This document shows positions 1-64,000 of a DNA stretch of 64,000 bases, piece by piece (the stretch's first letter is position 1; each line of letters starts with the position of its first letter). Source of the stretch: Winogradskyella pelagia. Lineage in GTDB: Bacteria > Bacteroidota > Bacteroidia > Flavobacteriales > Flavobacteriaceae. The translations under genes were made by a program, and so were the position numbers. The notes beneath the pieces were generated by a model. The model made no database searches. It was not told the DNA's origin and worked only from the letters and a program-made list of their open reading frames with translations. The DNA is taken from the NCBI RefSeq assembly GCF_017581965.1, contig NZ_JAGEVF010000004.1:124001-188000 (forward strand). Direction: 5' to 3'.

Positions 1-3000
1 ACAAAGTTTTTTCTGCTCTTAATTGATTTTCATACGTTCCTGTGAATGCATAGTTGATTCCTTTTGGAACTATCAATTCACCAGAATCTATCTTTTCTTG
101 AATCAATGCTTGTGCATTTTCAACAACGCTTACTTCTGCAAAGCCATCCATTTTATCAAACAAGACATAGCCTACTAAAAAAGTATCTTCACTTTTAATG
201 ACTTGTGGACCTTGTTCATAGCGAATGGTTGCCAATTCGCTTAATGGCACAGGACTACCTTTTTCAACTGGCACATAAATCTGTTTTAAGTCGGTTGGGT
301 TTGCACGTAATTCTCTTGGGTATCGTACTCGAACACCATATCGCTCTCGACCTTCTACCGTTTGGGTTAAGACCATACCACCAACTGCTACTTTTAATAC
401 ATCTTGAACATCTTGTATCGAAATGCCATAACGTGCAATTTTCTCTCTATCAATATCAATTAACAAATAGGGTTTACCAACAATACGGTCTGCAAAAACA
501 GCTTCTTTTTTAACACCTTCAGCTTCCTTGATGATGTTTTCTAATTGCACACCAAACGCTTCAATCTGCTTTAAGTCTTGACCTTTTACTTTAATTCCCA
601 TAGGTGCTCTCATTCCTGTTTGAAGCATTACCAATCGGGTTTCAATAGGTTGTAGCTTTGGTGCAGAGGTTACGCCTGGCAATTTGGTAACTTTTACAAT
701 TTCATTCCAAATATCGTCCGGCGACTGTATTTCTGGTCGCCAATTACGGTAGAACTCGCCATCATCGTCTGGAATGAGTTGTTCTTTTGCTTTAAGAGAT
801 TGCCACGCTTCACGCTGTTCCGCTCGCAATGACATTCCGTTTTTTAACACATATTCACCATCATCATTGACTTTATAGCGTTGGCGTACTCCGTTTTCAT
901 TCAGCATATATTCTGGTTTATACTGAATGATATTTTCATACATCGACAAAGGTGCTGGGTCTAACGCTGATTCTGTTCTACCTGCTTTACCAACTACGGT
1001 TTCAATCTCTGGAATACTGGCTACTGCCATATCCAATTGCTGTAAAACACGTTTATTTTCTTCCACGCCAGAATGAGGCATCGAGGTTGGCATTAGTAGA
1101 AATGAGCCTTCATTTAATGAGGGCATAAACTCTTTGCCTGTATTTTTCATAATGAAAAAACCTGCAATTACAATAGCCGTTGGTACAGATAAAAACAATA
1201 ACTTATTATCTAAACACCACCTTAAAATACGTGTGTAGTATTTTATAAATAATGAGAAAACACCTAATAAACCAAAGCAAATAACACTAACGAAAATGAG
1301 ATTCCAGAAAATGCTTTTATCAACGCCTAATGGTCTCCAATATTCGGCTAACAAGAATACAATAGCTGATACCGAAATAATGATATTGATAAGATTAGCT
1401 TGCTTGTCTGTTATCTTACTTTGAAGATTGAGAAATGCTGTAATCCCAAACGCAATTAAAATTAATCCTAACCAATATCCATAGACTATGGCTACGATTC
1501 CCAATGCTATTAAAACACCATTTAAAACATATTTAAAAGTGTTTTTGATGTTTTTCTTTCTGAATAAAAATGCAGCAAACGGTGGAATTAAAAACAACGC
1601 TACTATTATAGAAGCTGTTAATGCAAAAGTCTTTGTGAAGGCTAATGGTCTGAATAGTTTTCCTTCCGCTCCAATCATTGTAAATACAGGAATGAAACTG
1701 ATAATAGTTGTCATAACTGCGGTTACGATTGCACCAGACACTTCAGCTGTTGCGTTATAGACTACTGTGTTTATGGGTAACTTTTTATGAGATTCCTCGT
1801 CGCTCGTTCCTTGCTCTGTCGGAATGACATTTTCGTTTTCATCCAAATGCCTTATAATGTTTTCTGATAGTATGACACCTACGTCGACCATTGTACCAAT
1901 AGCAATAGCAATACCTGATAATGCCACAATATTAGCATCAACACCAAAGAGTTTCATCGCAATAAACACCATTAAAACCGCTACTGGTAAAAGTCCAGAA
2001 ATTAGTATGGAAGCTCGAAGATTAAATACCATAATGATAATTACCAGGATGGTAATTAAGATTTCTAAAGTCAATGCTTCATTGAGTGTACCTAAAGTTT
2101 CTTGTATCAGTTCTGTTCTGTCATAAAATGGGACTATTGTTACTTGGGAAGTTCTACCATCCGCCAATACTTTTGAAGGTAATCCTGCACTTAATTCATT
2201 AATCTTCTCTTTCACATTATTGATGACTTCCATTGGGTTTGCGCCATAACGAGCCACCACAACAGCACCAACAACCTCTGCACCTTCTTTATCTAATAAA
2301 CCACGTCTTGTTGCAGGACCTAATGAAACTTTACCAATATCCTTTATCCTAATTGAAGTATAATCTTCTGAAGTGACTACTGCATTTTCGATGTCTGAAA
2401 TGGATTTCACATAACCCAAACCACGCACTAAATATTCGGCTTGGTTAATTTCCAAAGTCTGTGCACCAATGTCTTTATTACTTTCCTTAACCGCTTTTAC
2501 AACGTGATGCAATCCAATATTATACTGACGCATTAGTTCTGGATTTACGTCCACTTGATACTCCTGAACATAGCCACCAATAGAAGCAACCTCTGAAACA
2601 CCACTTGCAGAAGATAGAGCATATTTTACATAGTAATCCTGAATACTGCGTAACTCTTGCAAATCCCAACCACCAGTTACATTTCCTTTTTCGTCACGAC
2701 CTTCTAAAGTGTACCAAAATATTTGTCCTAATCCTGTTGCATCTGGACCCAAAGCAGGATTAACACCTTCGGGCAATAAACCACTTGGTAAGGAATTAAG
2801 TTTTTCGAGAATACGACTTCTACTCCAGTAAAATTCTATATCCTCTTCAAAAATGATATAGATACTTGAAAAGCCAAACATAGAGGAACTACGAATGGTT
2901 TTTACTCCAGGAATACCCAATAATGATGTGGTTAATGGATAGGTAATTTGGTCTTCTATATCTTGTGGCGAACGTCCATCCCATTTGGTAAAAACGATTT

Positions 3001-3172
3001 GTTGGTTTTCGCCTATATCTGGTATGGCATCTACAGCAACTGGATTACTTGGTAAGAAACCAGTATCCCTATTGAAAGGTGCATTAACCGTTCCCCATCC
3101 TACAAAAAGGACGAGTAGCAGAACTGCTACGAGTTTGTTTTCTATTAAAAATTTGATGCTTTTATTCAGCAT
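1..3172 (-). CDS. CusA/CzcA-family heavy-metal efflux RND transporter, 3' end cut by window
   Basis: Inner-membrane pump of a tripartite RND system that moves metal ions (probably Cu/Ag, or Co/Zn/Cd) out of the cell using the proton gradient. Translating the minus strand from the ATG at 3172 gives 1057 uninterrupted codons that run off the left edge, so roughly the last 150-250 residues are missing. Seen: first membrane helix after MLNKSIKFLIENKLVA, a membrane block around residues 335-540 containing GTMVDVGVILSEN with the family's helix-4 aspartate (Asp430), and the second periplasmic half with QTGMRAPMGIKVKG. It follows a Cys-rich small protein on the same strand, a common copper context in flavobacteria. 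Oddity: a short repeat is translated in frame at residues 449-461. Metal specificity is not decided by what is visible. Confidence 0.93.
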   Translation of the reverse strand, partial: MLNKSIKFLIENKLVAVLLLVLFVGWGTVNAPFNRDTGFLPSNPVAVDAIPDIGENQQIVFTKWDGRSPQDIEDQITYPLTTSLLGIPGVKTIRSSSMFGFSSIYIIFEEDIEFYWSRSRILEKLNSLPSGLLPEGVNPALGPDATGLGQIFWYTLEGRDEKGNVTGGWDLQELRSIQDYYVKYALSSASGVSEVASIGGYVQEYQVDVNPELMRQYNIGLHHVVKAVKESNKDIGAQTLEINQAEYLVRGLGYVKSISDIENAVVTSEDYTSIRIKDIGKVSLGPATRRGLLDKEGAEVVGAVVVARYGANPMEVINNVKEKINELSAGLPSKVLADGRTSQVTIVPFYDRTELIQETLGTLNEALTLEILITILVIIIMVFNLRASILISGLLPVAVLMVFIAMKLFGVDANIVALSGIAIAIGTMVDVGVILSENIIRHLDENENVIPTEQGTSDEESHKKLPINTVVYNATAEVSGAIVTAVMTTIISFIPVFTMIGAEGKLFRPLAFTKTFALTASIIVALFLIPPFAAFLFRKKNIKNTFKYVLNGVLIALGIVAIVYGYWLGLILIAFGITAFLNLQSKITDKQANLINIIISVSAIVFLLAEYWRPLGVDKSIFWNLIFVSVICFGLLGVFSLFIKYYTRILRWCLDNKLLFLSVPTAIVIAGFFIMKNTGKEFMPSLNEGSFLLMPTSMPHSGVEENKRVLQQLDMAVASIPEIETVVGKAGRTESALDPAPLSMYENIIQYKPEYMLNENGVRQRYKVNDDGEYVLKNGMSLRAEQREAWQSLKAKEQLIPDDDGEFYRNWRPEIQSPDDIWNEIVKVTKLPGVTSAPKLQPIETRLVMLQTGMRAPMGIKVKGQDLKQIEAFGVQLENIIKEAEGVKKEAVFADRIVGKPYLLIDIDREKIARYGISIQDVQDVLKVAVGGMVLTQTVEGRERYGVRVRYPRELRANPTDLKQIYVPVEKGSPVPLSELATIRYEQGPQVIKSEDTFLVGYVLFDKMDGFAEVSVVENAQALIQEKIDSGELIVPKGINYAFTGTYENQLRAEKTL
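1789..1828. repeat. Dispersed-repeat-like 40-bp element inside the RND pump gene
   Basis: The plus strand reads gattcctcgtcgctcgttcc followed by ttgctctgtcggaatgac. This resembles the ATTCC...GGAAT repeat that I remember as scattered between genes in flavobacteria. Here it lies inside the pump ORF without breaking frame, encoding VIPTEQGTSDEES after the transmembrane helix-4 segment, where homologues carry a short loop. The repeat identity is from memory, not a search. Confidence 0.55.
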
Positions 3173-3201
3173 TGGCTTTGATTATTAAACAGTTAGACAT
3201 T

Positions 3202-3261
3202 GGTGTTACGACAACACCGAATACAACGAATTATCCTTACGACATTGCAGTCATAGGATAA
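3202..3261. other. Two hairpins in the leader between the HYC_CC_PP gene and the RND pump
   Basis: GGTGTT (3202-3207), loop ACGAC, AACACC (3213-3218) forms one perfect stem. TTATCCT (3231-3237) and AGGATAA (3255-3261) form a second with a 17-nt loop. They occupy most of the 109-bp gap upstream of the pump start. They could modulate read-through from the upstream gene into the pump or protect an mRNA end; no clear T-tract follows on the minus strand. Confidence 0.4.
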
Positions 3262-3281
3262 AAAAGTCTATTGTTTAAAAA

Positions 3282-3695
3282 TCAAATTAAGTATGTTTCG
3301 TCAATCTTGTAGAGTTGCCTTATGACGAGTGGCGGTTTATATTCTTCGTAAGTAGAAACGTTATTTTCTAAACCTTCAAAAAGGTTAATGTAAGTGTAAA
3401 CAAATGAAGCTATAAATACTTGTTGTTCAAATGTGATTTTGTCAACTTGCAATTGTAATTCGTCTTGACCTTCAATTGATAATTGTTCATCATCACAACA
3501 ATTTTTCTTGGTAATAGAACATCCTTCGGTTGAAGGCTTTTCCATTTCCATTCCGCACCCTTTGGCCTTATGAAATATGGCAGTTTCTACTAAAGTATCT
3601 CCGCAATAATGCATATTCACAGTAAATGACATTGTAGAGAATAACACTACAAAAGCCATTGCTAAAGACATTATTTTATGGAAAAATTGCTTCAT
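3282..3695 (-). CDS. Exported Cys-rich HYC_CC_PP family protein, linked to metal efflux
   Basis: Small protein (137 aa from the Met at 3695; an upstream Met at 3707 would add four residues before the same signal peptide). A signal peptide covers about residues 1-25, then H29-Y30-C31, C47, C59, the pair C66-C67 and P121-P122: the spaced HYC, CC and PP signatures that give the family its name. Function is not established; the cysteine and histidine content, periplasmic export and position directly upstream of the RND pump suggest metal binding or sensing (inference). Same strand as the pump, 109 bp apart, so probably one transcription unit. Confidence 0.75.
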   Translation of the reverse strand: MKQFFHKIMSLAMAFVVLFSTMSFTVNMHYCGDTLVETAIFHKAKGCGMEMEKPSTEGCSITKKNCCDDEQLSIEGQDELQLQVDKITFEQQVFIASFVYTYINLFEGLENNVSTYEEYKPPLVIRQLYKIDETYLI

Positions 3696-3804
3696 ATCTA
3701 TTTTCAAAGGTATAAAATTTTAACAAATATTGATTTTGTTTAACAGAAGTTTAGAGGTTGAAAAATTTGATAAATCACCATTTACCCATTTTAGAAGGTA
3801 TTTT

Positions 3805-4536
3805 TTATAATTCGTTTAATGGCATTTCTTTACTACCTATTTTATCTAATAAACTTTCGATGTTGTTTATTATCTCTTTAAAAAACTGTGGATTATCAAA
3901 TACTATTTCAAATCTATTTTGTGAAGACACATATTCCTTTAACATAAACCGACCTTTGCTAAAACTCTTAATATTATTGAACTTTCTATCGCTATTATTG
4001 ACAGTATCGTTGTTTTTAATTACCCCTTTGTGATGTACAACTAAATTACGAACTTGTCTAAAATTATCAATAAAACTCCATTCAGGATTAAGTATAGAAA
4101 AATCAACTTTAGCAGACTGCTTTAAGAACTTTTTTACTTTATCAATATCATTATTGCCTTTTAAGTCATCTACTCTGTAGTCTGTTTGTTTATAGGATGC
4201 GAATCTATCACAACCACGTTTTAAAATATCTTCAAAAAAAGAATACAGTTGTATGATTTGAGCGTTTCTGTAATTTTTGATGTAAACATCATTAAACATA
4301 AAAACATTGTCAATAAAGGAATCTTGTATGTGGTCTAAATATTCCTCGGAATATTCTGATTTATCAACCTCTTTGGATTTTTGAAAATTATCATACTCAA
4401 CCTCTATATTTTTTAATTCTCTTTCGAAATGAGTTTCCATATGATTCATATAATCTTCAATTAAATGAAACTCAAAATGGATAAAACCAAATCCCATTAT
4501 AGATGCAAGTGTTTCTTTTCTTCTTAATCTTGACAT
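3805..4536 (-). CDS. HEPN-domain protein (putative RNase) encoded directly after an Argonaute gene
   Basis: 243-aa helical, charged cytoplasmic protein with no signal peptide. The only recognisable signature is R163-N-L-V-V-H168 within FRQVRNLVVHHKG, the R-x4-6-H motif of HEPN RNases, in a predicted helix after about 160 residues of helices, as in RiboL-PSP/MAE_28990-type HEPN proteins (family placement tentative). HEPN proteins are commonly toxins or effectors in defence systems that cut RNA. The ATG lies 9 nt after the Argonaute stop, so the two are almost certainly co-translated. Possible roles: effector of the Argonaute, or an independent toxin. No antitoxin-like partner (such as an MNT nucleotidyltransferase) is adjacent. 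Confidence 0.6.
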   Translation of the reverse strand: MSRLRRKETLASIMGFGFIHFEFHLIEDYMNHMETHFERELKNIEVEYDNFQKSKEVDKSEYSEEYLDHIQDSFIDNVFMFNDVYIKNYRNAQIIQLYSFFEDILKRGCDRFASYKQTDYRVDDLKGNNDIDKVKKFLKQSAKVDFSILNPEWSFIDNFRQVRNLVVHHKGVIKNNDTVNNSDRKFNNIKSFSKGRFMLKEYVSSQNRFEIVFDNPQFFKEIINNIESLLDKIGSKEMPLNEL

Positions 4537-4545
4537 ATCATTCTT

Positions 4546-5778
4546 TTATAAAAACCATAGAGCATCTTTAGCATCGTCTGGAACGCCATTATTAAATCGT
4601 GGTGCTATTTGTGCAACCATTTCTGGATATTTTATAGTGATTGGTATATTTTGTTGTCGAAGCGATTTCCAATATAATCTGCTAAACTGATATACCTGTG
4701 TTAATAATTCTAACACTACATCTGCATCTTCAAAAGCATCTTCATCTGGACTGCTTACCTTAATTTTTATTGGAAACGGATAACCATCTGTATCTGCATA
4801 TCGCTGTGAATTAGGGTAACGCGCATTATTAAACAGTAGGAATTGATTTTCGCTAATACGTATGTATGTGCCACTTATAGGCATTAGCTTTTTGTTCCAA
4901 TTGAGGTCGTAAGCAATAATATCTTCTGCTTCTGTTTTATTGATATTTAAAATGTAGAGCGGAATTTTTAATCCTAATGTGTGCATCCCTTTTATAATAG
5001 GTTTTAATTCCTCGTAACTCATTTCCTTATAAAAGTGGATAACAACTTTATCTGCTTCTGCAACCGATGTAAAATCTCTAATAGCTTTACATATACTACC
5101 CGCTAAAAGGTCTGTTTCGCTTTGGTCAAAATACTCGAACTTTCTAAACAAACCATTGTTTTGAAAACTAAAGGCACTTGCTATATACCGTCTGTTTTCG
5201 CCTTGATTGGTAAATGCACCAACACCAATTACTAATTCCTTCTTATCGGTTACTGCGAGTTTCCAAGGTGCGCCACCTAATTTGGCGTGAATAGCCAACG
5301 CCATATTTTGCAATGAAAATTGGAAGTTGTATTGATTCTCGATATTGACCACCATTTTTTCATAATCTACAACCTGTGTAACAATGCCTTCATTTAGAAA
5401 GAGTTCTTTAATTTGAATATAGATGTCTCGGTCTTCGGGATTTGGTGTAAACTTATCGAAAGGACTTATATAGAACGCTGCATATTTTATATTATCGTGG
5501 TCGAAGGTTAAGCTCTCTAACTTTTCAACTATTTCTGGTATTGGGTTGTTTTCGTTGGTAAATTTAATGAAGTGTTTTTTGGATGATGATGCTTTAATGT
5601 TCACATACGCTTCCAATCCTTTATAATAATTCTTTTTTGTATTTACACCTTCCTTTAAATTTTGATAGAAAGACAATACCGAATCCTTATGCGAAGTATG
5701 GCAAATGAAAAATATCTTGATATTTTGATTGTTTGGACGTCTGTAAGGGTTTAGGATATTCATTGCCTTTTTAGGCAC
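4546..5778 (-). CDS. Prokaryotic Argonaute, MID-PIWI only, catalytically degenerate
   Basis: Binds guide and target nucleic acid. MID is about residues 1-165: YISPFDKF, then Y120-IQI-K124 and TQVVD with Gln135, matching the guide 5'-phosphate pocket pattern Y..iK...Q. PIWI follows: LGGAPWKL (168-174), ELVIGVGAF, VVIHFYKEMS, PITIKYPEM and a hydrophobic C-terminus LWFL that usually enters the MID pocket. The first catalytic Asp (normally GxD) is Gly187 and the second (normally iHrDG) is Tyr250, so slicing is very unlikely. There are no N or PAZ domains: 410 aa, the size of short pAgos. The listed start is GTG at 5778; ATG at 5763 (MNILNPYRRP) is the alternative. An upstream ORF in another frame appears to continue the protein. 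It is co-transcribed with the HEPN gene, but no TIR/Sir2-APAZ gene lies next to it. Confidence 0.8.
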   Translation of the reverse strand: MPKKAMNILNPYRRPNNQNIKIFFICHTSHKDSVLSFYQNLKEGVNTKKNYYKGLEAYVNIKASSSKKHFIKFTNENNPIPEIVEKLESLTFDHDNIKYAAFYISPFDKFTPNPEDRDIYIQIKELFLNEGIVTQVVDYEKMVVNIENQYNFQFSLQNMALAIHAKLGGAPWKLAVTDKKELVIGVGAFTNQGENRRYIASAFSFQNNGLFRKFEYFDQSETDLLAGSICKAIRDFTSVAEADKVVIHFYKEMSYEELKPIIKGMHTLGLKIPLYILNINKTEAEDIIAYDLNWNKKLMPISGTYIRISENQFLLFNNARYPNSQRYADTDGYPFPIKIKVSSPDEDAFEDADVVLELLTQVYQFSRLYWKSLRQQNIPITIKYPEMVAQIAPRFNNGVPDDAKDALWFL

Positions 5779-5851
5779 TAAATGGGTTTACTTGTGGCAA
5801 TAATTGTACATATTGTTTGGGATTTGATTTTTCATGTAGTTGGTTCACCAT
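5771..5851 (-). pseudogene. Out-of-frame 5' extension of the Argonaute gene
   Basis: From ATG at 5851 a 26-codon ORF ends in TAA at 5771-5773, overlapping the Argonaute GTG by 8 nt. It reads MVNQLHEKSNPKQYVQLLPQ then VNPFSA. Removing one C from the GCC codon at 5774-5776 would join it to the Argonaute frame as NPFSAKKAMNILNPYRRP. This is either a one-base frameshift (mutation or sequencing error), or the tail of a deleted upstream partner gene or N-terminal region. An in-frame stop lies just upstream, so no larger domain is present here. Confidence 0.45.
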
Positions 5852-6022
5852 ATTTGTAAAGTATTGTTCAAATTTTCAACCACAAAAATTTAAGCACAAA
5901 TAATTAATACATCAAAAACCGAACAATGTCTGTTTTTAAGTCAATAGAAGGAAAGGAAAAAAATAAAACCACAAATACCTCTTATTTATAAATGATATAA
6001 TCCATTGTTTAAATTTATACCA

Positions 6023-7456
6023 ATGAAAATAATAAAACGACTTTTAAAAATTGTCTTCGCTCTCATCGGTCTTCTTGTGCTAATAGGAATCATTACACTT
6101 TGGGTTGATGCATCAAGCACAAATTATCTTGATATTAATAAGAATACATCAGTATCCAATAATTCTTTTCTTATTAAGAACGTCAATATCATCCCAATGA
6201 ACAAAGACACTGTTTTAGTTGGTAAAATGGTGTATATAAAAGAAGGAATTATCGAAAAGATTGCGGATACTATTGAGGTCAAAGGCATCGAAATTTTTGA
6301 CGGAGAGGATAAGTATCTCACACCAGGGCTTATCGATATGCATGTGCATGTGTGGGATAGATATGAACTCGGACTGTACCTATCCAATGGTGTAACAGCA
6401 GTTAGAAATCTTTGGGGTATGCCAATGCATTTAAGAATTAAAGACGATGTAATGGAAGAACATATTTTTTCACCATCGTTTTTTACGACAGGACCAAAAT
6501 TAACAGGCTCAGAATTTATTGGTGATGACAATTTAAATCTAGGTCATCCTAGCGAAGCTAAAGACAAGATTATTGAATATAAAGACAAAGGTTATGATTT
6601 TATCAAAACGTATTATGGATTGGATAAAGCGATTTTTGATGCAGTGATTGAACAAGCCCAAATTTCTGAAATGGACATTGTGGCTCATCCTTCTCAAAAA
6701 GTGCCCTTTTCATATCATTTGAATTCACAAATCAAATCCATTGAACATGCTGAAGAAATTGTACAGCAACCTTTACAGTTTGATTTAGACACTGTCAAAC
6801 TGCAACCGATAATTGATTCCATTTCGCAATCCAAACACACGAGTTACAGTCCTACACTTACAGTGTTTAATAATATCTATCAAATGATGATGGATGATGC
6901 CATTTTAGATTCAGAACCATTGAATTATATGAATCCACTCATTAAAATGGATGATAGTCAAAGACAGTTTGAGCGTTGGTTTAATGCCAAACAAAAAGAT
7001 CCTGCAATTGTTAATAGGATTAAAAGTCAGCATGATTTTCATTTAACTGTTGTTAAAAAGCTACATGAAGCAGGTGTAACTATCATTTCTGGAACTGATG
7101 GAGGAATTGGAGTTACCCTTCCTGGTTTTTCAATTCATAAAGAATTGGCCTTTTACAAAGAAGCTGGTCTTTCTAACTATGACGTTTTAAAAACAGCTAC
7201 TGTTAACGCTTCTAAAACGCATTCAATAATGAATCAACTAGGAACTATTGAAGAGGGCAAAGTTGCTAATTTGCTATTGGTGGATCAGAATCCACTGGTA
7301 ACGCTGTCTTCACTTAAGAAACCCAATTATATTTTTATAAAAGGGCGAAAATTAAACAGAGAGACTTTGGATTCTTTTAATGAAAAAGCTAAAAACAGAA
7401 AGAACATGATAGCAACTGCACTCAGGTATTTGGAAAACTTAATCATTGAAAAATAA
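6023..7456 (+). CDS. Membrane-anchored amidohydrolase family protein
   Basis: Metal-dependent hydrolase of the amidohydrolase superfamily (imidazolonepropionase/prolidase-like branch). It opens with a hydrophobic N-terminal anchor (about residues 7-27), so it is probably periplasmic and tethered. Metal-site elements seen: PGLIDMHVHVWD with His107 and His109, VAHPSQ, SIEHAEE and ISGTDGG for the final Asp. The C-terminal strand LGTIEEGKVANLLLVDQNP returns to the beta-sandwich, typical of the family. I prefer Met at 6023 (MKIIKRLLKIV) over 6005 because it starts the anchor. The substrate cannot be told; a dipeptide or cyclic amide is plausible. It stands alone, divergent from the Argonaute operon. 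Confidence 0.85.
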   Translation: MKIIKRLLKIVFALIGLLVLIGIITLWVDASSTNYLDINKNTSVSNNSFLIKNVNIIPMNKDTVLVGKMVYIKEGIIEKIADTIEVKGIEIFDGEDKYLTPGLIDMHVHVWDRYELGLYLSNGVTAVRNLWGMPMHLRIKDDVMEEHIFSPSFFTTGPKLTGSEFIGDDNLNLGHPSEAKDKIIEYKDKGYDFIKTYYGLDKAIFDAVIEQAQISEMDIVAHPSQKVPFSYHLNSQIKSIEHAEEIVQQPLQFDLDTVKLQPIIDSISQSKHTSYSPTLTVFNNIYQMMMDDAILDSEPLNYMNPLIKMDDSQRQFERWFNAKQKDPAIVNRIKSQHDFHLTVVKKLHEAGVTIISGTDGGIGVTLPGFSIHKELAFYKEAGLSNYDVLKTATVNASKTHSIMNQLGTIEEGKVANLLLVDQNPLVTLSSLKKPNYIFIKGRKLNRETLDSFNEKAKNRKNMIATALRYLENLIIEK

Positions 7457-7745
7457 ATTACTAATAGTAATGTAAATACAATTAAAAAAATTAAAATAAG
7501 ATCTAATAGAAAGGCTCGTTTGCATCATAATTTATACAACTGCGTCATAATTTTCAATCTATGAGCAAACTTTATACATAAGGCTTCATAAGGGTTTATA
7601 AGTATATTACTTCTTGATAGATATTTATAGAAACAAAAATTGTGCTATTAACAATTAAAATTAAAGTGTAATAAATACCACTCATCGCTCATCATAATAT
7701 TTTAAATATATCAATCATAATCATCAATCAAAAAACGAACAGTAC
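7457..7745. other. Gene-free 289-bp region with direct and inverted repeats
   Basis: TGCATCATAATTT (7521-7533) recurs as TGCGTCATAATTT (7541-7553), exactly two helical turns (20 bp) apart. GTTTGCATCATA (7518-7529) can pair with TATGAGCAAAC (7560-7570) with one bulge. The last 23 bp before the next start contain a leader shared with the ABC transporter gene at 13362. No TAnnTTTG box or coding sequence is obvious; this is probably the control region of the alpha/beta hydrolase gene. Confidence 0.45.
7723..7744 (+). repeat. 22-nt leader identical to that of the ABC transporter gene (copy 1)
   Basis: Begins ATCAATCAAAAAACGAAC and ends just before the ATG at 7746. The identical 22 nt occur at 13341-13362, again abutting a start codon. 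Confidence 0.8.
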
Positions 7746-8597
7746 ATGTTTTTCAAATCAAAAGAAGGAAAAGACGAAATCATTACTCTTTACAACCAGA
7801 GGTTAAATACGCTGAATATCGACTATTCCGAAAAAACTTTAGAAACAAAGTTTGGAGCCACAAATGTTCTTATTACAGGCAATGCAAAAAAACCACCGCT
7901 ACTTCTTATTCATGGTACAGGCGGATGCGCTCCTCTAATTTTGGAATCGTTCTCGAATTTATCATCAACATATTGTGTGTATGCTATTGACGTACTTGCC
8001 CAACCTAATAAAAGTGCTGAGAACAGATTAGATATTAAGTCACTAGAGTATGGTGAATGGTTAACTGACGTCATAATCGCATTAGGATTAAAAGACGTTA
8101 CTTTAGTAGGATTTTCATTTGGAGGCTTAATTGCTCTAAAGACTTTAGAATTTAACGAAAGGCTCATAAAACGCGTTTTTTTAATAGCTCCAGTTTACAT
8201 CGTAAATGGAAGTCCTTTTGTAGGCTTATTTAAGATGTTTATTCCTTTAAAGAAATTCATAAAAACCAATAATCAACAGTACATTAAAAAAGTCATGAAT
8301 GTACTTTTTTCAGAGTATGATGATTTTGCCATCCAATTTATGGCAACGACGTTTCAAAATTGCAATATGGATTTTTCTCCTTTGCCAGTAATTCAAAAAG
8401 GTTCAGCAAAAGAGATCAAAACACCAATTACAGTTTTCGCTATGGAAAAAGACATTATGTTTCCCGGTAAAAAAATGGTAAAACGCGCCAAACGAATTTT
8501 TCCATCACTACATGACATCGTCTTGCTAGAAGATTCAAAACATGTTCCGAATACTAAAAATTTTAAATTAATTGAAAAGCTAATCTTAAAAATTTAA
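7746..8597 (+). CDS. Alpha/beta hydrolase
   Basis: 283-aa cytoplasmic alpha/beta-hydrolase fold enzyme. Seen: LLLIHGTGGCAPL (oxyanion-hole HG at 56-57), the nucleophile elbow VGFSFGG with Ser124, a probable acid in FAMEKDIMFPG, and the catalytic His in DSKHVPN near the C-terminus. The triad is therefore complete. There is no signal peptide. Substrate unknown; could be an esterase, lactonase or a hydrolase acting on a small antibiotic or signal. Its leader is a copy of the one in front of the ABC transporter, hinting at shared control or recombination. It is followed by an esterase gene 60 bp downstream, on the same strand. Confidence 0.85.
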   Translation: MFFKSKEGKDEIITLYNQRLNTLNIDYSEKTLETKFGATNVLITGNAKKPPLLLIHGTGGCAPLILESFSNLSSTYCVYAIDVLAQPNKSAENRLDIKSLEYGEWLTDVIIALGLKDVTLVGFSFGGLIALKTLEFNERLIKRVFLIAPVYIVNGSPFVGLFKMFIPLKKFIKTNNQQYIKKVMNVLFSEYDDFAIQFMATTFQNCNMDFSPLPVIQKGSAKEIKTPITVFAMEKDIMFPGKKMVKRAKRIFPSLHDIVLLEDSKHVPNTKNFKLIEKLILKI

Positions 8598-8657
8598 AAA
8601 TGCATAGCTTTAGAACTTTATCCTCCAATAAAAAAACACATAACAATTTATAATAAT

Positions 8658-9911
8658 ATGACCAAAGTATTAAAAATAGTATTGACAATAGGATTCATTA
8701 TTGTCTTTCAAGAAATATCGGCACAATCGAAGTTGAATCAATCGAGTGAATTCCAAACTGAAATTATTGATACCGTATATTCAGAGACATTGAAAGAATA
8801 TCGAGAGTTTTGGGTTAAACTCCCTGAGAATTATAACCCAAATGCTAATGTAAAATATCCTGTTGTTTATTTGTTAGATGGATTTTCTTTGAAAGATAAT
8901 TTAGAAGCAGTTTATGACAATTATTGGGGACATTATTTACCTCATATGATTCTAATTGGAATTTCTAACAAAACTGACAGAATAAGGGACTTGACTACTT
9001 CACAGATTAAAATGAGGCGTGGGCAGGCAATGGATATAGATACTGGTGGTGCTGAAAACTTTAGCCACTTTATTGAAAAAGAACTAATCCCATACATTGA
9101 CAACAAATATCCCTCTTCGCCTTACCGTACATTAATTGGCCATTCATATGCAGGACTGTTTACGATAAATATGCTGATTAATCATAAGCATCTCTTTCAA
9201 AACTATATAGCCATAGATCCAAGTTTGGATTGGGACGACCAAAAGTTATTGAACGAAGCAAAAGAAAAGCTGAGTTCAGAAAGTTATAAAGGCAAATCTC
9301 TTTATGTGTCTTTAGCAGCAGAACAGCTACATATGTGGGATGAAGAAATAACCATGGAGAATATTATGGACGACGCTTCAGAATTCACCTTGTTTGCACG
9401 TTCAATCATTGACTTTTCAACTTTTGCGACCTCTCAAAAACAGAGTGGATTAAATTTCTCATGGAAGGTGTACAATGAAGATTTACATGGTACTGTTCCG
9501 CTCCCAACGATGAGAGATGGATTGATTTTTCTTTTTAAATGGTACCAGTTTAAATCTCCGCAAAAATATAATAATCCTGAAACGACAGTAGAAGAATTGG
9601 TTAAGCTATTGGAAAAACAAGAAGAAATCTATTCAACGCATTTCGGTTATCCCTTCCCTCCAATGATTGAGGAATTGTTTAGTGGCTATGGCTATATGAA
9701 TTTACAAATGGGGCAACCTGAAAAGGCATTTATGTTTTTCAAATCGAATATTAATTATTATCCCAACAACGCAAGTGCCTATAATTCAATGGCAGATTAT
9801 TATGAAGCACAAAGCGACATTGCTAATGCCATTAAATATGTAACTAAAGCTTTTGAAATAAGTAGTGACGATGGCTACAAGAAAAGAATAGAGGAACTTA
9901 AAGGAAAATAA
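8658..9911 (+). CDS. Secreted PF00756-type esterase with C-terminal TPR-like region
   Basis: Exported hydrolase (signal peptide ending near SAQS, residue 24) of the Fes/IroE/esterase D-like family. The core shows YPVVYLLDGFS, LIPYIDNKYPSSPYRTLIGH with the nucleophile Ser163 in GHSYAG, and DLHGTVPLPTMRDGL, which supplies the catalytic His. After about residue 330 the helical segment with SAYNSMADYYEAQSDIANA resembles a tetratricopeptide repeat. Length 417 aa against about 270 for the catalytic domain alone. It is a paralogue of the gene at 10718-11545. Substrate unknown; periplasmic ester hydrolysis is the safe statement. Confidence 0.85.
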   Translation: MTKVLKIVLTIGFIIVFQEISAQSKLNQSSEFQTEIIDTVYSETLKEYREFWVKLPENYNPNANVKYPVVYLLDGFSLKDNLEAVYDNYWGHYLPHMILIGISNKTDRIRDLTTSQIKMRRGQAMDIDTGGAENFSHFIEKELIPYIDNKYPSSPYRTLIGHSYAGLFTINMLINHKHLFQNYIAIDPSLDWDDQKLLNEAKEKLSSESYKGKSLYVSLAAEQLHMWDEEITMENIMDDASEFTLFARSIIDFSTFATSQKQSGLNFSWKVYNEDLHGTVPLPTMRDGLIFLFKWYQFKSPQKYNNPETTVEELVKLLEKQEEIYSTHFGYPFPPMIEELFSGYGYMNLQMGQPEKAFMFFKSNINYYPNNASAYNSMADYYEAQSDIANAIKYVTKAFEISSDDGYKKRIEELKGK

Positions 9912-9931
9912 CCAAACCTATTTTTATATGA

Positions 9932-9983
9932 TTAGTGGTAGATTATAGGTCTTAGAGGAAACTACCAAGCAGTCTGCCACTAA
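9932..9983 (+). repeat. Long-loop inverted repeat with competing pairings
   Basis: TTAGTGGTAGA (9932-9942) pairs with TCTGCCACTAA (9973-9983), 10 Watson-Crick pairs and one G-U. The GGTAG inside the left arm can alternatively pair with CTACC (9962-9966). It lies in the 109-bp gap between the esterase and the small membrane protein and lacks a T-tract, so it is not a classical terminator. Possible mRNA processing element or recombination site. Confidence 0.45.
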
Positions 9984-10020
9984 ACATAAAATTTATCGTT
10001 AAGACTTATTTCAGAAAACA

Positions 10021-10596
10021 ATGAAACGATTAAGAAAATTCATAGAAAAGAATATTTCGGGCAAGAAGGTTTTAGGACTTTTTATCTTGACCAATCTTGT
10101 TTACGCCTTTATGCTGACTGTCACTATTCCCAAAACAATGGAATTCTCTAACGGAATGAAATTATTGGATATGATGCCCACAGGATATGATTTGAATTAT
10201 GTCAATGAATTATTCACTTCGCTTGGCGAAAATGGACGTTTGACGTATCTAACCAATCAAATACCTGTTGATATGATTTACCCACTGCTATTCGGACTTT
10301 CTTATTGTCTCCTTTTGGGTTATTTCTTGAAAAAATTGAACAAATTAAATTCCAATTATATTTATCTCTGCGTAATACCGATAATTGCCGGAATTGCAGA
10401 TTATTTGGAAAATATCGGAATTATCACAATGCTTAAAAACTATCCCGAGTTGAAAGAGACTGCAGTTTATACAACCAATATATTTTCAGTTATAAAAAGC
10501 ATTTCAACAAGTATATTCTTTATTGCATTAATAGCAATCTTAATTACACTTGGAATTAAAGTATTGAACAGAAAAAAAAGTGATAACACCGTATAA
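10021..10596 (+). CDS. Four-helix integral membrane protein of unknown function
   Basis: 191-aa hydrophobic protein. Predicted membrane segments: about 20-40 (VLGLFILTNLVYAFMLTV), 82-102 (IYPLLFGLSYCLLLGYFL), 116-135 (YIYLCVIPIIAGIADYL) and 160-183 (IFFIALIAILITLGIKV), separated by an extracytoplasmic loop of about 40 residues. The basic N-terminus (MKRLRKFIEK) suggests it starts inside. I recognise no family with certainty. It stands between hairpin-bearing gaps, which suggests a stand-alone acquired gene rather than part of an operon. Confidence 0.7.
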   Translation: MKRLRKFIEKNISGKKVLGLFILTNLVYAFMLTVTIPKTMEFSNGMKLLDMMPTGYDLNYVNELFTSLGENGRLTYLTNQIPVDMIYPLLFGLSYCLLLGYFLKKLNKLNSNYIYLCVIPIIAGIADYLENIGIITMLKNYPELKETAVYTTNIFSVIKSISTSIFFIALIAILITLGIKVLNRKKSDNTV

Positions 10597-10717
10597 AATT
10601 AATTACTGGTTTTAACCAATTTACGAAAGCCCTCGCGGACTGTCTATCTGTATTTTATTTGCTTAAACCACGCAACCAATCTTATACAAAACCCTTACCA
10701 AACGTATAAAGCAAACT

Positions 10718-11545
10718 ATGAAAAATTTGACATTTGTAATTTTATATATTCTTCTTTCAGGAGTACAAACCACATTTGGACAGAATGAAACAGATATTAT
10801 AGTAGGAAGTAAGTTCGTTATTAAATCTAGTATTTTAAATGAAGAAAGAACTTGTTTAATAAGTATACCTGATTCATATAATGATTCAACTGAAGTGGCG
10901 AAAAAATATCCAATTATCATATTATTGGATGGATATACTCATTTTAAAACAGCATCTGGAATAGTACATTTTATGAGTTCCAATAGAAACCGAAACAATT
11001 TAATGCCAGAAAGTATTATTATAGCCATAGAGAATGTTGACCGAGAACGAGATTTTACAGTTACAAAAATTAAGACCAAACGACCGAATACTATGGGAGG
11101 TGGAAGGAATTTTTTGAATTTCATTGAGAAAGAGCTAATACCATATGTTGATGAAAATTATAGAACAGAACCGTCTAGAACTCTCATTGGACATTCTTTA
11201 GGAGGTCTACTTACATTAAATTCTTATATGGATAAAAATAGCGTTTTCAATGCTTACATTTCTATAGACCCAAGTATTTGGTGGAGTGAAGAGATGATGA
11301 AAAACAAAGTTGATTCTATTTCATCAACATCATTTAATAAAAAACTTTATATAGCTACTGCCAATCAAGGAAAGGCTAGTTACGAGCGGAATAAAAAAAG
11401 ACACGACTATCTCTATGAATTAATTACAAAGAAATCGGAAGAACCTCTAAATGTCGAAATAAAGTATTTTGACAAGGAAAACCATCGCTCTGTACCATTA
11501 ATAGCTTTGTACGAAGGTTTAATCTACATTAATCAAGAGAATTGA
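10718..11545 (+). CDS. Secreted PF00756-type esterase
   Basis: 275-aa exported hydrolase with a signal peptide (to about residue 21, TTFGQN). The alpha/beta-hydrolase core shows YPIIILLDGYTHF, SRTLIGHSLGGLL with nucleophile Ser160, ISIDPSIWW, and YFDKENHRSVP supplying Asp and His. It is clearly related to the longer esterase at 8658-9911 (shared RTLIGHS and I-IDPS segments) but lacks its TPR-like tail, so this is a divergent pair rather than a recent duplication. Followed by a structured repeat at 11561-11635. Confidence 0.85.
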   Translation: MKNLTFVILYILLSGVQTTFGQNETDIIVGSKFVIKSSILNEERTCLISIPDSYNDSTEVAKKYPIIILLDGYTHFKTASGIVHFMSSNRNRNNLMPESIIIAIENVDRERDFTVTKIKTKRPNTMGGGRNFLNFIEKELIPYVDENYRTEPSRTLIGHSLGGLLTLNSYMDKNSVFNAYISIDPSIWWSEEMMKNKVDSISSTSFNKKLYIATANQGKASYERNKKRHDYLYELITKKSEEPLNVEIKYFDKENHRSVPLIALYEGLIYINQEN

Positions 11546-11560
11546 TAATATTGTAGAAAA

Positions 11561-11640
11561 CACGGTTGGCAACAACTTATATAGCTCATAGCTAATTAGT
11601 TGCTTAATCGAAGTTAAGGCATATTTGCAAGTTCGCCAAT
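11561..11640. repeat. Structured intergenic repeat resembling flavobacterial cassette-boundary elements
   Basis: An outer stem pairs TTGGCAAC (11566-11573) with GTTCGCCAA (11631-11639) apart from one extra base, the sort of bulge seen in folded recombination sites. GCAAC (11569-11573) can instead pair with GTTGC (11599-11603), and AGCTcatAGCT lies in the middle. From memory, similar GGTTGGCAACAAC...GTTCGCC elements recur next to single accessory genes in flavobacteria; I could not search for copies. It sits in the convergent gap between the esterase and the response regulator. Confidence 0.45.
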
Positions 11641-11661
11641 TTTTTAAATGAACCTTAAAGC

Positions 11662-12363
11662 TTATTTAAAAAGTTGATTAACATTTGCTTTATAAAGTTC
11701 ACCAATAGGTACTGTATGATCACCCATATAAATTCTATTACCTTCTACCCTATCGATGTGTTTTCTTGCAACGGCAAATGACTTATGAACTTGAAGAAAA
11801 TCATTATCAGAAAGCAATTGGATGGTATCCGATATTTTTTCACGAATACTTATAGTAGTATTACCCGCTACAACTTTGGTATAGTTACCTGAAGCTTCAA
11901 TAAACAGAATATCATCTACATCAACCTGAATATGGCTATTATTTTGCTTTAAAAAGATATGTTGCCCTTCAGGTTTTATAGTTTCTTTACTTTCTTTTCT
12001 TATTCCTCTTGAGTCAGCAGCGGTCACTTTATTAATAGCACTTAAAAAGCGTTCAAAACTAAACGGTTTTAATAAGTAATCTACAACGTTTAATTCGTAG
12101 CCTTCAATCGCAAATTCACTATAGGCAGTCGTTACAATAACTTTTGGTGGAGATGATAAGGTTTTTAAAAATTGAAATCCTTTTAATTTAGGCATATTCA
12201 AATCTAAAAAAATAAGGTCAATATCATGTTTGCTTAAATAGTCGATAGCTTCGATAGCATCATAACAATTGGCTTTGAATTCTAAATTTGGCAACATATC
12301 ACAATAGCCTTTTATAATATCGTGTGCAATATGTTCGTCGTCTATAATGATATATGTAATCAT
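11662..12363 (-). CDS. LytTR-family response regulator
   Basis: Two-component output protein. The receiver domain (about 1-115) has acidic residues in IIDDEH, phospho-acceptor Asp54 in IFLDLNMPKLKGF, the TTAYSEF Thr/Ser and the LLKPF lysine. A LytTR DNA-binding domain follows (about 135-233) with VDDILFIEASGNYTKV and FLQVHKSFAV. LytTR regulators bind paired direct repeats about 21 bp apart. The gene overlaps the histidine kinase gene by 4 nt (ATGA), so the pair is translationally coupled. Likely target: the divergent ABC transporter operon and its own promoter, because both flank repeat pairs with that spacing. Confidence 0.93.
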   Translation of the reverse strand: MITYIIIDDEHIAHDIIKGYCDMLPNLEFKANCYDAIEAIDYLSKHDIDLIFLDLNMPKLKGFQFLKTLSSPPKVIVTTAYSEFAIEGYELNVVDYLLKPFSFERFLSAINKVTAADSRGIRKESKETIKPEGQHIFLKQNNSHIQVDVDDILFIEASGNYTKVVAGNTTISIREKISDTIQLLSDNDFLQVHKSFAVARKHIDRVEGNRIYMGDHTVPIGELYKANVNQLFK

Positions 12364-13160
12364 AAGCCTTTAATATTCAATGTAGCGTTATAGATTGTAT
12401 CTGTTTTAGATAGTGTTAAGGTATGCTTTTTTGGATATACCAGTTCTAATCTTCGTTTTAGGTTTTTTAATCCAATTCCTATATCAGGACTATCTTGTGC
12501 TTCATCAAAATTATTTTCTATTTCAAAGGTCACTTCATTATTATGCGCTGTTAATGTGATATGAACATACGCATGTTCTCTTAAATTTTCCACACCATGC
12601 TTAAAGGCATTTTCTAAAAGAATAATAAAAAGAAGCGGCATGATCTCATAATCAGTATTGTTTGTATCAATATTGAATTGTATATCAATCGCTTTATGGT
12701 AACGCATTTTATGAAGTTCGATATAATTCTCGAGATAGGTAATTTCTTCAGACAATAACACGGTGTCTTTATCGCCATCATAAATACTATAGCGCATCAT
12801 ATCAGAAAGTTTTAAGATGAGCTCTTGAGCTTTCTTAGCATCCTTATCTACTAAACCGTAAAGGTTATTCAGCATATTAAAAAAGAAATGTGGATTCACT
12901 TGACTTTTTAAATGCATTAACTCTGTTTTTGTTTTTTCGTTCTTTAATCTTATAAGTGCTTTGATTTGCTTAAAAATCCAATTTGCAATGGTGATAAATA
13001 GGATTAGAAAATACAGTGCAATGAACTCTTCAAATCCTTCTAATTTGCCTAAAGTATCATTAAAAATGACAAGGAGGAGGCCTATAAGTACTAGCGCTAT
13101 GTTGAAAAAGCGCTTTATAGTTTTCCTTTTTCTTTCTGGTATTTTAAAATTCATATTCAA
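12360..13160 (-). CDS. LytS-like sensor histidine kinase (His_kinase PF06580)
   Basis: 266-aa kinase with two N-terminal membrane helices (about 18-33 and 46-66) and only a short loop between them, so it likely senses something in or at the membrane. The His_kinase motif LKSQVNPHFFFNMLNNLYGL carries phospho-acceptor His91. The ATPase part shows LLFIILLENAFKHGV (N box) and DIGIGLKNLKRRL (G box). No periplasmic sensor domain: the arrangement resembles intramembrane-sensing kinases that monitor transporters, which fits the divergent ABC transporter. Coupled by 4-nt overlap to its response regulator. Confidence 0.92.
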   Translation of the reverse strand: MNMNFKIPERKRKTIKRFFNIALVLIGLLLVIFNDTLGKLEGFEEFIALYFLILFITIANWIFKQIKALIRLKNEKTKTELMHLKSQVNPHFFFNMLNNLYGLVDKDAKKAQELILKLSDMMRYSIYDGDKDTVLLSEEITYLENYIELHKMRYHKAIDIQFNIDTNNTDYEIMPLLFIILLENAFKHGVENLREHAYVHITLTAHNNEVTFEIENNFDEAQDSPDIGIGLKNLKRRLELVYPKKHTLTLSKTDTIYNATLNIKGL

Positions 13161-13194
13161 TATTACTTAAATAAAGTACCCTTTACAAATAAGT

Positions 13195-13223
13195 TGACAA
13201 ACAGTATGTGATGAGTGACAAAC
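13195..13223 (-). promoter_or_regulatory. Candidate LytTR operator facing the kinase gene
   Basis: TGACAAAC at 13195-13202 and again at 13216-13223, exactly 21 bp apart. On the minus strand this is two copies of GTTTGTCA, 35-63 bp upstream of the kinase ATG. The spacing is that expected for a LytTR dimer. Confidence 0.6.
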
Positions 13224-13268
13224 CACCATAAATGTGCTTTGAAGTGTCTTCATAACTTAAAAAAATGG

Positions 13269-13301
13269 GTTTGTCACTAATGCATGTACTTGTGTCACTA
13301 A
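13269..13301 (+). promoter_or_regulatory. Candidate LytTR operator facing the ABC transporter
   Basis: TGTCACTAA at 13272-13280 and 13293-13301, 21 bp apart; the first copy is part of GTTTGTCACT (13269-13278), the same core as the operator near the kinase gene but on the opposite strand. It ends 26 bp before the -7 box at 13328, a position suited to activation. Confidence 0.6.
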
Positions 13302-13327
13302 CGTTTTTTAGAGCCTAAAAACGCTTA

Positions 13328-13335
13328 TATGTTTG
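13328..13335 (+). promoter_or_regulatory. -7 promoter element of the ABC transporter operon
   Basis: TATGTTTG matches the Bacteroidota TAnnTTTG box. Transcription would start near 13341-13343, so the 22-nt repeated leader is essentially the whole 5' UTR, and the in-frame ATG at 13329 cannot be used. Confidence 0.55.
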
Positions 13336-13340
13336 TCTCA

Positions 13341-13362
13341 ATCAATCAAAAAACGAACAGTA
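13341..13362 (+). repeat. 22-nt leader identical to that of the alpha/beta hydrolase gene (copy 2)
   Basis: Same 22 nt as 7723-7744. Its last base is the A of the ATG at 13362. Confidence 0.8.
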
Positions 13363-14249
13363 TGGAACTTAGAATTGACAATCTATCAAAGACGTATTCA
13401 AACGGGATTAAAGCGTTACAAAACATTTCACTAGATATACCAACAGGGATGTTTGGTCTATTAGGCCCAAATGGTGCAGGCAAGTCTACGTTAATGCGAA
13501 CCATTGCAACACTGCAAGAAGCCGATTCTGGTTCCATTGTTCTTGGGGACATCGATGTCTTACAACAAAAAAATAATCTGCGGCGGGTATTAGGTTATTT
13601 GCCGCAACAATTTGGCTTGTACCCAAAAATATCTGCCGAGGTATTACTCAATCATTTCGCAGTCCTTAAAGGCATCACTCATAAAAATGAACGCCAAGAA
13701 TTGGTGAAAGCACTTTTGTATAAAACCAATTTATATGACGTGCGACAACAAAACCTTAAAGGTTTTTCTGGTGGGATGAAACAACGTTTTGGAATTGCAC
13801 AAGCTTTATTGAATAATCCAAAACTATTGATTGTAGATGAGCCAACGGCTGGATTAGATCCTGTAGAACGCAATCGGTTTTACAATCTATTGAGCGAATT
13901 AGGAGAAAAAACAGTGGTTATTTTATCGACGCACATTGTAGATGATGTTAAAGAGCTTTGCACAAATATGGCCATTATTAATAAAGGGCAAGTTTGTTTA
14001 AAAGGAAAGCCTCTAGAGATTCTAGAAAGTTTAAAAGGTAGAGTTTATCAAAAAACAATCGAGAAATCAGAATTGAACCTATATAAAGAAAATTATCAGG
14101 TCATCAGTGAACGATTATTTCTTGGAAAACCAACCATTCATATCGTAAGTGATACGAATCCAGGAGACGGCTTTTCACTTATTAATGCCGAATTAGAGGA
14201 TGTCTATTTTTCGGAAATATTCAATAATACTAAACTTAAATCTATTTAG
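13362..14249 (+). CDS. ABC transporter ATP-binding protein
   Basis: 295-aa nucleotide-binding subunit from the ATG at 13362 (MELRIDNLSKTYSNG). Walker A GPNGAGKS (35-42), Q-loop region LGYLPQQFGLY, signature FSGGMKQR, Walker B LLIVDEPTAGLDP and switch histidine in ILSTHIVDD are all present, so it should hydrolyse ATP. The C-terminal extension of about 80 residues is usual for exporter ATPases such as the bacitracin- or Nat-type. It pairs with the permease-peptidase fusion 2 nt downstream and is probably controlled by the divergent LytS/LytTR pair. Confidence 0.93.
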   Translation: MELRIDNLSKTYSNGIKALQNISLDIPTGMFGLLGPNGAGKSTLMRTIATLQEADSGSIVLGDIDVLQQKNNLRRVLGYLPQQFGLYPKISAEVLLNHFAVLKGITHKNERQELVKALLYKTNLYDVRQQNLKGFSGGMKQRFGIAQALLNNPKLLIVDEPTAGLDPVERNRFYNLLSELGEKTVVILSTHIVDDVKELCTNMAIINKGQVCLKGKPLEILESLKGRVYQKTIEKSELNLYKENYQVISERLFLGKPTIHIVSDTNPGDGFSLINAELEDVYFSEIFNNTKLKSI

Positions 14250-14251
14250 TT

Positions 14252-17200
14252 ATGTGGTATACTATTTTTAAGTTCGAAATACAATACCGAATTAAACGAC
14301 CGGACACCTATATATTCTTCCTTTTTCTATTTCTATTTTCAATTGTTGGTGTTGACTTTATTTTTCAAGGTTCAGACATGGGTCTTATGAAAAAAAACTC
14401 ACCCATAGTGATTGCAAAAACAATGGGAGCCATTACCGGTATATTTATGATTTTAGCCTCAATGATAATGGGCGTTTCCGTACTAAGGGATTTTAAATAC
14501 AATATAGAATCATTGCTATTTTCTGCACCAATCAACAAAAAAGATTATTTACTAGGTCGATTTTTAGGATCGTTTACAGTTTTGCTATTTGCATTTACAG
14601 GTATTTTATTTGGCATGATGCTAAGCGAATTTATGCCATGGCATAATCCAGAAGATCTATTAGGGTTTAATGCCTTTGTTTATATAAAGACGTTTTTAAT
14701 GGTAACGTTACCAACGTTGTTTTTTGGAGCTTCGTTATTTTTTGTTACAGGTGCTTTAAGCAGAAACCTGGTGGTAGTCTATACACAAGGTATTATTTTA
14801 TTTGTGATTTTTATGCTAACCAAAGCTATCACTAATGAATTTTGGCAAGCCATTCTAGATCCATTTTCGCTAACAACAACCACTTTTGCGACAAAGTCTT
14901 GGTCAGCGTTAGAAAAAAGTACCCAGGAGCTTCCTTTTGTTGGAACCATACTTTATAACAAACTGTTTTGGGTTTCTCTAGGAATACTGGCACTAATCTA
15001 TGGGTATAAAAAATTCAATTTTAATGTTGTTAAAGAAAAGCAATCAAAGAGAAAGCAAGTTGAAAAATTAGTTGCTAAAAGCACTAATGTTGTTAGTGAT
15101 ATAGAAATTCCTGTAGCTACAAAGCAATATGAATTACTTTCAAAATGGAATCAATTAAAACAATTTTCTTGGTTTTACTTTATCAGTATTTGCAAGCAAG
15201 CATCATTTTGGGGAATTGTTATTTGTGGGATGATTATCATTCTCATTAATTCCGTAAATCTTGGAACTGTGTATGGTGTGGATAGCTATCCAGCAACCTA
15301 TTTTATTGTCGAAGAACTCAAAGAGACATCTATATATTTCTTCATAATAATTTTAGTGTTTTATTCAGGTGAATTGGTATGGAAAGAGCGAGGTGCTAAA
15401 TTAGATTTGATCTATGACGCAACACCAATGTCAAGTTTTATAAAACTATTGGGTAAATACATTGGATTAAACGTAGTGTATGTAGTATTAATGCTCGCAC
15501 TAATTGGTTCAGGAATTCTATTTCAAACATTAAGTGGGTATTACATATATGAATTCCAAGTCTATTTTTTTGGTTTCTTCTTAGAAATTTTACCGTTTTT
15601 AGCACTGTATACATGCATTGCCTTTTTTATTCAATCTGTGGTAAACCATAAGTTTGTAGGCATAATGTTGGTGATTGTATTTTTTATAGCCAATGTTGCT
15701 TTAGGTTTATTCGGGTTTGATCACGATTTATATTTTTTCGGAGGCAGTGCTTTAGGAACGTATTCTGATATGAATGGTTATGGTCATTTTTTAAAACCCT
15801 ATCTGTTAATTAAATCATATTGGTTTCTCTTCGGAATACTATTACTAATTATTGGGTCTTTAGTAAACGTAAGAGGTACTGAAACCAATTTAATACAACG
15901 CATAAGAGCTAGCAAAAACAGATTGAGCAAGCCGCTTTTTAAAGTTGCTTCTATGGTCTTTTTAGTATTTATACTAATGGGAAGTTTAATCTTTTACAAT
16001 ACGAATATTTTAAACACCTATTGGACCAATACTAAAGCAACTAAATTTAGAGTAGCTTATGAAAAAGAACTCAAACAGTTTGAATATATACCACAGCCCA
16101 AAATAGTAGATGTGAATTTAAAAGTGGAATTGTATCCTTCATCAAGAGATTATACTGCGGAAGGGTATTATATATTAAAAAACACCAATGCGCAACCCAT
16201 TAATGAGATTCATATTCAGAAACTAATTGAAGAGAATATCACATTAGATACTGTCACTTTTGATGGAGGTGCAACAGAAAATAATACATACGCTACCTAC
16301 GATTATACCATCTATCAGTTGCATAGCCCTTTGAATCCTGGAGATTCAATTAAAATGAACTTTAAGCAATCATTCACTACAAATGGGTTTGAAGCAGGTA
16401 ATTCAAATGCTAATATTGTTGAAAATGGAACATTCTTTAACAATAAAGACTTTCCAACATTAGGTTACAACAGAAAATATGAGCTAAGTGATAGGGATGA
16501 ACGTTCAGAATATAATTTACCTGAAAGAACGAATAGAGCTAATAGAAATGATCCTAAAGAATTAGATAATGCGAGATCTGGTAGTGATTCTGACGGTATT
16601 CATTTTGAAATGGTCATAGGAACAGAAATTGACCAAACAGCATTGGTTCCTGGGAATTTATTGAGGGAGTGGACAGAAAATAATCGTAATTATTTTCATT
16701 ATAAAATGGAAATTCCAATGATTGATTTTTACTCAATTGTTTCAGCAAGGTATGACATAAAAAAAGACAAATGGATTTCAAAATTTGATGCTATTTCGAA
16801 ACAAGTAGATTTAGAAATCTACTATCATAAAGGTCATGAGTATAACATAGATAGAATGATGATGGCTATGAAAGCCTCATTGGATTACTACAGCACAAAT
16901 TTCGGTCCGTATCAATATGAACAGTTACGTATCATGGAGTTTCCGCGTTATGCGCAATTTGCACAATCATTTCCGGGCACTGTTCCATTCTCAGAATCTA
17001 TAGGTTTTGTTTTAGATATTGATGATGAAACCGATGTAGATATGGCATTTTATGTAACTGCACACGAAATTGCCCACCAATGGTTTGCTATGCAAGTGGA
17101 AGCGGCAAATGTAAAAGGGCAATACTTTATTTTGGAAACGCTTTCTCAATATGCAGCAATAATGGTTTTAAAAAAGCACTATCCAAAAGAAAAGATTCAG

Positions 17201-17545
17201 CAATTTTTAGAGTTACAATTAGAGAAATACAAAGAAGGGAAACTCAGAGAATCTGGAGTAGAACCAACTTTAGCTTTAGTAGATAACCAAGACCATATTT
17301 ATTATGCAAAAGGTGCCATTAATATGTTTAAATTTCAGGAAATCATTGGAGAAGAAAAGATAAATACAGCGTTAAAGCGATTTCTTGGAGATTGGAATAC
17401 AATTAATGGAAAACTAAAAATGCAGACTGATAGATATGCTACAACTCTGGACTTACTTGGGTATTTCAGAGAAGTTACACCAAGCAATCTCCAGCATATT
17501 ATCGAAGAGCTTTTTGAATCTGTAGGTGAATTAGAAGTTAATTAA
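14252..17545 (+). CDS. ABC transporter permease fused to an M1-family aminopeptidase
   Basis: 1097-aa membrane protein. Two permease halves, each of about six helices, span roughly 1-255 and 300-590 (for example VLFAFTGILFGMMLSEF and ILPFLALYTCIAFFIQSVV). From about residue 600 a soluble extracytoplasmic M1 gluzincin module begins: beta-rich part with LNPGDSIKMNFKQSF, then the zinc site HEIAH (His938, Glu939, His942) and third ligand in FILETLSQYAA, 19 residues after the second His. This spacing is as I remember it for membrane-linked flavobacterial M1 enzymes. Likely partner of the ATPase just upstream. Role unknown: perhaps peptide export or cleavage of a peptide substrate or sensor. Confidence 0.9.
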   Translation: MWYTIFKFEIQYRIKRPDTYIFFLFLFLFSIVGVDFIFQGSDMGLMKKNSPIVIAKTMGAITGIFMILASMIMGVSVLRDFKYNIESLLFSAPINKKDYLLGRFLGSFTVLLFAFTGILFGMMLSEFMPWHNPEDLLGFNAFVYIKTFLMVTLPTLFFGASLFFVTGALSRNLVVVYTQGIILFVIFMLTKAITNEFWQAILDPFSLTTTTFATKSWSALEKSTQELPFVGTILYNKLFWVSLGILALIYGYKKFNFNVVKEKQSKRKQVEKLVAKSTNVVSDIEIPVATKQYELLSKWNQLKQFSWFYFISICKQASFWGIVICGMIIILINSVNLGTVYGVDSYPATYFIVEELKETSIYFFIIILVFYSGELVWKERGAKLDLIYDATPMSSFIKLLGKYIGLNVVYVVLMLALIGSGILFQTLSGYYIYEFQVYFFGFFLEILPFLALYTCIAFFIQSVVNHKFVGIMLVIVFFIANVALGLFGFDHDLYFFGGSALGTYSDMNGYGHFLKPYLLIKSYWFLFGILLLIIGSLVNVRGTETNLIQRIRASKNRLSKPLFKVASMVFLVFILMGSLIFYNTNILNTYWTNTKATKFRVAYEKELKQFEYIPQPKIVDVNLKVELYPSSRDYTAEGYYILKNTNAQPINEIHIQKLIEENITLDTVTFDGGATENNTYATYDYTIYQLHSPLNPGDSIKMNFKQSFTTNGFEAGNSNANIVENGTFFNNKDFPTLGYNRKYELSDRDERSEYNLPERTNRANRNDPKELDNARSGSDSDGIHFEMVIGTEIDQTALVPGNLLREWTENNRNYFHYKMEIPMIDFYSIVSARYDIKKDKWISKFDAISKQVDLEIYYHKGHEYNIDRMMMAMKASLDYYSTNFGPYQYEQLRIMEFPRYAQFAQSFPGTVPFSESIGFVLDIDDETDVDMAFYVTAHEIAHQWFAMQVEAANVKGQYFILETLSQYAAIMVLKKHYPKEKIQQFLELQLEKYKEGKLRESGVEPTLALVDNQDHIYYAKGAINMFKFQEIIGEEKINTALKRFLGDWNTINGKLKMQTDRYATTLDLLGYFREVTPSNLQHIIEELFESVGELEVN

Positions 17546-17562
17546 GATTAGATTAGGATACC

Positions 17563-18954
17563 TTACTTTCCGATACAGAAATTAGCAAATATATTTCCTA
17601 ATAAGTCGTCGTTGGTGATTTCACCAGTAATCTCACCAAAATGGTATAACGCTTGGCGAATATCAATGGCCATTAAATCACCAGACAAGCCTGTTTCTAA
17701 TCCTTCTTTTACTTTTTGAATTTCTTCAAAAGCTTTTAGCAAAGCATCATAATGACGCGTATTGGTAACAATGGTGTCATTGTTTCTTAAGGCTCCTGTA
17801 TTGATTAGATTGAGCAGAGCGTTGGTTAATTGCTCAACCCCAAAGCCTGTTTTAGCAGATAATAGGAGAACATCTGCAATTGTTGTATTGATTTCGGCTA
17901 GTTGGGTATCGTCCAATACGTCTATTTTATTTGCGATGACTAGAAGTGGTTTCTGAGGGTATTTGTTTCGTATTTTCTCTATTTCAACTCTAACATCTTC
18001 AAGATTCTTGATGTTCTTTTGAGCATCAAATAAGTATATCGTGACTTGTGACTGCTCAATTTTTTCAAACGTCTTCTTTATACCTATGGATTCCACCACA
18101 TCCTTAGTTTCTCTTATACCTGCTGTATCTATAAAGCGAAACCCTATACCACCGATTGAGATTTCGTCTTCTATGGTATCTCTTGTGGTTCCGGCAATTT
18201 CAGAGACAATTGCCCTGTCCTCATTTAATAATGCATTTAATAAAGTAGACTTACCAACATTGGGTTCACCAACAATGGCAACTGGAATACCGTTTTTAAT
18301 CACATTACCAACGGCAAAAGAATCTATAAGACGCTTTAATACAAAGCTGATGCGTTCAATTAATTCTTTAAACTGAGTTCTATCTGCAAACTCTACATCC
18401 TCTTCGGCAAAATCCAGCTCTAATTCTATAAGAGAGGCAAAATTCATAAGTTCTTCTCTAAGCCTAGATATTTCTGAAGAAAAACCGCCACGCATCTGCT
18501 GAATGGCGATTTGATGTGCCGCTTCATTATCACTAGATATCAAATCCGCAACTGCTTCAGCTTGGCTTAAATCCAGCTTCCCATTAAGAAATGCTCTCAG
18601 AGTAAATTCACCAGCAGTAGCCATACGGCAACCTTGACGCAGAAATAACTGAATAATTTCTTGTTGAATATAGGTGGATCCATGACAAGAAATTTCCACA
18701 ACGTCCTCTCCAGTGTAAGACTTGGGATTTTTAAATATAGAGACCAAAACCTCATCTAAAGTTCTCGGCCCATCTGTTACATGACCTAAATGAATGGTAT
18801 GAGTGGATTGTTTTTTCAAATCTTTTCCACTAACCGATTTAAAATTCTTGGAAACTAAATCTATGGCCGAAGGACCAGACAACCTTATAACAGCAATAGC
18901 ACCACTACCTGAAGGTGTAGCTAAAGCAATAATAGTATCTGTGTGCATCATCAT
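17563..18954 (-). CDS. mnmE: tRNA uridine-5-carboxymethylaminomethyl modification GTPase MnmE
   Basis: Works with MnmG to modify U34 of tRNAs reading split codon boxes. 463 aa, normal length. N-terminal folate-binding domain starts DTIIALATPSGSGAIAVIRL. The G domain has GEPNVGKST (G1), GTTRD (G2), DTAGIRET (G3) and NKIDV (G4), inserted in a helical domain. The C-terminal FCIGK supplies the conserved cysteine. Its 3' end faces the ABC permease gene with a 17-nt gap. A TATTTTTG -7 box lies just upstream of the start; the three successive Met codons leave the exact start open by two residues. Confidence 0.97.
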   Translation of the reverse strand: MMMHTDTIIALATPSGSGAIAVIRLSGPSAIDLVSKNFKSVSGKDLKKQSTHTIHLGHVTDGPRTLDEVLVSIFKNPKSYTGEDVVEISCHGSTYIQQEIIQLFLRQGCRMATAGEFTLRAFLNGKLDLSQAEAVADLISSDNEAAHQIAIQQMRGGFSSEISRLREELMNFASLIELELDFAEEDVEFADRTQFKELIERISFVLKRLIDSFAVGNVIKNGIPVAIVGEPNVGKSTLLNALLNEDRAIVSEIAGTTRDTIEDEISIGGIGFRFIDTAGIRETKDVVESIGIKKTFEKIEQSQVTIYLFDAQKNIKNLEDVRVEIEKIRNKYPQKPLLVIANKIDVLDDTQLAEINTTIADVLLLSAKTGFGVEQLTNALLNLINTGALRNNDTIVTNTRHYDALLKAFEEIQKVKEGLETGLSGDLMAIDIRQALYHFGEITGEITNDDLLGNIFANFCIGK

Positions 18955-18970
18955 CTATACTTGGTTATTG

Positions 18971-18978
18971 CAAAAATA
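18971..18978 (-). promoter_or_regulatory. -7 promoter element of mnmE
   Basis: TATTTTTG on the minus strand, 17 nt before the mnmE start, matches TAnnTTTG. Confidence 0.5.
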
Positions 18979-19061
18979 GGGTAATTTCAGAGTTTGAATA
19001 TTGACTTTCAATAGAAATAAAGCTTGGAATATTTTTACTCTGAAAAATACAACTAAGACCG

Positions 19062-19069
19062 TATATTTG
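19062..19069 (+). promoter_or_regulatory. -7 promoter element of the thioredoxin-like lipoprotein gene
   Basis: TATATTTG matches TAnnTTTG. Its position only 6 nt before the first in-frame ATG (19075) argues that the functional start is the ATG at 19108. Confidence 0.55.
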
Positions 19070-19107
19070 TCCTTATGTTTAACTTATTAATGATAAATGT
19101 GACAAAA

Positions 19108-20268
19108 ATGAAAAGAACGTTTGTACTAATTGCAGCTATTTCCATGTTTTTTGGGTGCGAAACCAAGACCATTAAAGATGCCTACGTAGTAGAGGGTACA
19201 GCTAAAGAGGTGTACAATGGAATACGAATTTATCTAAATAATGTAGACCAGCGAGGTCGTTTAACTCCAATCGACACAGCTATGGTTATGAATGAGAGTT
19301 TTACGTTTGAAGGGGCCTTAAAATATCCTAAAGTCGTATACCTTACAATGAACAGTGTACCTGGCAGATACCCAGTGATGTTAGAGAACGGCGAAATGCA
19401 AATGACCATAGATAAAACGAATCTTCAAAATACAATCGTAACTGGATCTGAGTCCCATGATAATTACATGGCGTTTGCAGAAAAGTACAGGGAAAACCAA
19501 AAAGAATTAATGGCACAGGGCAAGGAATATAATAAGGCCTTGTATGGTAAGGACAGCTTAGTCATTAAAACAGAATTGGAAAAACTTGAAAAACTGACAG
19601 AAAGCGCTAAGGAATTCCCATATGAGTTTATGGAAAATCATCCCAACGACTTCGTTTCTCTTGAAATTTATGAAATGCAGACTCAACTGCGCGAAAGAGA
19701 TGACCAGAGAATGATTGATATTTTTAATGCTTTTGATGAGTCTCTTAAAACATCTTCTAAAGGCATTCGGCTTAATGCTGCTATGATGAAAATGAAATTA
19801 GATTATGAAGCCAATAAAAAATTACAGATTGGTATGAAAGCCCCAGAATTTAGTGGTCCAAATCCTGAGGGAAAAACTATATCTCTTAGTGAAGTTATTA
19901 AAAAAGGTAAAGTCACTGTTGTTGATTTCTGGGCGGCTTGGTGTGGTCCTTGCAGAAAGGAAAATCCAAATGTGGTGAGAATTTATAATGAGTACCATGA
20001 TAAAGGTTTAGAAATTATAGGCGTTTCCTTAGATGGCCAGTCTAGACAAAAAGACCCGAAACAAGCTTGGTTAGATGCCATAGAAGAAGACAAGCTTACT
20101 TGGCACCAAGTGTCTAATTTAAAATACTTTAGTGACCCGATTGCTAAAACTTATAATATACAGGCGATTCCAGCAACGTATATATTAGATAGCGAAGGTA
20201 ATATCGTCGCAAAAAATCTGAGAGGGCCGGCTTTAGATATGAAAATAAGGGAACTGTTAGAACTTTAA
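19108..20268 (+). CDS. TlpA/ResA-like thioredoxin lipoprotein with DUF4369-type N-terminal domain
   Basis: Periplasm-facing thiol-disulfide protein. From Met at 19108 the signal MKRTFVLIAAISMFFGC ends in a lipobox with Cys17. A beta-rich DUF4369-like domain follows (about 25-125), then a helical linker, then a thioredoxin fold with VVDFWAAWCGPCRKENP; the CxxC pair is Cys279 and Cys282. GMKAPEFSGPNPEGKTISL is the typical AhpC/TSA-type entry strand, and AIPATYILD carries the cis-Pro. Such proteins reduce periplasmic disulfides, for example for cytochrome c maturation; the client is unknown. It ends at a strong terminator. Confidence 0.92.
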   Translation: MKRTFVLIAAISMFFGCETKTIKDAYVVEGTAKEVYNGIRIYLNNVDQRGRLTPIDTAMVMNESFTFEGALKYPKVVYLTMNSVPGRYPVMLENGEMQMTIDKTNLQNTIVTGSESHDNYMAFAEKYRENQKELMAQGKEYNKALYGKDSLVIKTELEKLEKLTESAKEFPYEFMENHPNDFVSLEIYEMQTQLRERDDQRMIDIFNAFDESLKTSSKGIRLNAAMMKMKLDYEANKKLQIGMKAPEFSGPNPEGKTISLSEVIKKGKVTVVDFWAAWCGPCRKENPNVVRIYNEYHDKGLEIIGVSLDGQSRQKDPKQAWLDAIEEDKLTWHQVSNLKYFSDPIAKTYNIQAIPATYILDSEGNIVAKNLRGPALDMKIRELLEL

Positions 20269-20277
20269 AAAACAATA

Positions 20278-20300
20278 AGCCTGCAGAAGCAGGCTTTTTT
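20278..20300 (+). terminator. Rho-independent terminator after the thioredoxin-like gene
   Basis: Stem AGCCTGC / GCAGGCT with AGAA loop, followed by six T. It lies between convergent genes and touches the rhomboid stop codon. Confidence 0.9.
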
Positions 20301-20952
20301 AATGAAGCTTACCCGTTTTATATAAAACAAATAAAATTAGAATCGGTACGGCCAATAGAGCAACATGCCCTGAATCTGTTTTAAATAGACTTGGTAACAA
20401 AATTAGTGTAATCACATAACCTCCAACAGCACCACCAAAGTGTGCATCATGTCCAATGTTACCCAATCGATTTTTCATACCATAAATTGAATATAAAAGA
20501 TACCCTACTCCAAAAACATAACCTGGGATAGGAATTGGCACAAAGAACATGTATAATTTCATTTCAGGATATAACAAAATAGCTGCATAAAGTATACCTG
20601 TTACCGCTCCGCTAGCTCCAACAGCACTATACCAATATTCATCTTTATGAAAATACAAGGCTAATAAGTTTCCAAAAACTAGACTAGCCGCATAAATAAT
20701 TATAAAATTTAAAGTCCCTAATTGTAAAATAACGGTGTGTGCAAAAAAATAAAGCGTAAGCATGTTAAATAGTAGGTGTGTTATATCTACATGCAAAAAT
20801 CCAGAACTAAACATACGGATTTGATCTCCCCTTCTAATTTGGCCCACGTTAAATTTATAGCGCTCAAAAAATGTCCTGTTATCAAAACCTTTTAAAGACA
20901 TTGCAACATTAGCTGCGATAATTATTCCGGTAACCAAATCTAAATTGTACAT
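20299..20952 (-). CDS. Rhomboid family intramembrane serine protease
   Basis: 217-aa protein with six predicted membrane helices. Catalytic dyad visible: Ser114 in the YSAVGASGAVTG motif and His171 in GHDAHFGGAVGG. The loop after helix 1 with FSSGFLHVDITHLLFNM is the usual L1 region and its conserved H-x-N motif. Rhomboids cleave single-span proteins within the membrane; substrates in flavobacteria are unknown. The start is supported by a TATATTTG box 17 nt upstream that is back to back with the promoter of the divergent acyltransferase gene. Confidence 0.92.
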   Translation of the reverse strand: MYNLDLVTGIIIAANVAMSLKGFDNRTFFERYKFNVGQIRRGDQIRMFSSGFLHVDITHLLFNMLTLYFFAHTVILQLGTLNFIIIYAASLVFGNLLALYFHKDEYWYSAVGASGAVTGILYAAILLYPEMKLYMFFVPIPIPGYVFGVGYLLYSIYGMKNRLGNIGHDAHFGGAVGGYVITLILLPSLFKTDSGHVALLAVPILILFVLYKTGKLH

Positions 20953-20968
20953 ATATTTTCTATTGCTT

Positions 20969-20985
20969 CAAATATAATATATTTG
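20969..20985. promoter_or_regulatory. Back-to-back divergent -7 elements (rhomboid / acyltransferase)
   Basis: CAAATATAATATATTTG: a minus-strand TATATTTG (20976-20969) and a plus-strand TATATTTG (20978-20985) one base apart. Polymerases on the two promoters cannot bind at the same time. Confidence 0.55.
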
Positions 20986-21007
20986 CCTACAGTTTTAATA
21001 CAGCACC

Positions 21008-21901
21008 ATGCAACTGATTACCTATGTTATAATTTACCCATTCATTTGGTTAATTTCAATTCTTCCCTTTAGGTTGCTTTATGGGTTGTCTGACATATTG
21101 TACTTTTTCATTTATCACATTTTTGGATACCGTAAAACTACGGTTAGAGCAAATTTGAATTTGATTTTCCCTGGTAAATCCGAGACCGAAATCAATACAA
21201 TTACTTCGCAGTTTTACAGACACCTCTGCGATATGATTTTAGAAGCCATAAAATCAATGACGATTTCTGAAAAAGAACTTAGAAAACGATTTACATTTTC
21301 TAATGTTGAAGTGCTTAATGAGCTCGAAAATAAAAACAGAAGTATTGTTCTTATGTGCGCTCATTATGGTAGCTGGGAGTGGATTTTTATTTTACAGAAA
21401 TATGTAAATCATAAAGGTTATGCGGTTTATAAGCGTTTAGCAAATAAGTACTTTGATCGCTTAGTTAGGCGTATACGTGCTCGGCATAATACCTATTTAA
21501 TTACAACTAAAGAAACCTTTAAGGTGCTTAGTAATAGTAAAAAGAAAGGTGAACTGACTATTAACGGTTTTGTTTCGGACCAATCACCAAAGGCCGATAA
21601 AGCCTTACACTGGAGTTCTTTTATGGGTATCAAAGTTCCTATGTATACTGGCGCCGAAACCTTAGCCAAAAAACTAGACATGGCCGTAGTGTTTTTTGGT
21701 GTAAGACGTTTAAAACGGGGTTACTATGAAACTACTTTTAAAACTATAACAGAGCATCCAAGGACATTTAAAGACTTTGAAATAACCGATATTTTTTTCA
21801 AACTAGTAGAAGAACAAATTTTAGAAAACCCGCAATTTTATCTCTGGACACATAAACGCTGGAAACACAGAGATAAAGTCCCTAAAGAATTTCAGGATTA
21901 A
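21008..21901 (+). CDS. LpxL/HtrB-type lysophospholipid (lipid A) acyltransferase
   Basis: Transfers a secondary acyl chain to lipid A or another lipid at the inner membrane. 297 aa with an N-terminal hydrophobic anchor (about 4-25), family entry motif YRKTTVRANLNLIFPGKS, and catalytic H-x4-E as His119 and Glu124 in MCAHYGSWEW. FVSDQSPK and the terminal YLWTHKRWKHR are also typical of LpxL. In Bacteroidota this lone copy probably serves lipid A, though an ornithine- or sulfonolipid role is possible. Its stop overlaps the convergent aminotransferase gene by 4 nt. Confidence 0.9.
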   Translation: MQLITYVIIYPFIWLISILPFRLLYGLSDILYFFIYHIFGYRKTTVRANLNLIFPGKSETEINTITSQFYRHLCDMILEAIKSMTISEKELRKRFTFSNVEVLNELENKNRSIVLMCAHYGSWEWIFILQKYVNHKGYAVYKRLANKYFDRLVRRIRARHNTYLITTKETFKVLSNSKKKGELTINGFVSDQSPKADKALHWSSFMGIKVPMYTGAETLAKKLDMAVVFFGVRRLKRGYYETTFKTITEHPRTFKDFEITDIFFKLVEEQILENPQFYLWTHKRWKHRDKVPKEFQD

Positions 21902-23400
21902 ATTTCAAACCAAGACTCAATTGATACCGTAGATTGGTCCTCTTTTCCTGATTGTGATTTGTGAACAAATTCATTATTGGATTTTGAATAATCATATTCC
22001 TTAGCCCATTCGTTATGATGAGTAGCAAGTCTAATAATGCTATCACACACAAATTCTATTTCAGAATTGGTAGTTGTAGGATGAATAGATAGTCTGATCC
22101 ATCCTGGCTTACGTACCAAGTCTCCAATTGTTATCTCATTGGTGAGCTCATGAGATGTTTGGTAGTCTACATGTAACAAATAATGACCATAAGTACCAGC
22201 ACAACTACAACCACCACGTGTTTGAATACCGAATCTATCATTGAGTAATTTTACACCAAGATTATAATGTAAATGATCAATATAAAACGAAATAACCCCT
22301 AATCTATCCTTATGCTGACCCGCTAGAATATGTATATTCTCATAAGGTGTTAATCTCTCAAAAATGATATGTAATAGTTCGTGTTCGCGCTTTAAAATCT
22401 GGTCAACTCCCATTTGTTCTTTTAGCTTAATGGCCAAAGCTGTTTTTATGGTTTGAAGAAAACCTGGTGTACCTCCATCTTCACGATCTTCAATATTATC
22501 TATATACTTATGTTCTCCCCAAGGATTAGTCCAACTAACCGTGCCACCTCCAGGACAATCAGGTACCATGTTTTTATATAGCTTTTTACTAAAAACCAAA
22601 ACTCCTGACGACCCAGGTCCTCCTAAAAATTTATGAGGTGAAAAGAATATTGCATCCAAGCGTTCCTCCTCATATTCTGGGTGCATATTAATATCTACAT
22701 ACGGCGCCGAACAAGCAAAATCCACAAAACAAACACCATCATGTTTGTGCATTAATCGAGCAATATCATGATATGGATTCTGAATACCTGTAACGTTAGA
22801 TCCTGCAATAACTGAGGCGATTTTTATAGTACAGTCCTTATACTGCTCAAGCAATGTTTCAAGATTATCTAGACTAAACAGTCCGTCCTTCCCTGGTGGA
22901 ATAACCTCAACCTTTGCCATAGTTTCTAACCAAGATGTATGATTAGAGTGGTGTTCCATATGAGATACGAAAACAACAGGCCGCATCTCGTCTGGTATGG
23001 TTGTTAAGTCCTTTAAATTTTCTGGGATTTTAAGACCTAAAATGCGCTGAAACTTATTAACTACGCCTGTCATGCCATTACCAGATACAATAAGCACATC
23101 ATCATCATTGCTATTCACATGGGCTTTAATGATTTGCTTTGCTTTATGATAAGCCTTGGTCATTGCTGTGCCAGACACGGTAGTTTCGGTATGCGTATTT
23201 GCTACAAAAGGTCCAAAATCGTGCAGTAGCTTGTCTTCTATAGGTCTATATAAACGCCCTGAAGCTGTCCAGTCTGTGTAAATAATCTTTTGTTCTCCAA
23301 AAGGCGATACAAAAGTTTGGTTCTGCCCAATAATATGTTGCCTAAACGTATTAAAATACTGTTCTAATTCCGTTAGATGTTGGGTTGCAGTTTCAGACAT
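21898..23400 (-). CDS. Class V PLP-dependent aminotransferase / cysteine desulfurase-like protein
   Basis: About 500 aa from Met at 23400 (MSETATQHLTEL), longer than the roughly 400 aa of classic IscS/SufS. Seen: TDWTASGRLYRPIED, SGNGMTGVVNKFQ, SHMEHHSNHTSW, an aspartate in VCFVDFACSAPY, the PLP-lysine motif SPHKFLGGPGSSG and RGGCSCAGTYGHYLL with cysteines in the active-site loop. This subgroup is common in Bacteroidota; whether it releases sulfur from cysteine or acts as an aminotransferase or lyase is not known to me. Not adjacent to suf genes, so a dedicated Fe-S role is not indicated. Confidence 0.85.
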   Translation of the reverse strand: MSETATQHLTELEQYFNTFRQHIIGQNQTFVSPFGEQKIIYTDWTASGRLYRPIEDKLLHDFGPFVANTHTETTVSGTAMTKAYHKAKQIIKAHVNSNDDDVLIVSGNGMTGVVNKFQRILGLKIPENLKDLTTIPDEMRPVVFVSHMEHHSNHTSWLETMAKVEVIPPGKDGLFSLDNLETLLEQYKDCTIKIASVIAGSNVTGIQNPYHDIARLMHKHDGVCFVDFACSAPYVDINMHPEYEEERLDAIFFSPHKFLGGPGSSGVLVFSKKLYKNMVPDCPGGGTVSWTNPWGEHKYIDNIEDREDGGTPGFLQTIKTALAIKLKEQMGVDQILKREHELLHIIFERLTPYENIHILAGQHKDRLGVISFYIDHLHYNLGVKLLNDRFGIQTRGGCSCAGTYGHYLLHVDYQTSHELTNEITIGDLVRKPGWIRLSIHPTTTNSEIEFVCDSIIRLATHHNEWAKEYDYSKSNNEFVHKSQSGKEDQSTVSIESWFEI

Positions 23401-23433
23401 GAACAATTTATTTTATCAATATCAACAAAGATA

Positions 23434-24822
23434 CTAAATACCAGCTATCTGTTTTAATTCAGAAATAAACCGGGCAGCCAATTCATCTGCTGAATTTTGA
23501 GAAGGTGCCTCGGTATAAATTCTTATGATAGGCTCAGTATTACTTTTTCTTAAATGAACCCAACTATCAGCAAAATCAATTTTAACACCATCAATAGTAT
23601 TTACGTTTTCATTGGCATAAGTCTCCGATATGGTTTTTAAAATACTATCAACATCTAAGGCCGGCGTAAGTTCTATTTTCTTCTTACTCATAAAATACAA
23701 GGGATATGTTGCCTTAAGCTGGCTAACACTAAGATTTTTGTCTGCTAAAAGACTTAAGAAAAGGGCCACTCCAACCAAAGCATCTCGTCCATAATGTAAT
23801 TCTGGATATATAATACCTCCATTTCCTTCTCCTCCAATAACAGCGTTGGTCTTTTTCATTAGTTCCACAACATTAACTTCTCCTACAGCACTAGCATTAT
23901 AAGTACCGCCATGTTTTTCAGTTACATCTCTTAGGGCTCTTGTCGAACTCATGTTGCTTACTGTATTTCCGGGTGTTTGACCAAGAACATAATCAGCACA
24001 AGCTACAAGGGTATATTCCTCACCAAACATATCACCATTTTCGTCCATGAACGCCAAACGATCAACATCTGGATCTACAACAATACCTAAATCGGCATGT
24101 TCTTTTTTAACTTCTTCTGATAAATCTGTAAGGTGCTCTTTTAAAGGTTCTGGATTGTGCGGAAAATGTCCGTTAGGCTCACAATAAAGCTTAACGACAT
24201 AAACGCCTAAACGCTCAAGCAATTCTGGAATTGCTATACCACCAGTTGAATTAACACCATCTACAACCACTTTCAGTTTTGCAGATTCAATAGCTTTTTT
24301 ATTTACCAGTGGCAAGTCTAAAACTTCATCAATATGCAAATCAATATAGGCATCGTTAATGGTAATTTTTCCTAAAGAATCTACATCGGTAAAAACCATA
24401 TCATTAGATTCTGCAATCTCCAAGATTTTTTGGCCTTCTGCTCCATTTAAAAACTCACCCTTAGCGTTGAGTAATTTTAAAGCATTCCATTGCTTAGGAT
24501 TATGACTTGCCGTTAAAATAATTCCGCCATCAGCGTGCTCCATAGGAACGGCCACTTCTACAGTAGGTGTAGTGGATAAACCCAAATCAATAACATGGAT
24601 ACCAAGACCTACCAAAGTATTCATAACGAGATTCTGTATCATATCTCCAGAAATTCTCGCATCTCGCCCAACAACAACTCTATAATTGTCCTTATGGCGC
24701 TGTTGCTTTAACCACGTACCATAAGCCGAAGCAAATTTAACCGCATCTATGGGTGTAAGATTCTCTTCAACTTTTCCTCCTATAGTTCCGCGTATTCCTG
24801 ATATTGATTTTATTAGAGTCAT
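23434..24822 (-). CDS. glmM: Phosphoglucosamine mutase family enzyme
   Basis: Alpha-D-phosphohexomutase of about 462 aa. Opens MTLIKSISGIRGTIGG; the phosphoserine loop is TASHNP with Ser106; metal loop DPDVDR; sugar loop GEGNGG; phosphate loop RKSNTEPI. GlmM converts glucosamine-6-phosphate to glucosamine-1-phosphate for peptidoglycan and LPS, and in Bacteroidota this is the copy usually named GlmM, though phosphomannomutase activity is hard to exclude. The start at 24822 is preferred because a TATATTTG box covers 24838-24845, making the earlier in-frame Met at 24840 unusable. Confidence 0.9.
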   Translation of the reverse strand: MTLIKSISGIRGTIGGKVEENLTPIDAVKFASAYGTWLKQQRHKDNYRVVVGRDARISGDMIQNLVMNTLVGLGIHVIDLGLSTTPTVEVAVPMEHADGGIILTASHNPKQWNALKLLNAKGEFLNGAEGQKILEIAESNDMVFTDVDSLGKITINDAYIDLHIDEVLDLPLVNKKAIESAKLKVVVDGVNSTGGIAIPELLERLGVYVVKLYCEPNGHFPHNPEPLKEHLTDLSEEVKKEHADLGIVVDPDVDRLAFMDENGDMFGEEYTLVACADYVLGQTPGNTVSNMSSTRALRDVTEKHGGTYNASAVGEVNVVELMKKTNAVIGGEGNGGIIYPELHYGRDALVGVALFLSLLADKNLSVSQLKATYPLYFMSKKKIELTPALDVDSILKTISETYANENVNTIDGVKIDFADSWVHLRKSNTEPIIRIYTEAPSQNSADELAARFISELKQIAGI

Positions 24823-24837
24823 TCCATCTATTTTCCG

Positions 24838-24845
24838 CAAATATA
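24838..24845 (-). promoter_or_regulatory. -7 promoter element of the glmM-like gene
   Basis: TATATTTG on the minus strand; decides the start codon at 24822. Confidence 0.5.
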
Positions 24846-24890
24846 ACCAACTCCATCTTTTTTGTTATTATGAATTTGTAAATTCGACCA

Positions 24891-25496
24891 ATGAACTTCT
24901 TGGCCCATATTTATCTTTCTGGCAATAATGAATTACTCACTCTTGGCAACTTTGTTGCTGATGGTGTTAGAGGAAGAAAATACCTAGACTACCCAGAGGA
25001 AATGCAAGCTGGTATTTTGCTGCATCGTTTTATTGATACTTACACTGACGCACATCCTGTTTTTAGGCAGAGTACAAAGCGACTGCATAAACCATATGGA
25101 CACTATAGCGGCGTTATCGTAGATATCTTTTATGATCACTTTTTAGCTAAAAACTGGTCAAAGTACAGCGACATAGAGCTACGCTTGTTCGTAGGCAACT
25201 TTTATGCGATGCTAGATAAGCATATGAATATTCTTCCAGCAAAATTTCAACACTTGTCACCATATATGATAGAAGACAATTGGTTACTTGGGTATGCCTC
25301 TTTAGAAGGAATTCAATCCGTACTAAACGGCATGAATAGGAGAACAAAATACAAATCCAAAATGAATGAATCCACAAAGGAACTGAAGTTATATTATTCA
25401 GAATTTGAAGCTGATTTTTTTATATTTTTCAACGAATTACAAACTGCCACTCTAGAAAAACGACTTATACTCGAAAACCAATTTAATATTAGATGA
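24891..25496 (+). CDS. Acyl carrier protein phosphodiesterase (AcpH, DUF479)
   Basis: 201-aa protein with the AcpH opening MNFLAHIYLSGNNELLTLGN, FVADGVRG and ILLHRFIDTYTDAHPVF, where the clustered His/Asp residues form an HD-like metal site. AcpH removes the phosphopantetheine arm from acyl carrier protein. Normal length. Its stop overlaps the start of the gamma-glutamyltransferase gene (ATGA), so the two are co-translated, without an obvious metabolic link. Confidence 0.88.
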   Translation: MNFLAHIYLSGNNELLTLGNFVADGVRGRKYLDYPEEMQAGILLHRFIDTYTDAHPVFRQSTKRLHKPYGHYSGVIVDIFYDHFLAKNWSKYSDIELRLFVGNFYAMLDKHMNILPAKFQHLSPYMIEDNWLLGYASLEGIQSVLNGMNRRTKYKSKMNESTKELKLYYSEFEADFFIFFNELQTATLEKRLILENQFNIR

Positions 25497-27193
25497 CCAA
25501 ACCCTATATTCTTCTTTTTGTTATCCTATTTTTTTTGGGATGTAAAAATCCTGAAACTACTAACAGAATAGTTAAGCCCCAAACTGGTGTAATTAGCGCT
25601 AAGGCCATGGTCGTTAGTGCCAGAAAAGAAGCGTCTTCGATTGGAGTTGAGATTATGAAAAAAGGCGGTAATGCCTTTGATGCCATGATGGCCACTTCTA
25701 TGGCTTTGGCCGTATCGTATCCTTATGCAGGCAATTTAGGAGGTGGTGGTTTTATCGTTTATCGTCTTGCTGATGGTACAAAAGGCGCTTTAGACTTTAG
25801 GGAGAAAGCACCTCTAGCGGCTACTAAACATATGTACCTAGATGCTAATGATAATATAATTAAAGGGAAAAGCACTGAGGGCAGTTTAGCTATAGGAGTC
25901 CCGGGTACCATAGCTGGTATATTTAAAGCTCAAAAACGATTTGGCAATCTCGACATAGAAACCATTCTCAGACCTGTTATTAATTTAGCTAAAAAGGGTT
26001 ACCGTGTTACTGAGTTACAGGGGCAAGCTTTTGGTAAATACGATAGCATTTTCAAAGCTGTCAATAAAAAAGGTATTTTACTTAATAATAAATCTGTAGA
26101 CGATACCATAAAAAATTTGGCATTAGCGAAAACCATGGAACGTCTTATAAAAAATGGACGAGATGAATTTTACAAAGGACAGACTGCAGAGCAATTAATT
26201 GAGTTCCTCCAATCACACGGTGCTATAATAACTCTTGAAGACCTCAATAGATACGAAGCCAAATGGCGAGACCCGATAACTTTCACATATGATGATTTAA
26301 AAATAACATCCATGTCACCACCATCTTCTGGCGGTATTGTTCTTCAACAAATCATGGGCATGATAGCGCCTTTTGATTTAAAAGAATTTGGGCACAATTC
26401 ATTAAAAACCATTCAAGTTTTAGTTGAAGCAGAAAAACGAGCCTATGCCGACAGAAGCTTTTATTTAGGCGATCCAGATTTTGTAGACATTCCGTCAAAA
26501 AACCTAACAAGCAAAACCTATTTAAATAAGCGAATGGCTGACTTCAATTTCGAAAAAGCCACACCAGTAGATGCTATTTCTCATGGTTATATTAAAGGCT
26601 ATGAAAGCGATGAAACTACCCACTTCTCTATAGTAGATCCATTTGGAAACGCTATCGCAATGACCACCACACTTAATGGAGCTTATGGTTCTAAACTCTA
26701 TGCAGATGAGCTCGGTTTTTTCTTAAATAACGAGATGGATGATTTTAGCAGTAAGCCTGGAGAACCAAACTATTATGGCTTAATTGGCGCTGAAGCCAAT
26801 AGTATCGCACCAGAAAAACGGATGCTTAGCTCTATGACACCCACTATCATTGAGAAAAATGGAATTCTTTACATGGTCTTAGGCACACCGGGTGGCTCTA
26901 CCATTATCACATCGGTTTTACAAACCATTTTAAATGTGCATGAATTCGAACTAACTATGCAAGAAGCGGTTAATGCACCCAGATTTCACCACCAATGGTT
27001 GCCAGATGAAATACGCATGGAACCTATTGGATTTTCGGAGGAAATCATAAAACAACTTAAAACCAAGGAATACACGTTAAATTTTAAACGCACTCCTATT
27101 ATAGGAAAAGTAGATGCGATACTCATTCGTGGAGATGGAAGTCTAGAAGGTGGTGCAGATAAACGCGGAGACGATACAGCTGTAGGTTTCTGA
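25493..27193 (+). CDS. ggt: Gamma-glutamyltransferase, lipoprotein
   Basis: Hydrolyses or transfers the gamma-glutamyl group of glutathione and similar peptides in the periplasm. Signal and lipobox FVILFFLGC. The Ntn-hydrolase precursor shows GNLGGGGFIVYR, PPSSGG, and the autoprocessing site in SDETTHFSIVDPFGNA, whose second Thr becomes the N-terminal nucleophile of the small subunit. The late Gly-rich loop GTPGGSTIITSV is present. 566 aa is the usual unprocessed length. It may recover cysteine or glutamate from exogenous peptides. Confidence 0.95.
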   Translation: MTKPYILLFVILFFLGCKNPETTNRIVKPQTGVISAKAMVVSARKEASSIGVEIMKKGGNAFDAMMATSMALAVSYPYAGNLGGGGFIVYRLADGTKGALDFREKAPLAATKHMYLDANDNIIKGKSTEGSLAIGVPGTIAGIFKAQKRFGNLDIETILRPVINLAKKGYRVTELQGQAFGKYDSIFKAVNKKGILLNNKSVDDTIKNLALAKTMERLIKNGRDEFYKGQTAEQLIEFLQSHGAIITLEDLNRYEAKWRDPITFTYDDLKITSMSPPSSGGIVLQQIMGMIAPFDLKEFGHNSLKTIQVLVEAEKRAYADRSFYLGDPDFVDIPSKNLTSKTYLNKRMADFNFEKATPVDAISHGYIKGYESDETTHFSIVDPFGNAIAMTTTLNGAYGSKLYADELGFFLNNEMDDFSSKPGEPNYYGLIGAEANSIAPEKRMLSSMTPTIIEKNGILYMVLGTPGGSTIITSVLQTILNVHEFELTMQEAVNAPRFHHQWLPDEIRMEPIGFSEEIIKQLKTKEYTLNFKRTPIIGKVDAILIRGDGSLEGGADKRGDDTAVGF

Positions 27194-27290
27194 GTTTTTA
27201 ACAACTTTTTAAACTTTGAGCACGGACGTTATTGTATATTTATAGTTCCCAAAATACCTTCACTTAATGCACTTCTAAATCCAATCAATT

Positions 27291-30200
27291 ATGACGCGAG
27301 TCTTATCCTTATTTTTATTTCTTACTATTAATTACAGTTTTGCCCAAGGCACTCAACTGCTAAGACAACCAACACTTCATGAGGACACAGTAGTTTTTGT
27401 TTATGCCAACGATTTATGGAGAGCTTCCGTAAACGGTGGTACAGCAGTTAGATTAACCAGTGATGATGGTTACGAATCTAGCCCACATTTCTCTAACGAC
27501 GGAAAACATATAGCATTTACAGCGCAATACGATGGTAATATTGATGTCTTCGTAATCCCTTCCGAAGGTGGCGAGCCCAAACGACTTACATATCATCCTG
27601 CAGGAGATTTTGTGCAAGGATGGACACCAGATGGCAAAGTACTTTTTCGCTCTAATCGGGAGAGTCAACCGACTATGACGAGCAAGTTTTTCACCGTTGC
27701 CATGAATGGTGGAATGCCTGAAGCTGTAGACATCCCTCGTGCAGCTTATGGTGAAATGTCTAACGATGGTAAACATCTAGCCTATACACCCATAACAGGA
27801 TGGGATGCTGAGTGGCGTAACTATCGTGGTGGTCAGGCTATGCCAATTTGGGTAGTCAATTTAAAAACAAAAGAATTAATAAGAACATCACAACCTACGC
27901 AAGAACGCCATTTAGATCCAGTATGGTTAAATGGTATCGTATATTTTATGTCAGAACGGGATTATACCATGAATATATGGTCCTTTAATCCTAAGACCAA
28001 AGAAGAAAAACAAATCACATTTCACAAAAAATTCGATGTCAAAAGCTTAGATGCTAGTGCAGATAAACTCATTTATGAGCAAGGTGGATATTTACACATC
28101 TATGATGCATTAAGTAACAGTTCTAGACAATTAAATATAGAAGTTAAGGCAGACCTCAACTTTTACCGCACAAAATGGGATAATGTCTCAGGGCGTAGCC
28201 TATCTAATCCTAATGTTTCTCCAACAGGGAAACGTGCCATTTTTGAATATAGAGGCGAAATATTTACAGTTCCAAAAGAGAATGGCACTTGGATGAATCT
28301 TACCAACTCACCTGGAGTGGCAGACCGCGCTCCTATTTGGTCACCTAAGGGAGATAAAGTGGCTTGGTTTTCTGATAAGAGTGGCGAATATCAGTTAATG
28401 TTAGCGGACCAAAATGGTTCAAATGTTGAGGCTATTTCGCTTCCTGATGCTACATTTTATTTTCAGCCAGATTGGTCACCAGATGGAAAGCATATCGCCT
28501 ATACAGACACCCACTATAACATTTGGATAGTAAATTTAGAAACAAAAAAGACGTCTATTGTTGATACAGACAGATATGCACATCCTAACCGAGCTATGAA
28601 TCCGGTTTGGTCTCCAGACAGCCAGTGGATTGCTTATTCCAAACAACAAGCAAGTCACTTTAAAGCAATCTACGGCTATAATATAAGTAGTAAAAAGACG
28701 ATTCAAATTACCGATCCAATTGCTGATGCTATAACACCTGTTTGGGATGCTTCAGGAAAGTATCTTTACACCTTAGCAAGCACCAATTACGGACTTCAGT
28801 CTGGTTGGCTGGACATGAGCTCGTATGATCCTGGCTCGAATATTACCAGAAGCTTATACGCCATAGTCCTAAATTCAAAAGACAAAGCACCTAACCTTCC
28901 CAAAAATGATTTAGAAGCTGAACAAAAGGAAGATGCAGATGAAAAAAAGGATGATAAAAAAGATAGTAATGAAGTTGTAGTCACTATAGATGAAACAGGA
29001 ATATATGATCGTGCCGTGGCTCTCCAACTTCCGGCGAGAAATTATGTAACGCTACTTAAAGGTCCTGAACACAAGGTTTTTATCGCAGAATCCGTAGCAA
29101 ATGAAAGTGGACTCAAGGTACATTCCTATGATGTTGAAAAAGAAAAAGCCACCGACTTTGCAAAAGGCGTATCTGAAATGGTAGCCTCTGAAGATAGAAA
29201 ATCTATTTTGTTGAGACAAAATGGCAATTGGGTGTTAACATCTACAGGTGCTGCACCAAAACCCGGGAAAGACAATTTAAAAATTAATCTTAAAATTAAA
29301 TTAGACCCAAAGGAAGAAGCACATCAAATCTTTAAAGAAGGTTGGCGTTACATGCGCGATTTCTTATATGTAGACAATGTACACGGTGCTCCTTGGGATG
29401 AGATATACGAATGGTACTCACCATGGATTGAGCACGTGCGGCATAGAACAGACCTCAATTATGTTGTGGATATTATGAGCGGTGAGGTTGCCATTGGGCA
29501 CTCTTACGTAAGTGGTGGTGATCTCCCAGACGTAGATTATGTGCCTGTTGGCCTTTTAGGTTGTGATTTTGAAATTAACAATGGGAAATACAGAATATCT
29601 AAAATCTATAACGGAGAACGGTGGAATCCAAATATTGAAGCACCACTAGCACAACCAGGAATTGATGTAAATGAAGGCGATTATCTTCTTGCTATAAACG
29701 GTGAGATGCTCAGTTCAGATACTAATCCTTATCAACTTTTAGAGCAAACGGCTGGTCGCGAAATAATGATTACAGTGAACTCCAAACCCTCAATGTCAGA
29801 TGCCAGAGAAGTTTTGGTAAAGCCTATTTCTAATGAACGCGGTTTAAGGTCAATTGATTGGATTGAGAATAACCGTCGTAAAGTGGATAAAATGTCCAAT
29901 GGTAAACTCGCTTACATTTATGTACCTAATACTGGTAATGGTGGTTTTACATCCTTTAACCGTTACTATTTTTCGCAACAAGACAAGAAAGGTGCCATCA
30001 TCGATGAGCGCAACAACGGTGGAGGGTCTGCTGCAGACTACATGATTGATATTATGTCTAGGGAACTCTTTGGGTATTTTAATAGTAAAGCCAATGATAA
30101 TCGTCCATGGACAACACCTATGGCAGGTATTTGGGGACCAAAAGTGATGTTAATTAACGAACGCGCAGGTTCTGGTGGCGACTTATTACCCTATATGTTT

Positions 30201-30539
30201 AAAATGAAAAACATTGGACCCTTAGTAGGTACACGCACTTGGGGCGGACTTGTAGGTACTTGGGACACACCTCGATTTATAGACGGCGGACGTATGGTAG
30301 CACCACGAGGAGGCTTCTTTGATGTTGACGGCAAATGGGCCGTTGAAGGCGACGGAGTTGCACCAGATATAGAAGTTATTCAGCACCCAAAAGAAACCTC
30401 CAAAGGCAACGACCCTCAGTTAGAACGTGCCGTTAAAGAAGCTATGAATATGCTAAAGTCTAATGAATTTGAAATGAAACCAGAACCGGCACCTCCTATT
30501 CGATGGAAAAGACCTGAAGGCTATAAAAATGATAACTAA
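27291..30539 (+). CDS. Tricorn-like S41 family peptidase with PD40 propeller
   Basis: 1082-aa exported protease (signal peptide ending SFAQG). Two beta-propellers of PD40/WD-like repeats fill about residues 25-530 (for example HFSNDGKHIAFTAQYDGN and WSPDGKHIAYTDTHYN). A low-complexity acidic-lysine linker follows (EQKEDADEKKDDKKDSNE, about 544-561). Then the tricorn core, a PDZ-like domain and the S41 domain, with IDERNNGGG and nucleophile Ser961 in ERAGSGGD. It would degrade peptides in the periplasm after they thread the propeller. Well conserved in Bacteroidota. Ends just before a very stable terminator. Confidence 0.93.
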   Translation: MTRVLSLFLFLTINYSFAQGTQLLRQPTLHEDTVVFVYANDLWRASVNGGTAVRLTSDDGYESSPHFSNDGKHIAFTAQYDGNIDVFVIPSEGGEPKRLTYHPAGDFVQGWTPDGKVLFRSNRESQPTMTSKFFTVAMNGGMPEAVDIPRAAYGEMSNDGKHLAYTPITGWDAEWRNYRGGQAMPIWVVNLKTKELIRTSQPTQERHLDPVWLNGIVYFMSERDYTMNIWSFNPKTKEEKQITFHKKFDVKSLDASADKLIYEQGGYLHIYDALSNSSRQLNIEVKADLNFYRTKWDNVSGRSLSNPNVSPTGKRAIFEYRGEIFTVPKENGTWMNLTNSPGVADRAPIWSPKGDKVAWFSDKSGEYQLMLADQNGSNVEAISLPDATFYFQPDWSPDGKHIAYTDTHYNIWIVNLETKKTSIVDTDRYAHPNRAMNPVWSPDSQWIAYSKQQASHFKAIYGYNISSKKTIQITDPIADAITPVWDASGKYLYTLASTNYGLQSGWLDMSSYDPGSNITRSLYAIVLNSKDKAPNLPKNDLEAEQKEDADEKKDDKKDSNEVVVTIDETGIYDRAVALQLPARNYVTLLKGPEHKVFIAESVANESGLKVHSYDVEKEKATDFAKGVSEMVASEDRKSILLRQNGNWVLTSTGAAPKPGKDNLKINLKIKLDPKEEAHQIFKEGWRYMRDFLYVDNVHGAPWDEIYEWYSPWIEHVRHRTDLNYVVDIMSGEVAIGHSYVSGGDLPDVDYVPVGLLGCDFEINNGKYRISKIYNGERWNPNIEAPLAQPGIDVNEGDYLLAINGEMLSSDTNPYQLLEQTAGREIMITVNSKPSMSDAREVLVKPISNERGLRSIDWIENNRRKVDKMSNGKLAYIYVPNTGNGGFTSFNRYYFSQQDKKGAIIDERNNGGGSAADYMIDIMSRELFGYFNSKANDNRPWTTPMAGIWGPKVMLINERAGSGGDLLPYMFKMKNIGPLVGTRTWGGLVGTWDTPRFIDGGRMVAPRGGFFDVDGKWAVEGDGVAPDIEVIQHPKETSKGNDPQLERAVKEAMNMLKSNEFEMKPEPAPPIRWKRPEGYKNDN

Positions 30540-30545
30540 TTGTAT

Positions 30546-30580
30546 GACCTACCCTTAAGCAATTGAGGGTGGGTCTTTTT
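30546..30580 (+). terminator. Rho-independent terminator with GCAA tetraloop
   Basis: Stem 30546-30558 pairs with 30563-30575 (13 bp with two G-U pairs) closed by loop GCAA, followed by five T (30576-30580). The next gene's ATG is at 30584, only 3 nt beyond the T-tract. Confidence 0.88.
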
Positions 30581-30583
30581 ACT

Positions 30584-31252
30584 ATGTCCTTTATTGAAAC
30601 CCTTTCTAAACAACTAGAAACTCACCGAAGTCCAAATAATGCGGAACCTATGTCCAAGTACATGAAATACAAGTTTCCGTTCCTTGGCATAAAATCTGTC
30701 CTTAGAAAATCTATTCTGAGGAAGGCTATAAACGCTCATAAAAATGAGGTAGAAAACCAACCGGCTCAACTAGCAAAATCCTTGTACCGAAAACATGAAC
30801 GTGAATATCATTATTGCGCTATGGAACTTTATGCGCGTTTTAAGAAAAAACACTACCAAGAATCAGACATAGATGATATAACCTATCTCATTCTAACACA
30901 CTCCCACTGGGATACTGTAGATTTTATTGCAAAGCACATTCTTGGTCAGTTTTTAATGGAACACCAAAACCAACGAACTGCTGTTATCAATAAATATTCA
31001 AATAGCTCAAATTTTTGGTTAAATAGAGCCGCTATTTTATTTCAGCTTGCTTATAAGTCTCAAACTGATAATGCAATTTTATTCAAGCTTTGTAAAGCAC
31101 ATGGAAAATCTAACGAATTTTTCATCCAAAAAGCTATTGGTTGGGCTTTAAGGGAGTATTCTAAAATACAGCCAGAAGCCGTTCTCAATTTTTTAAAACA
31201 TAATAATTTAAAGCCTTTAAGCCAAAGGGAGGCCATACGACTCATACCATGA
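30584..31252 (+). CDS. AlkD-like DNA alkylation repair protein
   Basis: 222-aa HEAT-like-repeat glycosylase that excises alkylated bases. The opening MSFIETLSKQLETHRSPNNA, then EPMSKYMKYKFPFLGIKS, is the family signature and fixes the start at 30584. THSHWDTVDFIA and WLNRAAILFQLAYK are the usual DNA-facing helices, and KAIGWALREYSK carries the conserved WALRE. No membrane or secretion signals. It overlaps the following ATP-grasp gene by 4 nt. The start follows a terminator almost directly, so it must be expressed by read-through or from a promoter overlapping the hairpin. Confidence 0.9.
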   Translation: MSFIETLSKQLETHRSPNNAEPMSKYMKYKFPFLGIKSVLRKSILRKAINAHKNEVENQPAQLAKSLYRKHEREYHYCAMELYARFKKKHYQESDIDDITYLILTHSHWDTVDFIAKHILGQFLMEHQNQRTAVINKYSNSSNFWLNRAAILFQLAYKSQTDNAILFKLCKAHGKSNEFFIQKAIGWALREYSKIQPEAVLNFLKHNNLKPLSQREAIRLIP

Positions 31253-32154
31253 TTTACGATTGCATTGTATTAACCGATAACAGATACCTGAATGATTCAG
31301 ACGACCCCTATAAGCATAATGTCTATTATGAGGATAAATTGGTCGTAAAAGCTCTTAAGGATGAAGGGTTAAAAACAGAACGCAAGGCTTGGGACGATAT
31401 TACTTTTGATTGGTCGCAAACACGTTGCATTATTTTCAGGACAACTTGGGATTATTTTGACCGCTTTGATGCATTCTCCAATTGGTTGAATACAGTTGCA
31501 ACACAAACATACCTCATAAATAGTGAGGCCTTAATTCGCTGGAATCTGGACAAACATTATTTACAGCATTTAAAAAATAAAGGAATCAATATTCCCGAAA
31601 CCGAATTTATTGAGCCTCGTTCTAAAGCTAGTCTAAAAGAGTTACACAGTCGCTCGGGTTGGACAAAAACTGTTTTGAAACCATGTGTTTCTGGTGCAGG
31701 CCGTCATACCTATAAATTGGATTCAACCAACTTAGACGAATACGAAATCCTTTTTAAGGATTTGATTTCTAAAGAGGCTATGATGTTACAAACTTTTCAA
31801 CACCATATCGTAAAACAAGGTGAAATGTCCCTGATGCTGTTTGATGGTGAGTTTACGCATGCAGTTCTAAAAAAAGCCAAAGCTGGAGACTTTAGAGTCC
31901 AGGATGATTTTGGAGGAACGGTCTACCAATATCAACCCACAGAAGCAGAAATACAATTTGCTCAGAAGGCTGTTAAGGCTTGTCCAGAGTTACCAATATA
32001 CGCTCGTGTTGATATATTTATAGATAACAACAATGAACTCGCCATTTCTGAACTTGAGCTTATTGAACCCGAATTATGGTTTAGACTGCATCCACAAGCG
32101 GCAAAGGTACTAGCGAAGGCCATCCATAAAAAACTTGTTACCTTAGGGGTATAA
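31249..32154 (+). CDS. ATP-grasp domain protein
   Basis: 301-aa enzyme that should couple ATP hydrolysis to forming an amide or ester bond. Signature points: NLDKHYLQHLKNKGINIPET (central domain entry), TVLKPCVSGAGRHTYKL (nucleotide-binding lysine and Gly-rich loop), QTFQHHIVKQGEMSLMLFDG and SELELIEPELWFRLH (metal ligands). It resembles glutathione-synthetase/RimK-like and DcsG-like proteins; substrates unknown. Translationally coupled to the alkylation-repair gene through ATGA, a pairing without obvious metabolic sense. Confidence 0.8.
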   Translation: MIYDCIVLTDNRYLNDSDDPYKHNVYYEDKLVVKALKDEGLKTERKAWDDITFDWSQTRCIIFRTTWDYFDRFDAFSNWLNTVATQTYLINSEALIRWNLDKHYLQHLKNKGINIPETEFIEPRSKASLKELHSRSGWTKTVLKPCVSGAGRHTYKLDSTNLDEYEILFKDLISKEAMMLQTFQHHIVKQGEMSLMLFDGEFTHAVLKKAKAGDFRVQDDFGGTVYQYQPTEAEIQFAQKAVKACPELPIYARVDIFIDNNNELAISELELIEPELWFRLHPQAAKVLAKAIHKKLVTLGV

Positions 32155-32186
32155 ATTCCAGGTTTAATTTTTATTAATACATCATT

Positions 32187-32918
32187 GTGTCAAAACCATC
32201 TAAAACCAAACGCCTTCTAAAAGTCATTGTCGGTATTATTATCTTTTTTACCCTGCCCTCACTGTTATTTTTCGGCTTTGTATATCTCAAATACAATGAA
32301 GACCTTCCTCAAGGTGAGACTGGTGCAAAAGCTGATGCTTTGGCCCAAACCATGTTAACTGCTCTAGATGAGTCGGCTTATCTCAATACAGATTATATCG
32401 AGTGGACCTTTAAAGGTATGCATAGTTACAAGTGGTATAAGTCCACTAAAGAATGTGAGGTGTCTTGGGACCAGCTAACCGTTGTGTTAGACTTAGAGGA
32501 TAGCACTAACTCCAAGGTATTTGTCGCTGGGCAAAACTACGACGGGATTGAAAAAGACTTGTATATTAAAAAGGCAACCGATTATTTTAATAATGATTCG
32601 TTTTGGTTGGTAGCACCTTATAAGGTGTTTGATAAAGGTACAGAACGTCGTCTTGTTAAAACCGAAGCAGGTAAAGACGCACTTCTTGTTACCTATACTA
32701 GTGGAGGCTCAACACCAGGCGACTCCTATTTATGGCATTTGAATGACCATGGCCGCCCAAAGAGCTTTCAAATGTGGGTGTCCATTTTACCCATAGGTGG
32801 TGTGGAAGCCACATGGGAAGACTGGATTATAACGGAAAGTGGCACACAGCTCCCTACTTTTCATAAACTTCTATTTTTTGGTATTGAAATGAGTGGTGTT
32901 AAAGGGCTTAATCTTTAG
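32187..32918 (+). CDS. Single-pass membrane protein of unknown function
   Basis: 243 aa with a GTG start (SKPSKTKRLLKVIV follows). One N-terminal membrane helix at about 13-32, then an extracytoplasmic domain with GETGAKADALAQTMLTALDE and WDQLTVVLDLEDSTNSKVFV; Trp- and Tyr-rich. I know similar unnamed proteins from flavobacteria but no function. Follows the ATP-grasp gene by 32 bp on the same strand, so may be in its transcription unit. Confidence 0.7.
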   Translation: MSKPSKTKRLLKVIVGIIIFFTLPSLLFFGFVYLKYNEDLPQGETGAKADALAQTMLTALDESAYLNTDYIEWTFKGMHSYKWYKSTKECEVSWDQLTVVLDLEDSTNSKVFVAGQNYDGIEKDLYIKKATDYFNNDSFWLVAPYKVFDKGTERRLVKTEAGKDALLVTYTSGGSTPGDSYLWHLNDHGRPKSFQMWVSILPIGGVEATWEDWIITESGTQLPTFHKLLFFGIEMSGVKGLNL

Positions 32919-33005
32919 GTTACCTGCAACTTCAATCCATTTTTGAAACCGTGCGTCATTGAGATTGTTTTGGCTTTTTCGTTTCTAGTAATAGAGTCTA
33001 CCCTA

Positions 33006-33530
33006 TTAACTTTTCTGCCCTACAAACTGTTGGCTCTTTAATTTAAAAAGTACATTAAAACTGGTAAGACTGCCATAGCTTCGTGTAATGTATTGCTGCA
33101 AGTCTATCTTTTCTTGTTCGTCTAAATTTTTACTCGAATTTATTTTTTGTTCCATAACCCGCAAGCGGTCACGCACCATGGTGATTTTATGGAAAAAGGT
33201 ATCTATAGGCAACTCTTTCCCTTGTAAATTGGTATCTCCTGGTTCTAAAATGAGTTTTCCACCCTTCCATTTATCGGCAATAGTAATCACTTCGGATACA
33301 TCGGACCATTTTTTAAGGATGTCCCTTAAACTTCTTTCTACCTCATAAAAACTTACGGTATCTACATCATCTTCTGAGGCCTCTATGACTTCAAATCCCG
33401 TATCTATATCAATGGTTTCCAAACCACGGTCTATAAAAGTCACCCAATAATGCTTTGAAGTAACATTAGTTACTACACCTTTACCATAATCTTTATGGTT
33501 GATACGTGAGCCTATACCTAGTAATTTCAT
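33006..33530 (-). CDS. Protein with N-terminal SH3/KOW-like barrel, function unknown
   Basis: 174 aa. Residues 1-50 (IGSRINHKDYGKGVVTNVTS, then YWVTFIDRGLETIDI) resemble the small barrel at the C-terminus of UvrD/PcrA helicases and other nucleic-acid or polymerase-binding modules. The rest is helical and charged. Probably cytoplasmic. Located next to uvrA but on the opposite strand with separate promoters. A role near DNA or transcription is possible but inferred only from the barrel. Confidence 0.7.
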   Translation of the reverse strand: MKLLGIGSRINHKDYGKGVVTNVTSKHYWVTFIDRGLETIDIDTGFEVIEASEDDVDTVSFYEVERSLRDILKKWSDVSEVITIADKWKGGKLILEPGDTNLQGKELPIDTFFHKITMVRDRLRVMEQKINSSKNLDEQEKIDLQQYITRSYGSLTSFNVLFKLKSQQFVGQKS

Positions 33531-33676
33531 AATGTAAATTTATTTACAATTATAGCAATTCTAGATTAAACCTTCACACCAATTTAACATCTAAAATTGT
33601 ACCTTTACAACTTGGCTAATTTTAAACGAATTCTGCTTACAAATACGCTTAGTTTTATTAATGATGTTAGATTGCT

Positions 33677-36505
33677 ATGACAACATATAACGATGCCATT
33701 GAGGTAAAAGGTGCACGTGTACATAACCTTAAAAATATTGATATTTCAATACCTCGAGAGAAACTTGTGGTTATTACGGGACTTTCAGGTAGTGGAAAAT
33801 CGTCATTGGCCTTTGATACGATTTATGCTGAAGGGCAGCGTCGTTATATCGAAACCTTTTCGGCTTATGCCAGACAGTTTTTAGGGAGTTTAGAGCGTCC
33901 TGATGTCGATAAAATAGATGGTCTCTCTCCTGTTATTGCCATAGAACAAAAGACTACCAGTAAATCACCACGTTCTACAGTGGGCACCATTACAGAAATC
34001 TATGATTTTTTACGGCTTTTATTTGCTAGAGCTGCCGATGCCTATAGTTATGAAACTGGCGAAAAAATGGTAAGCTATAGTGATAAACAGATTAAGCAAT
34101 TGATTCTAGAGGCTTATAATGGCAAGGGCATTAATATTTTATCACCTGTAGTACGCTCTAGAAAAGGACATTACCGAGAACTATTTGACCAAATTGCAAA
34201 ACAAGGCTTTGTAAAGGTGCGTACCGATGGCGTTATTGTAGATATTGAAAAAGGCATGAAGTTAGACCGCTACAAAACCCATGATATAGAAATTGTAATT
34301 GACCGCTTAAAAATTGACGGTTCCAAGTCGAACGAAAAACGTTTAATGGAGTCTATTAACACGGCTATGTATCACGGGGAAGATGTACTAATGGTAATAG
34401 ACCACGATACCAATACACCGCGTTTTTTTAGTAGGAATTTAATGTGTCCTTCCTCGGGTATCTCCTACCCTAACCCAGAGCCTAATAATTTTTCCTTTAA
34501 TTCTCCAAAAGGAGCTTGCCCTAACTGTAATGGCATTGGCGAGTTATATGTGGTTAACGAAAAGAAACTGGTGCCTGATGATACCTTGTCTATTAAAGCT
34601 GGTGCACTAGCTCCTCACGGCCCAGAAAAGAAAAGCTGGATTTTTAAACAATTCGATACCATTGCCCAACGTTTTGATTTTACCCTGAGCACCCCTTGGA
34701 AGGATATTCCCAAAGACGCTAGAGACATGATCTTGTATGGCGGTAAAGACAAGTTTAAAGTAGAAAGTAAATTGCTTGGTGTAACACGTGAATATAAAAT
34801 CGATTTTGAAGGGGTTGCTAATTTCATTGAAAACCAGTATAAATCCAACTCCACGTCCTTAGTGCGTTGGGCCAAGGAATATATGGATAAAGTACAGTGT
34901 GATGTCTGTGAAGGGTCTCGCTTGCGCAAAGAGTCTCTATATTTTAAGGTTGATGGTAAGAGTATTGCAGACCTTGTAAAGATGGATATTGTAGAACTTG
35001 CGGATTGGCTTAAAGACCTGCATACACGCTTATCCGATATGCAAATCCAAATCGCTGACGAAATTTTAAAAGAAATCCGAAGCAGGGTTCAGTTTTTGTT
35101 AGATGTAGGTCTTACCTACCTCTCTTTAAACCGAAGTTCTAAATCTTTATCTGGTGGTGAAGCCCAACGTATTCGCTTAGCTACTCAGATTGGCTCTCAA
35201 TTAGTTGGTGTGCTTTATATTTTGGACGAACCTAGTATAGGCCTGCACCAACGCGATAATGAAAAGCTTATCAATTCTCTAGAATCCTTGCGCGATGTTG
35301 GAAATTCCGTGATTGTAGTAGAGCATGATAAGGATATGATAGAACGTGCAGACCACGTTATTGATATTGGTCCTTACGCTGGTAAACATGGCGGTGAAAT
35401 AATCAGCGAAGGCACACCAAAAGAAATTTTAAGCCACCATACCATTACAGCGGATTATCTCAGTGGTGAAAAGGCTATACAAATCCCAAAGAAAAGGCGC
35501 AAGGGCAACGGTAAAACATTAGTCCTCAGAGGCTGTTCGGGCAACAACCTTAAGCATGTAGATGTTTCTTTTCCATTAGGTCAAATGATTGGTGTTACTG
35601 GTGTTTCTGGAAGTGGAAAATCTACATTGATTAACGAAACACTCTACCCTATTTTAAATGCACATTTTTTTAACGCCGTTAAAAAACCAATGCCTTATAA
35701 AAGTATTAAGGGCCTAAAACATATCGATAAGGTGATTGATATTAACCAGTCACCTATAGGTCGGACACCTCGCAGTAATCCAGCAACCTATACAGGAGTA
35801 TTTAGTGAAATCCGTAGTTTGTTTTCTAAAATCCCAGAGGCTATGATAAGAGGTTATAAACCTGGGCGTTTTAGCTTTAATGTAAAAGGAGGACGTTGTG
35901 AAACGTGCCAAGGCGGTGGCGTCCGTGTTATTGAGATGAACTTTTTACCTGATGTATATGTAGAATGCGAAACCTGCCAGGGCAAGCGCTTTAATAGAGA
36001 AACCTTAGAAATACGTTATAAAGGTAAATCCATTAGTGATGTCTTGAATATGACCATCGAGGAAGCTGTTAGTTTTTTTGAACATATACCAAAAATCTAT
36101 AGGAAAGTTAAAACGATTGCAGATGTTGGCTTAGGCTATATCACCTTAGGTCAGCAGAGCACAACATTATCTGGTGGTGAAGCGCAACGGATTAAACTGG
36201 CTACAGAATTGAGTAAACGCGATACAGGAAATACATTCTACATCCTTGACGAACCCACAACCGGCTTACATTTTGAAGATATAAACGTACTGATGAAAGT
36301 CCTGAATAAGCTGGCCGATAAAGGGAATACCGTGTTAATTATTGAGCATAATCTAGACGTTATAAAAACCGTAGATTATATCATTGATATTGGTTATGAA
36401 GGTGGTAAGGGAGGTGGTGAAGTTGTAGCCACCGGCACTCCAGAGCAAATTATAAAGGATAAAAAGAGCTACACAGCTAAATTTTTAAAGAAGGAACTGA
36501 ATTAA
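33677..36505 (+). CDS. uvrA: Excinuclease ABC subunit A
   Basis: Damage-recognition ATPase of nucleotide excision repair. 942 aa, full length. First NBD Walker A GLSGSGKS (35-42) followed by [20 protein letters not shown]; first signature [15 protein letters not shown] with Walker [16 protein letters not shown]; second Walker [11 protein letters not shown]; second signature [14 protein letters not shown]. The C-terminal zinc module CETCQGGG...CETCQG is intact. In the first zinc module CPSSG has Ser260 where E. coli has Cys; the second half ACPNCNG is intact. This may be normal for the lineage. Confidence 0.98.
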
Positions 36506-36549
36506 ATATATATTGCAGGGTTAAATAAAATCTACATAACCATAGGATT

Positions 36550-37236
36550 ATGAGGAAAGAACATAAACACAAAGGTTGGAACGAAATTAAAACCAATGAC
36601 TCTTGGGCCATATTTAAAATTATGGGAGAGTTTGTGGGCGGTTACGAAAAACTGAGTAAAATAGGGCCTTGTGTCTCTATTTTTGGCTCAGCACGTACCA
36701 AACCTGACCACAAGTATTACCAATTAGCTGACGAGGTGGCCCAGCGCATTGTAGAACACGGTTATGGCATTATTACAGGAGGCGGCCCAGGTATAATGGA
36801 AGCCGGAAATAAAGGTGCCCATATTGCTGGTGGTACTTCGGTTGGTCTAAATATAGACCTACCCTTTGAGCAGCACGATAACCCCTATATAGACAGCGAT
36901 AAAAGTTTAGATTTTGACTACTTCTTTGTAAGAAAGGTAATGTTTGTAAAATACTCCCAAGGTTTTGTTGTTATGCCTGGTGGTTTTGGCACTTTAGATG
37001 AACTTTTTGAAGCCATGACATTGATACAGACCCATAAAATTGAAAAATTCCCTATAATTTTAGTAGGTACAGACTTTTGGAGTGGTTTAGTGGATTGGAT
37101 AAAAAATACGTTATTGCAGGCTGGTAATATTAGTCCAAAAGACTTAGACCTATTCCATGTGGTAGATACCGCAGATGATGTAATTGAAATATTAAACGCT
37201 TTCTACAAAGACTACAGATTGAGTCCTAATTTTTAA
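36550..37236 (+). CDS. LOG family protein (TIGR00730, Rossmann fold)
   Basis: 228-aa nucleotide 5'-monophosphate phosphoribohydrolase-type protein. Seen: VSIFGSARTKPDHKYYQLA, GGGPGIMEAGNKGA and the catalytic PGGFGTLDELFEAMT. Relatives cleave purine ribonucleoside monophosphates (cytokinin-activating LONELY GUY enzymes, PpnN); the true bacterial substrate here is unknown. It lies 44 bp after uvrA on the same strand. Confidence 0.9.
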   Translation: MRKEHKHKGWNEIKTNDSWAIFKIMGEFVGGYEKLSKIGPCVSIFGSARTKPDHKYYQLADEVAQRIVEHGYGIITGGGPGIMEAGNKGAHIAGGTSVGLNIDLPFEQHDNPYIDSDKSLDFDYFFVRKVMFVKYSQGFVVMPGGFGTLDELFEAMTLIQTHKIEKFPIILVGTDFWSGLVDWIKNTLLQAGNISPKDLDLFHVVDTADDVIEILNAFYKDYRLSPNF

Positions 37237-37256
37237 GTTATCCTTTATTAAACGCT

Positions 37257-38528
37257 ATGAAAAAGAAATTAATAGGATGCTTTCTAGTTGGTCTATTGGC
37301 CATATTACAGGTCTCTGCACAGGAAACCTTTAAGGTGATGTTTTACAATTTGCTGAACTATCCTCTAGAAGATGCCGTCCCCAACCGAGAAACTGATCTT
37401 GCTTTCGTGCTTTCTGACTACCAACCCGATGTATTTATGGTCTGCGAGCTCAATAACATTACAGGTGCCAATGCCGTATTGGATATTGCTAGAACTAGTA
37501 TTAATAGTAATTATGAAATGGCCACCTACGTATCTAACACTTCGGATGATTTAGGGAGTAATCAGAATGATTTACAGAATTTATTGTATTACGATAGTTC
37601 TAAATTTATTTTAGAAGAAGAGATTATTGTACCTACGGATTTAAGAGATTTTAATGTCTACAAATTAAAGCTCAATACCGTTAATCAAGACACTAACCCT
37701 ATTGAATTCTATGCCGTTGTTTGCCACTTAAAAGCATCTAATGGTACGGAAAATCAGTTACGACGGTTTAATATGGTAGTAGAGCTAGATAATTACCTCA
37801 ACACGCTTCCACAAGATGCCATGGTACTGTTGGGAGGAGATCTTAATCTCTATACTGCATCAGAACCAGCTTTTCAGGAGCTATTAGACGTTACTAACTA
37901 CATTACTTTTGCAGACCCTTCTAATCGTGTGGGCAGTTGGTCTAACAACCCTAACTTCGTAGATGTCTTTACACAATCTACAAGGACCCAATTTGGACTA
38001 GGTGGCACAGCAGGAGGGTTTGATGACCGCTTTGATTTTATTTTAACTTCAGAAAATATGCTAGCCTCAGCTGATGTAACCTACGTGGCAGATTCTTACC
38101 AAGTATACGGTAATAATGGTTTATCGGCTTGTTATAATAGCGCAATCAATTCCTCGGCATGCGCAATCCCAAGCTCTCAGTTTTCTTTTGAAATTCGTGA
38201 CGCACTGCATAATTTTAGTGATCATTTACCTGTTACAGTAGAACTAGAGACTGATGCAACTTTATTAGGTATTGACGACCGAACATTAAACCAAGTGGCA
38301 TTTTTAAGAGAAACCTTAGTTGACAATAAACTGACTCTTCTCAATACAGATTTTAAACTTTCTAACCGTAATATAGTCATCTATAATGGACTTGGTCAGC
38401 GCGTTATGGATGTTGAATTTAACACCGAAAACCAAAAAACTATTGATGTTGCCCATTTAGAAAGTGGTATGTATTTTGCGCTTATTGAAAAATCGGCTAT
38501 AGTACCGGTTAAATTCTTTGTGAAATAG
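37257..38528 (+). CDS. Endonuclease/exonuclease/phosphatase-fold protein secreted by T9SS
   Basis: 423 aa. Signal peptide to about residue 21 (LLAILQVSAQE). EEP fold: TFKVMFYNLLNYP, DVFMVCELNN, VCHLKAS, LLGGDLNLYTASEP and FSDHLPVTVEL, so the Asn, Glu, Asp and His catalytic positions are present. The last 70 residues (IVIYNGLGQRVMDVEF, LESGMYFALIE, KFFVK) form a type A sorting domain, so the protein leaves through the type IX system and is attached or released outside. Substrate could be DNA, a phosphoester or a lipid. Confidence 0.88.
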   Translation: MKKKLIGCFLVGLLAILQVSAQETFKVMFYNLLNYPLEDAVPNRETDLAFVLSDYQPDVFMVCELNNITGANAVLDIARTSINSNYEMATYVSNTSDDLGSNQNDLQNLLYYDSSKFILEEEIIVPTDLRDFNVYKLKLNTVNQDTNPIEFYAVVCHLKASNGTENQLRRFNMVVELDNYLNTLPQDAMVLLGGDLNLYTASEPAFQELLDVTNYITFADPSNRVGSWSNNPNFVDVFTQSTRTQFGLGGTAGGFDDRFDFILTSENMLASADVTYVADSYQVYGNNGLSACYNSAINSSACAIPSSQFSFEIRDALHNFSDHLPVTVELETDATLLGIDDRTLNQVAFLRETLVDNKLTLLNTDFKLSNRNIVIYNGLGQRVMDVEFNTENQKTIDVAHLESGMYFALIEKSAIVPVKFFVK

Positions 38529-41368
38529 TGAATAGAAATTTTTACATAGTATGTGCTTTTGTGTTATGTTCCTTTGTTTTACAAGGGCAAAACCTTTTAG
38601 ATATAGATGCCTATGTAGATGTTGATACCAAAACCATTAAAATTACCCAAAAGATTGTTTATAACAACACCACATCCGATACACTAGAACAAGTTTATCT
38701 TAACGACTGGAATAATAGCTATTCGACAAAATCCACACCATTAGCCAAACGCTTTGAAGAGGAATTTAGCACCAAATTTCATTTGGCCAAGAATGATCAA
38801 CGTGGTTTTACAGCTATTACCCAATTACAAGATAATAAAACTCGTGAACTCAATTACGAACGCCCAGAACAACACCCTGACGTTATAAAGGTTTGGCTTA
38901 ATTCACCTTTACTTCCTGGAGAATCTTATGAAATAAGGCTAAGCTACAGTTTATTGGTACCAGATGCTACTTTTACGGATTATGGCGTTACAAAAAATAA
39001 AGATTTTGACCTAAAGTACTGGTATATTACACCTGCAGTTTACGATGGTAAATGGCATTATTATAGCAATAAAAATCTTGATGATTTATTCATACCCAAA
39101 GCAGATATAAGTTTACGCATAAACCATCCGATGAATTATAGCGTAACCACGGCCTTAGATTACGTCAATATTATACCAGATTACGAGAATAAAAGACAGA
39201 CCACCGTTCATTATGGCAGAAATAGAATCGAAACTTTTTTGTCTTTGAATAAATTTCCACGGTTCAGTTTTGTCCAAACAGATGATTTTATTTTAGTCTC
39301 CAATATTAGCGAAAAAGGTCTTCCTGTTGATGAAAAAGCGCTGTTAACCGACCGTATAACACGATTTCTAACTGATAACTTTGGCTCATATCCTCATAAA
39401 CGTCTACTAGTTACCAACATTGATTACAATAAAAATCCGTTGTATGGCCTTAACCAACTACCTGATTTCTTGAGGCCTTTTCCAGATAACTTTCAGTATG
39501 AATTAAAATTGCTTAAAACGGCACTAAAAAAGTATATAGATAATACCTTACTTCTTAACCCTAGAAAAGAGTATTGGCTTTCCGATGGTTTACAGATTTA
39601 TTATTTAATGAAATACGTTAACATGTACTATCCCGACATGAAATTATTTGGCTCTTTGGCCAATGTCTGGGGATTACGTGCTTTTCATGCAGCAGATTTA
39701 GATTTCAATTTTCAGTACTTTTTGTACTTCATGGAAATGGCGAGAAAAAATAGAGACCAGCCGTTAACTACTTCTAAAGACTCCTTAATAAAGTTTAATG
39801 CCAACATTGCGGGAAAATATAAGGCAGGCTTAGGCCTTAACTATTTAGATGATTTTGCCGAGGATATAGAACTGTCTGAACAGCTGACAGCTTTTCTTTC
39901 AGCCTATAAACTTCAACCGGTTTCCACAAAAGATTTTGAAGCATTTATAAATTCGAAAACTGATAAAAATGTAGATTGGTTTTTTACGGACTACATAAAT
40001 TCGCGCAAAAAAATAGATTTTAAAATAAAAGCTCTAGACACAAAAGGTGACTCCATAAAGCTCACAATTAAAAACAAGCGTAAGAATACCATGCCTATAT
40101 CATTATTTAAGCTAAAAAATGATAGTGTTATAGGTAAAATGTGGGTAGAAAATATTGACAGTACGAAGACTGTAGTGATTCCTCAGGATAGTTCTGACAT
40201 GTTTATTTTAGACTATTACAACATAATTCCTGAGTTTAATCAACGTGATAACTACAGAAGCAAAAAAGGTGCCTTTTTAAACAATAAGCCTTTTCAATTT
40301 AGGTTGTTTAAGGACATTGAGGACCCAGATTACAATCAAGTTTTTTTAATGCCTCTCATAGAATTTAATAACATCTATGACGGCTTCACCCTTGGTTCTA
40401 AGATTTATAATAAAACCATTCTGAGAAAACGCCTTAATTATAGATTTTCGCCGCAATATGCCACACGCTCAAAATCATTGACTGGCTCTGCTTCTGTATT
40501 TTATACACATAATCTAGAGAACCAAAATCTTTTTGATATTACCTATGGTATTTCAGCTGGATACCAATCTTTTGCTCAGGATGCCTTTTTTACAAGAATA
40601 CGACCTTCTATCTCATTTACATTTAGAGATGATAAGGATTTTAGAAAGGATAGAACTGACCGGATAATCGCTAGATATGTGAGTATCGAAAGAGAACTTG
40701 GCCCAGATGCTATTGTAGAGATTGATGAGCCCGACTATGGTGTTTTTAACCTAAGATACGTTAGATCTAATCCAGGAATTATAAACTTTTCTCGCTTTGC
40801 TACCGATTTTCAAATCGCAGATAAATTCAGCAAGCTTTCAGTAAATTACGAATTTAGAAAATTGACTAAGAGCAACCGCAACGTTAACTTGCGGCTCTTT
40901 GCAGGTGTATTTTTAGAAAATAATAGCGACCCGACTTCCGATTATTTCAGCTTTGCACTAGACCGACCAACGGATTATTTATTTGACCTAAATTATTTGG
41001 GGCGCTCTGAAGCCTCAGGGCTTTTCAGTCAACAAATCATAATTGCCGAAGGTGGGTTTAAGTCGCAATTAGACACGCCATTTGCTAACCAATGGATGGC
41101 TACGGCAAATTTTAGTACTTCCATTTGGCGCTATATCCAAGCCTACGGAGATGTTGGATTTGTAAAAAATAGATTCGATTCGGCTAATTTTGTTTACGAT
41201 TCAGGTATTCGCCTGAATCTCGTTGAGGACTATTTTGAAATCTATTTTCCACTCTATTCAAATCGTGGATGGGAAATTGCGCAACCCAATTACGACCAAA
41301 GAATTCGTTTTATGTTTACTGTTGACCCACAAGTTCTACTGGGATTATTTAGACGTAGATGGTATTAA
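38528..41368 (+). CDS. Pseudo-M1 peptidase fused to an outer-membrane beta-barrel
   Basis: 946 aa, GTG start sharing one base with the previous stop, signal peptide ending LQGQN. Residues about 20-230 match the M1 beta-domain (LPGESYEIRLSYSLLV). Around residue 350 the segment KEYWLSDGLQIYYLMKYV aligns with the M1 helix usually reading WLNEGF, but no HEXXH occurs upstream: the place holds LLKTALKKYIDNTLLL. The peptidase site is therefore lost. From about 600 the sequence becomes amphipathic strands with aromatic girdles and ends FRRRWY, a terminal aromatic typical of outer-membrane barrels. A surface or assembly role is inferred. Confidence 0.75.
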   Translation: MNRNFYIVCAFVLCSFVLQGQNLLDIDAYVDVDTKTIKITQKIVYNNTTSDTLEQVYLNDWNNSYSTKSTPLAKRFEEEFSTKFHLAKNDQRGFTAITQLQDNKTRELNYERPEQHPDVIKVWLNSPLLPGESYEIRLSYSLLVPDATFTDYGVTKNKDFDLKYWYITPAVYDGKWHYYSNKNLDDLFIPKADISLRINHPMNYSVTTALDYVNIIPDYENKRQTTVHYGRNRIETFLSLNKFPRFSFVQTDDFILVSNISEKGLPVDEKALLTDRITRFLTDNFGSYPHKRLLVTNIDYNKNPLYGLNQLPDFLRPFPDNFQYELKLLKTALKKYIDNTLLLNPRKEYWLSDGLQIYYLMKYVNMYYPDMKLFGSLANVWGLRAFHAADLDFNFQYFLYFMEMARKNRDQPLTTSKDSLIKFNANIAGKYKAGLGLNYLDDFAEDIELSEQLTAFLSAYKLQPVSTKDFEAFINSKTDKNVDWFFTDYINSRKKIDFKIKALDTKGDSIKLTIKNKRKNTMPISLFKLKNDSVIGKMWVENIDSTKTVVIPQDSSDMFILDYYNIIPEFNQRDNYRSKKGAFLNNKPFQFRLFKDIEDPDYNQVFLMPLIEFNNIYDGFTLGSKIYNKTILRKRLNYRFSPQYATRSKSLTGSASVFYTHNLENQNLFDITYGISAGYQSFAQDAFFTRIRPSISFTFRDDKDFRKDRTDRIIARYVSIERELGPDAIVEIDEPDYGVFNLRYVRSNPGIINFSRFATDFQIADKFSKLSVNYEFRKLTKSNRNVNLRLFAGVFLENNSDPTSDYFSFALDRPTDYLFDLNYLGRSEASGLFSQQIIIAEGGFKSQLDTPFANQWMATANFSTSIWRYIQAYGDVGFVKNRFDSANFVYDSGIRLNLVEDYFEIYFPLYSNRGWEIAQPNYDQRIRFMFTVDPQVLLGLFRRRWY

Positions 41369-41470
41369 CATATTCTTACTTAAATGTTAATATTTAAAGG
41401 TTTTTTAAATATTTATCTTTAAATACCCTCTTTTTATAAGAATTATTCATTTTTATAACAGTTTTAGCTA

Positions 41471-41501
41471 TTGTGTATATTTTCATTATTGACTACTTTT
41501 G
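41471..41501 (+). promoter_or_regulatory. Promoter of the E1 gene
   Basis: TTG (41471-41473), 20-nt spacer, TACTTTTG (41494-41501): the full Bacteroidota sigma-A promoter pattern, 21 nt before the start codon. Confidence 0.7.
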
Positions 41502-41522
41502 CAAAGCATAAATTGACGTCCT

Positions 41523-43934
41523 ATGAAGAGCAATCCTAATATTAAAACAGAGATAACTTTCGAAGATTTTAAGGCAGAAGTCTTAAATGATTATAAGCTT
41601 GCTGTTACTAGTAGAGAATGCAGCCTTTTAGGACGACGCGAGGTGTTAACCGGTAAAGCTAAATTTGGCATATTTGGCGATGGTAAAGAAGTCCCTCAAA
41701 TTGCATGGGCTAAAGCTTTTAAAAATGGTGATTTTAGAAGTGGTTATTACAGAGACCAAACCTTTATGATGGCTATAGGTCAACTTACCATTGAACAGTT
41801 CTTCGCAGGGCTCTATGCCAATACTGATTTAAAAGAAGAACCTATGTCTGCCGGGCGCCAAATGGGTGGTCACTTTGCAACGCATAGTTTGGATGAGAAA
41901 GGTCATTGGAAGGATCTTACAGCGCAAAAAAATTCTAGTGCAGATATTTCGCCGACTGCAGGACAAATGCCACGCTTACTTGGTCTGGCCCAAGCATCAA
42001 AAATTTATAGAAATGTTGAAGGTATTGATACTACCAATTTTTCAAAAAATGGCAATGAAGTAGCTTGGGGAACCATTGGTAATGCCAGTACAAGTGAAGG
42101 TTTATTTTTTGAAACCATAAATGCTGCAGGGGTTTTACAGGTCCCAATGGTTATAAGCGTTTGGGATGATGAGTACGGCATTTCGGTTCATGCTAAACAT
42201 CAGACTACTAAAGAAAATATATCAGAGATTCTTAAAGGCTTTCAACGCGATGAGAATGGTGATGGTTATGAAATTTTTAGAGTTAATGGCTGGAATTACC
42301 CAGAGTTAATTGATGTTTACCAACGAGCTTCTCAAATTTCTCGTAAAGACCATGTTCCTGTAATGATTCATGTTAAGGAACTAACACAGCCACAAGGTCA
42401 CTCCACATCTGGTTCTCATGAACGTTACAAGGACAAAGAGCGACTGGCTTGGGAAGCAGAATACGATTGCAACGTGCAGATGCGCCAGTGGATGATTAAC
42501 AATAATATTTCTACTGAAGAGGAGCTTGTGGCTATTGAAAAAGAGATTAAAAAAGCCGTGAGAAATGGTAAAAAGGCTGCATGGTCTGCTTTTATCAATC
42601 CTATATTAGAAGAACGCAAAGAAGCTTTAACAAAGTTAGATGCACTTATTACCTCTAGCTCCAACGGTGTTTTTATCACAAAACTCCGTAATGATCTTGC
42701 TGCAATTGAAGAACCTTTGCGGAAGGATATTTTATCAGCGACGAGAAAAGCTTTAAGATATGTAGTTACAGAAGATTCTGATGCTAAATTGGAGCTGCAA
42801 GAGTGGATTAAAAATTATATAGAAGAAATTCAACCAAAATACAGTTCGCATTTACACAGCCATTCCGACCTAAGGGCCACCAATCAAGAAGCGGTATCAC
42901 CAACCTATGACAATAATGCTGAAGAGGTTGATGGACGCATTATATTGCGTGATAATTTTGAAGCCATTTTCAACAACTATCCAGAGGCTTTGGTATTTGG
43001 AGAAGACTCAGGACATATTGGCGATGTAAATCAAGGATTAGAAGGCCTTCAAGAAAAATTTGGAGCATTACGGGTTTCTGACACAGGTATACGTGAGGCT
43101 ACTATTTTAGGACAAGGTATTGGCATGGCCATGCGAGGGCTGCGTCCGATTGCCGAAATACAATATTTAGACTATATATTATATGCCTTACAACTCATGA
43201 GTGATGACTTGGCAACCGTTCATTATAGAACCAAAGGACGTCAAAAGGCACCTTTAATTATACGAACTCGTGGTCATCGTCTAGAAGGGATTTGGCACTC
43301 AGGTTCTCAAATGGGAGGTGTTTTAAACCTTGTAAGAGGTATACATGTCCTTGTACCAAGGAATATGACCAAGGCTGCTGGTTTCTACAATACACTGCTA
43401 GAAAGTGACGAACCGGCCTTAATTGTGGAATGTCTTAATGGATATCGTTTAAAAGAAAAGCGCCCAAATAATATTGGTAAATTTAAAACCCCTATCGGTG
43501 TTGTAGAAACCATAAGAGAGGGTGAAGATATTACTTTAGTATCTTACGGCTCTACCCTTCGCTTGGTAGAACTAGCAGCAAAGGAACTTTTAGAGGTAGG
43601 TATATCTGCCGAAGTCATTGACATTCAATCTTTATCACCTTTTGATTTAAACAAAGATATTGTAAAAAGTTTAGCCAAAACCAATCGCGTTATGATTATA
43701 GATGAAGATGTTAAAGGTGGCGCTTCAGCATATATTTTAGACCAGATTCTCAATGAACAAAATGCTTACCAATACTTAGATAGCCAACCAAAAACCTTAG
43801 CTGCCAATCCGCATAGACCAGCTTATGGTACAGATGGCGATTATTTTACAAAACCGTCGACCGAAGATATCTTTGAAGCGGTTTACCTTGTAATGCATGA
43901 AGTGAATCCTACGGATTATCCAAAGCTGAGATAG
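41523..43934 (+). CDS. 2-oxoacid dehydrogenase E1, fused alpha/beta subunits
   Basis: 803-aa thiamine-diphosphate enzyme performing the decarboxylating step of a branched-chain 2-oxoacid (or pyruvate) dehydrogenase complex. Alpha half: GHFATHSLDEKGHW, then TIGNASTSEGLFFETINAAG of the ThDP fold and KELTQPQGHSTSGSHERY, the phosphorylation-loop equivalent. Beta half from about residue 460: VFGEDSGHIGDVNQGLEGL, DTGIREATILGQGIGMA, RTRGHRLEGIWHSGSQMGG. Alpha and beta are separate polypeptides in most bacteria but fused in Bacteroidota. E2 and E3 genes are not nearby. Confidence 0.93.
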   Translation: MKSNPNIKTEITFEDFKAEVLNDYKLAVTSRECSLLGRREVLTGKAKFGIFGDGKEVPQIAWAKAFKNGDFRSGYYRDQTFMMAIGQLTIEQFFAGLYANTDLKEEPMSAGRQMGGHFATHSLDEKGHWKDLTAQKNSSADISPTAGQMPRLLGLAQASKIYRNVEGIDTTNFSKNGNEVAWGTIGNASTSEGLFFETINAAGVLQVPMVISVWDDEYGISVHAKHQTTKENISEILKGFQRDENGDGYEIFRVNGWNYPELIDVYQRASQISRKDHVPVMIHVKELTQPQGHSTSGSHERYKDKERLAWEAEYDCNVQMRQWMINNNISTEEELVAIEKEIKKAVRNGKKAAWSAFINPILEERKEALTKLDALITSSSNGVFITKLRNDLAAIEEPLRKDILSATRKALRYVVTEDSDAKLELQEWIKNYIEEIQPKYSSHLHSHSDLRATNQEAVSPTYDNNAEEVDGRIILRDNFEAIFNNYPEALVFGEDSGHIGDVNQGLEGLQEKFGALRVSDTGIREATILGQGIGMAMRGLRPIAEIQYLDYILYALQLMSDDLATVHYRTKGRQKAPLIIRTRGHRLEGIWHSGSQMGGVLNLVRGIHVLVPRNMTKAAGFYNTLLESDEPALIVECLNGYRLKEKRPNNIGKFKTPIGVVETIREGEDITLVSYGSTLRLVELAAKELLEVGISAEVIDIQSLSPFDLNKDIVKSLAKTNRVMIIDEDVKGGASAYILDQILNEQNAYQYLDSQPKTLAANPHRPAYGTDGDYFTKPSTEDIFEAVYLVMHEVNPTDYPKLR

Positions 43935-43974
43935 GGCTTTAGCCAATTAACCATTTATTCTTTTTTTATCCCTG

Positions 43975-43992
43975 ATATGATATATATCATAT
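43975..43992. promoter_or_regulatory. Perfect 18-bp palindrome upstream of tandem ppk2 genes
   Basis: ATATGATATATATCATAT is its own reverse complement. It lies 53 bp before the first ppk2 start and may be an operator for a dimeric repressor or activator. Confidence 0.5.
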
Positions 43993-44011
43993 AAAAATAC
44001 TATTGATACCA

Positions 44012-44039
44012 TTATTTTCGAAATAAGAATCGAAAATAA
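44012..44039. promoter_or_regulatory. Inverted repeat abutting the first ppk2 start codon
   Basis: TTATTTTCG (44012-44020) and CGAAAATAA (44031-44039), a perfect 9-bp inverted repeat with a 10-nt spacer, 5 nt before the ATG at 44045. As DNA it could be an operator; as RNA it could hide the ribosome-binding region. Confidence 0.45.
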
Positions 44040-44044
44040 ACTTG

Positions 44045-44899
44045 ATGCTAACAGAAGAACTTATCACTTCGTTTAAGAAGAAATCAGACTTTGTCCACTA
44101 TTTAAAAGAAAACCAAGACAGTAATCCTGTTTTTAAATCCGCTTTAGAAAAGCATGCTTACGAACAGGAATTGCTGCCATTACAGGCTGAATTGGTGGAC
44201 TTTCAACGCTGGGTCCAAAAGAAAAATAAAAAGATAGCTATCATTTTTGAAGGTAGAGATGCCTCTGGAAAAGGCGGTTGTATAAAACGTTTTAAGGAGC
44301 ATCTCAATCCACGTGCCATGCGTGTTGTTGCCCTTAACAAACCCACTGAAATTGAAAAAAACCAATGGTATTTTAATCGCTATATTAAGGAGTTGCCCAA
44401 TGCTGGCGAGATTGTCTTTTTTGATCGTAGTTGGTACAACCGCGCCGTAGTAGAACCTGTAATGGGTTTCTGTACTCCCAAGCAATACAATAGATTTATT
44501 ATTCAAGTCCCTGAATTTGAGAATATGCTTTACGAATCCGGAACTATCTTGATTAAATTTTGGTTTTCCGTATCTAAAGAAGAGCAACAACAACGGTTTG
44601 AAAAGCGATTAAAGAATCCACTGAAAAAATGGAAATTTAGCCCAGTAGACGAGAAAGGCCAGGAACTTTGGGATGACTTTACTAAATACAAAAATCAGAT
44701 GTTTTCGCGTACCCATAATAGCTTTAGCCCTTGGGTAGTTATAAAGGCAAATGATAAAAAGCAGGCACGGTTAGAAAGTATTAAATATGTATTGAGCCTA
44801 TTTGAATACGATAATAAGGGTACCAATTGTAAAACCATTTTACCAGATCCAAATATTGTACATCGCTATTTTAGAAACACCATTCAACTCGACCGCTAA
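44045..44899 (+). CDS. ppk2: Polyphosphate kinase 2 family protein (first of two)
   Basis: Transfers phosphate between polyphosphate and nucleotides. 284 aa, single PPK2 domain. Walker A EGRDASGKGGCIKRF (about 69-83), Walker B FFDRSWYNRAVVEPVMG, and a lid segment around SKEEQQQRFEKR. The start ATG at 44045 is preferred to the TTG one codon earlier. The stop shares bases with the next ppk2 start (TAATG), giving coupled translation. One-domain PPK2s may prefer NDP or NMP; the direction of the reaction cannot be read from sequence. Confidence 0.93.
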   Translation: MLTEELITSFKKKSDFVHYLKENQDSNPVFKSALEKHAYEQELLPLQAELVDFQRWVQKKNKKIAIIFEGRDASGKGGCIKRFKEHLNPRAMRVVALNKPTEIEKNQWYFNRYIKELPNAGEIVFFDRSWYNRAVVEPVMGFCTPKQYNRFIIQVPEFENMLYESGTILIKFWFSVSKEEQQQRFEKRLKNPLKKWKFSPVDEKGQELWDDFTKYKNQMFSRTHNSFSPWVVIKANDKKQARLESIKYVLSLFEYDNKGTNCKTILPDPNIVHRYFRNTIQLDR

Positions 44900-45732
44900 T
44901 GGAAACTCCATCTACACTTTCGGAAAAAGATCTTAAAATAGTTAATTCTAAGAAAGGTCTCGAAGCCTTATTACGATTAAATCGATTAGACGTAAAAAAG
45001 AGCATACGCAACGTAAAATATGAAAAGCGACTAGAGAAGCTTCAGGAAGAAATGCTGATTTTGCAGCAATGGGTGGCCAATAACAACAAGAAAGTAATCA
45101 TCCTATTCGAAGGCAGGGATGCTGCAGGCAAGGGTGGCGCCATAAGGCGAATTATACAACACCTCCCTCCCAGAGCCATTAGAGTTGTGGCATTACCAAA
45201 GCCCAATGAAACGGAAATGGGCCAATGGTATTTTCAGCGGTATATAAATCGATTGCCCAATAGCGGCGAAATTGTCTTTTTTGACCGTAGTTGGTATAAT
45301 AGAGCTATCGTAGAACCTGTAAATGGATTCTGTACCAAGGAACAATATCGCGTTTTTATGGGTCAGGTGAATGAATTTGAAAAAATGATCCAAGATTCAG
45401 GAATCATTTTGTTAAAACTGTATTTCTCTATAACTAAAAATGAACAAGAACGTCGTTTTAAGGATATTATCACTTCAGCACATAAAAAATGGAAATATAG
45501 CGCTGTAGATAGAAAAGCATTGACTTTGTGGGATGAATATACCATGTACAAGGAAGCCATGTTTGAAAACACACAAAAAGCGGCACCTTGGAAAATTATT
45601 AAGGCCAATAGAAAAACGAACGCACGTATACGAGCTTTTGAATATATACTAGATAAAATACCTTATGAGGTAAAGGACCTTACAAAAATTAAACATCAAA
45701 CTTACCGTTCTATTATTGAAGGTGACAAATAA
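44899..45732 (+). CDS. ppk2: Polyphosphate kinase 2 family protein (second of two)
   Basis: 277-aa paralogue of the preceding gene: Walker A EGRDAAGKGGAIRRI, Walker B FFDRSWYNRAIVEPVNG, same NSGEIVFFDRSWYNRA block. It lacks about seven residues of the lid region relative to its neighbour and has a different C-terminus. The two are clearly diverged and both keep catalytic motifs, suggesting split specificities (for example NMP versus NDP, or synthesis versus use) or a hetero-oligomer. Translation is coupled by TAATG. Confidence 0.93.
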   Translation: METPSTLSEKDLKIVNSKKGLEALLRLNRLDVKKSIRNVKYEKRLEKLQEEMLILQQWVANNNKKVIILFEGRDAAGKGGAIRRIIQHLPPRAIRVVALPKPNETEMGQWYFQRYINRLPNSGEIVFFDRSWYNRAIVEPVNGFCTKEQYRVFMGQVNEFEKMIQDSGIILLKLYFSITKNEQERRFKDIITSAHKKWKYSAVDRKALTLWDEYTMYKEAMFENTQKAAPWKIIKANRKTNARIRAFEYILDKIPYEVKDLTKIKHQTYRSIIEGDK

Positions 45733-45796
45733 TATGTGTTCATTTACAAGAACATCATGCAAAAATTAATTTCTTAACTTGTGCTGTCTAAGTACA

Positions 45797-46969
45797 ATGT
45801 TTCCTGATTTTAATAGACATAGCTTACCCCTTCTAATCCTTGTGTTACAGGGATTAATATTTGTTGTTCTATTGTTTGCCCGTTATTATAGAAAGCATGT
45901 GACTTCAGATTTATTCCTTGGTCTTATTTTGCTACTCACCTGCTATTCTCAAATTTGTTATACCGTTGGTTTTATGGGTTGGTACAACGAGTTTAGGACT
46001 ACAAAAATCAATTATTTCCTTATTAATATTGCCTATGCCCTTGGCCCATTAATCTACTTATATGTAAAATCTATTACCCAAAGCGACTTTAAATTCAAAA
46101 AGGTGTATTGGTGGTATTTTTCTCCTGCCATAGCTTTTGTGTTTTATCGCCTAAGTATATTTACTTATGATGCCTTACAACCAGGGTTTAGCGATACTCA
46201 AAACGGTGTATTAAAAATTGAGCTTGACGAAACCTATGTGCAGACCATTTCTGGTTTTATTGAAACACCATTTATGCTGCTATTTCTAGCATTTACATTT
46301 CAATTATTTTACAATTACAGGAAGAAAATAAAGCAGTATTTTTCTAATACCTACAAATTAGAGCTCAATTGGATTTTAAGCTTTCTCATTATTTTTAGTA
46401 TCCTTTTTCTCTATGGCACCATACAGGATATTGTGGGCTCCTTTTTTACTGACCTTAACTATGAGGAGCGTTGGTGGCTAAACTTGTTAATGGCCTTAGC
46501 GACGCTTTATGTTGGGGTAAAAGGATATTTTACGGATACTACAAAGCTCAATACACTTGATTTTTCCTTCTCACCAAAGTCAATTGCCATACCAGATGAG
46601 CATGGCGACCAAACTAAGGAATCAATTTCAAGGTCGGATATTGATAAAGTGAAAGCATTAATGGACAATGACAAAGCATACTTAAACCCGGAGTTAAACC
46701 TTTCCGATTTGGCGAAAATGGCACAAATGAGTAGGGCACAACTTTCCGAAACAATAAATTCTGGTTTTAATAAAAACTTTAATGACTTTGTAAACGAGTA
46801 CCGTGTTGAAGCCTTTAAAAATATGCTTAAGGAAAAGAAACACCAACAGCTATCATTGCTCGGTATAGCCCAAGAATGCGGCTTTAATAGTAAAGCCACC
46901 TTCAACCGTGTCTTTAAAAAAATCACCCACCACTCACCTACTGAATATTTAAATTCACTTAGTTATTGA
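45797..46969 (+). CDS. Membrane-bound AraC-family regulator
   Basis: 390 aa from Met at 45797. About seven hydrophobic segments fill residues 5-240 (for example LPLLILVLQGLIFVVLLFA and WILSFLIIFSILFLYG), then a cytoplasmic linker and an AraC DNA-binding domain (about 285-385) with LSDLAKMAQMSRAQLSETIN and IAQECGFNSKATFNRVFKK ending in HHSPTEYL. Such proteins sense a signal in the membrane. It lies 120 bp ahead of a four-gene envelope operon on the same strand, which is its most obvious target. Confidence 0.9.
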   Translation: MFPDFNRHSLPLLILVLQGLIFVVLLFARYYRKHVTSDLFLGLILLLTCYSQICYTVGFMGWYNEFRTTKINYFLINIAYALGPLIYLYVKSITQSDFKFKKVYWWYFSPAIAFVFYRLSIFTYDALQPGFSDTQNGVLKIELDETYVQTISGFIETPFMLLFLAFTFQLFYNYRKKIKQYFSNTYKLELNWILSFLIIFSILFLYGTIQDIVGSFFTDLNYEERWWLNLLMALATLYVGVKGYFTDTTKLNTLDFSFSPKSIAIPDEHGDQTKESISRSDIDKVKALMDNDKAYLNPELNLSDLAKMAQMSRAQLSETINSGFNKNFNDFVNEYRVEAFKNMLKEKKHQQLSLLGIAQECGFNSKATFNRVFKKITHHSPTEYLNSLSY

Positions 46970-47089
46970 GACGTCTCAAATCGTATGTAAGACCTGCCAA
47001 TACGTTTTAAGTCGTTCATAACCGCAATTCCTCGCAATTTTGTGTCATTGAGTAATTCTGATGGTTTCATCATTAAAATTTAATGTACA

Positions 47090-47584
47090 ATGACACAATT
47101 AAAATCTTTTATTAAAATCCTTATCACTCCAATAATTCAAAGCCATTGGTTTGCTGATTTGGTTATTGCCATTCCCAGAATACTTTGTGGATTTTGGTTA
47201 ACAAGCATGTTTGGTGCTGATAAATTTGGTATGCCATGGACGACTGAATCCCAAAACCTTAATCTTTTTGAAGTTGCTGCTTGGTTTCCAGAAGATGTAG
47301 CTCAATATGGAGGCCTATTTGCCATAGCTCCTGTGTTTTTTGCTTGGATGGGTGCTTTTAGTGAAGCCGTTGGAGGATTATTCTTATTACTAGGGCTTAA
47401 AACAAGACTTGCCTCATTTTTAATTATGTGCACAATGTTGGTTGCCATTTTTATGCAAAAATGGAACCAAGGTCTTTGGAGCATGCTGCCTGCCCTAGGA
47501 TTTCTCTGGGTGGCACTTTACAATTTAGTACTCGGCTCTGGTCGGTTTGGGTTAGATTTTATAATTAGTAAAAAAATAAAATAG
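47090..47584 (+). CDS. DoxX-like integral membrane protein
   Basis: 164 aa, four predicted helices. IAIPRILCGFWLTSMFGADKF, then AVGGLFLLLGLKTRLASFLI are typical of DoxX/DoxD-like proteins, whose helices carry the conserved Gly-Lys pattern. Function in the membrane is unclear; some relatives have thiosulfate:quinone roles or form stress complexes. First gene of an operon with two signal-peptide proteins and a GIN-domain protein (gaps of 7, 4 and 8 nt). Confidence 0.8.
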   Translation: MTQLKSFIKILITPIIQSHWFADLVIAIPRILCGFWLTSMFGADKFGMPWTTESQNLNLFEVAAWFPEDVAQYGGLFAIAPVFFAWMGAFSEAVGGLFLLLGLKTRLASFLIMCTMLVAIFMQKWNQGLWSMLPALGFLWVALYNLVLGSGRFGLDFIISKKIK

Positions 47585-47591
47585 TTTTATC

Positions 47592-48077
47592 ATGAAAGTT
47601 TTATTCTCACTATTAACATTAGCTTGCTATATCATTGGTCAAGGCCAAGATGCTTTTGTACAATTATCAGATTTAGAAATACTAGACAACACGAAATGGA
47701 CAGGCCAATTGACCTATAAGGATTATCAATCGGGAGAATGGACACCAATCGATGCCACCATGCAAATTTCAATAAAGGGCAATACCATTAAAACGGTTAT
47801 ACAATACAGTTACGAGCCTCATAAAAACCGAACTTCCAAGTTAAAACTAAAGAATGGCGGCACTTATTATGGAAATGAGCGCGTTGTCTCCAATGAAGTC
47901 CTAAACGGATTTAGAATCATAAAAACCATGTTCAAGGAAAAGGATAATAACAGAGCCGCAACACTATTTATCACCCATAAATTCAACAAAAACAGTTACA
48001 GTATCACTAAAGATGTCTTATACGATGACAGCAGCAAATCAATTACAAGAAACAGATATCAATTTACAAAACTATAA
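47592..48077 (+). CDS. Exported protein of unknown function
   Basis: 161 aa with signal peptide MKVLFSLLTLACYIIGQGQD. The mature part is beta-rich (WTGQLTYKDYQSGEWTPIDA, TIKTVIQYSYEP, YQFTKL), with the alternation of a small lipocalin-like barrel; this is a guess from pattern. Part of the operon 47090-49367. Confidence 0.75.
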   Translation: MKVLFSLLTLACYIIGQGQDAFVQLSDLEILDNTKWTGQLTYKDYQSGEWTPIDATMQISIKGNTIKTVIQYSYEPHKNRTSKLKLKNGGTYYGNERVVSNEVLNGFRIIKTMFKEKDNNRAATLFITHKFNKNSYSITKDVLYDDSSKSITRNRYQFTKL

Positions 48078-48081
48078 TATC

Positions 48082-48465
48082 ATGAAATTACATTATTACA
48101 TTATCATATTAAGCAGCCTCCTCTTATCTAGCTGTGTGCAAAAAACACCTCAAAAAACCATTACGGTAATTTTAGATATGACCACCTTAGAAAACCCTAG
48201 GCAAGTTGGCATCAGAGGTGAGTACCCACTTTCTTGGGAAGAGACTACGTATTTAGAGGATACAAACGGTGATAAGATTTATGAAGGAGAATTTACAATT
48301 TACACAGCCAATAACGGCATTGAATTTAAGTTTGTAAACAATAACAACCAATTTGAGCTCACTGACCAACCCAACAGAAGCTTATCCTTTGAATATAAGC
48401 CCGAAACTATAATTTACAAGGCGAAATTCGATACTAAAGAATACACAACGATAACCCGCAACTGA
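48082..48465 (+). CDS. Lipoprotein with starch-binding-like fold (CBM20/48-like)
   Basis: 127 aa from the ATG at 48082. Lipobox SSLLLSSC. The mature domain KTITVILDMTTLENP, RQVGIRGEYPLSW, YLEDTNGDKIYEGEF and GIEFKFVNNN follow the strand order of CBM20/48 modules (input strand, G-x-x-x-W, D-x-x-G-D, E-F-K-F). No catalytic domain is attached, and carbohydrate-binding residues cannot be confirmed. Third gene of the operon. Confidence 0.7.
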   Translation: MKLHYYIIILSSLLLSSCVQKTPQKTITVILDMTTLENPRQVGIRGEYPLSWEETTYLEDTNGDKIYEGEFTIYTANNGIEFKFVNNNNQFELTDQPNRSLSFEYKPETIIYKAKFDTKEYTTITRN

Positions 48466-48473
48466 TAATTGAA

Positions 48474-49367
48474 ATGAAAAACTTGAGTCTATTGCTATTA
48501 TTGGTTGCAATGACCAGCATAGCACAAATACGAGGCAACAAAACCATTGAAACCAGAACCTATAAAGCAAAAGGTATAGAGAGCATAAAAACGAATCTTT
48601 ACGCAAAAATTACCATTGACCAATCCCTTAGTGAAGGATTGACGATAACGGCCGATTCCAACCTATTTGATTATATAGGTAAAACTGTTGAGAATGGTGA
48701 ACTACATATCGATCAATTAGAATTGATCTCACCATCACAGGATATAATAATTACGGTTGGAGCTCCTAAACTCAGAAGATTAGAGCAGGGCACGCACGAT
48801 ACCACCCAAATCATTAATCTAAATGCTGATTATCTGCAAGTTATGGCACCATTAGGGCATATTATTCTTCAAGGACAAACTAAAGAATTGCGTCTTGGAT
48901 CGGAGCTTGCCACAATCGATGCTTCTAAGGTTAAAGCAAGGGACGTTTTTGTCAATCTTTGGAGTTATGGAAATATTATTATTGATCCGCAAGAAAGTCT
49001 TTGGGCCGAGGTGTCTAATGACGGGACCTTGTTATATTTAAATAAGCCACAGAAATTTCAAGTTCGTGCAAAAAATGGAGGTCAAGTTCTTGCTTACGGA
49101 GATAAGGACAAGGCAAAAACTTTAGAAGCTGAATACATTACTTTCAAAATCAAAAATAATTCTAATAATAGAAACCAATTCTACGTTGAAGGCCCTAAGC
49201 CAGATGGCTCAAAGTTTAGTTATGGTTTTCCTATGATGCCCTATTCCAAACGGAATGAAAAATGGACAGTTGGAACAAAAGTGTATAAAGTGAATAGCTT
49301 AGGGTTTAAAAAGCTATTGGTTGAAATAAAAAAGGAAAATGAAAATTCTATAATTAATTTGTTTTAG
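48474..49367 (+). CDS. GIN-domain (DUF2807) exported protein
   Basis: 297 aa with signal peptide MKNLSLLLLLVAMTSIAQI. The repetitive beta pattern (IKTNLYAKITIDQSL, LTITADSNLFDYIGKTVENG, LHIDQL, LQVMAPLGHIILQG) is that of the head GIN domain, a right-handed beta-helix related to adhesins and common in Bacteroidota lipoproteins and exported proteins. Function is not settled; surface or periplasmic adhesion is assumed. Last gene of the operon; a terminator follows. Confidence 0.82.
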   Translation: MKNLSLLLLLVAMTSIAQIRGNKTIETRTYKAKGIESIKTNLYAKITIDQSLSEGLTITADSNLFDYIGKTVENGELHIDQLELISPSQDIIITVGAPKLRRLEQGTHDTTQIINLNADYLQVMAPLGHIILQGQTKELRLGSELATIDASKVKARDVFVNLWSYGNIIIDPQESLWAEVSNDGTLLYLNKPQKFQVRAKNGGQVLAYGDKDKAKTLEAEYITFKIKNNSNNRNQFYVEGPKPDGSKFSYGFPMMPYSKRNEKWTVGTKVYKVNSLGFKKLLVEIKKENENSIINLF

Positions 49368-49394
49368 AGTTTATCTATAAAAATTATTTAGATT

Positions 49395-49424
49395 AAAGCA
49401 CTTATCATCTAAGTGCTTTTTTTT
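49395..49424 (+). terminator. Strong Rho-independent terminator closing the envelope operon
   Basis: Perfect 10-bp stem AAAGCACTTA / TAAGTGCTTT with TCATC loop, and an eight-base T-tract that overlaps the right arm. Confidence 0.93.
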
Positions 49425-49463
49425 ATTCTATCTTTAGAGGACACTATTCAAGTCAAAATTACA

Positions 49464-49736
49464 ATGTCGGAAACTAATGAAAAACAAGATCTAATTACAA
49501 GAGATTGGTTAGCTATTGAACGCACTAAATTAGCCAATGAACGCACATTTTTGGCGTACTTCAGAACATTTTTAGTAATACTAGGAACAGGTGTGACACT
49601 GATAAAATTAGAGTTTTTTGAAGACTTAAAATCTTTTGGTGTAATCCTCGTTGTGTCTTCAATATTTATTCTTGTCATTGGAGTTTATCGGCTGATACGC
49701 GTGAGAAGACACATTAGAAACCATTACAAAATATAG
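49464..49736 (+). CDS. DUF202 small membrane protein
   Basis: 90 aa from the ATG at 49464; the earlier in-frame start at 49413 would lie inside the terminator. RDWLAIERTKLANERTFLAY is the DUF202 signature; two helices follow (about 36-55 and 65-82) and a basic C-terminus RLIRVRRHIRNHYKI. Function unknown in bacteria; related domains cap vacuolar VTC complexes that make polyphosphate in eukaryotes, and two PPK2 genes lie about 4 kb away (proximity may be chance). Confidence 0.88.
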   Translation: MSETNEKQDLITRDWLAIERTKLANERTFLAYFRTFLVILGTGVTLIKLEFFEDLKSFGVILVVSSIFILVIGVYRLIRVRRHIRNHYKI

Positions 49737-49758
49737 CATATCCAATGGTTCGGCATGA

Positions 49759-49768
49759 GCAGATCTGC
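49759..49768. promoter_or_regulatory. Short palindrome upstream of the lipoprotein-kinase operon
   Basis: GCAGATCTGC, 10-bp perfect palindrome, 70 bp before the lipoprotein start. Short enough to be chance. Confidence 0.2.
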
Positions 49769-49838
49769 GTTTGTCGAAAATTATTGTTAAGAGTGATGTA
49801 TTTTTTCAATTTAGCATAGAATTTTAAAATCAAAGCTC

Positions 49839-50498
49839 ATGAAAGCAAAACATTTCATTTTAATTTTAAGCCTAGTTCTTTTCAGCTCATGCATAGTTAA
49901 ATCCTTAAAACCATTTTACTTAAAGGAGCACATAAAGTTTAATAAAAACTTAGTGGGAAATTGGACAACCGGAAAATCTAGCACATGGGAAATTGTTTCA
50001 TTCAAGGAAGCTTGGAAAAAGGAGAACAAAGACAATTCAGAAATTTCTGAGGAAGAAAAAAAGGCTTATAAAACTTATAAAGATTCCTATTTTATAACCT
50101 ATACTAGTTCCGAAAAGGAAGCGATGTTCATTGCTATGCCTTTCATGGTTGGGGAGCATTTATTCTTAGATTTTACGCCATTTGAGTATCAGTCCGAAGA
50201 TTTAAATTCACTTGCGGCCCAGCATCTTTTAAAAACACATTCTGCAGCCTTTGTAGATTTTCAAGATGATGGTTCTGTAAAACTGAGATGGCTAGACGAG
50301 TCTGTAGTGAGTAAACTTATTGACGAGAATAAAATACGGATAAAGCATGAAATTACAGGCATTGATGAGGACTTTGTGCTCACAGCTACTAGCGAGGAAT
50401 TATACCGATTCCTAGAAAAATTCATGACTCCTAGCATTGAAAATAAATGGGATAAAGATTCCACAAAAACGTTAAAACCGGTAAATGCACAGCCTTAG
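49839..50498 (+). CDS. Lipoprotein of unknown function, upstream of a LytS-type kinase
   Basis: 219 aa. Lipobox VLFSSC at about residue 18, so likely a lipoprotein. Mature sequence highly charged (KENKDNSEISEEEKKAYKTY), followed by beta-rich parts (AAFVDFQDDGSVKLRWLDES). No family recognised. Its end overlaps the annotated start of the downstream histidine kinase by 14 nt, a coupling that suggests a functional link with signalling, perhaps as accessory sensor (inference). Confidence 0.72.
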   Translation: MKAKHFILILSLVLFSSCIVKSLKPFYLKEHIKFNKNLVGNWTTGKSSTWEIVSFKEAWKKENKDNSEISEEEKKAYKTYKDSYFITYTSSEKEAMFIAMPFMVGEHLFLDFTPFEYQSEDLNSLAAQHLLKTHSAAFVDFQDDGSVKLRWLDESVVSKLIDENKIRIKHEITGIDEDFVLTATSEELYRFLEKFMTPSIENKWDKDSTKTLKPVNAQP

Positions 50499-51552
50499 TC
50501 TAAATAAAATTGTGAAAACAAGAAATGTCCACAGACCACTATTATTTCATAGTGTCCTGTGGATATTGGCTTTTGTCATTCTCATTTTTGTGTTCTCAAA
50601 AGGTAAGACACCTGTAATAATCGATGTATTATATACTCTCAGCTTTCTTGTCATTATTGCTGTTCCTGTTTGTATTAATTTTTATGTCTTGATTACTAAA
50701 TTTTTAAAACAAGAACAATACATATTTTACCTCACAGGATTCATAGCAAATGCTTTAATATTTGGGGCTGTTATCTATTTCTTTTTTCAGACCATATTAG
50801 ATGTATTGTTCCCATCCTATTTTTTTGTTTCTTATCTCTCGGGTAACGACCTAATTATAGTAATAGCGATATTTTTAGTGAGTAGTACCTTGTTTAAATT
50901 GGTTGAAGACTGGTTTTATTTTAATAGCAATCAAAACAAATTATTGCAACTTAAAAGCCTACAATTTGAAACCCAGCTCTCGGCATTACGTTCACAAATT
51001 AACCCTCATTTTTTATTTAATTCGTTAAATGTCATTTATGCTTTGGCGCTTGATAAAAAAGAAACCACCACTAAAGCCATTGTAGAACTCTCCAATATTC
51101 TAAGATATGTAATTTACGATAGTGATACAGAGCGAGTAGCCTTAAAGGATGAAATCACTTTACTCAGAAATTATATTGCGTTTCAGAATCACCGAATTAA
51201 TACATTGCAACCTACTATCCTAGAAACTTCAGTTGAAAACGAAGACTTCAAAATTTATCCAATGCTATTACTACCATTGGTAGAAAACAGCTATAAGCAT
51301 GGAACGCTTTCTGGTAAAGAAACCGAACCGATAAAAATAGTTGTATCACAAAAAGACGAATGGTTTACCTTCTCTATTTCTAACCCAATACTCCATACCA
51401 AAAATGCCATTGAAGATAAATATTCTGGTGTAGGACTAGAAAATCTTAAAAATAATTTAAACCTTGTTTACCCCAACAAGCACAGCCTTAATATTGTTAA
51501 CAAAAATGATCAGTTTAATGTAACTTTGACAATAGATAATGAGCTCACGTAA
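50485..51552 (+). CDS. LytS-like sensor histidine kinase (second system)
   Basis: 355 aa; GTG at 50512 is an alternative start that would lengthen the gap after the lipoprotein gene. Four membrane helices (about 22-135), then a His_kinase domain with LRSQINPHFLFNSLNVIYAL, followed by the ATPase boxes LLLPLVENSYKHG and YSGVGLENLKNNL. Different membrane topology from the kinase at 12360-13160. Its stop overlaps the response regulator start by 14 nt. Confidence 0.92.
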   Translation: MHSLSLNKIVKTRNVHRPLLFHSVLWILAFVILIFVFSKGKTPVIIDVLYTLSFLVIIAVPVCINFYVLITKFLKQEQYIFYLTGFIANALIFGAVIYFFFQTILDVLFPSYFFVSYLSGNDLIIVIAIFLVSSTLFKLVEDWFYFNSNQNKLLQLKSLQFETQLSALRSQINPHFLFNSLNVIYALALDKKETTTKAIVELSNILRYVIYDSDTERVALKDEITLLRNYIAFQNHRINTLQPTILETSVENEDFKIYPMLLLPLVENSYKHGTLSGKETEPIKIVVSQKDEWFTFSISNPILHTKNAIEDKYSGVGLENLKNNLNLVYPNKHSLNIVNKNDQFNVTLTIDNELT

Positions 51553-52231
51553 ACCAATTTCTTGTCTTATTGTAGATGATGAAAAATCATCTCAACGCGT
51601 GCTTCAGCATTTCATTGAACAAACGGAGGTATTGGCTTTAAATTCAATATGTAATAATGCTTCCGAAGCTTTTAAATATTTACAACTCAATCCTGGTATA
51701 GAATTGATTTTTTTAGATATCAATATGCCTCAACAATCTGGTTTAGACTTTTATAAAACCTTAAAAAAACCACCCAAAGTCATTTTCACAACGGCATATC
51801 CTCAATTTGCGGTAGAAGGTTTTGAGGTCAATGCTGTAGATTACCTCTTAAAGCCTATTGCCTATGAGCGCTTTCTTACCGCAATCAATAAAGCCATAGC
51901 ACTTAATAATGATGTTGACCAAACACCAGCATTTATTGTACTTAAAGAAAATAAAACCTTTCATAAATTAGAATTACAATCAATTAGTGTTGTTGAAGCC
52001 TTTGGTGACTATGTAAAAGTACATACCGATTCTAAGACTATAGTTACGCACAGTACCTTTAGTAAATTTCTCGAAAGTTTACCAGTAAATTTCCTGCGCG
52101 TTCATAAATCTTTTTCCATAAATCTGAATCACATGAGCCATCTTGCTGGTAACCAGATTATGGTAGGCAATCAAAATATTCCTGTTGGTCAAACCTATAA
52201 AAAAGCTGTTTTAAAAGCCTTAAATTTGTAG
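51539..52231 (+). CDS. LytTR-family response regulator (second system)
   Basis: 230 aa. Receiver domain with CLIVDDEKSSQRV, phospho-acceptor Asp in IFLDINMPQQSGL, TTAYPQF and LLKPIAY; LytTR domain from about 130 with HKLELQSISVVEAFGDYVKV and FLRVHKSFSIN. Pairs with the kinase upstream by overlap. No paired direct repeats like those at 13195-13301 were seen in front of this operon, so its target is probably elsewhere. Confidence 0.92.
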   Translation: MSSRKPISCLIVDDEKSSQRVLQHFIEQTEVLALNSICNNASEAFKYLQLNPGIELIFLDINMPQQSGLDFYKTLKKPPKVIFTTAYPQFAVEGFEVNAVDYLLKPIAYERFLTAINKAIALNNDVDQTPAFIVLKENKTFHKLELQSISVVEAFGDYVKVHTDSKTIVTHSTFSKFLESLPVNFLRVHKSFSINLNHMSHLAGNQIMVGNQNIPVGQTYKKAVLKALNL

Positions 52232-52249
52232 CTCATCCGATACTACACC

Positions 52250-52735
52250 ATGAAAAATGCGTCTATCGTAACCATTAGAAAAGAACTAGAAGAATTAAAT
52301 CGCGAAGATCTTTTAGAACTATGCCTTCGTCTAGGAAAGTTTAAAAAAGATAACAAAGCGCTGATGACTTATCTACTGTTTGAGGCCCACCACGAAGATA
52401 GCTATATAGCAAGTGTCAAGGAAACGTTGGATGAGCTGTTTGATAGTATGAATACCGACAGCTACTTCTACATGAAAAAAACCATTAGAAAAATATTGAG
52501 GCAACTTAGAACCTACGCCAGATATTCTAACCATAAATCTACAGAAGTAGAACTCCTACTCTATTTCTGTGAAAGGCTGAATACCTTAAAGCCTTCTATT
52601 CATCGCAACAGAACTTTGAATAATCTCTATGAACGTCAATGCTTGGCTATTTCTAAAAAAATCGAAACACTACATGAGGATTTACAGTACGACTATCAAT
52701 TACAACTTAATGCCCTGGGAGAAACATCCCTTTAA
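52250..52735 (+). CDS. Helical cytoplasmic protein of unknown function
   Basis: 161 aa, largely alpha-helical with leucine and charged residues (ELEELNREDLLELCLRLGKF, MKKTIRKILRQLRTYARYSN). No signal peptide or membrane segments. I recognise it only as a flavobacterial hypothetical. Starts 18 nt after the response regulator, so may be in its operon. Confidence 0.7.
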   Translation: MKNASIVTIRKELEELNREDLLELCLRLGKFKKDNKALMTYLLFEAHHEDSYIASVKETLDELFDSMNTDSYFYMKKTIRKILRQLRTYARYSNHKSTEVELLLYFCERLNTLKPSIHRNRTLNNLYERQCLAISKKIETLHEDLQYDYQLQLNALGETSL

Positions 52736-52780
52736 TCCCTATATTTACGCCTTCATAAAAAATTGTGTCTACGACTGTAA

Positions 52781-53587
52781 ATGAAAAAAGGACAAATCTC
52801 TAACATATTACGCCAGTTGCAGCTAATCTACATTGTAGACTGGATTAGATTTTATATCCTAAAATTTAAGAATTACAATAAAAATAAAAAATTCGGGGCT
52901 AAGCACCCTGATGTAATCTTACCTCCAGATTATCTCATGTACGAATCGTTCAGTATTGACTATGACCAATATTATAACGGAGGACGTCGCATGGCTGTTT
53001 GGGTAGCAGAGCACCTTAGAAAACATACCTCTTTAGCCAACCAAGCCATTTTAGATTGGGGCTGCGGTCCAGGTCGTATTATAAGGCATATGCCTGAGGT
53101 TATTGGCAACAATTGTACGTTTTATGGTACAGACTATAACTCCAAATCTATAGCGTGGTGCAAAGCCAACATTCCAAATGTGGGATTTAACTGTAACCCT
53201 CTGAAAGCTCAATTACCTTATAAAGACAACACTATTGATGCTATTTATGGGATTTCTATTCTAACCCATCTATCTGAGCAAATGCATACCGACTGGATTA
53301 ATGAGCTACAACGTGTACTCAAACCAGAAGGTATTATTTTACTTAGTACTCACGGTGACAATTATAAGGTAAAACTAGAACAAACAGAACTTGAAAATTA
53401 CAACAAAGGCCTTTTAGTCGTAAGGGGAACCGTTAAGGAAGGACACCGTACCTACTGTGCATTTCAGCCAAAACCTTTTATGCAAAAACTCTTTAGAGAT
53501 GTTGATATCTTAGAGCATATAGAACTCAGCTCAGACACAAAAGATTGGGTACCTCAAGACTTGTGGATTATTAAAAAACGTAGTTAG
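52781..53587 (+). CDS. Class I SAM-dependent methyltransferase
   Basis: 268 aa. SAM-binding motif ILDWGCGPGRIIRHMPEV, followed by FYGTDYNSKSIAWCKANIPN and IYGISILTHLSEQMHTDWIN (methyltransferase-11 type), then LLSTHGDNYK. An N-terminal helix region of about 45 residues precedes the fold. The acceptor is unknown; similar proteins occur in polysaccharide and lipid methylation. One of four separate class I methyltransferases in 9 kb. Confidence 0.87.
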   Translation: MKKGQISNILRQLQLIYIVDWIRFYILKFKNYNKNKKFGAKHPDVILPPDYLMYESFSIDYDQYYNGGRRMAVWVAEHLRKHTSLANQAILDWGCGPGRIIRHMPEVIGNNCTFYGTDYNSKSIAWCKANIPNVGFNCNPLKAQLPYKDNTIDAIYGISILTHLSEQMHTDWINELQRVLKPEGIILLSTHGDNYKVKLEQTELENYNKGLLVVRGTVKEGHRTYCAFQPKPFMQKLFRDVDILEHIELSSDTKDWVPQDLWIIKKRS

Positions 53588-53600
53588 CACATTAGTTCAA

Positions 53601-53614
53601 ATGACATTTGTCAT
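53601..53614. promoter_or_regulatory. Inverted repeat upstream of a lipoprotein gene
   Basis: ATGACA-tt-TGTCAT, perfect 6+6 inverted repeat, 54 bp before the start at 53668. A candidate operator. Confidence 0.35.
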
Positions 53615-53667
53615 AGTTATTATTCCTTAGAATCCCGAAATTTAATCTCATTCTAAATCAAGACGTC

Positions 53668-54237
53668 ATGGGAATTAAAAGTGTGATTTCAGCATTCTTA
53701 TTACTTTTTGTAATGAGCTGCGCTTCAACTAGTGAGGTTATTTATGATTATAATATAGATGTGGATTTTAATCAATACGATACGTTTGTCCTCTGTATGG
53801 ACGACTTCTTCGTGGAGCATGATAATCATCCCAATTTAGATACCGAAGAAACCCGACAAATCATTGGCGATGCTGTGGAAGTTGAAATGAAAAATACAGG
53901 TCACAGAACCAACGTATTTGATCCTCAATTACAAGCGGGATTTCGGATCCTTATTAAAGAACAAACCGCACAATTTCAGAACTGTGAACATTCTGAGGAT
54001 TTACAATATTGGGAAACCTGCACTATCCATGAAGAAACCTATGAAGAAGAAACTTTAGTTGTCTATATTGCAGATTTTAAAACCAATAAAGTCTTATGGC
54101 ACGCCTCTATTATTTGCGATTTCAATAAACCTAAAAAACAATTAAAACCATATATTGCCGGTTTAGTCAAGGATTTATTTGAAACCTATCCTAAAACCCA
54201 AGTTCAGAAAAATCCTGATGATGATAAGGTGTTTTAA
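53668..54237 (+). CDS. DUF4136-like lipoprotein
   Basis: 189 aa. Lipobox LLFVMSC near residue 18. Mature part YDYNIDVDFNQYDTFVLCMD and DAVEVEMKNTGHR match the DUF4136 pattern of an extended strand followed by an even-numbered helical repeat; VVYIADFKTNKVLWHASI closes the domain. Predicted periplasmic or outer-membrane lipoprotein of unknown role. Ends convergent with the RlmL-type gene (4-nt overlap). Confidence 0.72.
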   Translation: MGIKSVISAFLLLFVMSCASTSEVIYDYNIDVDFNQYDTFVLCMDDFFVEHDNHPNLDTEETRQIIGDAVEVEMKNTGHRTNVFDPQLQAGFRILIKEQTAQFQNCEHSEDLQYWETCTIHEETYEEETLVVYIADFKTNKVLWHASIICDFNKPKKQLKPYIAGLVKDLFETYPKTQVQKNPDDDKVF

Positions 54238-55397
54238 GCCGTTTGTTTTTTAGCTTTACGGCTACCCTCGTACATTTCATATTTTACAAAACGTGCCTCT
54301 AGCTTGGCGTTAAAAACTTTTATTTTCCTTGATGGTCTAAGTCCAATGTGCTTAAGGGCCTCAAGATTAGAAGTAATTAGCCAACTTTCTGTATTGGGAT
54401 AGCCATGTTTTAATGTTGTACCGATTTGACCATAAAATTCCTCAACATCCAAATTCTCCAATCGTTCACCATACGGTGGATTAAACACCATGTGTAATTT
54501 ATCCGTTCCTGCTTTTTGAGTCTTAAAAAAATCTTCATGCTTAATGCTTATAAACTCATCTAGGTGAGCATTTTTAATGTTTTCTTTCGCCTTTCTAACG
54601 GCCGATGGTGACTTGTCATAACCTAATATCTTATGATGGAAATCTCTCGTTCTATTTAGTAAGGATTCCTCTATTTTTTCAAATAAATCTACATCCCAGT
54701 CATTCCAGCGCTCAAAACCAAATTCCTTTCTCATCAAATTTGGTGGTATATTGCATGCAATCATAGCCGCCTCCGCCAAAATGGTTCCACTGCCGCACAT
54801 GGGATCCATAAAATCCGATTGTCCATCCCAACCACTCATTAATATTAAACCTGCTGCCAAAACTTCGTTAATAGGTGCAATATTGGTGGCCAATTTATAA
54901 CCACGTCTGTGCAACGATTCGCCAGAAGTATCCAAAGACACCGTACAACGTTGTCTATCAATGTGTACATTAATTTTTAAATCCGGAAATCTTAAATCTA
55001 CATTAGGCCTTTCACCAGAATTTTCCCTAAACCGATCAACAATAGCATCCTTAGCTTTTAAGGCCGTGTATTTGGTATGGTTAAATACACTATGATGTAC
55101 TGTTGCATCAACTGCTAAACTACCTGCTGCTTTTAGGTATTTTTCCCATGGCATAGCCTTTACATTTTTATAAAGATCATCTTCCCTAACGACTCTAAAC
55201 TGCGCAATGGGTTTTAAAATTTTAATGGCTGTGCGTAATCCCATATTAGCCTTATACATAAAGCCTTTATCACCGACAAAGCTTACACTGCGTATACCTT
55301 TCTCTACATCCATGGCGCCAAGCTGCGTTAGTTCTTTAGCTAGGATTTCTTCAAAACCAAATAAGGTCTTGGCTACCATTTTAAAATTATTGTCCAT
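54234..55397 (-). CDS. THUMP-domain class I RNA methyltransferase (RlmL/TrmN-like)
   Basis: 387 aa. N-terminal ferredoxin-like and THUMP domains (about 1-160) with FEEILAKELTQLGAMDVEKG and AKDAIVDRFRENSGERPNVD, then a Rossmann methyltransferase with FMDPMCGSGTILAEAAMIA and the substrate-N motif FNPPYGERL. It methylates a guanine N2, most likely in 23S rRNA (RlmL-like, G2445) without the RlmK half found in enterics; a tRNA target is possible. The divergent promoter at 55418-55425 supports the start. Confidence 0.92.
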   Translation of the reverse strand: MDNNFKMVAKTLFGFEEILAKELTQLGAMDVEKGIRSVSFVGDKGFMYKANMGLRTAIKILKPIAQFRVVREDDLYKNVKAMPWEKYLKAAGSLAVDATVHHSVFNHTKYTALKAKDAIVDRFRENSGERPNVDLRFPDLKINVHIDRQRCTVSLDTSGESLHRRGYKLATNIAPINEVLAAGLILMSGWDGQSDFMDPMCGSGTILAEAAMIACNIPPNLMRKEFGFERWNDWDVDLFEKIEESLLNRTRDFHHKILGYDKSPSAVRKAKENIKNAHLDEFISIKHEDFFKTQKAGTDKLHMVFNPPYGERLENLDVEEFYGQIGTTLKHGYPNTESWLITSNLEALKHIGLRPSRKIKVFNAKLEARFVKYEMYEGSRKAKKQTA

Positions 55398-55417
55398 ACG
55401 TCTCGTCTAATGCGTTG

Positions 55418-55436
55418 CAAAAATACAGTATTTTTG
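55418..55436. promoter_or_regulatory. Back-to-back divergent -7 elements (RlmL-type / methyltransferase)
   Basis: CAAAAATACAGTATTTTTG: minus TATTTTTG (55425-55418) and plus TATTTTTG (55429-55436) separated by 3 nt. It rules out the early in-frame start at 55415 of the plus-strand gene. Confidence 0.55.
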
Positions 55437-55453
55437 TGCCACAGTTAAGCAGC

Positions 55454-56185
55454 ATGACAAAATTGACCCATCAATGGTATGCATCTTGGTTTGATACACC
55501 ATACTACCATATTTTATATAAAGACAGAGATTACTCCGAAGCACAACTCTTTATGGATAATCTCACTAATTATCTAAATCTACCCGAGAAAGGTAAAATT
55601 TTAGATTTGGCCTGTGGCAAAGGACGGCATTCTATTTATCTTAATACATTAGGTTATGACGTCACAGGTATAGACCTTTCTGAACAAAGTATTGCAGCTG
55701 CCAAATCTTATGAAAACGATAGTTTGCACTTTGAAGTTCACGATATGACCAAGCCTTATCCCAAAAGGTTTGATGCTGTCTTTAATCTATTTACAAGTTT
55801 TGGCTATTTTGAGGATGAGTCTTGCAATCTTAAAACTATAAAAGCTATTAAGTCTGAGCTTAACACTTATGGATTCGGTGTTATTGATTTTATGAATGTT
55901 AAATATGTAATAGATAACCTTGTTGCCGAAAATATTAAAACTGTCAATGACATTGAGTTTCATCAAAAACGACGTTTAGAGAACGGCTACATTGTTAAGG
56001 ATATTTCATTTACAGCAGAGGATAAGTCCTTTGAATTTCAAGAACGCGTTAAAGCTTTGAACCTTAAGGATTTTAAAATTTTATTTGAAAAAGCCGGCGT
56101 GCATCTATTAGATGTTTTTGGTGACTACAAATTGCAAGCCTATCATCCAGAATCTTCAGAACGTTTGATAATGATTTTTAAGTAA
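55454..56185 (+). CDS. Class I SAM-dependent methyltransferase
   Basis: 243 aa from the ATG at 55454 (MTKLTHQWYASWFDTPYYHI), preferred because a promoter element overlaps the earlier start. SAM motif ILDLACGKGRHSIYLN, then VTGIDLSEQSIAAAK and VFNLFTSFGYFEDESCN. Resembles the Tam/UbiE-like small-molecule branch. Acceptor unknown. Next to a ZIP transporter gene 9 nt downstream. Confidence 0.87.
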   Translation: MTKLTHQWYASWFDTPYYHILYKDRDYSEAQLFMDNLTNYLNLPEKGKILDLACGKGRHSIYLNTLGYDVTGIDLSEQSIAAAKSYENDSLHFEVHDMTKPYPKRFDAVFNLFTSFGYFEDESCNLKTIKAIKSELNTYGFGVIDFMNVKYVIDNLVAENIKTVNDIEFHQKRRLENGYIVKDISFTAEDKSFEFQERVKALNLKDFKILFEKAGVHLLDVFGDYKLQAYHPESSERLIMIFK

Positions 56186-56194
56186 ATTGCAGGC

Positions 56195-56869
56195 ATGAAT
56201 AAGTACTTGTTTCCTGTTTACGCCATCATCATTGGTGTTGTTATAGCGCTTTTAACCAGAAAACAGAAATCTAAGGGTAATAAGCTCCTATTGTCTTTTA
56301 GTGGTGCCTTCCTTTTGGCAATGACACTCTTTGAATTGCTTCCTGAGGTTTATGAGGATTTAGAAGCCAAACAAACAGGCCTTTTTATAATGGTAGGTAT
56401 CCTTTTACAGATTATCTTAGAGCTTTTCTCCAAAGGTGCCGAACATGGCCACGTACACATTCACCAAACCCAAAGTGAGTTTCCATGGTTATTATTTGCC
56501 AGTCTTTGTATACATAGTTTTTTAGAAGGTTTTCCTATTCACCAGCATAACGACATGGTGTATGGCGTACTCATTCATAAAATACCTATTGCGACCCTAA
56601 TAACCGCTTTTCTTTTACAAGCTCCTTTTAGTAAGCTACAGGTAATATCTTTTTTAGTAGTCTTTGGGGCCATGACACCCTTAGGTACCTTTATTTCCAA
56701 TAGCAATACATTACCGCAAGATTCCATAATTCTCATCAATGCAGTGGTTATTGGTATATTTTTGCATATTTCCACTACAATTTTGTTTGAATCTGGCGAA
56801 GGTCACAAATTTAATCTCACTAAATTACTGGCAATTGCACTTGGTGTTTTTATTGCCTATTTATTCTAA
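56195..56869 (+). CDS. ZIP family divalent metal transporter
   Basis: 224 aa with seven or eight helices. Metal site residues in helix IV: LFASLCIHSFLEGFPIHQ (His-x3-Glu-Gly) and in helix V HKIPIATLITAFLL. A His-rich loop EHGHVHIHQTQ lies between helices III and IV, as is usual for Zn-binding loops. Probably imports zinc or iron. It continues the transcription unit from the methyltransferase (9-nt gap) into the DUF4268 gene (2-nt gap). Confidence 0.92.
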   Translation: MNKYLFPVYAIIIGVVIALLTRKQKSKGNKLLLSFSGAFLLAMTLFELLPEVYEDLEAKQTGLFIMVGILLQIILELFSKGAEHGHVHIHQTQSEFPWLLFASLCIHSFLEGFPIHQHNDMVYGVLIHKIPIATLITAFLLQAPFSKLQVISFLVVFGAMTPLGTFISNSNTLPQDSIILINAVVIGIFLHISTTILFESGEGHKFNLTKLLAIALGVFIAYLF

Positions 56870-56871
56870 TC

Positions 56872-57303
56872 ATGTTTAGCAAGGAAGAAAGCAGAAAACT
56901 ACGTGAAAACTTCTGGACAAGCTTCGGGAAATCCTTTCCACGAAAATGGCTACTGTACAACACTAAGATAAAAGGGCTTAGTTTTAAATTTTACTTTGAC
57001 ACAAAAAGGGCCTTAGTAGCTTTAGACTTAGAAGATGATTTAGAAAACCGAATCAATTGCTGGGAACGATTAGTTGCTCTGCAAGGGATTCTGCAAAATG
57101 ATTATTTGCCTAATACCATTTATGAAGAAATCTACATTTTAGATAATGGTAAGGAGATTTCGAGAATTTATGTCCCTCTATTAGACCAAAAGGTTTCCAT
57201 ACACGATAAAGGCACATGGCGTGAGGTTATGGAGTTCTTTAATTCTAACATGCAACTGTTTGAAGCGTTTTTTATGGAGTACAAGGATGTCATTAAATCT
57301 TAG
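56872..57303 (+). CDS. DUF4268 family protein
   Basis: 143 aa. ESRKLRENFWTSFGKSFPRK and LLDQKVSIHDKGTWREVMEF are the DUF4268 pattern: a compact alpha/beta domain found also at the ends of nuclease-like proteins. No catalytic residues are evident here and no function is assigned. Two nucleotides after the ZIP gene; last gene of that unit. Confidence 0.82.
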   Translation: MFSKEESRKLRENFWTSFGKSFPRKWLLYNTKIKGLSFKFYFDTKRALVALDLEDDLENRINCWERLVALQGILQNDYLPNTIYEEIYILDNGKEISRIYVPLLDQKVSIHDKGTWREVMEFFNSNMQLFEAFFMEYKDVIKS

Positions 57304-57336
57304 ATTACACTCAATAGTCAACTCCAATAGAGCATC

Positions 57337-57450
57337 TCAATCTTTTAAACGTTTATATTTGTTTTGATATTCAACATCTTTATCCGTCTTGTAAATACCT
57401 GGTGCATGTAATAATAATTGTAGCTTTAGTTCAAACGAAAGGACAAATTT
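57337..57450 (-). pseudogene. Possible remnant of a protein C-terminus
   Basis: On the minus strand a reading frame between two stops encodes KFVLSFELKLQLLLHAPGIY and then KTDKDVEYQNKYKRLKD. The amino-acid mix and the ending look protein-like, but the segment has no start codon and lies in a gene gap. It could equally be chance in a low-complexity region. Confidence 0.25.
57354..57361 (+). promoter_or_regulatory. -7 promoter element candidate
   Basis: TATATTTG, 210 bp before the methyltransferase start and ahead of a 20-codon ORF. Confidence 0.4.
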
Positions 57451-57481
57451 TCATTTAAAATTAAAGCATTAAGTATTAAAT

Positions 57482-57543
57482 GTGAAAAAAACTAAAAAGG
57501 GAAAACATGCCAAAAAAGGTGATTTGAAAAAGAAATACAAATA
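57482..57543 (+). CDS. Tiny lysine-rich ORF (20 codons), uncertain
   Basis: GTG start, encodes MKKTKKGKHAKKGDLKKKYK and stops at TAG. About half the residues are lysine, so the reading could be either a real basic micropeptide or an artefact of A-rich leader DNA. It precedes the methyltransferase at 57571 by 27 bp. Confidence 0.25.
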
Positions 57544-57570
57544 GTTAATAAACAGAAATTATAAGGTAAT

Positions 57571-58323
57571 ATGGATAGTAAATATAAAGTTGGTGATTTA
57601 TTGTATGACGCTAATATTTATGATGGAATGAATACCAATCTAGCCGATTTACCATTTATCAAACGTTGGTTACCAAAACAAAAGAACACTCGCATTCTTG
57701 AACTCTGTTGTGGCACGGGCAGGCTTACGATTCCCATTGGTAAAGATGATTACAATATTACAGGTGTAGATTTCACAACTTCAATGCTCGAAAAAGCACG
57801 TAATAATGCTGCTGCATTCGGACTGGACATTACCTTTATTGAAGCAGACATTAGAACTTTAGAGTTACCAGAAAAATACGACCTCATATTTATTCCGTTT
57901 AACTCAATTCATCATCTATATAAAAACGAAGATGTGCTAAAAACTTTCAAAATGGTTAAAAAGCATCTTAAAGAAGACGGTTTATTTCTGTTAGATTGTT
58001 TTAATCCCAATATTCAATTTATTGTTGAAGGGGAAAAAGAGCTAAAGAAAATTTCGGAATATACAACTAAAGACGGTAGACAGGTTGTAATCAAAGAAAT
58101 TATGCGCTATGAAAGTACAACCCAAGTTAATCGCATTGCGTGGCATTATTATATTAATGGTGCCTTTCATTCTATTCAAAATCTGGATATGAGACTTTTT
58201 TTTCCTCAAGAATTAGATTCATGTTTAGAACAGTCCGGTTTTACCATTGCTCATAAATTTGGAGATTTTGAGGAAGGTCCATTTACCGACACCTCAGAAA
58301 AACAGATATTTGTCTGTAGATAA
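57571..58323 (+). CDS. Class I SAM-dependent methyltransferase
   Basis: 250 aa. SAM motif ILELCCGTGRLTIPIG, then VDFTTSMLEKARNNAAAFGL and LIFIPFNSIHHLYKNEDVLK. The C-terminal half is beta-rich (VVIKEIMRYESTTQVNRIAW, HYYINGAFHSIQNL), as in small-molecule methyltransferases with an added domain. Acceptor unknown. Confidence 0.87.
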   Translation: MDSKYKVGDLLYDANIYDGMNTNLADLPFIKRWLPKQKNTRILELCCGTGRLTIPIGKDDYNITGVDFTTSMLEKARNNAAAFGLDITFIEADIRTLELPEKYDLIFIPFNSIHHLYKNEDVLKTFKMVKKHLKEDGLFLLDCFNPNIQFIVEGEKELKKISEYTTKDGRQVVIKEIMRYESTTQVNRIAWHYYINGAFHSIQNLDMRLFFPQELDSCLEQSGFTIAHKFGDFEEGPFTDTSEKQIFVCR

Positions 58324-58452
58324 GAGCCGTTTAAATTAGTTTAGATATAGATAGCGCTGTTAAGAGCAATTTAATATTAAAACTTATTTTAGGTTCTTAT
58401 ATAGCATTGCGATTTTCAATTTAAATCAATTTAACATTACCTTTTTAATCCA

Positions 58453-58632
58453 ATGAAATATAAATTAAGACCAAACTTTTTCTTTATTGTCGTTGCATTA
58501 ATAGTAGGTTCAGCCTTATTTAGGCAAATCGATTTTCAAAATTTAACTATTGAAAAGCCTGCATTAGCCATTATTTATGGAGTTACTTTTTTAGCTAGCA
58601 TTCTGCTTATGCTAAAGAAACCGAAAAAGTAA
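58453..58632 (+). CDS. Two-helix small membrane protein
   Basis: 59 aa from the ATG at 58453: MKYKLRPNFFFIVVALIVGS, then a short loop FRQIDFQNLTIEKPA and a second helix LAIIYGVTFLASILLML with a basic tail KKPKK. It is shorter than the usual cutoff for annotation. I recall similar short proteins in other flavobacteria. Hairpin topology with both ends inside is expected. Confidence 0.7.
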   Translation: MKYKLRPNFFFIVVALIVGSALFRQIDFQNLTIEKPALAIIYGVTFLASILLMLKKPKK

Positions 58633-58798
58633 ATCAAATATTTTTAAGCTATTTAGCTACAAAGCTAAAATGGTTTAAAAATCTTCCATTGTGTTGAAAT
58701 TAATTATCTTTAAGGAGTTGCCCGAAATTATTTTGTTATTCCTACTATTGTGAAACAACCGGTTTACAACTAAGAATAGTTTACTAAAACCTTAGCAT

Positions 58799-59560
58799 AT
58801 GGATTTAAACTTAAAAGGCAAAAATGCCATAATTACCGGAGGCAGTAAGGGTATAGGCAAAAGTATCGCTCTAATATTAGCACAAGAAGGCGCCAATGTA
58901 GCTATATGCGCTCGAGGTGAAGACACCTTAAAAAACACTGCCGCTGAAATAGAAAAAACAGGAGTAAGAGTATATTCACAAACCTGTGATGTTGGTAGTT
59001 CTGATGAATTAGAATCCTTTTTAATTAACTCTAAACGCCATCTTGGCAGCGTGGACATCTTAGTTCACAATGCGTCAGCTTTAGCGTTAGGCCCTACTCT
59101 TAATGATTGGAAAGCTAGTATTGATGTAGACCTGATGGGAGCAGTCAATGCCTGTAACACAGTAATCCCTTGGATGACGGAAGCTGGTGGCGGTTCAATT
59201 TTGTTAGTATCGTCTACCTCTGGACTAGAATGCGATCCTACTCCAGATTATGGTTATACAGCCGCGAAAGCAGCTTTGATTGCTTATGCAAAAAAGTTAG
59301 CGGTAATGCATGCACCACAGAATATACGGGCTAATGCTATAGCACCAGGCTCAACAGAGTTTGAAGGTGGTGTCTGGGATATGATAAAAAAAGAGCAACC
59401 CGATTTATATGACATGGCAAAATCAATGATTCCTGCCGGTCGTTTGGGTACACCAGATGAAGTAGCTGATGTAGCGGTTTTTTTATCCTCTTCGCGAGCA
59501 AGTTGGATTACAGGAGAATGCGTTTCTGTTGATGGGGCTCAGCACAGAGGTATGCGCTAG
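58799..59560 (+). CDS. Short-chain dehydrogenase/reductase
   Basis: 253 aa NAD(P)-dependent oxidoreductase, classical SDR. Cofactor motif TGGSKGIGKSIA (about 13-24), NASALALG, catalytic Ser in ILLVSSTSGL, and Tyr-x3-Lys in YGYTAAKAAL. The C-terminal AIAPGSTEFEGG and ITGECVSVDGAQHRGM complete the fold. Basic/acidic preference at the end of strand 2 (CARGED) suggests NADP. Substrate not determined. Confidence 0.92.
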   Translation: MDLNLKGKNAIITGGSKGIGKSIALILAQEGANVAICARGEDTLKNTAAEIEKTGVRVYSQTCDVGSSDELESFLINSKRHLGSVDILVHNASALALGPTLNDWKASIDVDLMGAVNACNTVIPWMTEAGGGSILLVSSTSGLECDPTPDYGYTAAKAALIAYAKKLAVMHAPQNIRANAIAPGSTEFEGGVWDMIKKEQPDLYDMAKSMIPAGRLGTPDEVADVAVFLSSSRASWITGECVSVDGAQHRGMR

Positions 59561-59660
59561 ATTACAGTAAAACTAATTGTGCAAAAAGGTTTGAGCTTGA
59601 AAAAAATAGCTTTTGTTTTAAAGCAACCCTTTTATAAGTTTTCCATCTATAAATAAAAAG

Positions 59661-60050
59661 ATGAAAAAGATATCTGTAATACTGTTCCTATTTCCTTTCC
59701 TATTAGCGATGCAATGTGAAGCTGATGAAAATTCTGGCTTTGAAACCACCTATTATATAGAAAACAGTACTGGTATAGACTTGTTTTATTTAACTGCATC
59801 TAATAACTTTATAAATGTTCCAGAAGACGGAATAATTACCTTGGCAAGCGAACTTAACTCAGAGACCTTACCTATTCCACCTTCCCAATCCTTGGTTTTT
59901 AATAGTATTAAGCTTTACAAAAACGAGAATGAAAGTTTTATCCTAGTATACGCACAGAATCCAATAGACGATGAACTTTGGGTTTTTATGGAACCAACCG
60001 AAAATAGGTTTGAATACAAACTTGAGGTCACAGAAATGGTCCTAGATTAA
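59661..60050 (+). CDS. Small exported lipoprotein of unknown function
   Basis: 129 aa with an N-terminal signal MKKISVILFLFPFLLAMQC in which the final Cys could be the lipidated residue, followed by acidic EADENSGF. The mature part is a beta-type domain (YYIENSTGIDLFYLTASNNF, FEYKLEVTEMVLD). No known family. Confidence 0.68.
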   Translation: MKKISVILFLFPFLLAMQCEADENSGFETTYYIENSTGIDLFYLTASNNFINVPEDGIITLASELNSETLPIPPSQSLVFNSIKLYKNENESFILVYAQNPIDDELWVFMEPTENRFEYKLEVTEMVLD

Positions 60051-60062
60051 TAAACAGTATTT

Positions 60063-60160
60063 TAAATTTGCATTTCTAAATAATCTTAAAAAAGCCCTAC
60101 ATTCCATATCTTCGCGGTTCAAAAATTGGCCTATTAGGAGGCTTTTTTAATTTGCATTTC
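60063..60160. other. Duplicated promoter-like box flanking an inverted repeat
   Basis: AATTTGCATTTC occurs at 60065-60076 and 60149-60160; the first is part of TAAATTTG (60063-60070), a -7-type box. Between them AAAAAAGCC (60088-60096) pairs with GGCTTTTTT (60140-60148). The inner GCCT-AGGC hairpin followed by T6 would also work as a weak terminator. Confidence 0.45.
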
Positions 60161-60174
60161 ATAAATAACTCATT

Positions 60175-60909
60175 TTGAATAAATTTTTAATAATTCTCAT
60201 TCTACTTTTTGGTCTAAATTCATTCGCCCAAAACACCTTTATACCAGACAATAACTTTGAACAAGCCTTAATAGATTTTGGCTATGATGATATTTTAGAT
60301 AATCAAGTGCTTACTTCTAATATCGATACTGTCACTAGTCTACAACTCGAAGACCTTGATATCTCTGATTTAACAGGAATAGAAGCTTTTGCAGCTTTAG
60401 AAACCTTGGATTTATCTCGAAATCTTTTGACCACAATTGACGTATCACAAAATAACAATCTAGAACTTTTAGACTGTGCACAAATGAATACTCTGCTTAA
60501 GGTCAATATCCAAAATGGAAATAACACCAATATGCTACTTGGTGCTTCGGATTGCCCTAATTTAAATTGTGTTCAGGTAGATGATGTGGACTATGTCAAC
60601 GCTAATATTAATTCTTCCTTTTTCTTTTTTGGTTCTAACAACTATGTTATTAGCTTAGATTGCTTTATCCTCAGTACAGAAGAGTTTAATAAAAACCCCA
60701 TATCGCTATTTCCAAACCCCTCGAGCAATTACTTACAAGCAACTGGCATAAACCAAATTCTACCATTTACTATTTACAGCCTTGATAGTCGCATTGTTAA
60801 AACCGGAATTATCAAGCCTGATAATAGAATTAATATTCAAACCTTAACACCTGGAATTTATTTTTTAAGAATAAGCTCACTAAAATCAATTAGATTTATA
60901 AAGGAATAA
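60175..60909 (+). CDS. T9SS-secreted protein with leucine-rich segment
   Basis: 244 aa, TTG start. Signal peptide ending in LNSFAQN. Leucine-rich part TSLQLEDLDISDLTGIEAFA and ALETLDLSRNLLTTIDVSQN at about 50-95, fewer repeats than surface LRR proteins. The C-terminus FPNPSSNYLQATG, ...IYSLDSRIVKTG and GIYFLRI form the type A sorting domain, so it is transported by the type IX system to the surface. Probably binding or adhesive. Confidence 0.85.
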   Translation: MNKFLIILILLFGLNSFAQNTFIPDNNFEQALIDFGYDDILDNQVLTSNIDTVTSLQLEDLDISDLTGIEAFAALETLDLSRNLLTTIDVSQNNNLELLDCAQMNTLLKVNIQNGNNTNMLLGASDCPNLNCVQVDDVDYVNANINSSFFFFGSNNYVISLDCFILSTEEFNKNPISLFPNPSSNYLQATGINQILPFTIYSLDSRIVKTGIIKPDNRINIQTLTPGIYFLRISSLKSIRFIKE

Positions 60910-60916
60910 AGATGAA

Positions 60917-61636
60917 ATGACAATGAAGCAATTTACAATATCTACCCAGATAATATGTCTTTTTTTATGTGGCCTTTGTTTTTGCCAGCAAACCAACGAT
61001 GAGCGCTATACCTATAAACAAGGTGACTATAATGGTATAGGGAAATGGTATCTAGGACGAGAAATTGCCTATGTAATGGGATATCAAGGCATCAAATGGC
61101 TAGAACGTCCTGAACGCGAGGCTGAAGAAAATGTTTCTACATTACTATCAAACATGGATATCCAAACTACAGATATCATCGCAGATATCGGTGCTGGTTC
61201 TGGTTATCATGTTTTTAAAATGGCACCGTTAGCAGCTAATGGTAAGGTCTATGCAGTAGATATACAACCCGAAATGCTAAAGGCTATTACATCTAATAAT
61301 ATTTACAAGAAGCTCAACAATATTAAAACCATACTAGGCGACGAAAAAAGTGTGAATCTTCCAGAGAATTCTATAGATAAAATCTTAATGGTCGATGTTT
61401 ATCATGAGTTTAATTATCCTTTTGAAATGATAATGTCAATAAAAAAGGCCTTAAAACCAAATGGCAAAATTTATCTCATAGAATACCGTGGTGAGGATGA
61501 AACCGTTCCAATAAAAAAAGTACACAAAATGTCTGAAGCGCAGGCCGTGAAAGAAATGAAGGCTGCAGGTTTTAAATTAGATGAAAACATTGATAATTTG
61601 CCTTGGCAACATTGCCTAGTTTTTAGTAAATCTTAA
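60917..61636 (+). CDS. SAM-dependent methyltransferase with a signal peptide
   Basis: 239 aa. Signal-like N-terminus ITISTQ-type: TISTQIICLFLCGLCFCQQT, then GIGKWYLGREIAYVMGYQGI. SAM motif IIADIGAGSGYHVFKM, VYAVDIQPEMLKA and MVDVYHEFNYPFEM, so it is a methyltransferase-fold protein. SAM is cytoplasmic, which makes an exported version odd: either the N-terminus is a membrane anchor and the enzyme stays inside, or it binds another ligand. Met at 60923 is an alternative start. Confidence 0.8.
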   Translation: MTMKQFTISTQIICLFLCGLCFCQQTNDERYTYKQGDYNGIGKWYLGREIAYVMGYQGIKWLERPEREAEENVSTLLSNMDIQTTDIIADIGAGSGYHVFKMAPLAANGKVYAVDIQPEMLKAITSNNIYKKLNNIKTILGDEKSVNLPENSIDKILMVDVYHEFNYPFEMIMSIKKALKPNGKIYLIEYRGEDETVPIKKVHKMSEAQAVKEMKAAGFKLDENIDNLPWQHCLVFSKS

Positions 61637-61641
61637 TTCTC

Positions 61642-62112
61642 ATGACAACATCACAGCAACTCTCAAAACATATAGAGCAAGCCTACTTTGGTGGTAACTG
61701 GGCCGAGGTAAATGTTAAGGACACAATCTCTAAAATTAATATAGACGTAGCAAATCATAAGATCCAAGGTTTTAATACCATTTTAGCGCTTTCGTTCCAT
61801 ATCCACTATTTTATTAAAGGTGTTGCCCAAGTCTTTAAAGGTGAAAGTCTTGATATTCGTGATAAATTCAGTTACCAACATCCTAAAATTACTAACCAAA
61901 AAGAATGGGAGCAGTTACAGCAAAGCATGTGGCAAGAAGCTAAAGAATTCGTTGATCTCATTGTAAATTTTCCAAATTCCAAGTGGAATACATTCTTTAC
62001 GGACGAAAAATATGGATCCTACTACAGCAATATCCTTGGTCTTATTGAGCACACCCACTACCATCTAGGACAAATAGTCGTTCTCAATAAAATGATTGAA
62101 GCGTCTAAATGA
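61642..62112 (+). CDS. DinB/YfiT-like four-helix protein
   Basis: 156 aa. ILALSFHIHYFIKGVAQVFK and GLIEHTHYHLGQIVVLNKMI carry the metal-ligand histidines of the DinB superfamily. Members use a divalent metal for thiol transfer or hydrolysis; many are of unknown substrate. Starts 5 nt after the methyltransferase. Convergent 8-nt overlap with the hemolysin III-type gene. Confidence 0.87.
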   Translation: MTTSQQLSKHIEQAYFGGNWAEVNVKDTISKINIDVANHKIQGFNTILALSFHIHYFIKGVAQVFKGESLDIRDKFSYQHPKITNQKEWEQLQQSMWQEAKEFVDLIVNFPNSKWNTFFTDEKYGSYYSNILGLIEHTHYHLGQIVVLNKMIEASK

Positions 62113-62731
62113 CGTGATTAAAAATCATAAAAAAATGACTTATTGCTCCACCCAATACAAATAGATGCCAGATTACATGATTGTATGGAATCTTTTCAAC
62201 GGCATAAAAAATGATGCCGACTGTATAGAATAGGCCTCCAGCAAATAACCACAATACGCCGTTCGACCCAATTGCGTTTGAAAGGTTAGAAAAATCAAAG
62301 ACGATTAACCATCCCATTACAAGATATAGCAATGTAGAGAATACTTCATATTTCCCCGTAAAAAACAATTTTAAAACCACTCCAAACGCCGCAACACCCC
62401 AAACCACCCAAAAGAGCGTCCAACCAAGACTATTAGTTAAAGAAATTAGCAATACTGGTGTGTATGTACCAGCTATAAGTAAATAAATACTAACATGATC
62501 TACAATTCTAAAATAGTGCTTACGTCTTTCATCTCTTACCGAGTGATATAATGTAGAGGCTGTAAATAAAACAATTAAAGAAACCCCATAAACGATAACG
62601 CTAAAAAGATGCCTCGGAACATCCAAATTAGAGTTAACAACTAATAATACGAGTGCAGCAATACCTAATCCCGCACCAATACCATGAGATATAGCATTAA
62701 GCCGTTCTTCTGTTGTTGTTTGTCTACGCAC
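62105..62731 (-). CDS. Hemolysin III/PAQR family seven-helix membrane protein
   Basis: 208 aa, seven predicted helices. EERLNAISHGIGAGLGIAAL, then STLYHSVRDERRKHYFRIVD, HVSIYLLIAGTYTPVLLISL and HLFVLGGAISHFFMIF supply the conserved His and Asp positions of the PAQR zinc site. Members have lipid-related or adiponectin-receptor-like activities; YqfA/TrhA in bacteria affects membrane energy state. Its start touches the stop of DUF4294 (shared base), so the two are co-expressed. Confidence 0.92.
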   Translation of the reverse strand: MRRQTTTEERLNAISHGIGAGLGIAALVLLVVNSNLDVPRHLFSVIVYGVSLIVLFTASTLYHSVRDERRKHYFRIVDHVSIYLLIAGTYTPVLLISLTNSLGWTLFWVVWGVAAFGVVLKLFFTGKYEVFSTLLYLVMGWLIVFDFSNLSNAIGSNGVLWLFAGGLFYTVGIIFYAVEKIPYNHVIWHLFVLGGAISHFFMIFNHVI

Positions 62732-63414
62732 TAACTTTTATTCTTATTTTTTGGTTTTGCCCATTTGTTAACACAGGCATAAAAATCAATATCGAAAGCA
62801 GGATTTTGGCGCTCCAAGCGTTCGTTTTGAAAGGCACGTTGTAAGATGTCCTCAATCAAATAATCTTCCAAAACATTAATTGGACTAAATTCTCGTTTTA
62901 ATGAGATATCAAACAAGCTTGCCGTATTATTGTACCAAAATGCGCGCCAACCACTGCGAAGCTCTTTAATAAGCGAGAACGTAGTTTTTCCTGTTTGCCT
63001 ATGGATAAGTTTTACTAAAATCTGCCCTTCGGTTTTTGTGAGTTTTTTTAATTCTGCAGAGAATTCTTCTTCAATGTATTTTTGAATGACCTTAGCATAT
63101 TTTTTTTTATCTCGCTTTCGTGTTAAGGTGGCAAGGCGCTCTTGCAGCGCCTCTAAGCGCTCGGCTGCTAGCTTAGCATAAGGATAAACCTTTAAGGTCT
63201 TACGTTTTAAAATCAAATACCGAATTCTGGCATCCCTATTATCAAAACTCAAGTCTGGCAGAAGAATAACTTCGTCTAAATCTATAGACCTGCGAGGAAT
63301 GGAGTCGCCTTCAATAATAATATATTCAACCTTTGTTGAATCTTGCTCAACAGGCAAAATCTGAGCCCAAGCCATTGGGCCTAAAACTATGATCAAATAA
63401 ACTAGTCGTTTCAT
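62731..63414 (-). CDS. DUF4294 exported protein
   Basis: 227 aa from Met at 63414 (MKRLVYLIIVLGPMAWAQIL), giving a signal peptide; an upstream Met at 63444 would add ten charged residues. The rest is helical and charged: YPYAKLAAERLEALQERLAT, FSAELKKLTKTEGQILVKLI and EELRSGWRAFWYN-like stretches match DUF4294. Function unknown. Encoded divergent from the M42 peptidase gene, a neighbourhood I remember as frequent in flavobacteria. Confidence 0.85.
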   Translation of the reverse strand: MKRLVYLIIVLGPMAWAQILPVEQDSTKVEYIIIEGDSIPRRSIDLDEVILLPDLSFDNRDARIRYLILKRKTLKVYPYAKLAAERLEALQERLATLTRKRDKKKYAKVIQKYIEEEFSAELKKLTKTEGQILVKLIHRQTGKTTFSLIKELRSGWRAFWYNNTASLFDISLKREFSPINVLEDYLIEDILQRAFQNERLERQNPAFDIDFYACVNKWAKPKNKNKS

Positions 63415-63541
63415 CTCTTTTACCTTGGACCAAAACCGTACCAATGCATAGATTAATACCTATTCCAAAATTAAGAATTAATACCACCATTAAACCTTAT
63501 AATCCTATTAATATTATTATTTTTAGGAAAAAATTTACCAC

Positions 63542-64000
63542 ATGGCAAAAAAGCGTTTACTCACCAAAAAGTCTATAGACTTTTTAGAAAAATATTTAAA
63601 TAATGCCTCTCCAACAGGTTACGAATGGGATGGTCAAAAAATATGGATGGACTATCTTAAACCCTATGTAGATGAATTTGTAACAGACACCTATGGCAGC
63701 GCTGTTGCAGTTATTAATCCAAAGGCAAAGTACAAGGTGGTTATTGAAGGCCACGCTGATGAAATCTCTTGGTACGTCAATTACATTTCTGACAAAGGTC
63801 TTCTGTATGTGATTAGAAATGGTGGTAGCGATCACCAAATTGCACCTAGTAAAATAGTTAATATCCATACTAAAAAAGGTGTTGTGAAAGGCGTATTTGG
63901 CTGGCCAGCCATACATACTAGGAACAGAGCAAAAGAAGAACCACCAAAACCAGATAATATTTGCATTGATATTGGCGCCAAAGACAAAGCAGAGGTTGAG
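63542..64000 (+). CDS. M42 family metallopeptidase, 3' end cut by window
   Basis: 153 codons to the window edge, no stop. Zinc aminopeptidase of the M42 (FrvX/PepA tetrahedral) type. Visible: LLTKKSIDFLEKYLNNASPT, GYEWDGQKIWMDYLKPYVDE, first metal motif VVIEGHADEISW, and NIHTKKGVVKGVFGWPAIHT. About 200 residues, including the remaining ligands and the catalytic Glu, lie outside. Cleaves N-terminal residues of cytoplasmic peptides. Confidence 0.9.
   Translation, partial: MAKKRLLTKKSIDFLEKYLNNASPTGYEWDGQKIWMDYLKPYVDEFVTDTYGSAVAVINPKAKYKVVIEGHADEISWYVNYISDKGLLYVIRNGGSDHQIAPSKIVNIHTKKGVVKGVFGWPAIHTRNRAKEEPPKPDNICIDIGAKDKAEVE

Follow-up and report, generated by a model that had tools for sequence, protein, structure and literature searches.

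A conserved, rigidly spaced mirror array of putative LytTR half-sites between divergent sensor-kinase and ABC transporter-peptidase operons in Flavobacteriaceae

The agr promoters P2 and P3 are divergent; the target of YpdB or BtsR is not known to be divergent from the regulator operon; modules of the Bce type use an OmpR-type regulator. Sites of LytTR regulators were described as repeats of 9–11 nt with 11–13 nt between them and no common consensus (PMC4847170), and FhRhHRS was given as the family motif (PMC4227749). In Staphylococcus aureus (regulator AgrA), the agr P2-P3 intergenic region carries two promoters and tandem LytTR half-sites at each of them; the AgrA pair is centred near −60, compared with about −57 here, and AgrA bends its DNA (PMC4227749). 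YpdB and BtsR of E. coli, like the system considered here, belong to LytS/LytTR-type pairs and use a direct repeat at similar spacing; the described target of YpdB, unlike the present one, has one pair of sites, A and B (PMC4847170). The LytTR Regulatory Systems (HdrRM, BrsRM) show direct repeats, mostly with 12 bp between them, near the regulator's own promoter (PMC6193735); they pair the LytTR regulator with a non-kinase membrane protein, whereas a histidine kinase and a receiver domain were found here. In Bce-type modules (BceRS-BceAB), a two-helix, short-loop kinase is described beside an ABC transporter (PMC3023708). A literature search (titles, abstract beginnings) gave no operator model for LytTR two-component systems of Flavobacteriaceae.

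The locus lies in a window of 64 kb, the whole stretch of DNA that was analysed; a sensor-kinase operon on the minus strand is divergent from a transporter-peptidase operon on the plus strand, and the array lies between them (Table 1). In contrast to agr P2-P3, six phased half-sites stand in one lattice, the left arm overlaps an inferred promoter, an ABC transporter-peptidase or another enzyme is the target, and the half-sites have a different sequence. Regulator: Pfam PF00072 and PF04397 both scored above cut-off, giving a receiver plus a LytTR DNA-binding domain; FLQVHKS agrees with the family motif in part, with F, the hydrophobic residues, H and S retained and Q and K replacing both R; the best NCBIfam match was BtsR (102 bits, far below the cut-off of 246). 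Among the PDB sequence matches listed for the regulator (60 of 138), the receiver part was covered and one match extended to residue 165; the same search with the 1097-aa permease-peptidase gave no match. Kinase: the alignment shows a conserved ATG at 13154, and the TTG at 13160 of the open reading frame list is probably not the start; a rough hydropathy scan predicted two membrane helices with a short loop. A kinase reminiscent of the intramembrane-sensing type stands beside an ABC transporter (hydropathy; divergent transporter operon), as in Bce-type modules; the output domain is LytTR instead of OmpR-type, the kinase is of the PF06580 type and the transporter is fused to an M1 peptidase; the likeness is one of analogy only. 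ATPase: the start is likely 13362, a conserved ATG, whereas the listed ATG at 13329 falls within the −7 box. The leader of the transporter operon (13341–13364, ending in AATCAATCAAAAAACGAACAGTATG) was strongly conserved among orthologues and is probably the translation start context. A second regulator with a LytTR domain is encoded at 51959–52222 (+); no second array was found beside it.

Table 1. Coordinates of genes, promoter elements and half-sites of the array (window numbering).
Feature	Position	Strand	Evidence
LytTR response regulator (receiver and LytTR domains), presumed to bind the array	11662..12363	−	Pfam Response_reg 67.6 bits, LytTR 55.1 bits
LytS-type histidine kinase	12360..13154	−	Pfam His_kinase 91.4 bits
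Inferred −7 box of kinase operon, TTATTTGT here, TAATTTGT in 16/30 orthologues	13185..13192	−	conserved block beside L1
L1, strongest	13195..13202	+	rank 1/322, mean score 13.0; 1.78 bits per column
L2	13216..13223	+	rank 2/322, mean 10.8; 1.21 bits per column
L3, weak here; stronger in Maribacter and more distant arrays	13237..13244	+	rank 6/322, mean about −2.5, >4 in 5/17; 1.02 bits
R3, weak	13248..13255	−	rank 5/322, mean 1.3, >4 in 4/17; 1.06 bits
R2	13269..13276	−	rank 3/322, mean 10.0; 1.13 bits per column
R1, proximal to transporter promoter	13290..13297	−	rank 4/322, mean 9.2; 1.25 bits per column
Conserved T-tract between R1 and −7 box	13305..13309	+	columns at 1.48–2.00 bits
−7 box TATGTTTG of transporter operon	13328..13335	+	TAnnTTTG in 30/30 orthologues
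ABC transporter ATPase	13362..14249	+	Pfam ABC_tran 105.2 bits
Permease fused to M1 peptidase domain, 1097 aa	14252..17545	+	Pfam Peptidase_M1, residues 874–1053

Repeats in the window: TGACAAAC was found on the plus strand at 13195 and 13216 (21 bp apart) and on the minus strand at 13269–13276 inside GTTTGTCACT; TGTCACTAA was found on the plus strand at 13272 and 13293, again 21 bp apart. The first-pass annotation had reported these two repeat pairs as mirror images with the same core on opposite strands; both the positions and the arrangement were confirmed, the array reached further than first noted, and a third, weaker half-site per arm and a rigid 134-bp frame were added. The words alone are not rare (64 kb: TGACAAAC, 3 against 2.39 expected; TGTCACTAA with ≤1 mismatch, 21 against 18.4 expected); all three copies of TGACAAAC and both exact copies of TGTCACTAA lie in register inside 107 bp. 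With a half-site matrix, whose underlying loci belong to the training set of the pair model described next, the two arms were the best 21-bp pairs of the window (scores 28.1 and 26.6), followed by R3+R2 of the same array (17.1) and then by a pair at 15.3. Pair model R1 was built from 36 of 42 arm sequences, the degenerate ones being omitted (both arms of L061 and of L063, the right arm of L023, the left arm of L062). The proposed search of the genome for additional pairs was run with it over 3.36 Mb (150 of 2175 first-look candidates scored; source locus within the training set), and only the two arms were returned at E < 0.1 (8.7e-6 and 2.0e-4); the next match (L131, E 0.114) fell on an AraC-type gene at its 5' end and was treated as chance. 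The loose pattern GTGACAN{13,17}TGACA was uninformative, since it gave 7 matches in the genome against 5 in a reversed control. Within the window, no second array was found with pair model R1, and the next window match of the array model described below (model R2) had E 0.038. Independent support for the array came from leave-one-out footprinting and from held-out arrays.

Orthologous loci: close orthologues of the permease-peptidase (76–100% identity) were found in 8 of 60 related genomes, source included, the remaining matches being ≤36%; 22 further loci (59–94%) came from Maribacter, Croceitalea, Winogradskyella, Aquimarina, Eudoraea, Polaribacter, Tenacibaculum, Christiangramia and others. 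The kinase was divergent from the ATPase in all 30 loci, and the regulator followed the kinase in all 22 long enough to tell. After removal of near-duplicates (<88% intergenic identity), 17 of 29 aligned intergenic regions were kept; L062 was omitted from the alignment (long gap to the kinase match); its spacing is nevertheless 134 bp, and model R2 includes it. Tenacibaculum ovolyticum has a second system (L068b, 9921–10617), which had no L1 or −7 match and was dropped. A sister system (L176–L181, L183, L184) shows the same divergent layout, with regulator 52–56%, ATPase 55–60% and peptidase-permease about 25–28% identical; its six-site scores were low in 7 of 8 loci and high in L178.

Conservation of the half-sites: the alignment (29 sequences, 17 non-redundant) gave three half-sites per arm in mirror orientation, with a 10-nt core AGTGAYAAAC, an 11-nt spacer and a period of 21 bp; repeat length and spacer fall within the LytTR ranges quoted above, and the LytTR-like spacing beside a LytTR regulator that had been noted at first reading was thereby borne out. 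The steps between the six half-sites are 21, 21, 11, 21 and 21 around a dyad. In a leave-one-out scan (matrix from the four main half-sites, scored species excluded; 322 position-strand columns, 17 orthologues; mean of all columns −19.5), the four reported half-sites took ranks 1–4, and the two predicted third sites, R3 and L3, exactly one further 21-bp step inward on the expected strand, took ranks 5 and 6, respectively. The score of L3 (−2.45) was scarcely above that of rank 7 (−2.63), an opposite-strand column that overlaps L1. Spacers held 0.59 bits per column against 1.02–1.78 in the half-sites; pairwise identity reached 0.71 over the four main half-sites, against 0.57 over L3 and R3 and 0.42 over the spacers; the autocorrelation of conservation peaked at lag 21 among lags 3–49. 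From L1 to the −7 box the distance was 134 bp in all but one of the 30 loci; the exception, L068, has 133 bp.

Promoters: the −7 box that the first-pass annotation had placed after the second pair begins 30 bp past the last half-site and was perfect in every orthologue; no clear TTG element at −33 was seen upstream of it in the orthologue sequences. The −7 box of F. psychrophilum spans −12 to −5 (PMC9723704); the transporter start would therefore be 13340 and the centre of R1-R2 about −57. On the kinase side, the block 13192–13185 was the sole conserved −7 candidate found; it reads TAnnTTGY in 17 of 30 orthologues and any four letters plus TTGY in 27 of 30, and is not canonical. TAnnTTGY is a promoter motif of F. 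psychrophilum, to which the majority form of the kinase box fits (PMC9723704). The kinase start would then lie near 13180 and L1-L2 at −15 to −43 (centre about −29), a predicted repressing position. An agr-like pair centred near −60 was thus found at one promoter and not at both (right about −57, left about −29, from inferred starts). Scans for sigma-70 promoters and terminators gave nothing; the former result was as expected, because the phylum uses another promoter consensus.

Most probably the array is a switch acting in both directions under the LytTR regulator of the adjoining kinase operon. Its 110-bp core would act as a bidirectional operator, the phosphorylated regulator binding as tandem dimers to 10-bp half-sites two helical turns apart. 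R1-R2 would be an AgrA-like activator site for the transporter-peptidase operon, served by the perfect −7 box and working without a clear −33 element; L1-L2 would overlap the kinase promoter, so that the kinase-regulator operon would most likely be limited by autorepression. Across the dyad, the weaker inner sites, L3 and R3, stand 11 bp from each other and would join both arms on one DNA face; occupancy could therefore spread co-operatively and couple the two promoters, and six sites on one face would be expected to bend the DNA coherently. Taken in full, with autorepression included, this bidirectional-operator reading is considered moderately probable; that the half-sites are LytTR operators of either sign, acting as above or with both arms activating, appears highly probable from sequence comparison.

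Activation by both arms, in which the kinase operon too would be turned on, by the left pair or by L2-L3 (centred at about −50), with positive feedback as in agr P2-P3 or the streptococcal LytTR Regulatory Systems, is judged unlikely, with several points to recommend it: autoactivation by HdrR via direct repeats is documented (PMC6193735), the arms mirror each other and L2-L3 would lie near an activating position. It accords poorly with L1, the best conserved site, adjoining the only kinase −7 candidate, which sets L1-L2 at the span given above. With L1-L2 lying over the inferred kinase promoter, autorepression is more likely than autoactivation.

Model R2 (a 155-column sequence model trained on the orthologous arrays) was searched in 299 family genomes and gave 28 places at E ≤ 1.4e-5, a lower bound because ten candidates were scored per genome under strict filters. 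For a held-out set, 17 of 29 extracted arrays were scored (omitted: 6 in or near-identical to the training set, 1 tandem copy, 5 with indels or partial); the six best-scoring of 294 columns were, in this order, L1, R1, R2, L3, L2 and R3, the same six as before, and R3 (−4.85) had another column (−5.43) close behind it. Among the 13 held-out arrays that diverge most, L3 took rank 2, L2 rank 5 (>3 in 2 of 13) and R3 rank 8; L2 and L3 therefore exchange strength between lineages. Across the order, 246 genomes were searched and 7 gave a match at E ≤ 1e-3, six of them from the same family; the seventh match (0.6-Mb genome, 3.6e-4) had no adjoining regulator or kinase and is probably chance.

Association with the regulator-kinase pair: 23 of the 28 places adjoin a regulator and/or a kinase, one is cut by a contig end, and four do not adjoin either (L123, the tandem copy in L115, L125 and L128); the L123 array precedes an ATPase-peptidase pair with no regulator within the 6 kb read, and that of L125 adjoins an exported-protein gene and an esterase gene. 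Conversely, 30 regulator loci gave a match to model R2 at E ≤ 4e-4 in 22 cases (at least 6 of these being training loci or the same records), at 0.001–0.02 in four (including L143, which holds only the array edge, the bulk lying outside the locus), at 0.2 in one, and none in three. A further 20 regulator loci, none of them among the 28 places, were scored: 14 stood above the shuffle 95% level (8.0) of the six-site score and 6 under it, and 7 of the 20 beat the highest of 100 shuffles; the shuffles were mononucleotide, and the best six-site position was allowed in coding as well as intergenic DNA. The source genome encodes nine LytTR domains, and no array was found at the other eight loci (seven elsewhere, one in the window); the single match there, at E 0.004 (L193), lay inside a helicase-like coding sequence and was treated as chance, so that matches weaker than about 1e-3 are uncertain and the E-values of model R2 are rough.

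The gene opposite the array changes. A 390-aa metallophosphoesterase gave full-length matches in 16 of 54 loci (query included, 56–100% identity), an ankyrin-metallophosphoesterase stands opposite in L111, L115, L116 and L120, and a beta-lactamase-fold protein in L130, where the array is weak (E 2.4e-4; score >3 at L1 and L3 only). For the kinases beside the array in L115, L116, L120 and L127, at least six membrane helices are predicted, against two here, and the sensor part therefore varies too. Array-like matches in L133 (E 3.1e-4) and L125 (E 1.4e-7) lie in clusters with homologues of the alpha/beta hydrolase (79%) and esterase (87%) of the window (7746–8597 and 10718–11545); small exported proteins of ~205 aa with no Pfam match adjoin them.

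Since the array tracks the LytTR-kinase pair and is absent from the eight other LytTR loci, the half-sites are strongly supported as putative LytTR operators; the array is assigned to the LytTR regulator by association and geometry. Binding of the array by another transcription factor, with the LytTR regulator acting elsewhere, is improbable: the half-site fits the LytTR consensus only loosely, as such a reading would have it, but the 21-bp tandem spacing is LytTR geometry and the array follows the regulator-kinase pair across changed opposite genes. That the array stays with the pair through these changes makes self-regulation together with control of the transporter, as predicted at the outset, the best reading; what became doubtful is the sign of the self-regulation, the left arm overlapping the inferred kinase promoter. 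That the conservation stems from a small gene or a structured RNA instead of operators is very improbable; the nearly indel-free stretch from L1 to the −7 box would suit this reading, against which no Rfam match was obtained at gathering score, 0 of 6 frames were stop-free in all 17 sequences, and conservation is concentrated in half-sites phased at 21 bp. Chance repeats, compatible with words that alone are about as frequent as expected in 64 kb, can practically be dismissed in view of the in-register conservation in 17 non-redundant orthologues and in the held-out arrays.

Much the same switch appears to precede other genes in related bacteria. A wider reading is offered tentatively: the array may be a portable two-way promoter cassette, with six LytTR half-sites phased round a dyad and one nucleoprotein unit wrapping or bending about 110 bp, which would repress the kinase operon and activate the opposite operon in one co-operative step; in Flavobacteriaceae the regulator-kinase pair would keep it, and the effector gene opposite would change from case to case: an ABC transporter-peptidase, a metallophosphoesterase (ankyrin repeats present or absent) or perhaps a beta-lactamase-fold protein. 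For a LytTR two-component system of Flavobacteriaceae, the array provides an operator model that is specific and open to test; its fixed six-site frame makes co-operative LytTR assembly testable by simple spacing changes, and effector exchange facing an unchanging switch would clearly exemplify the re-use of a regulatory module.
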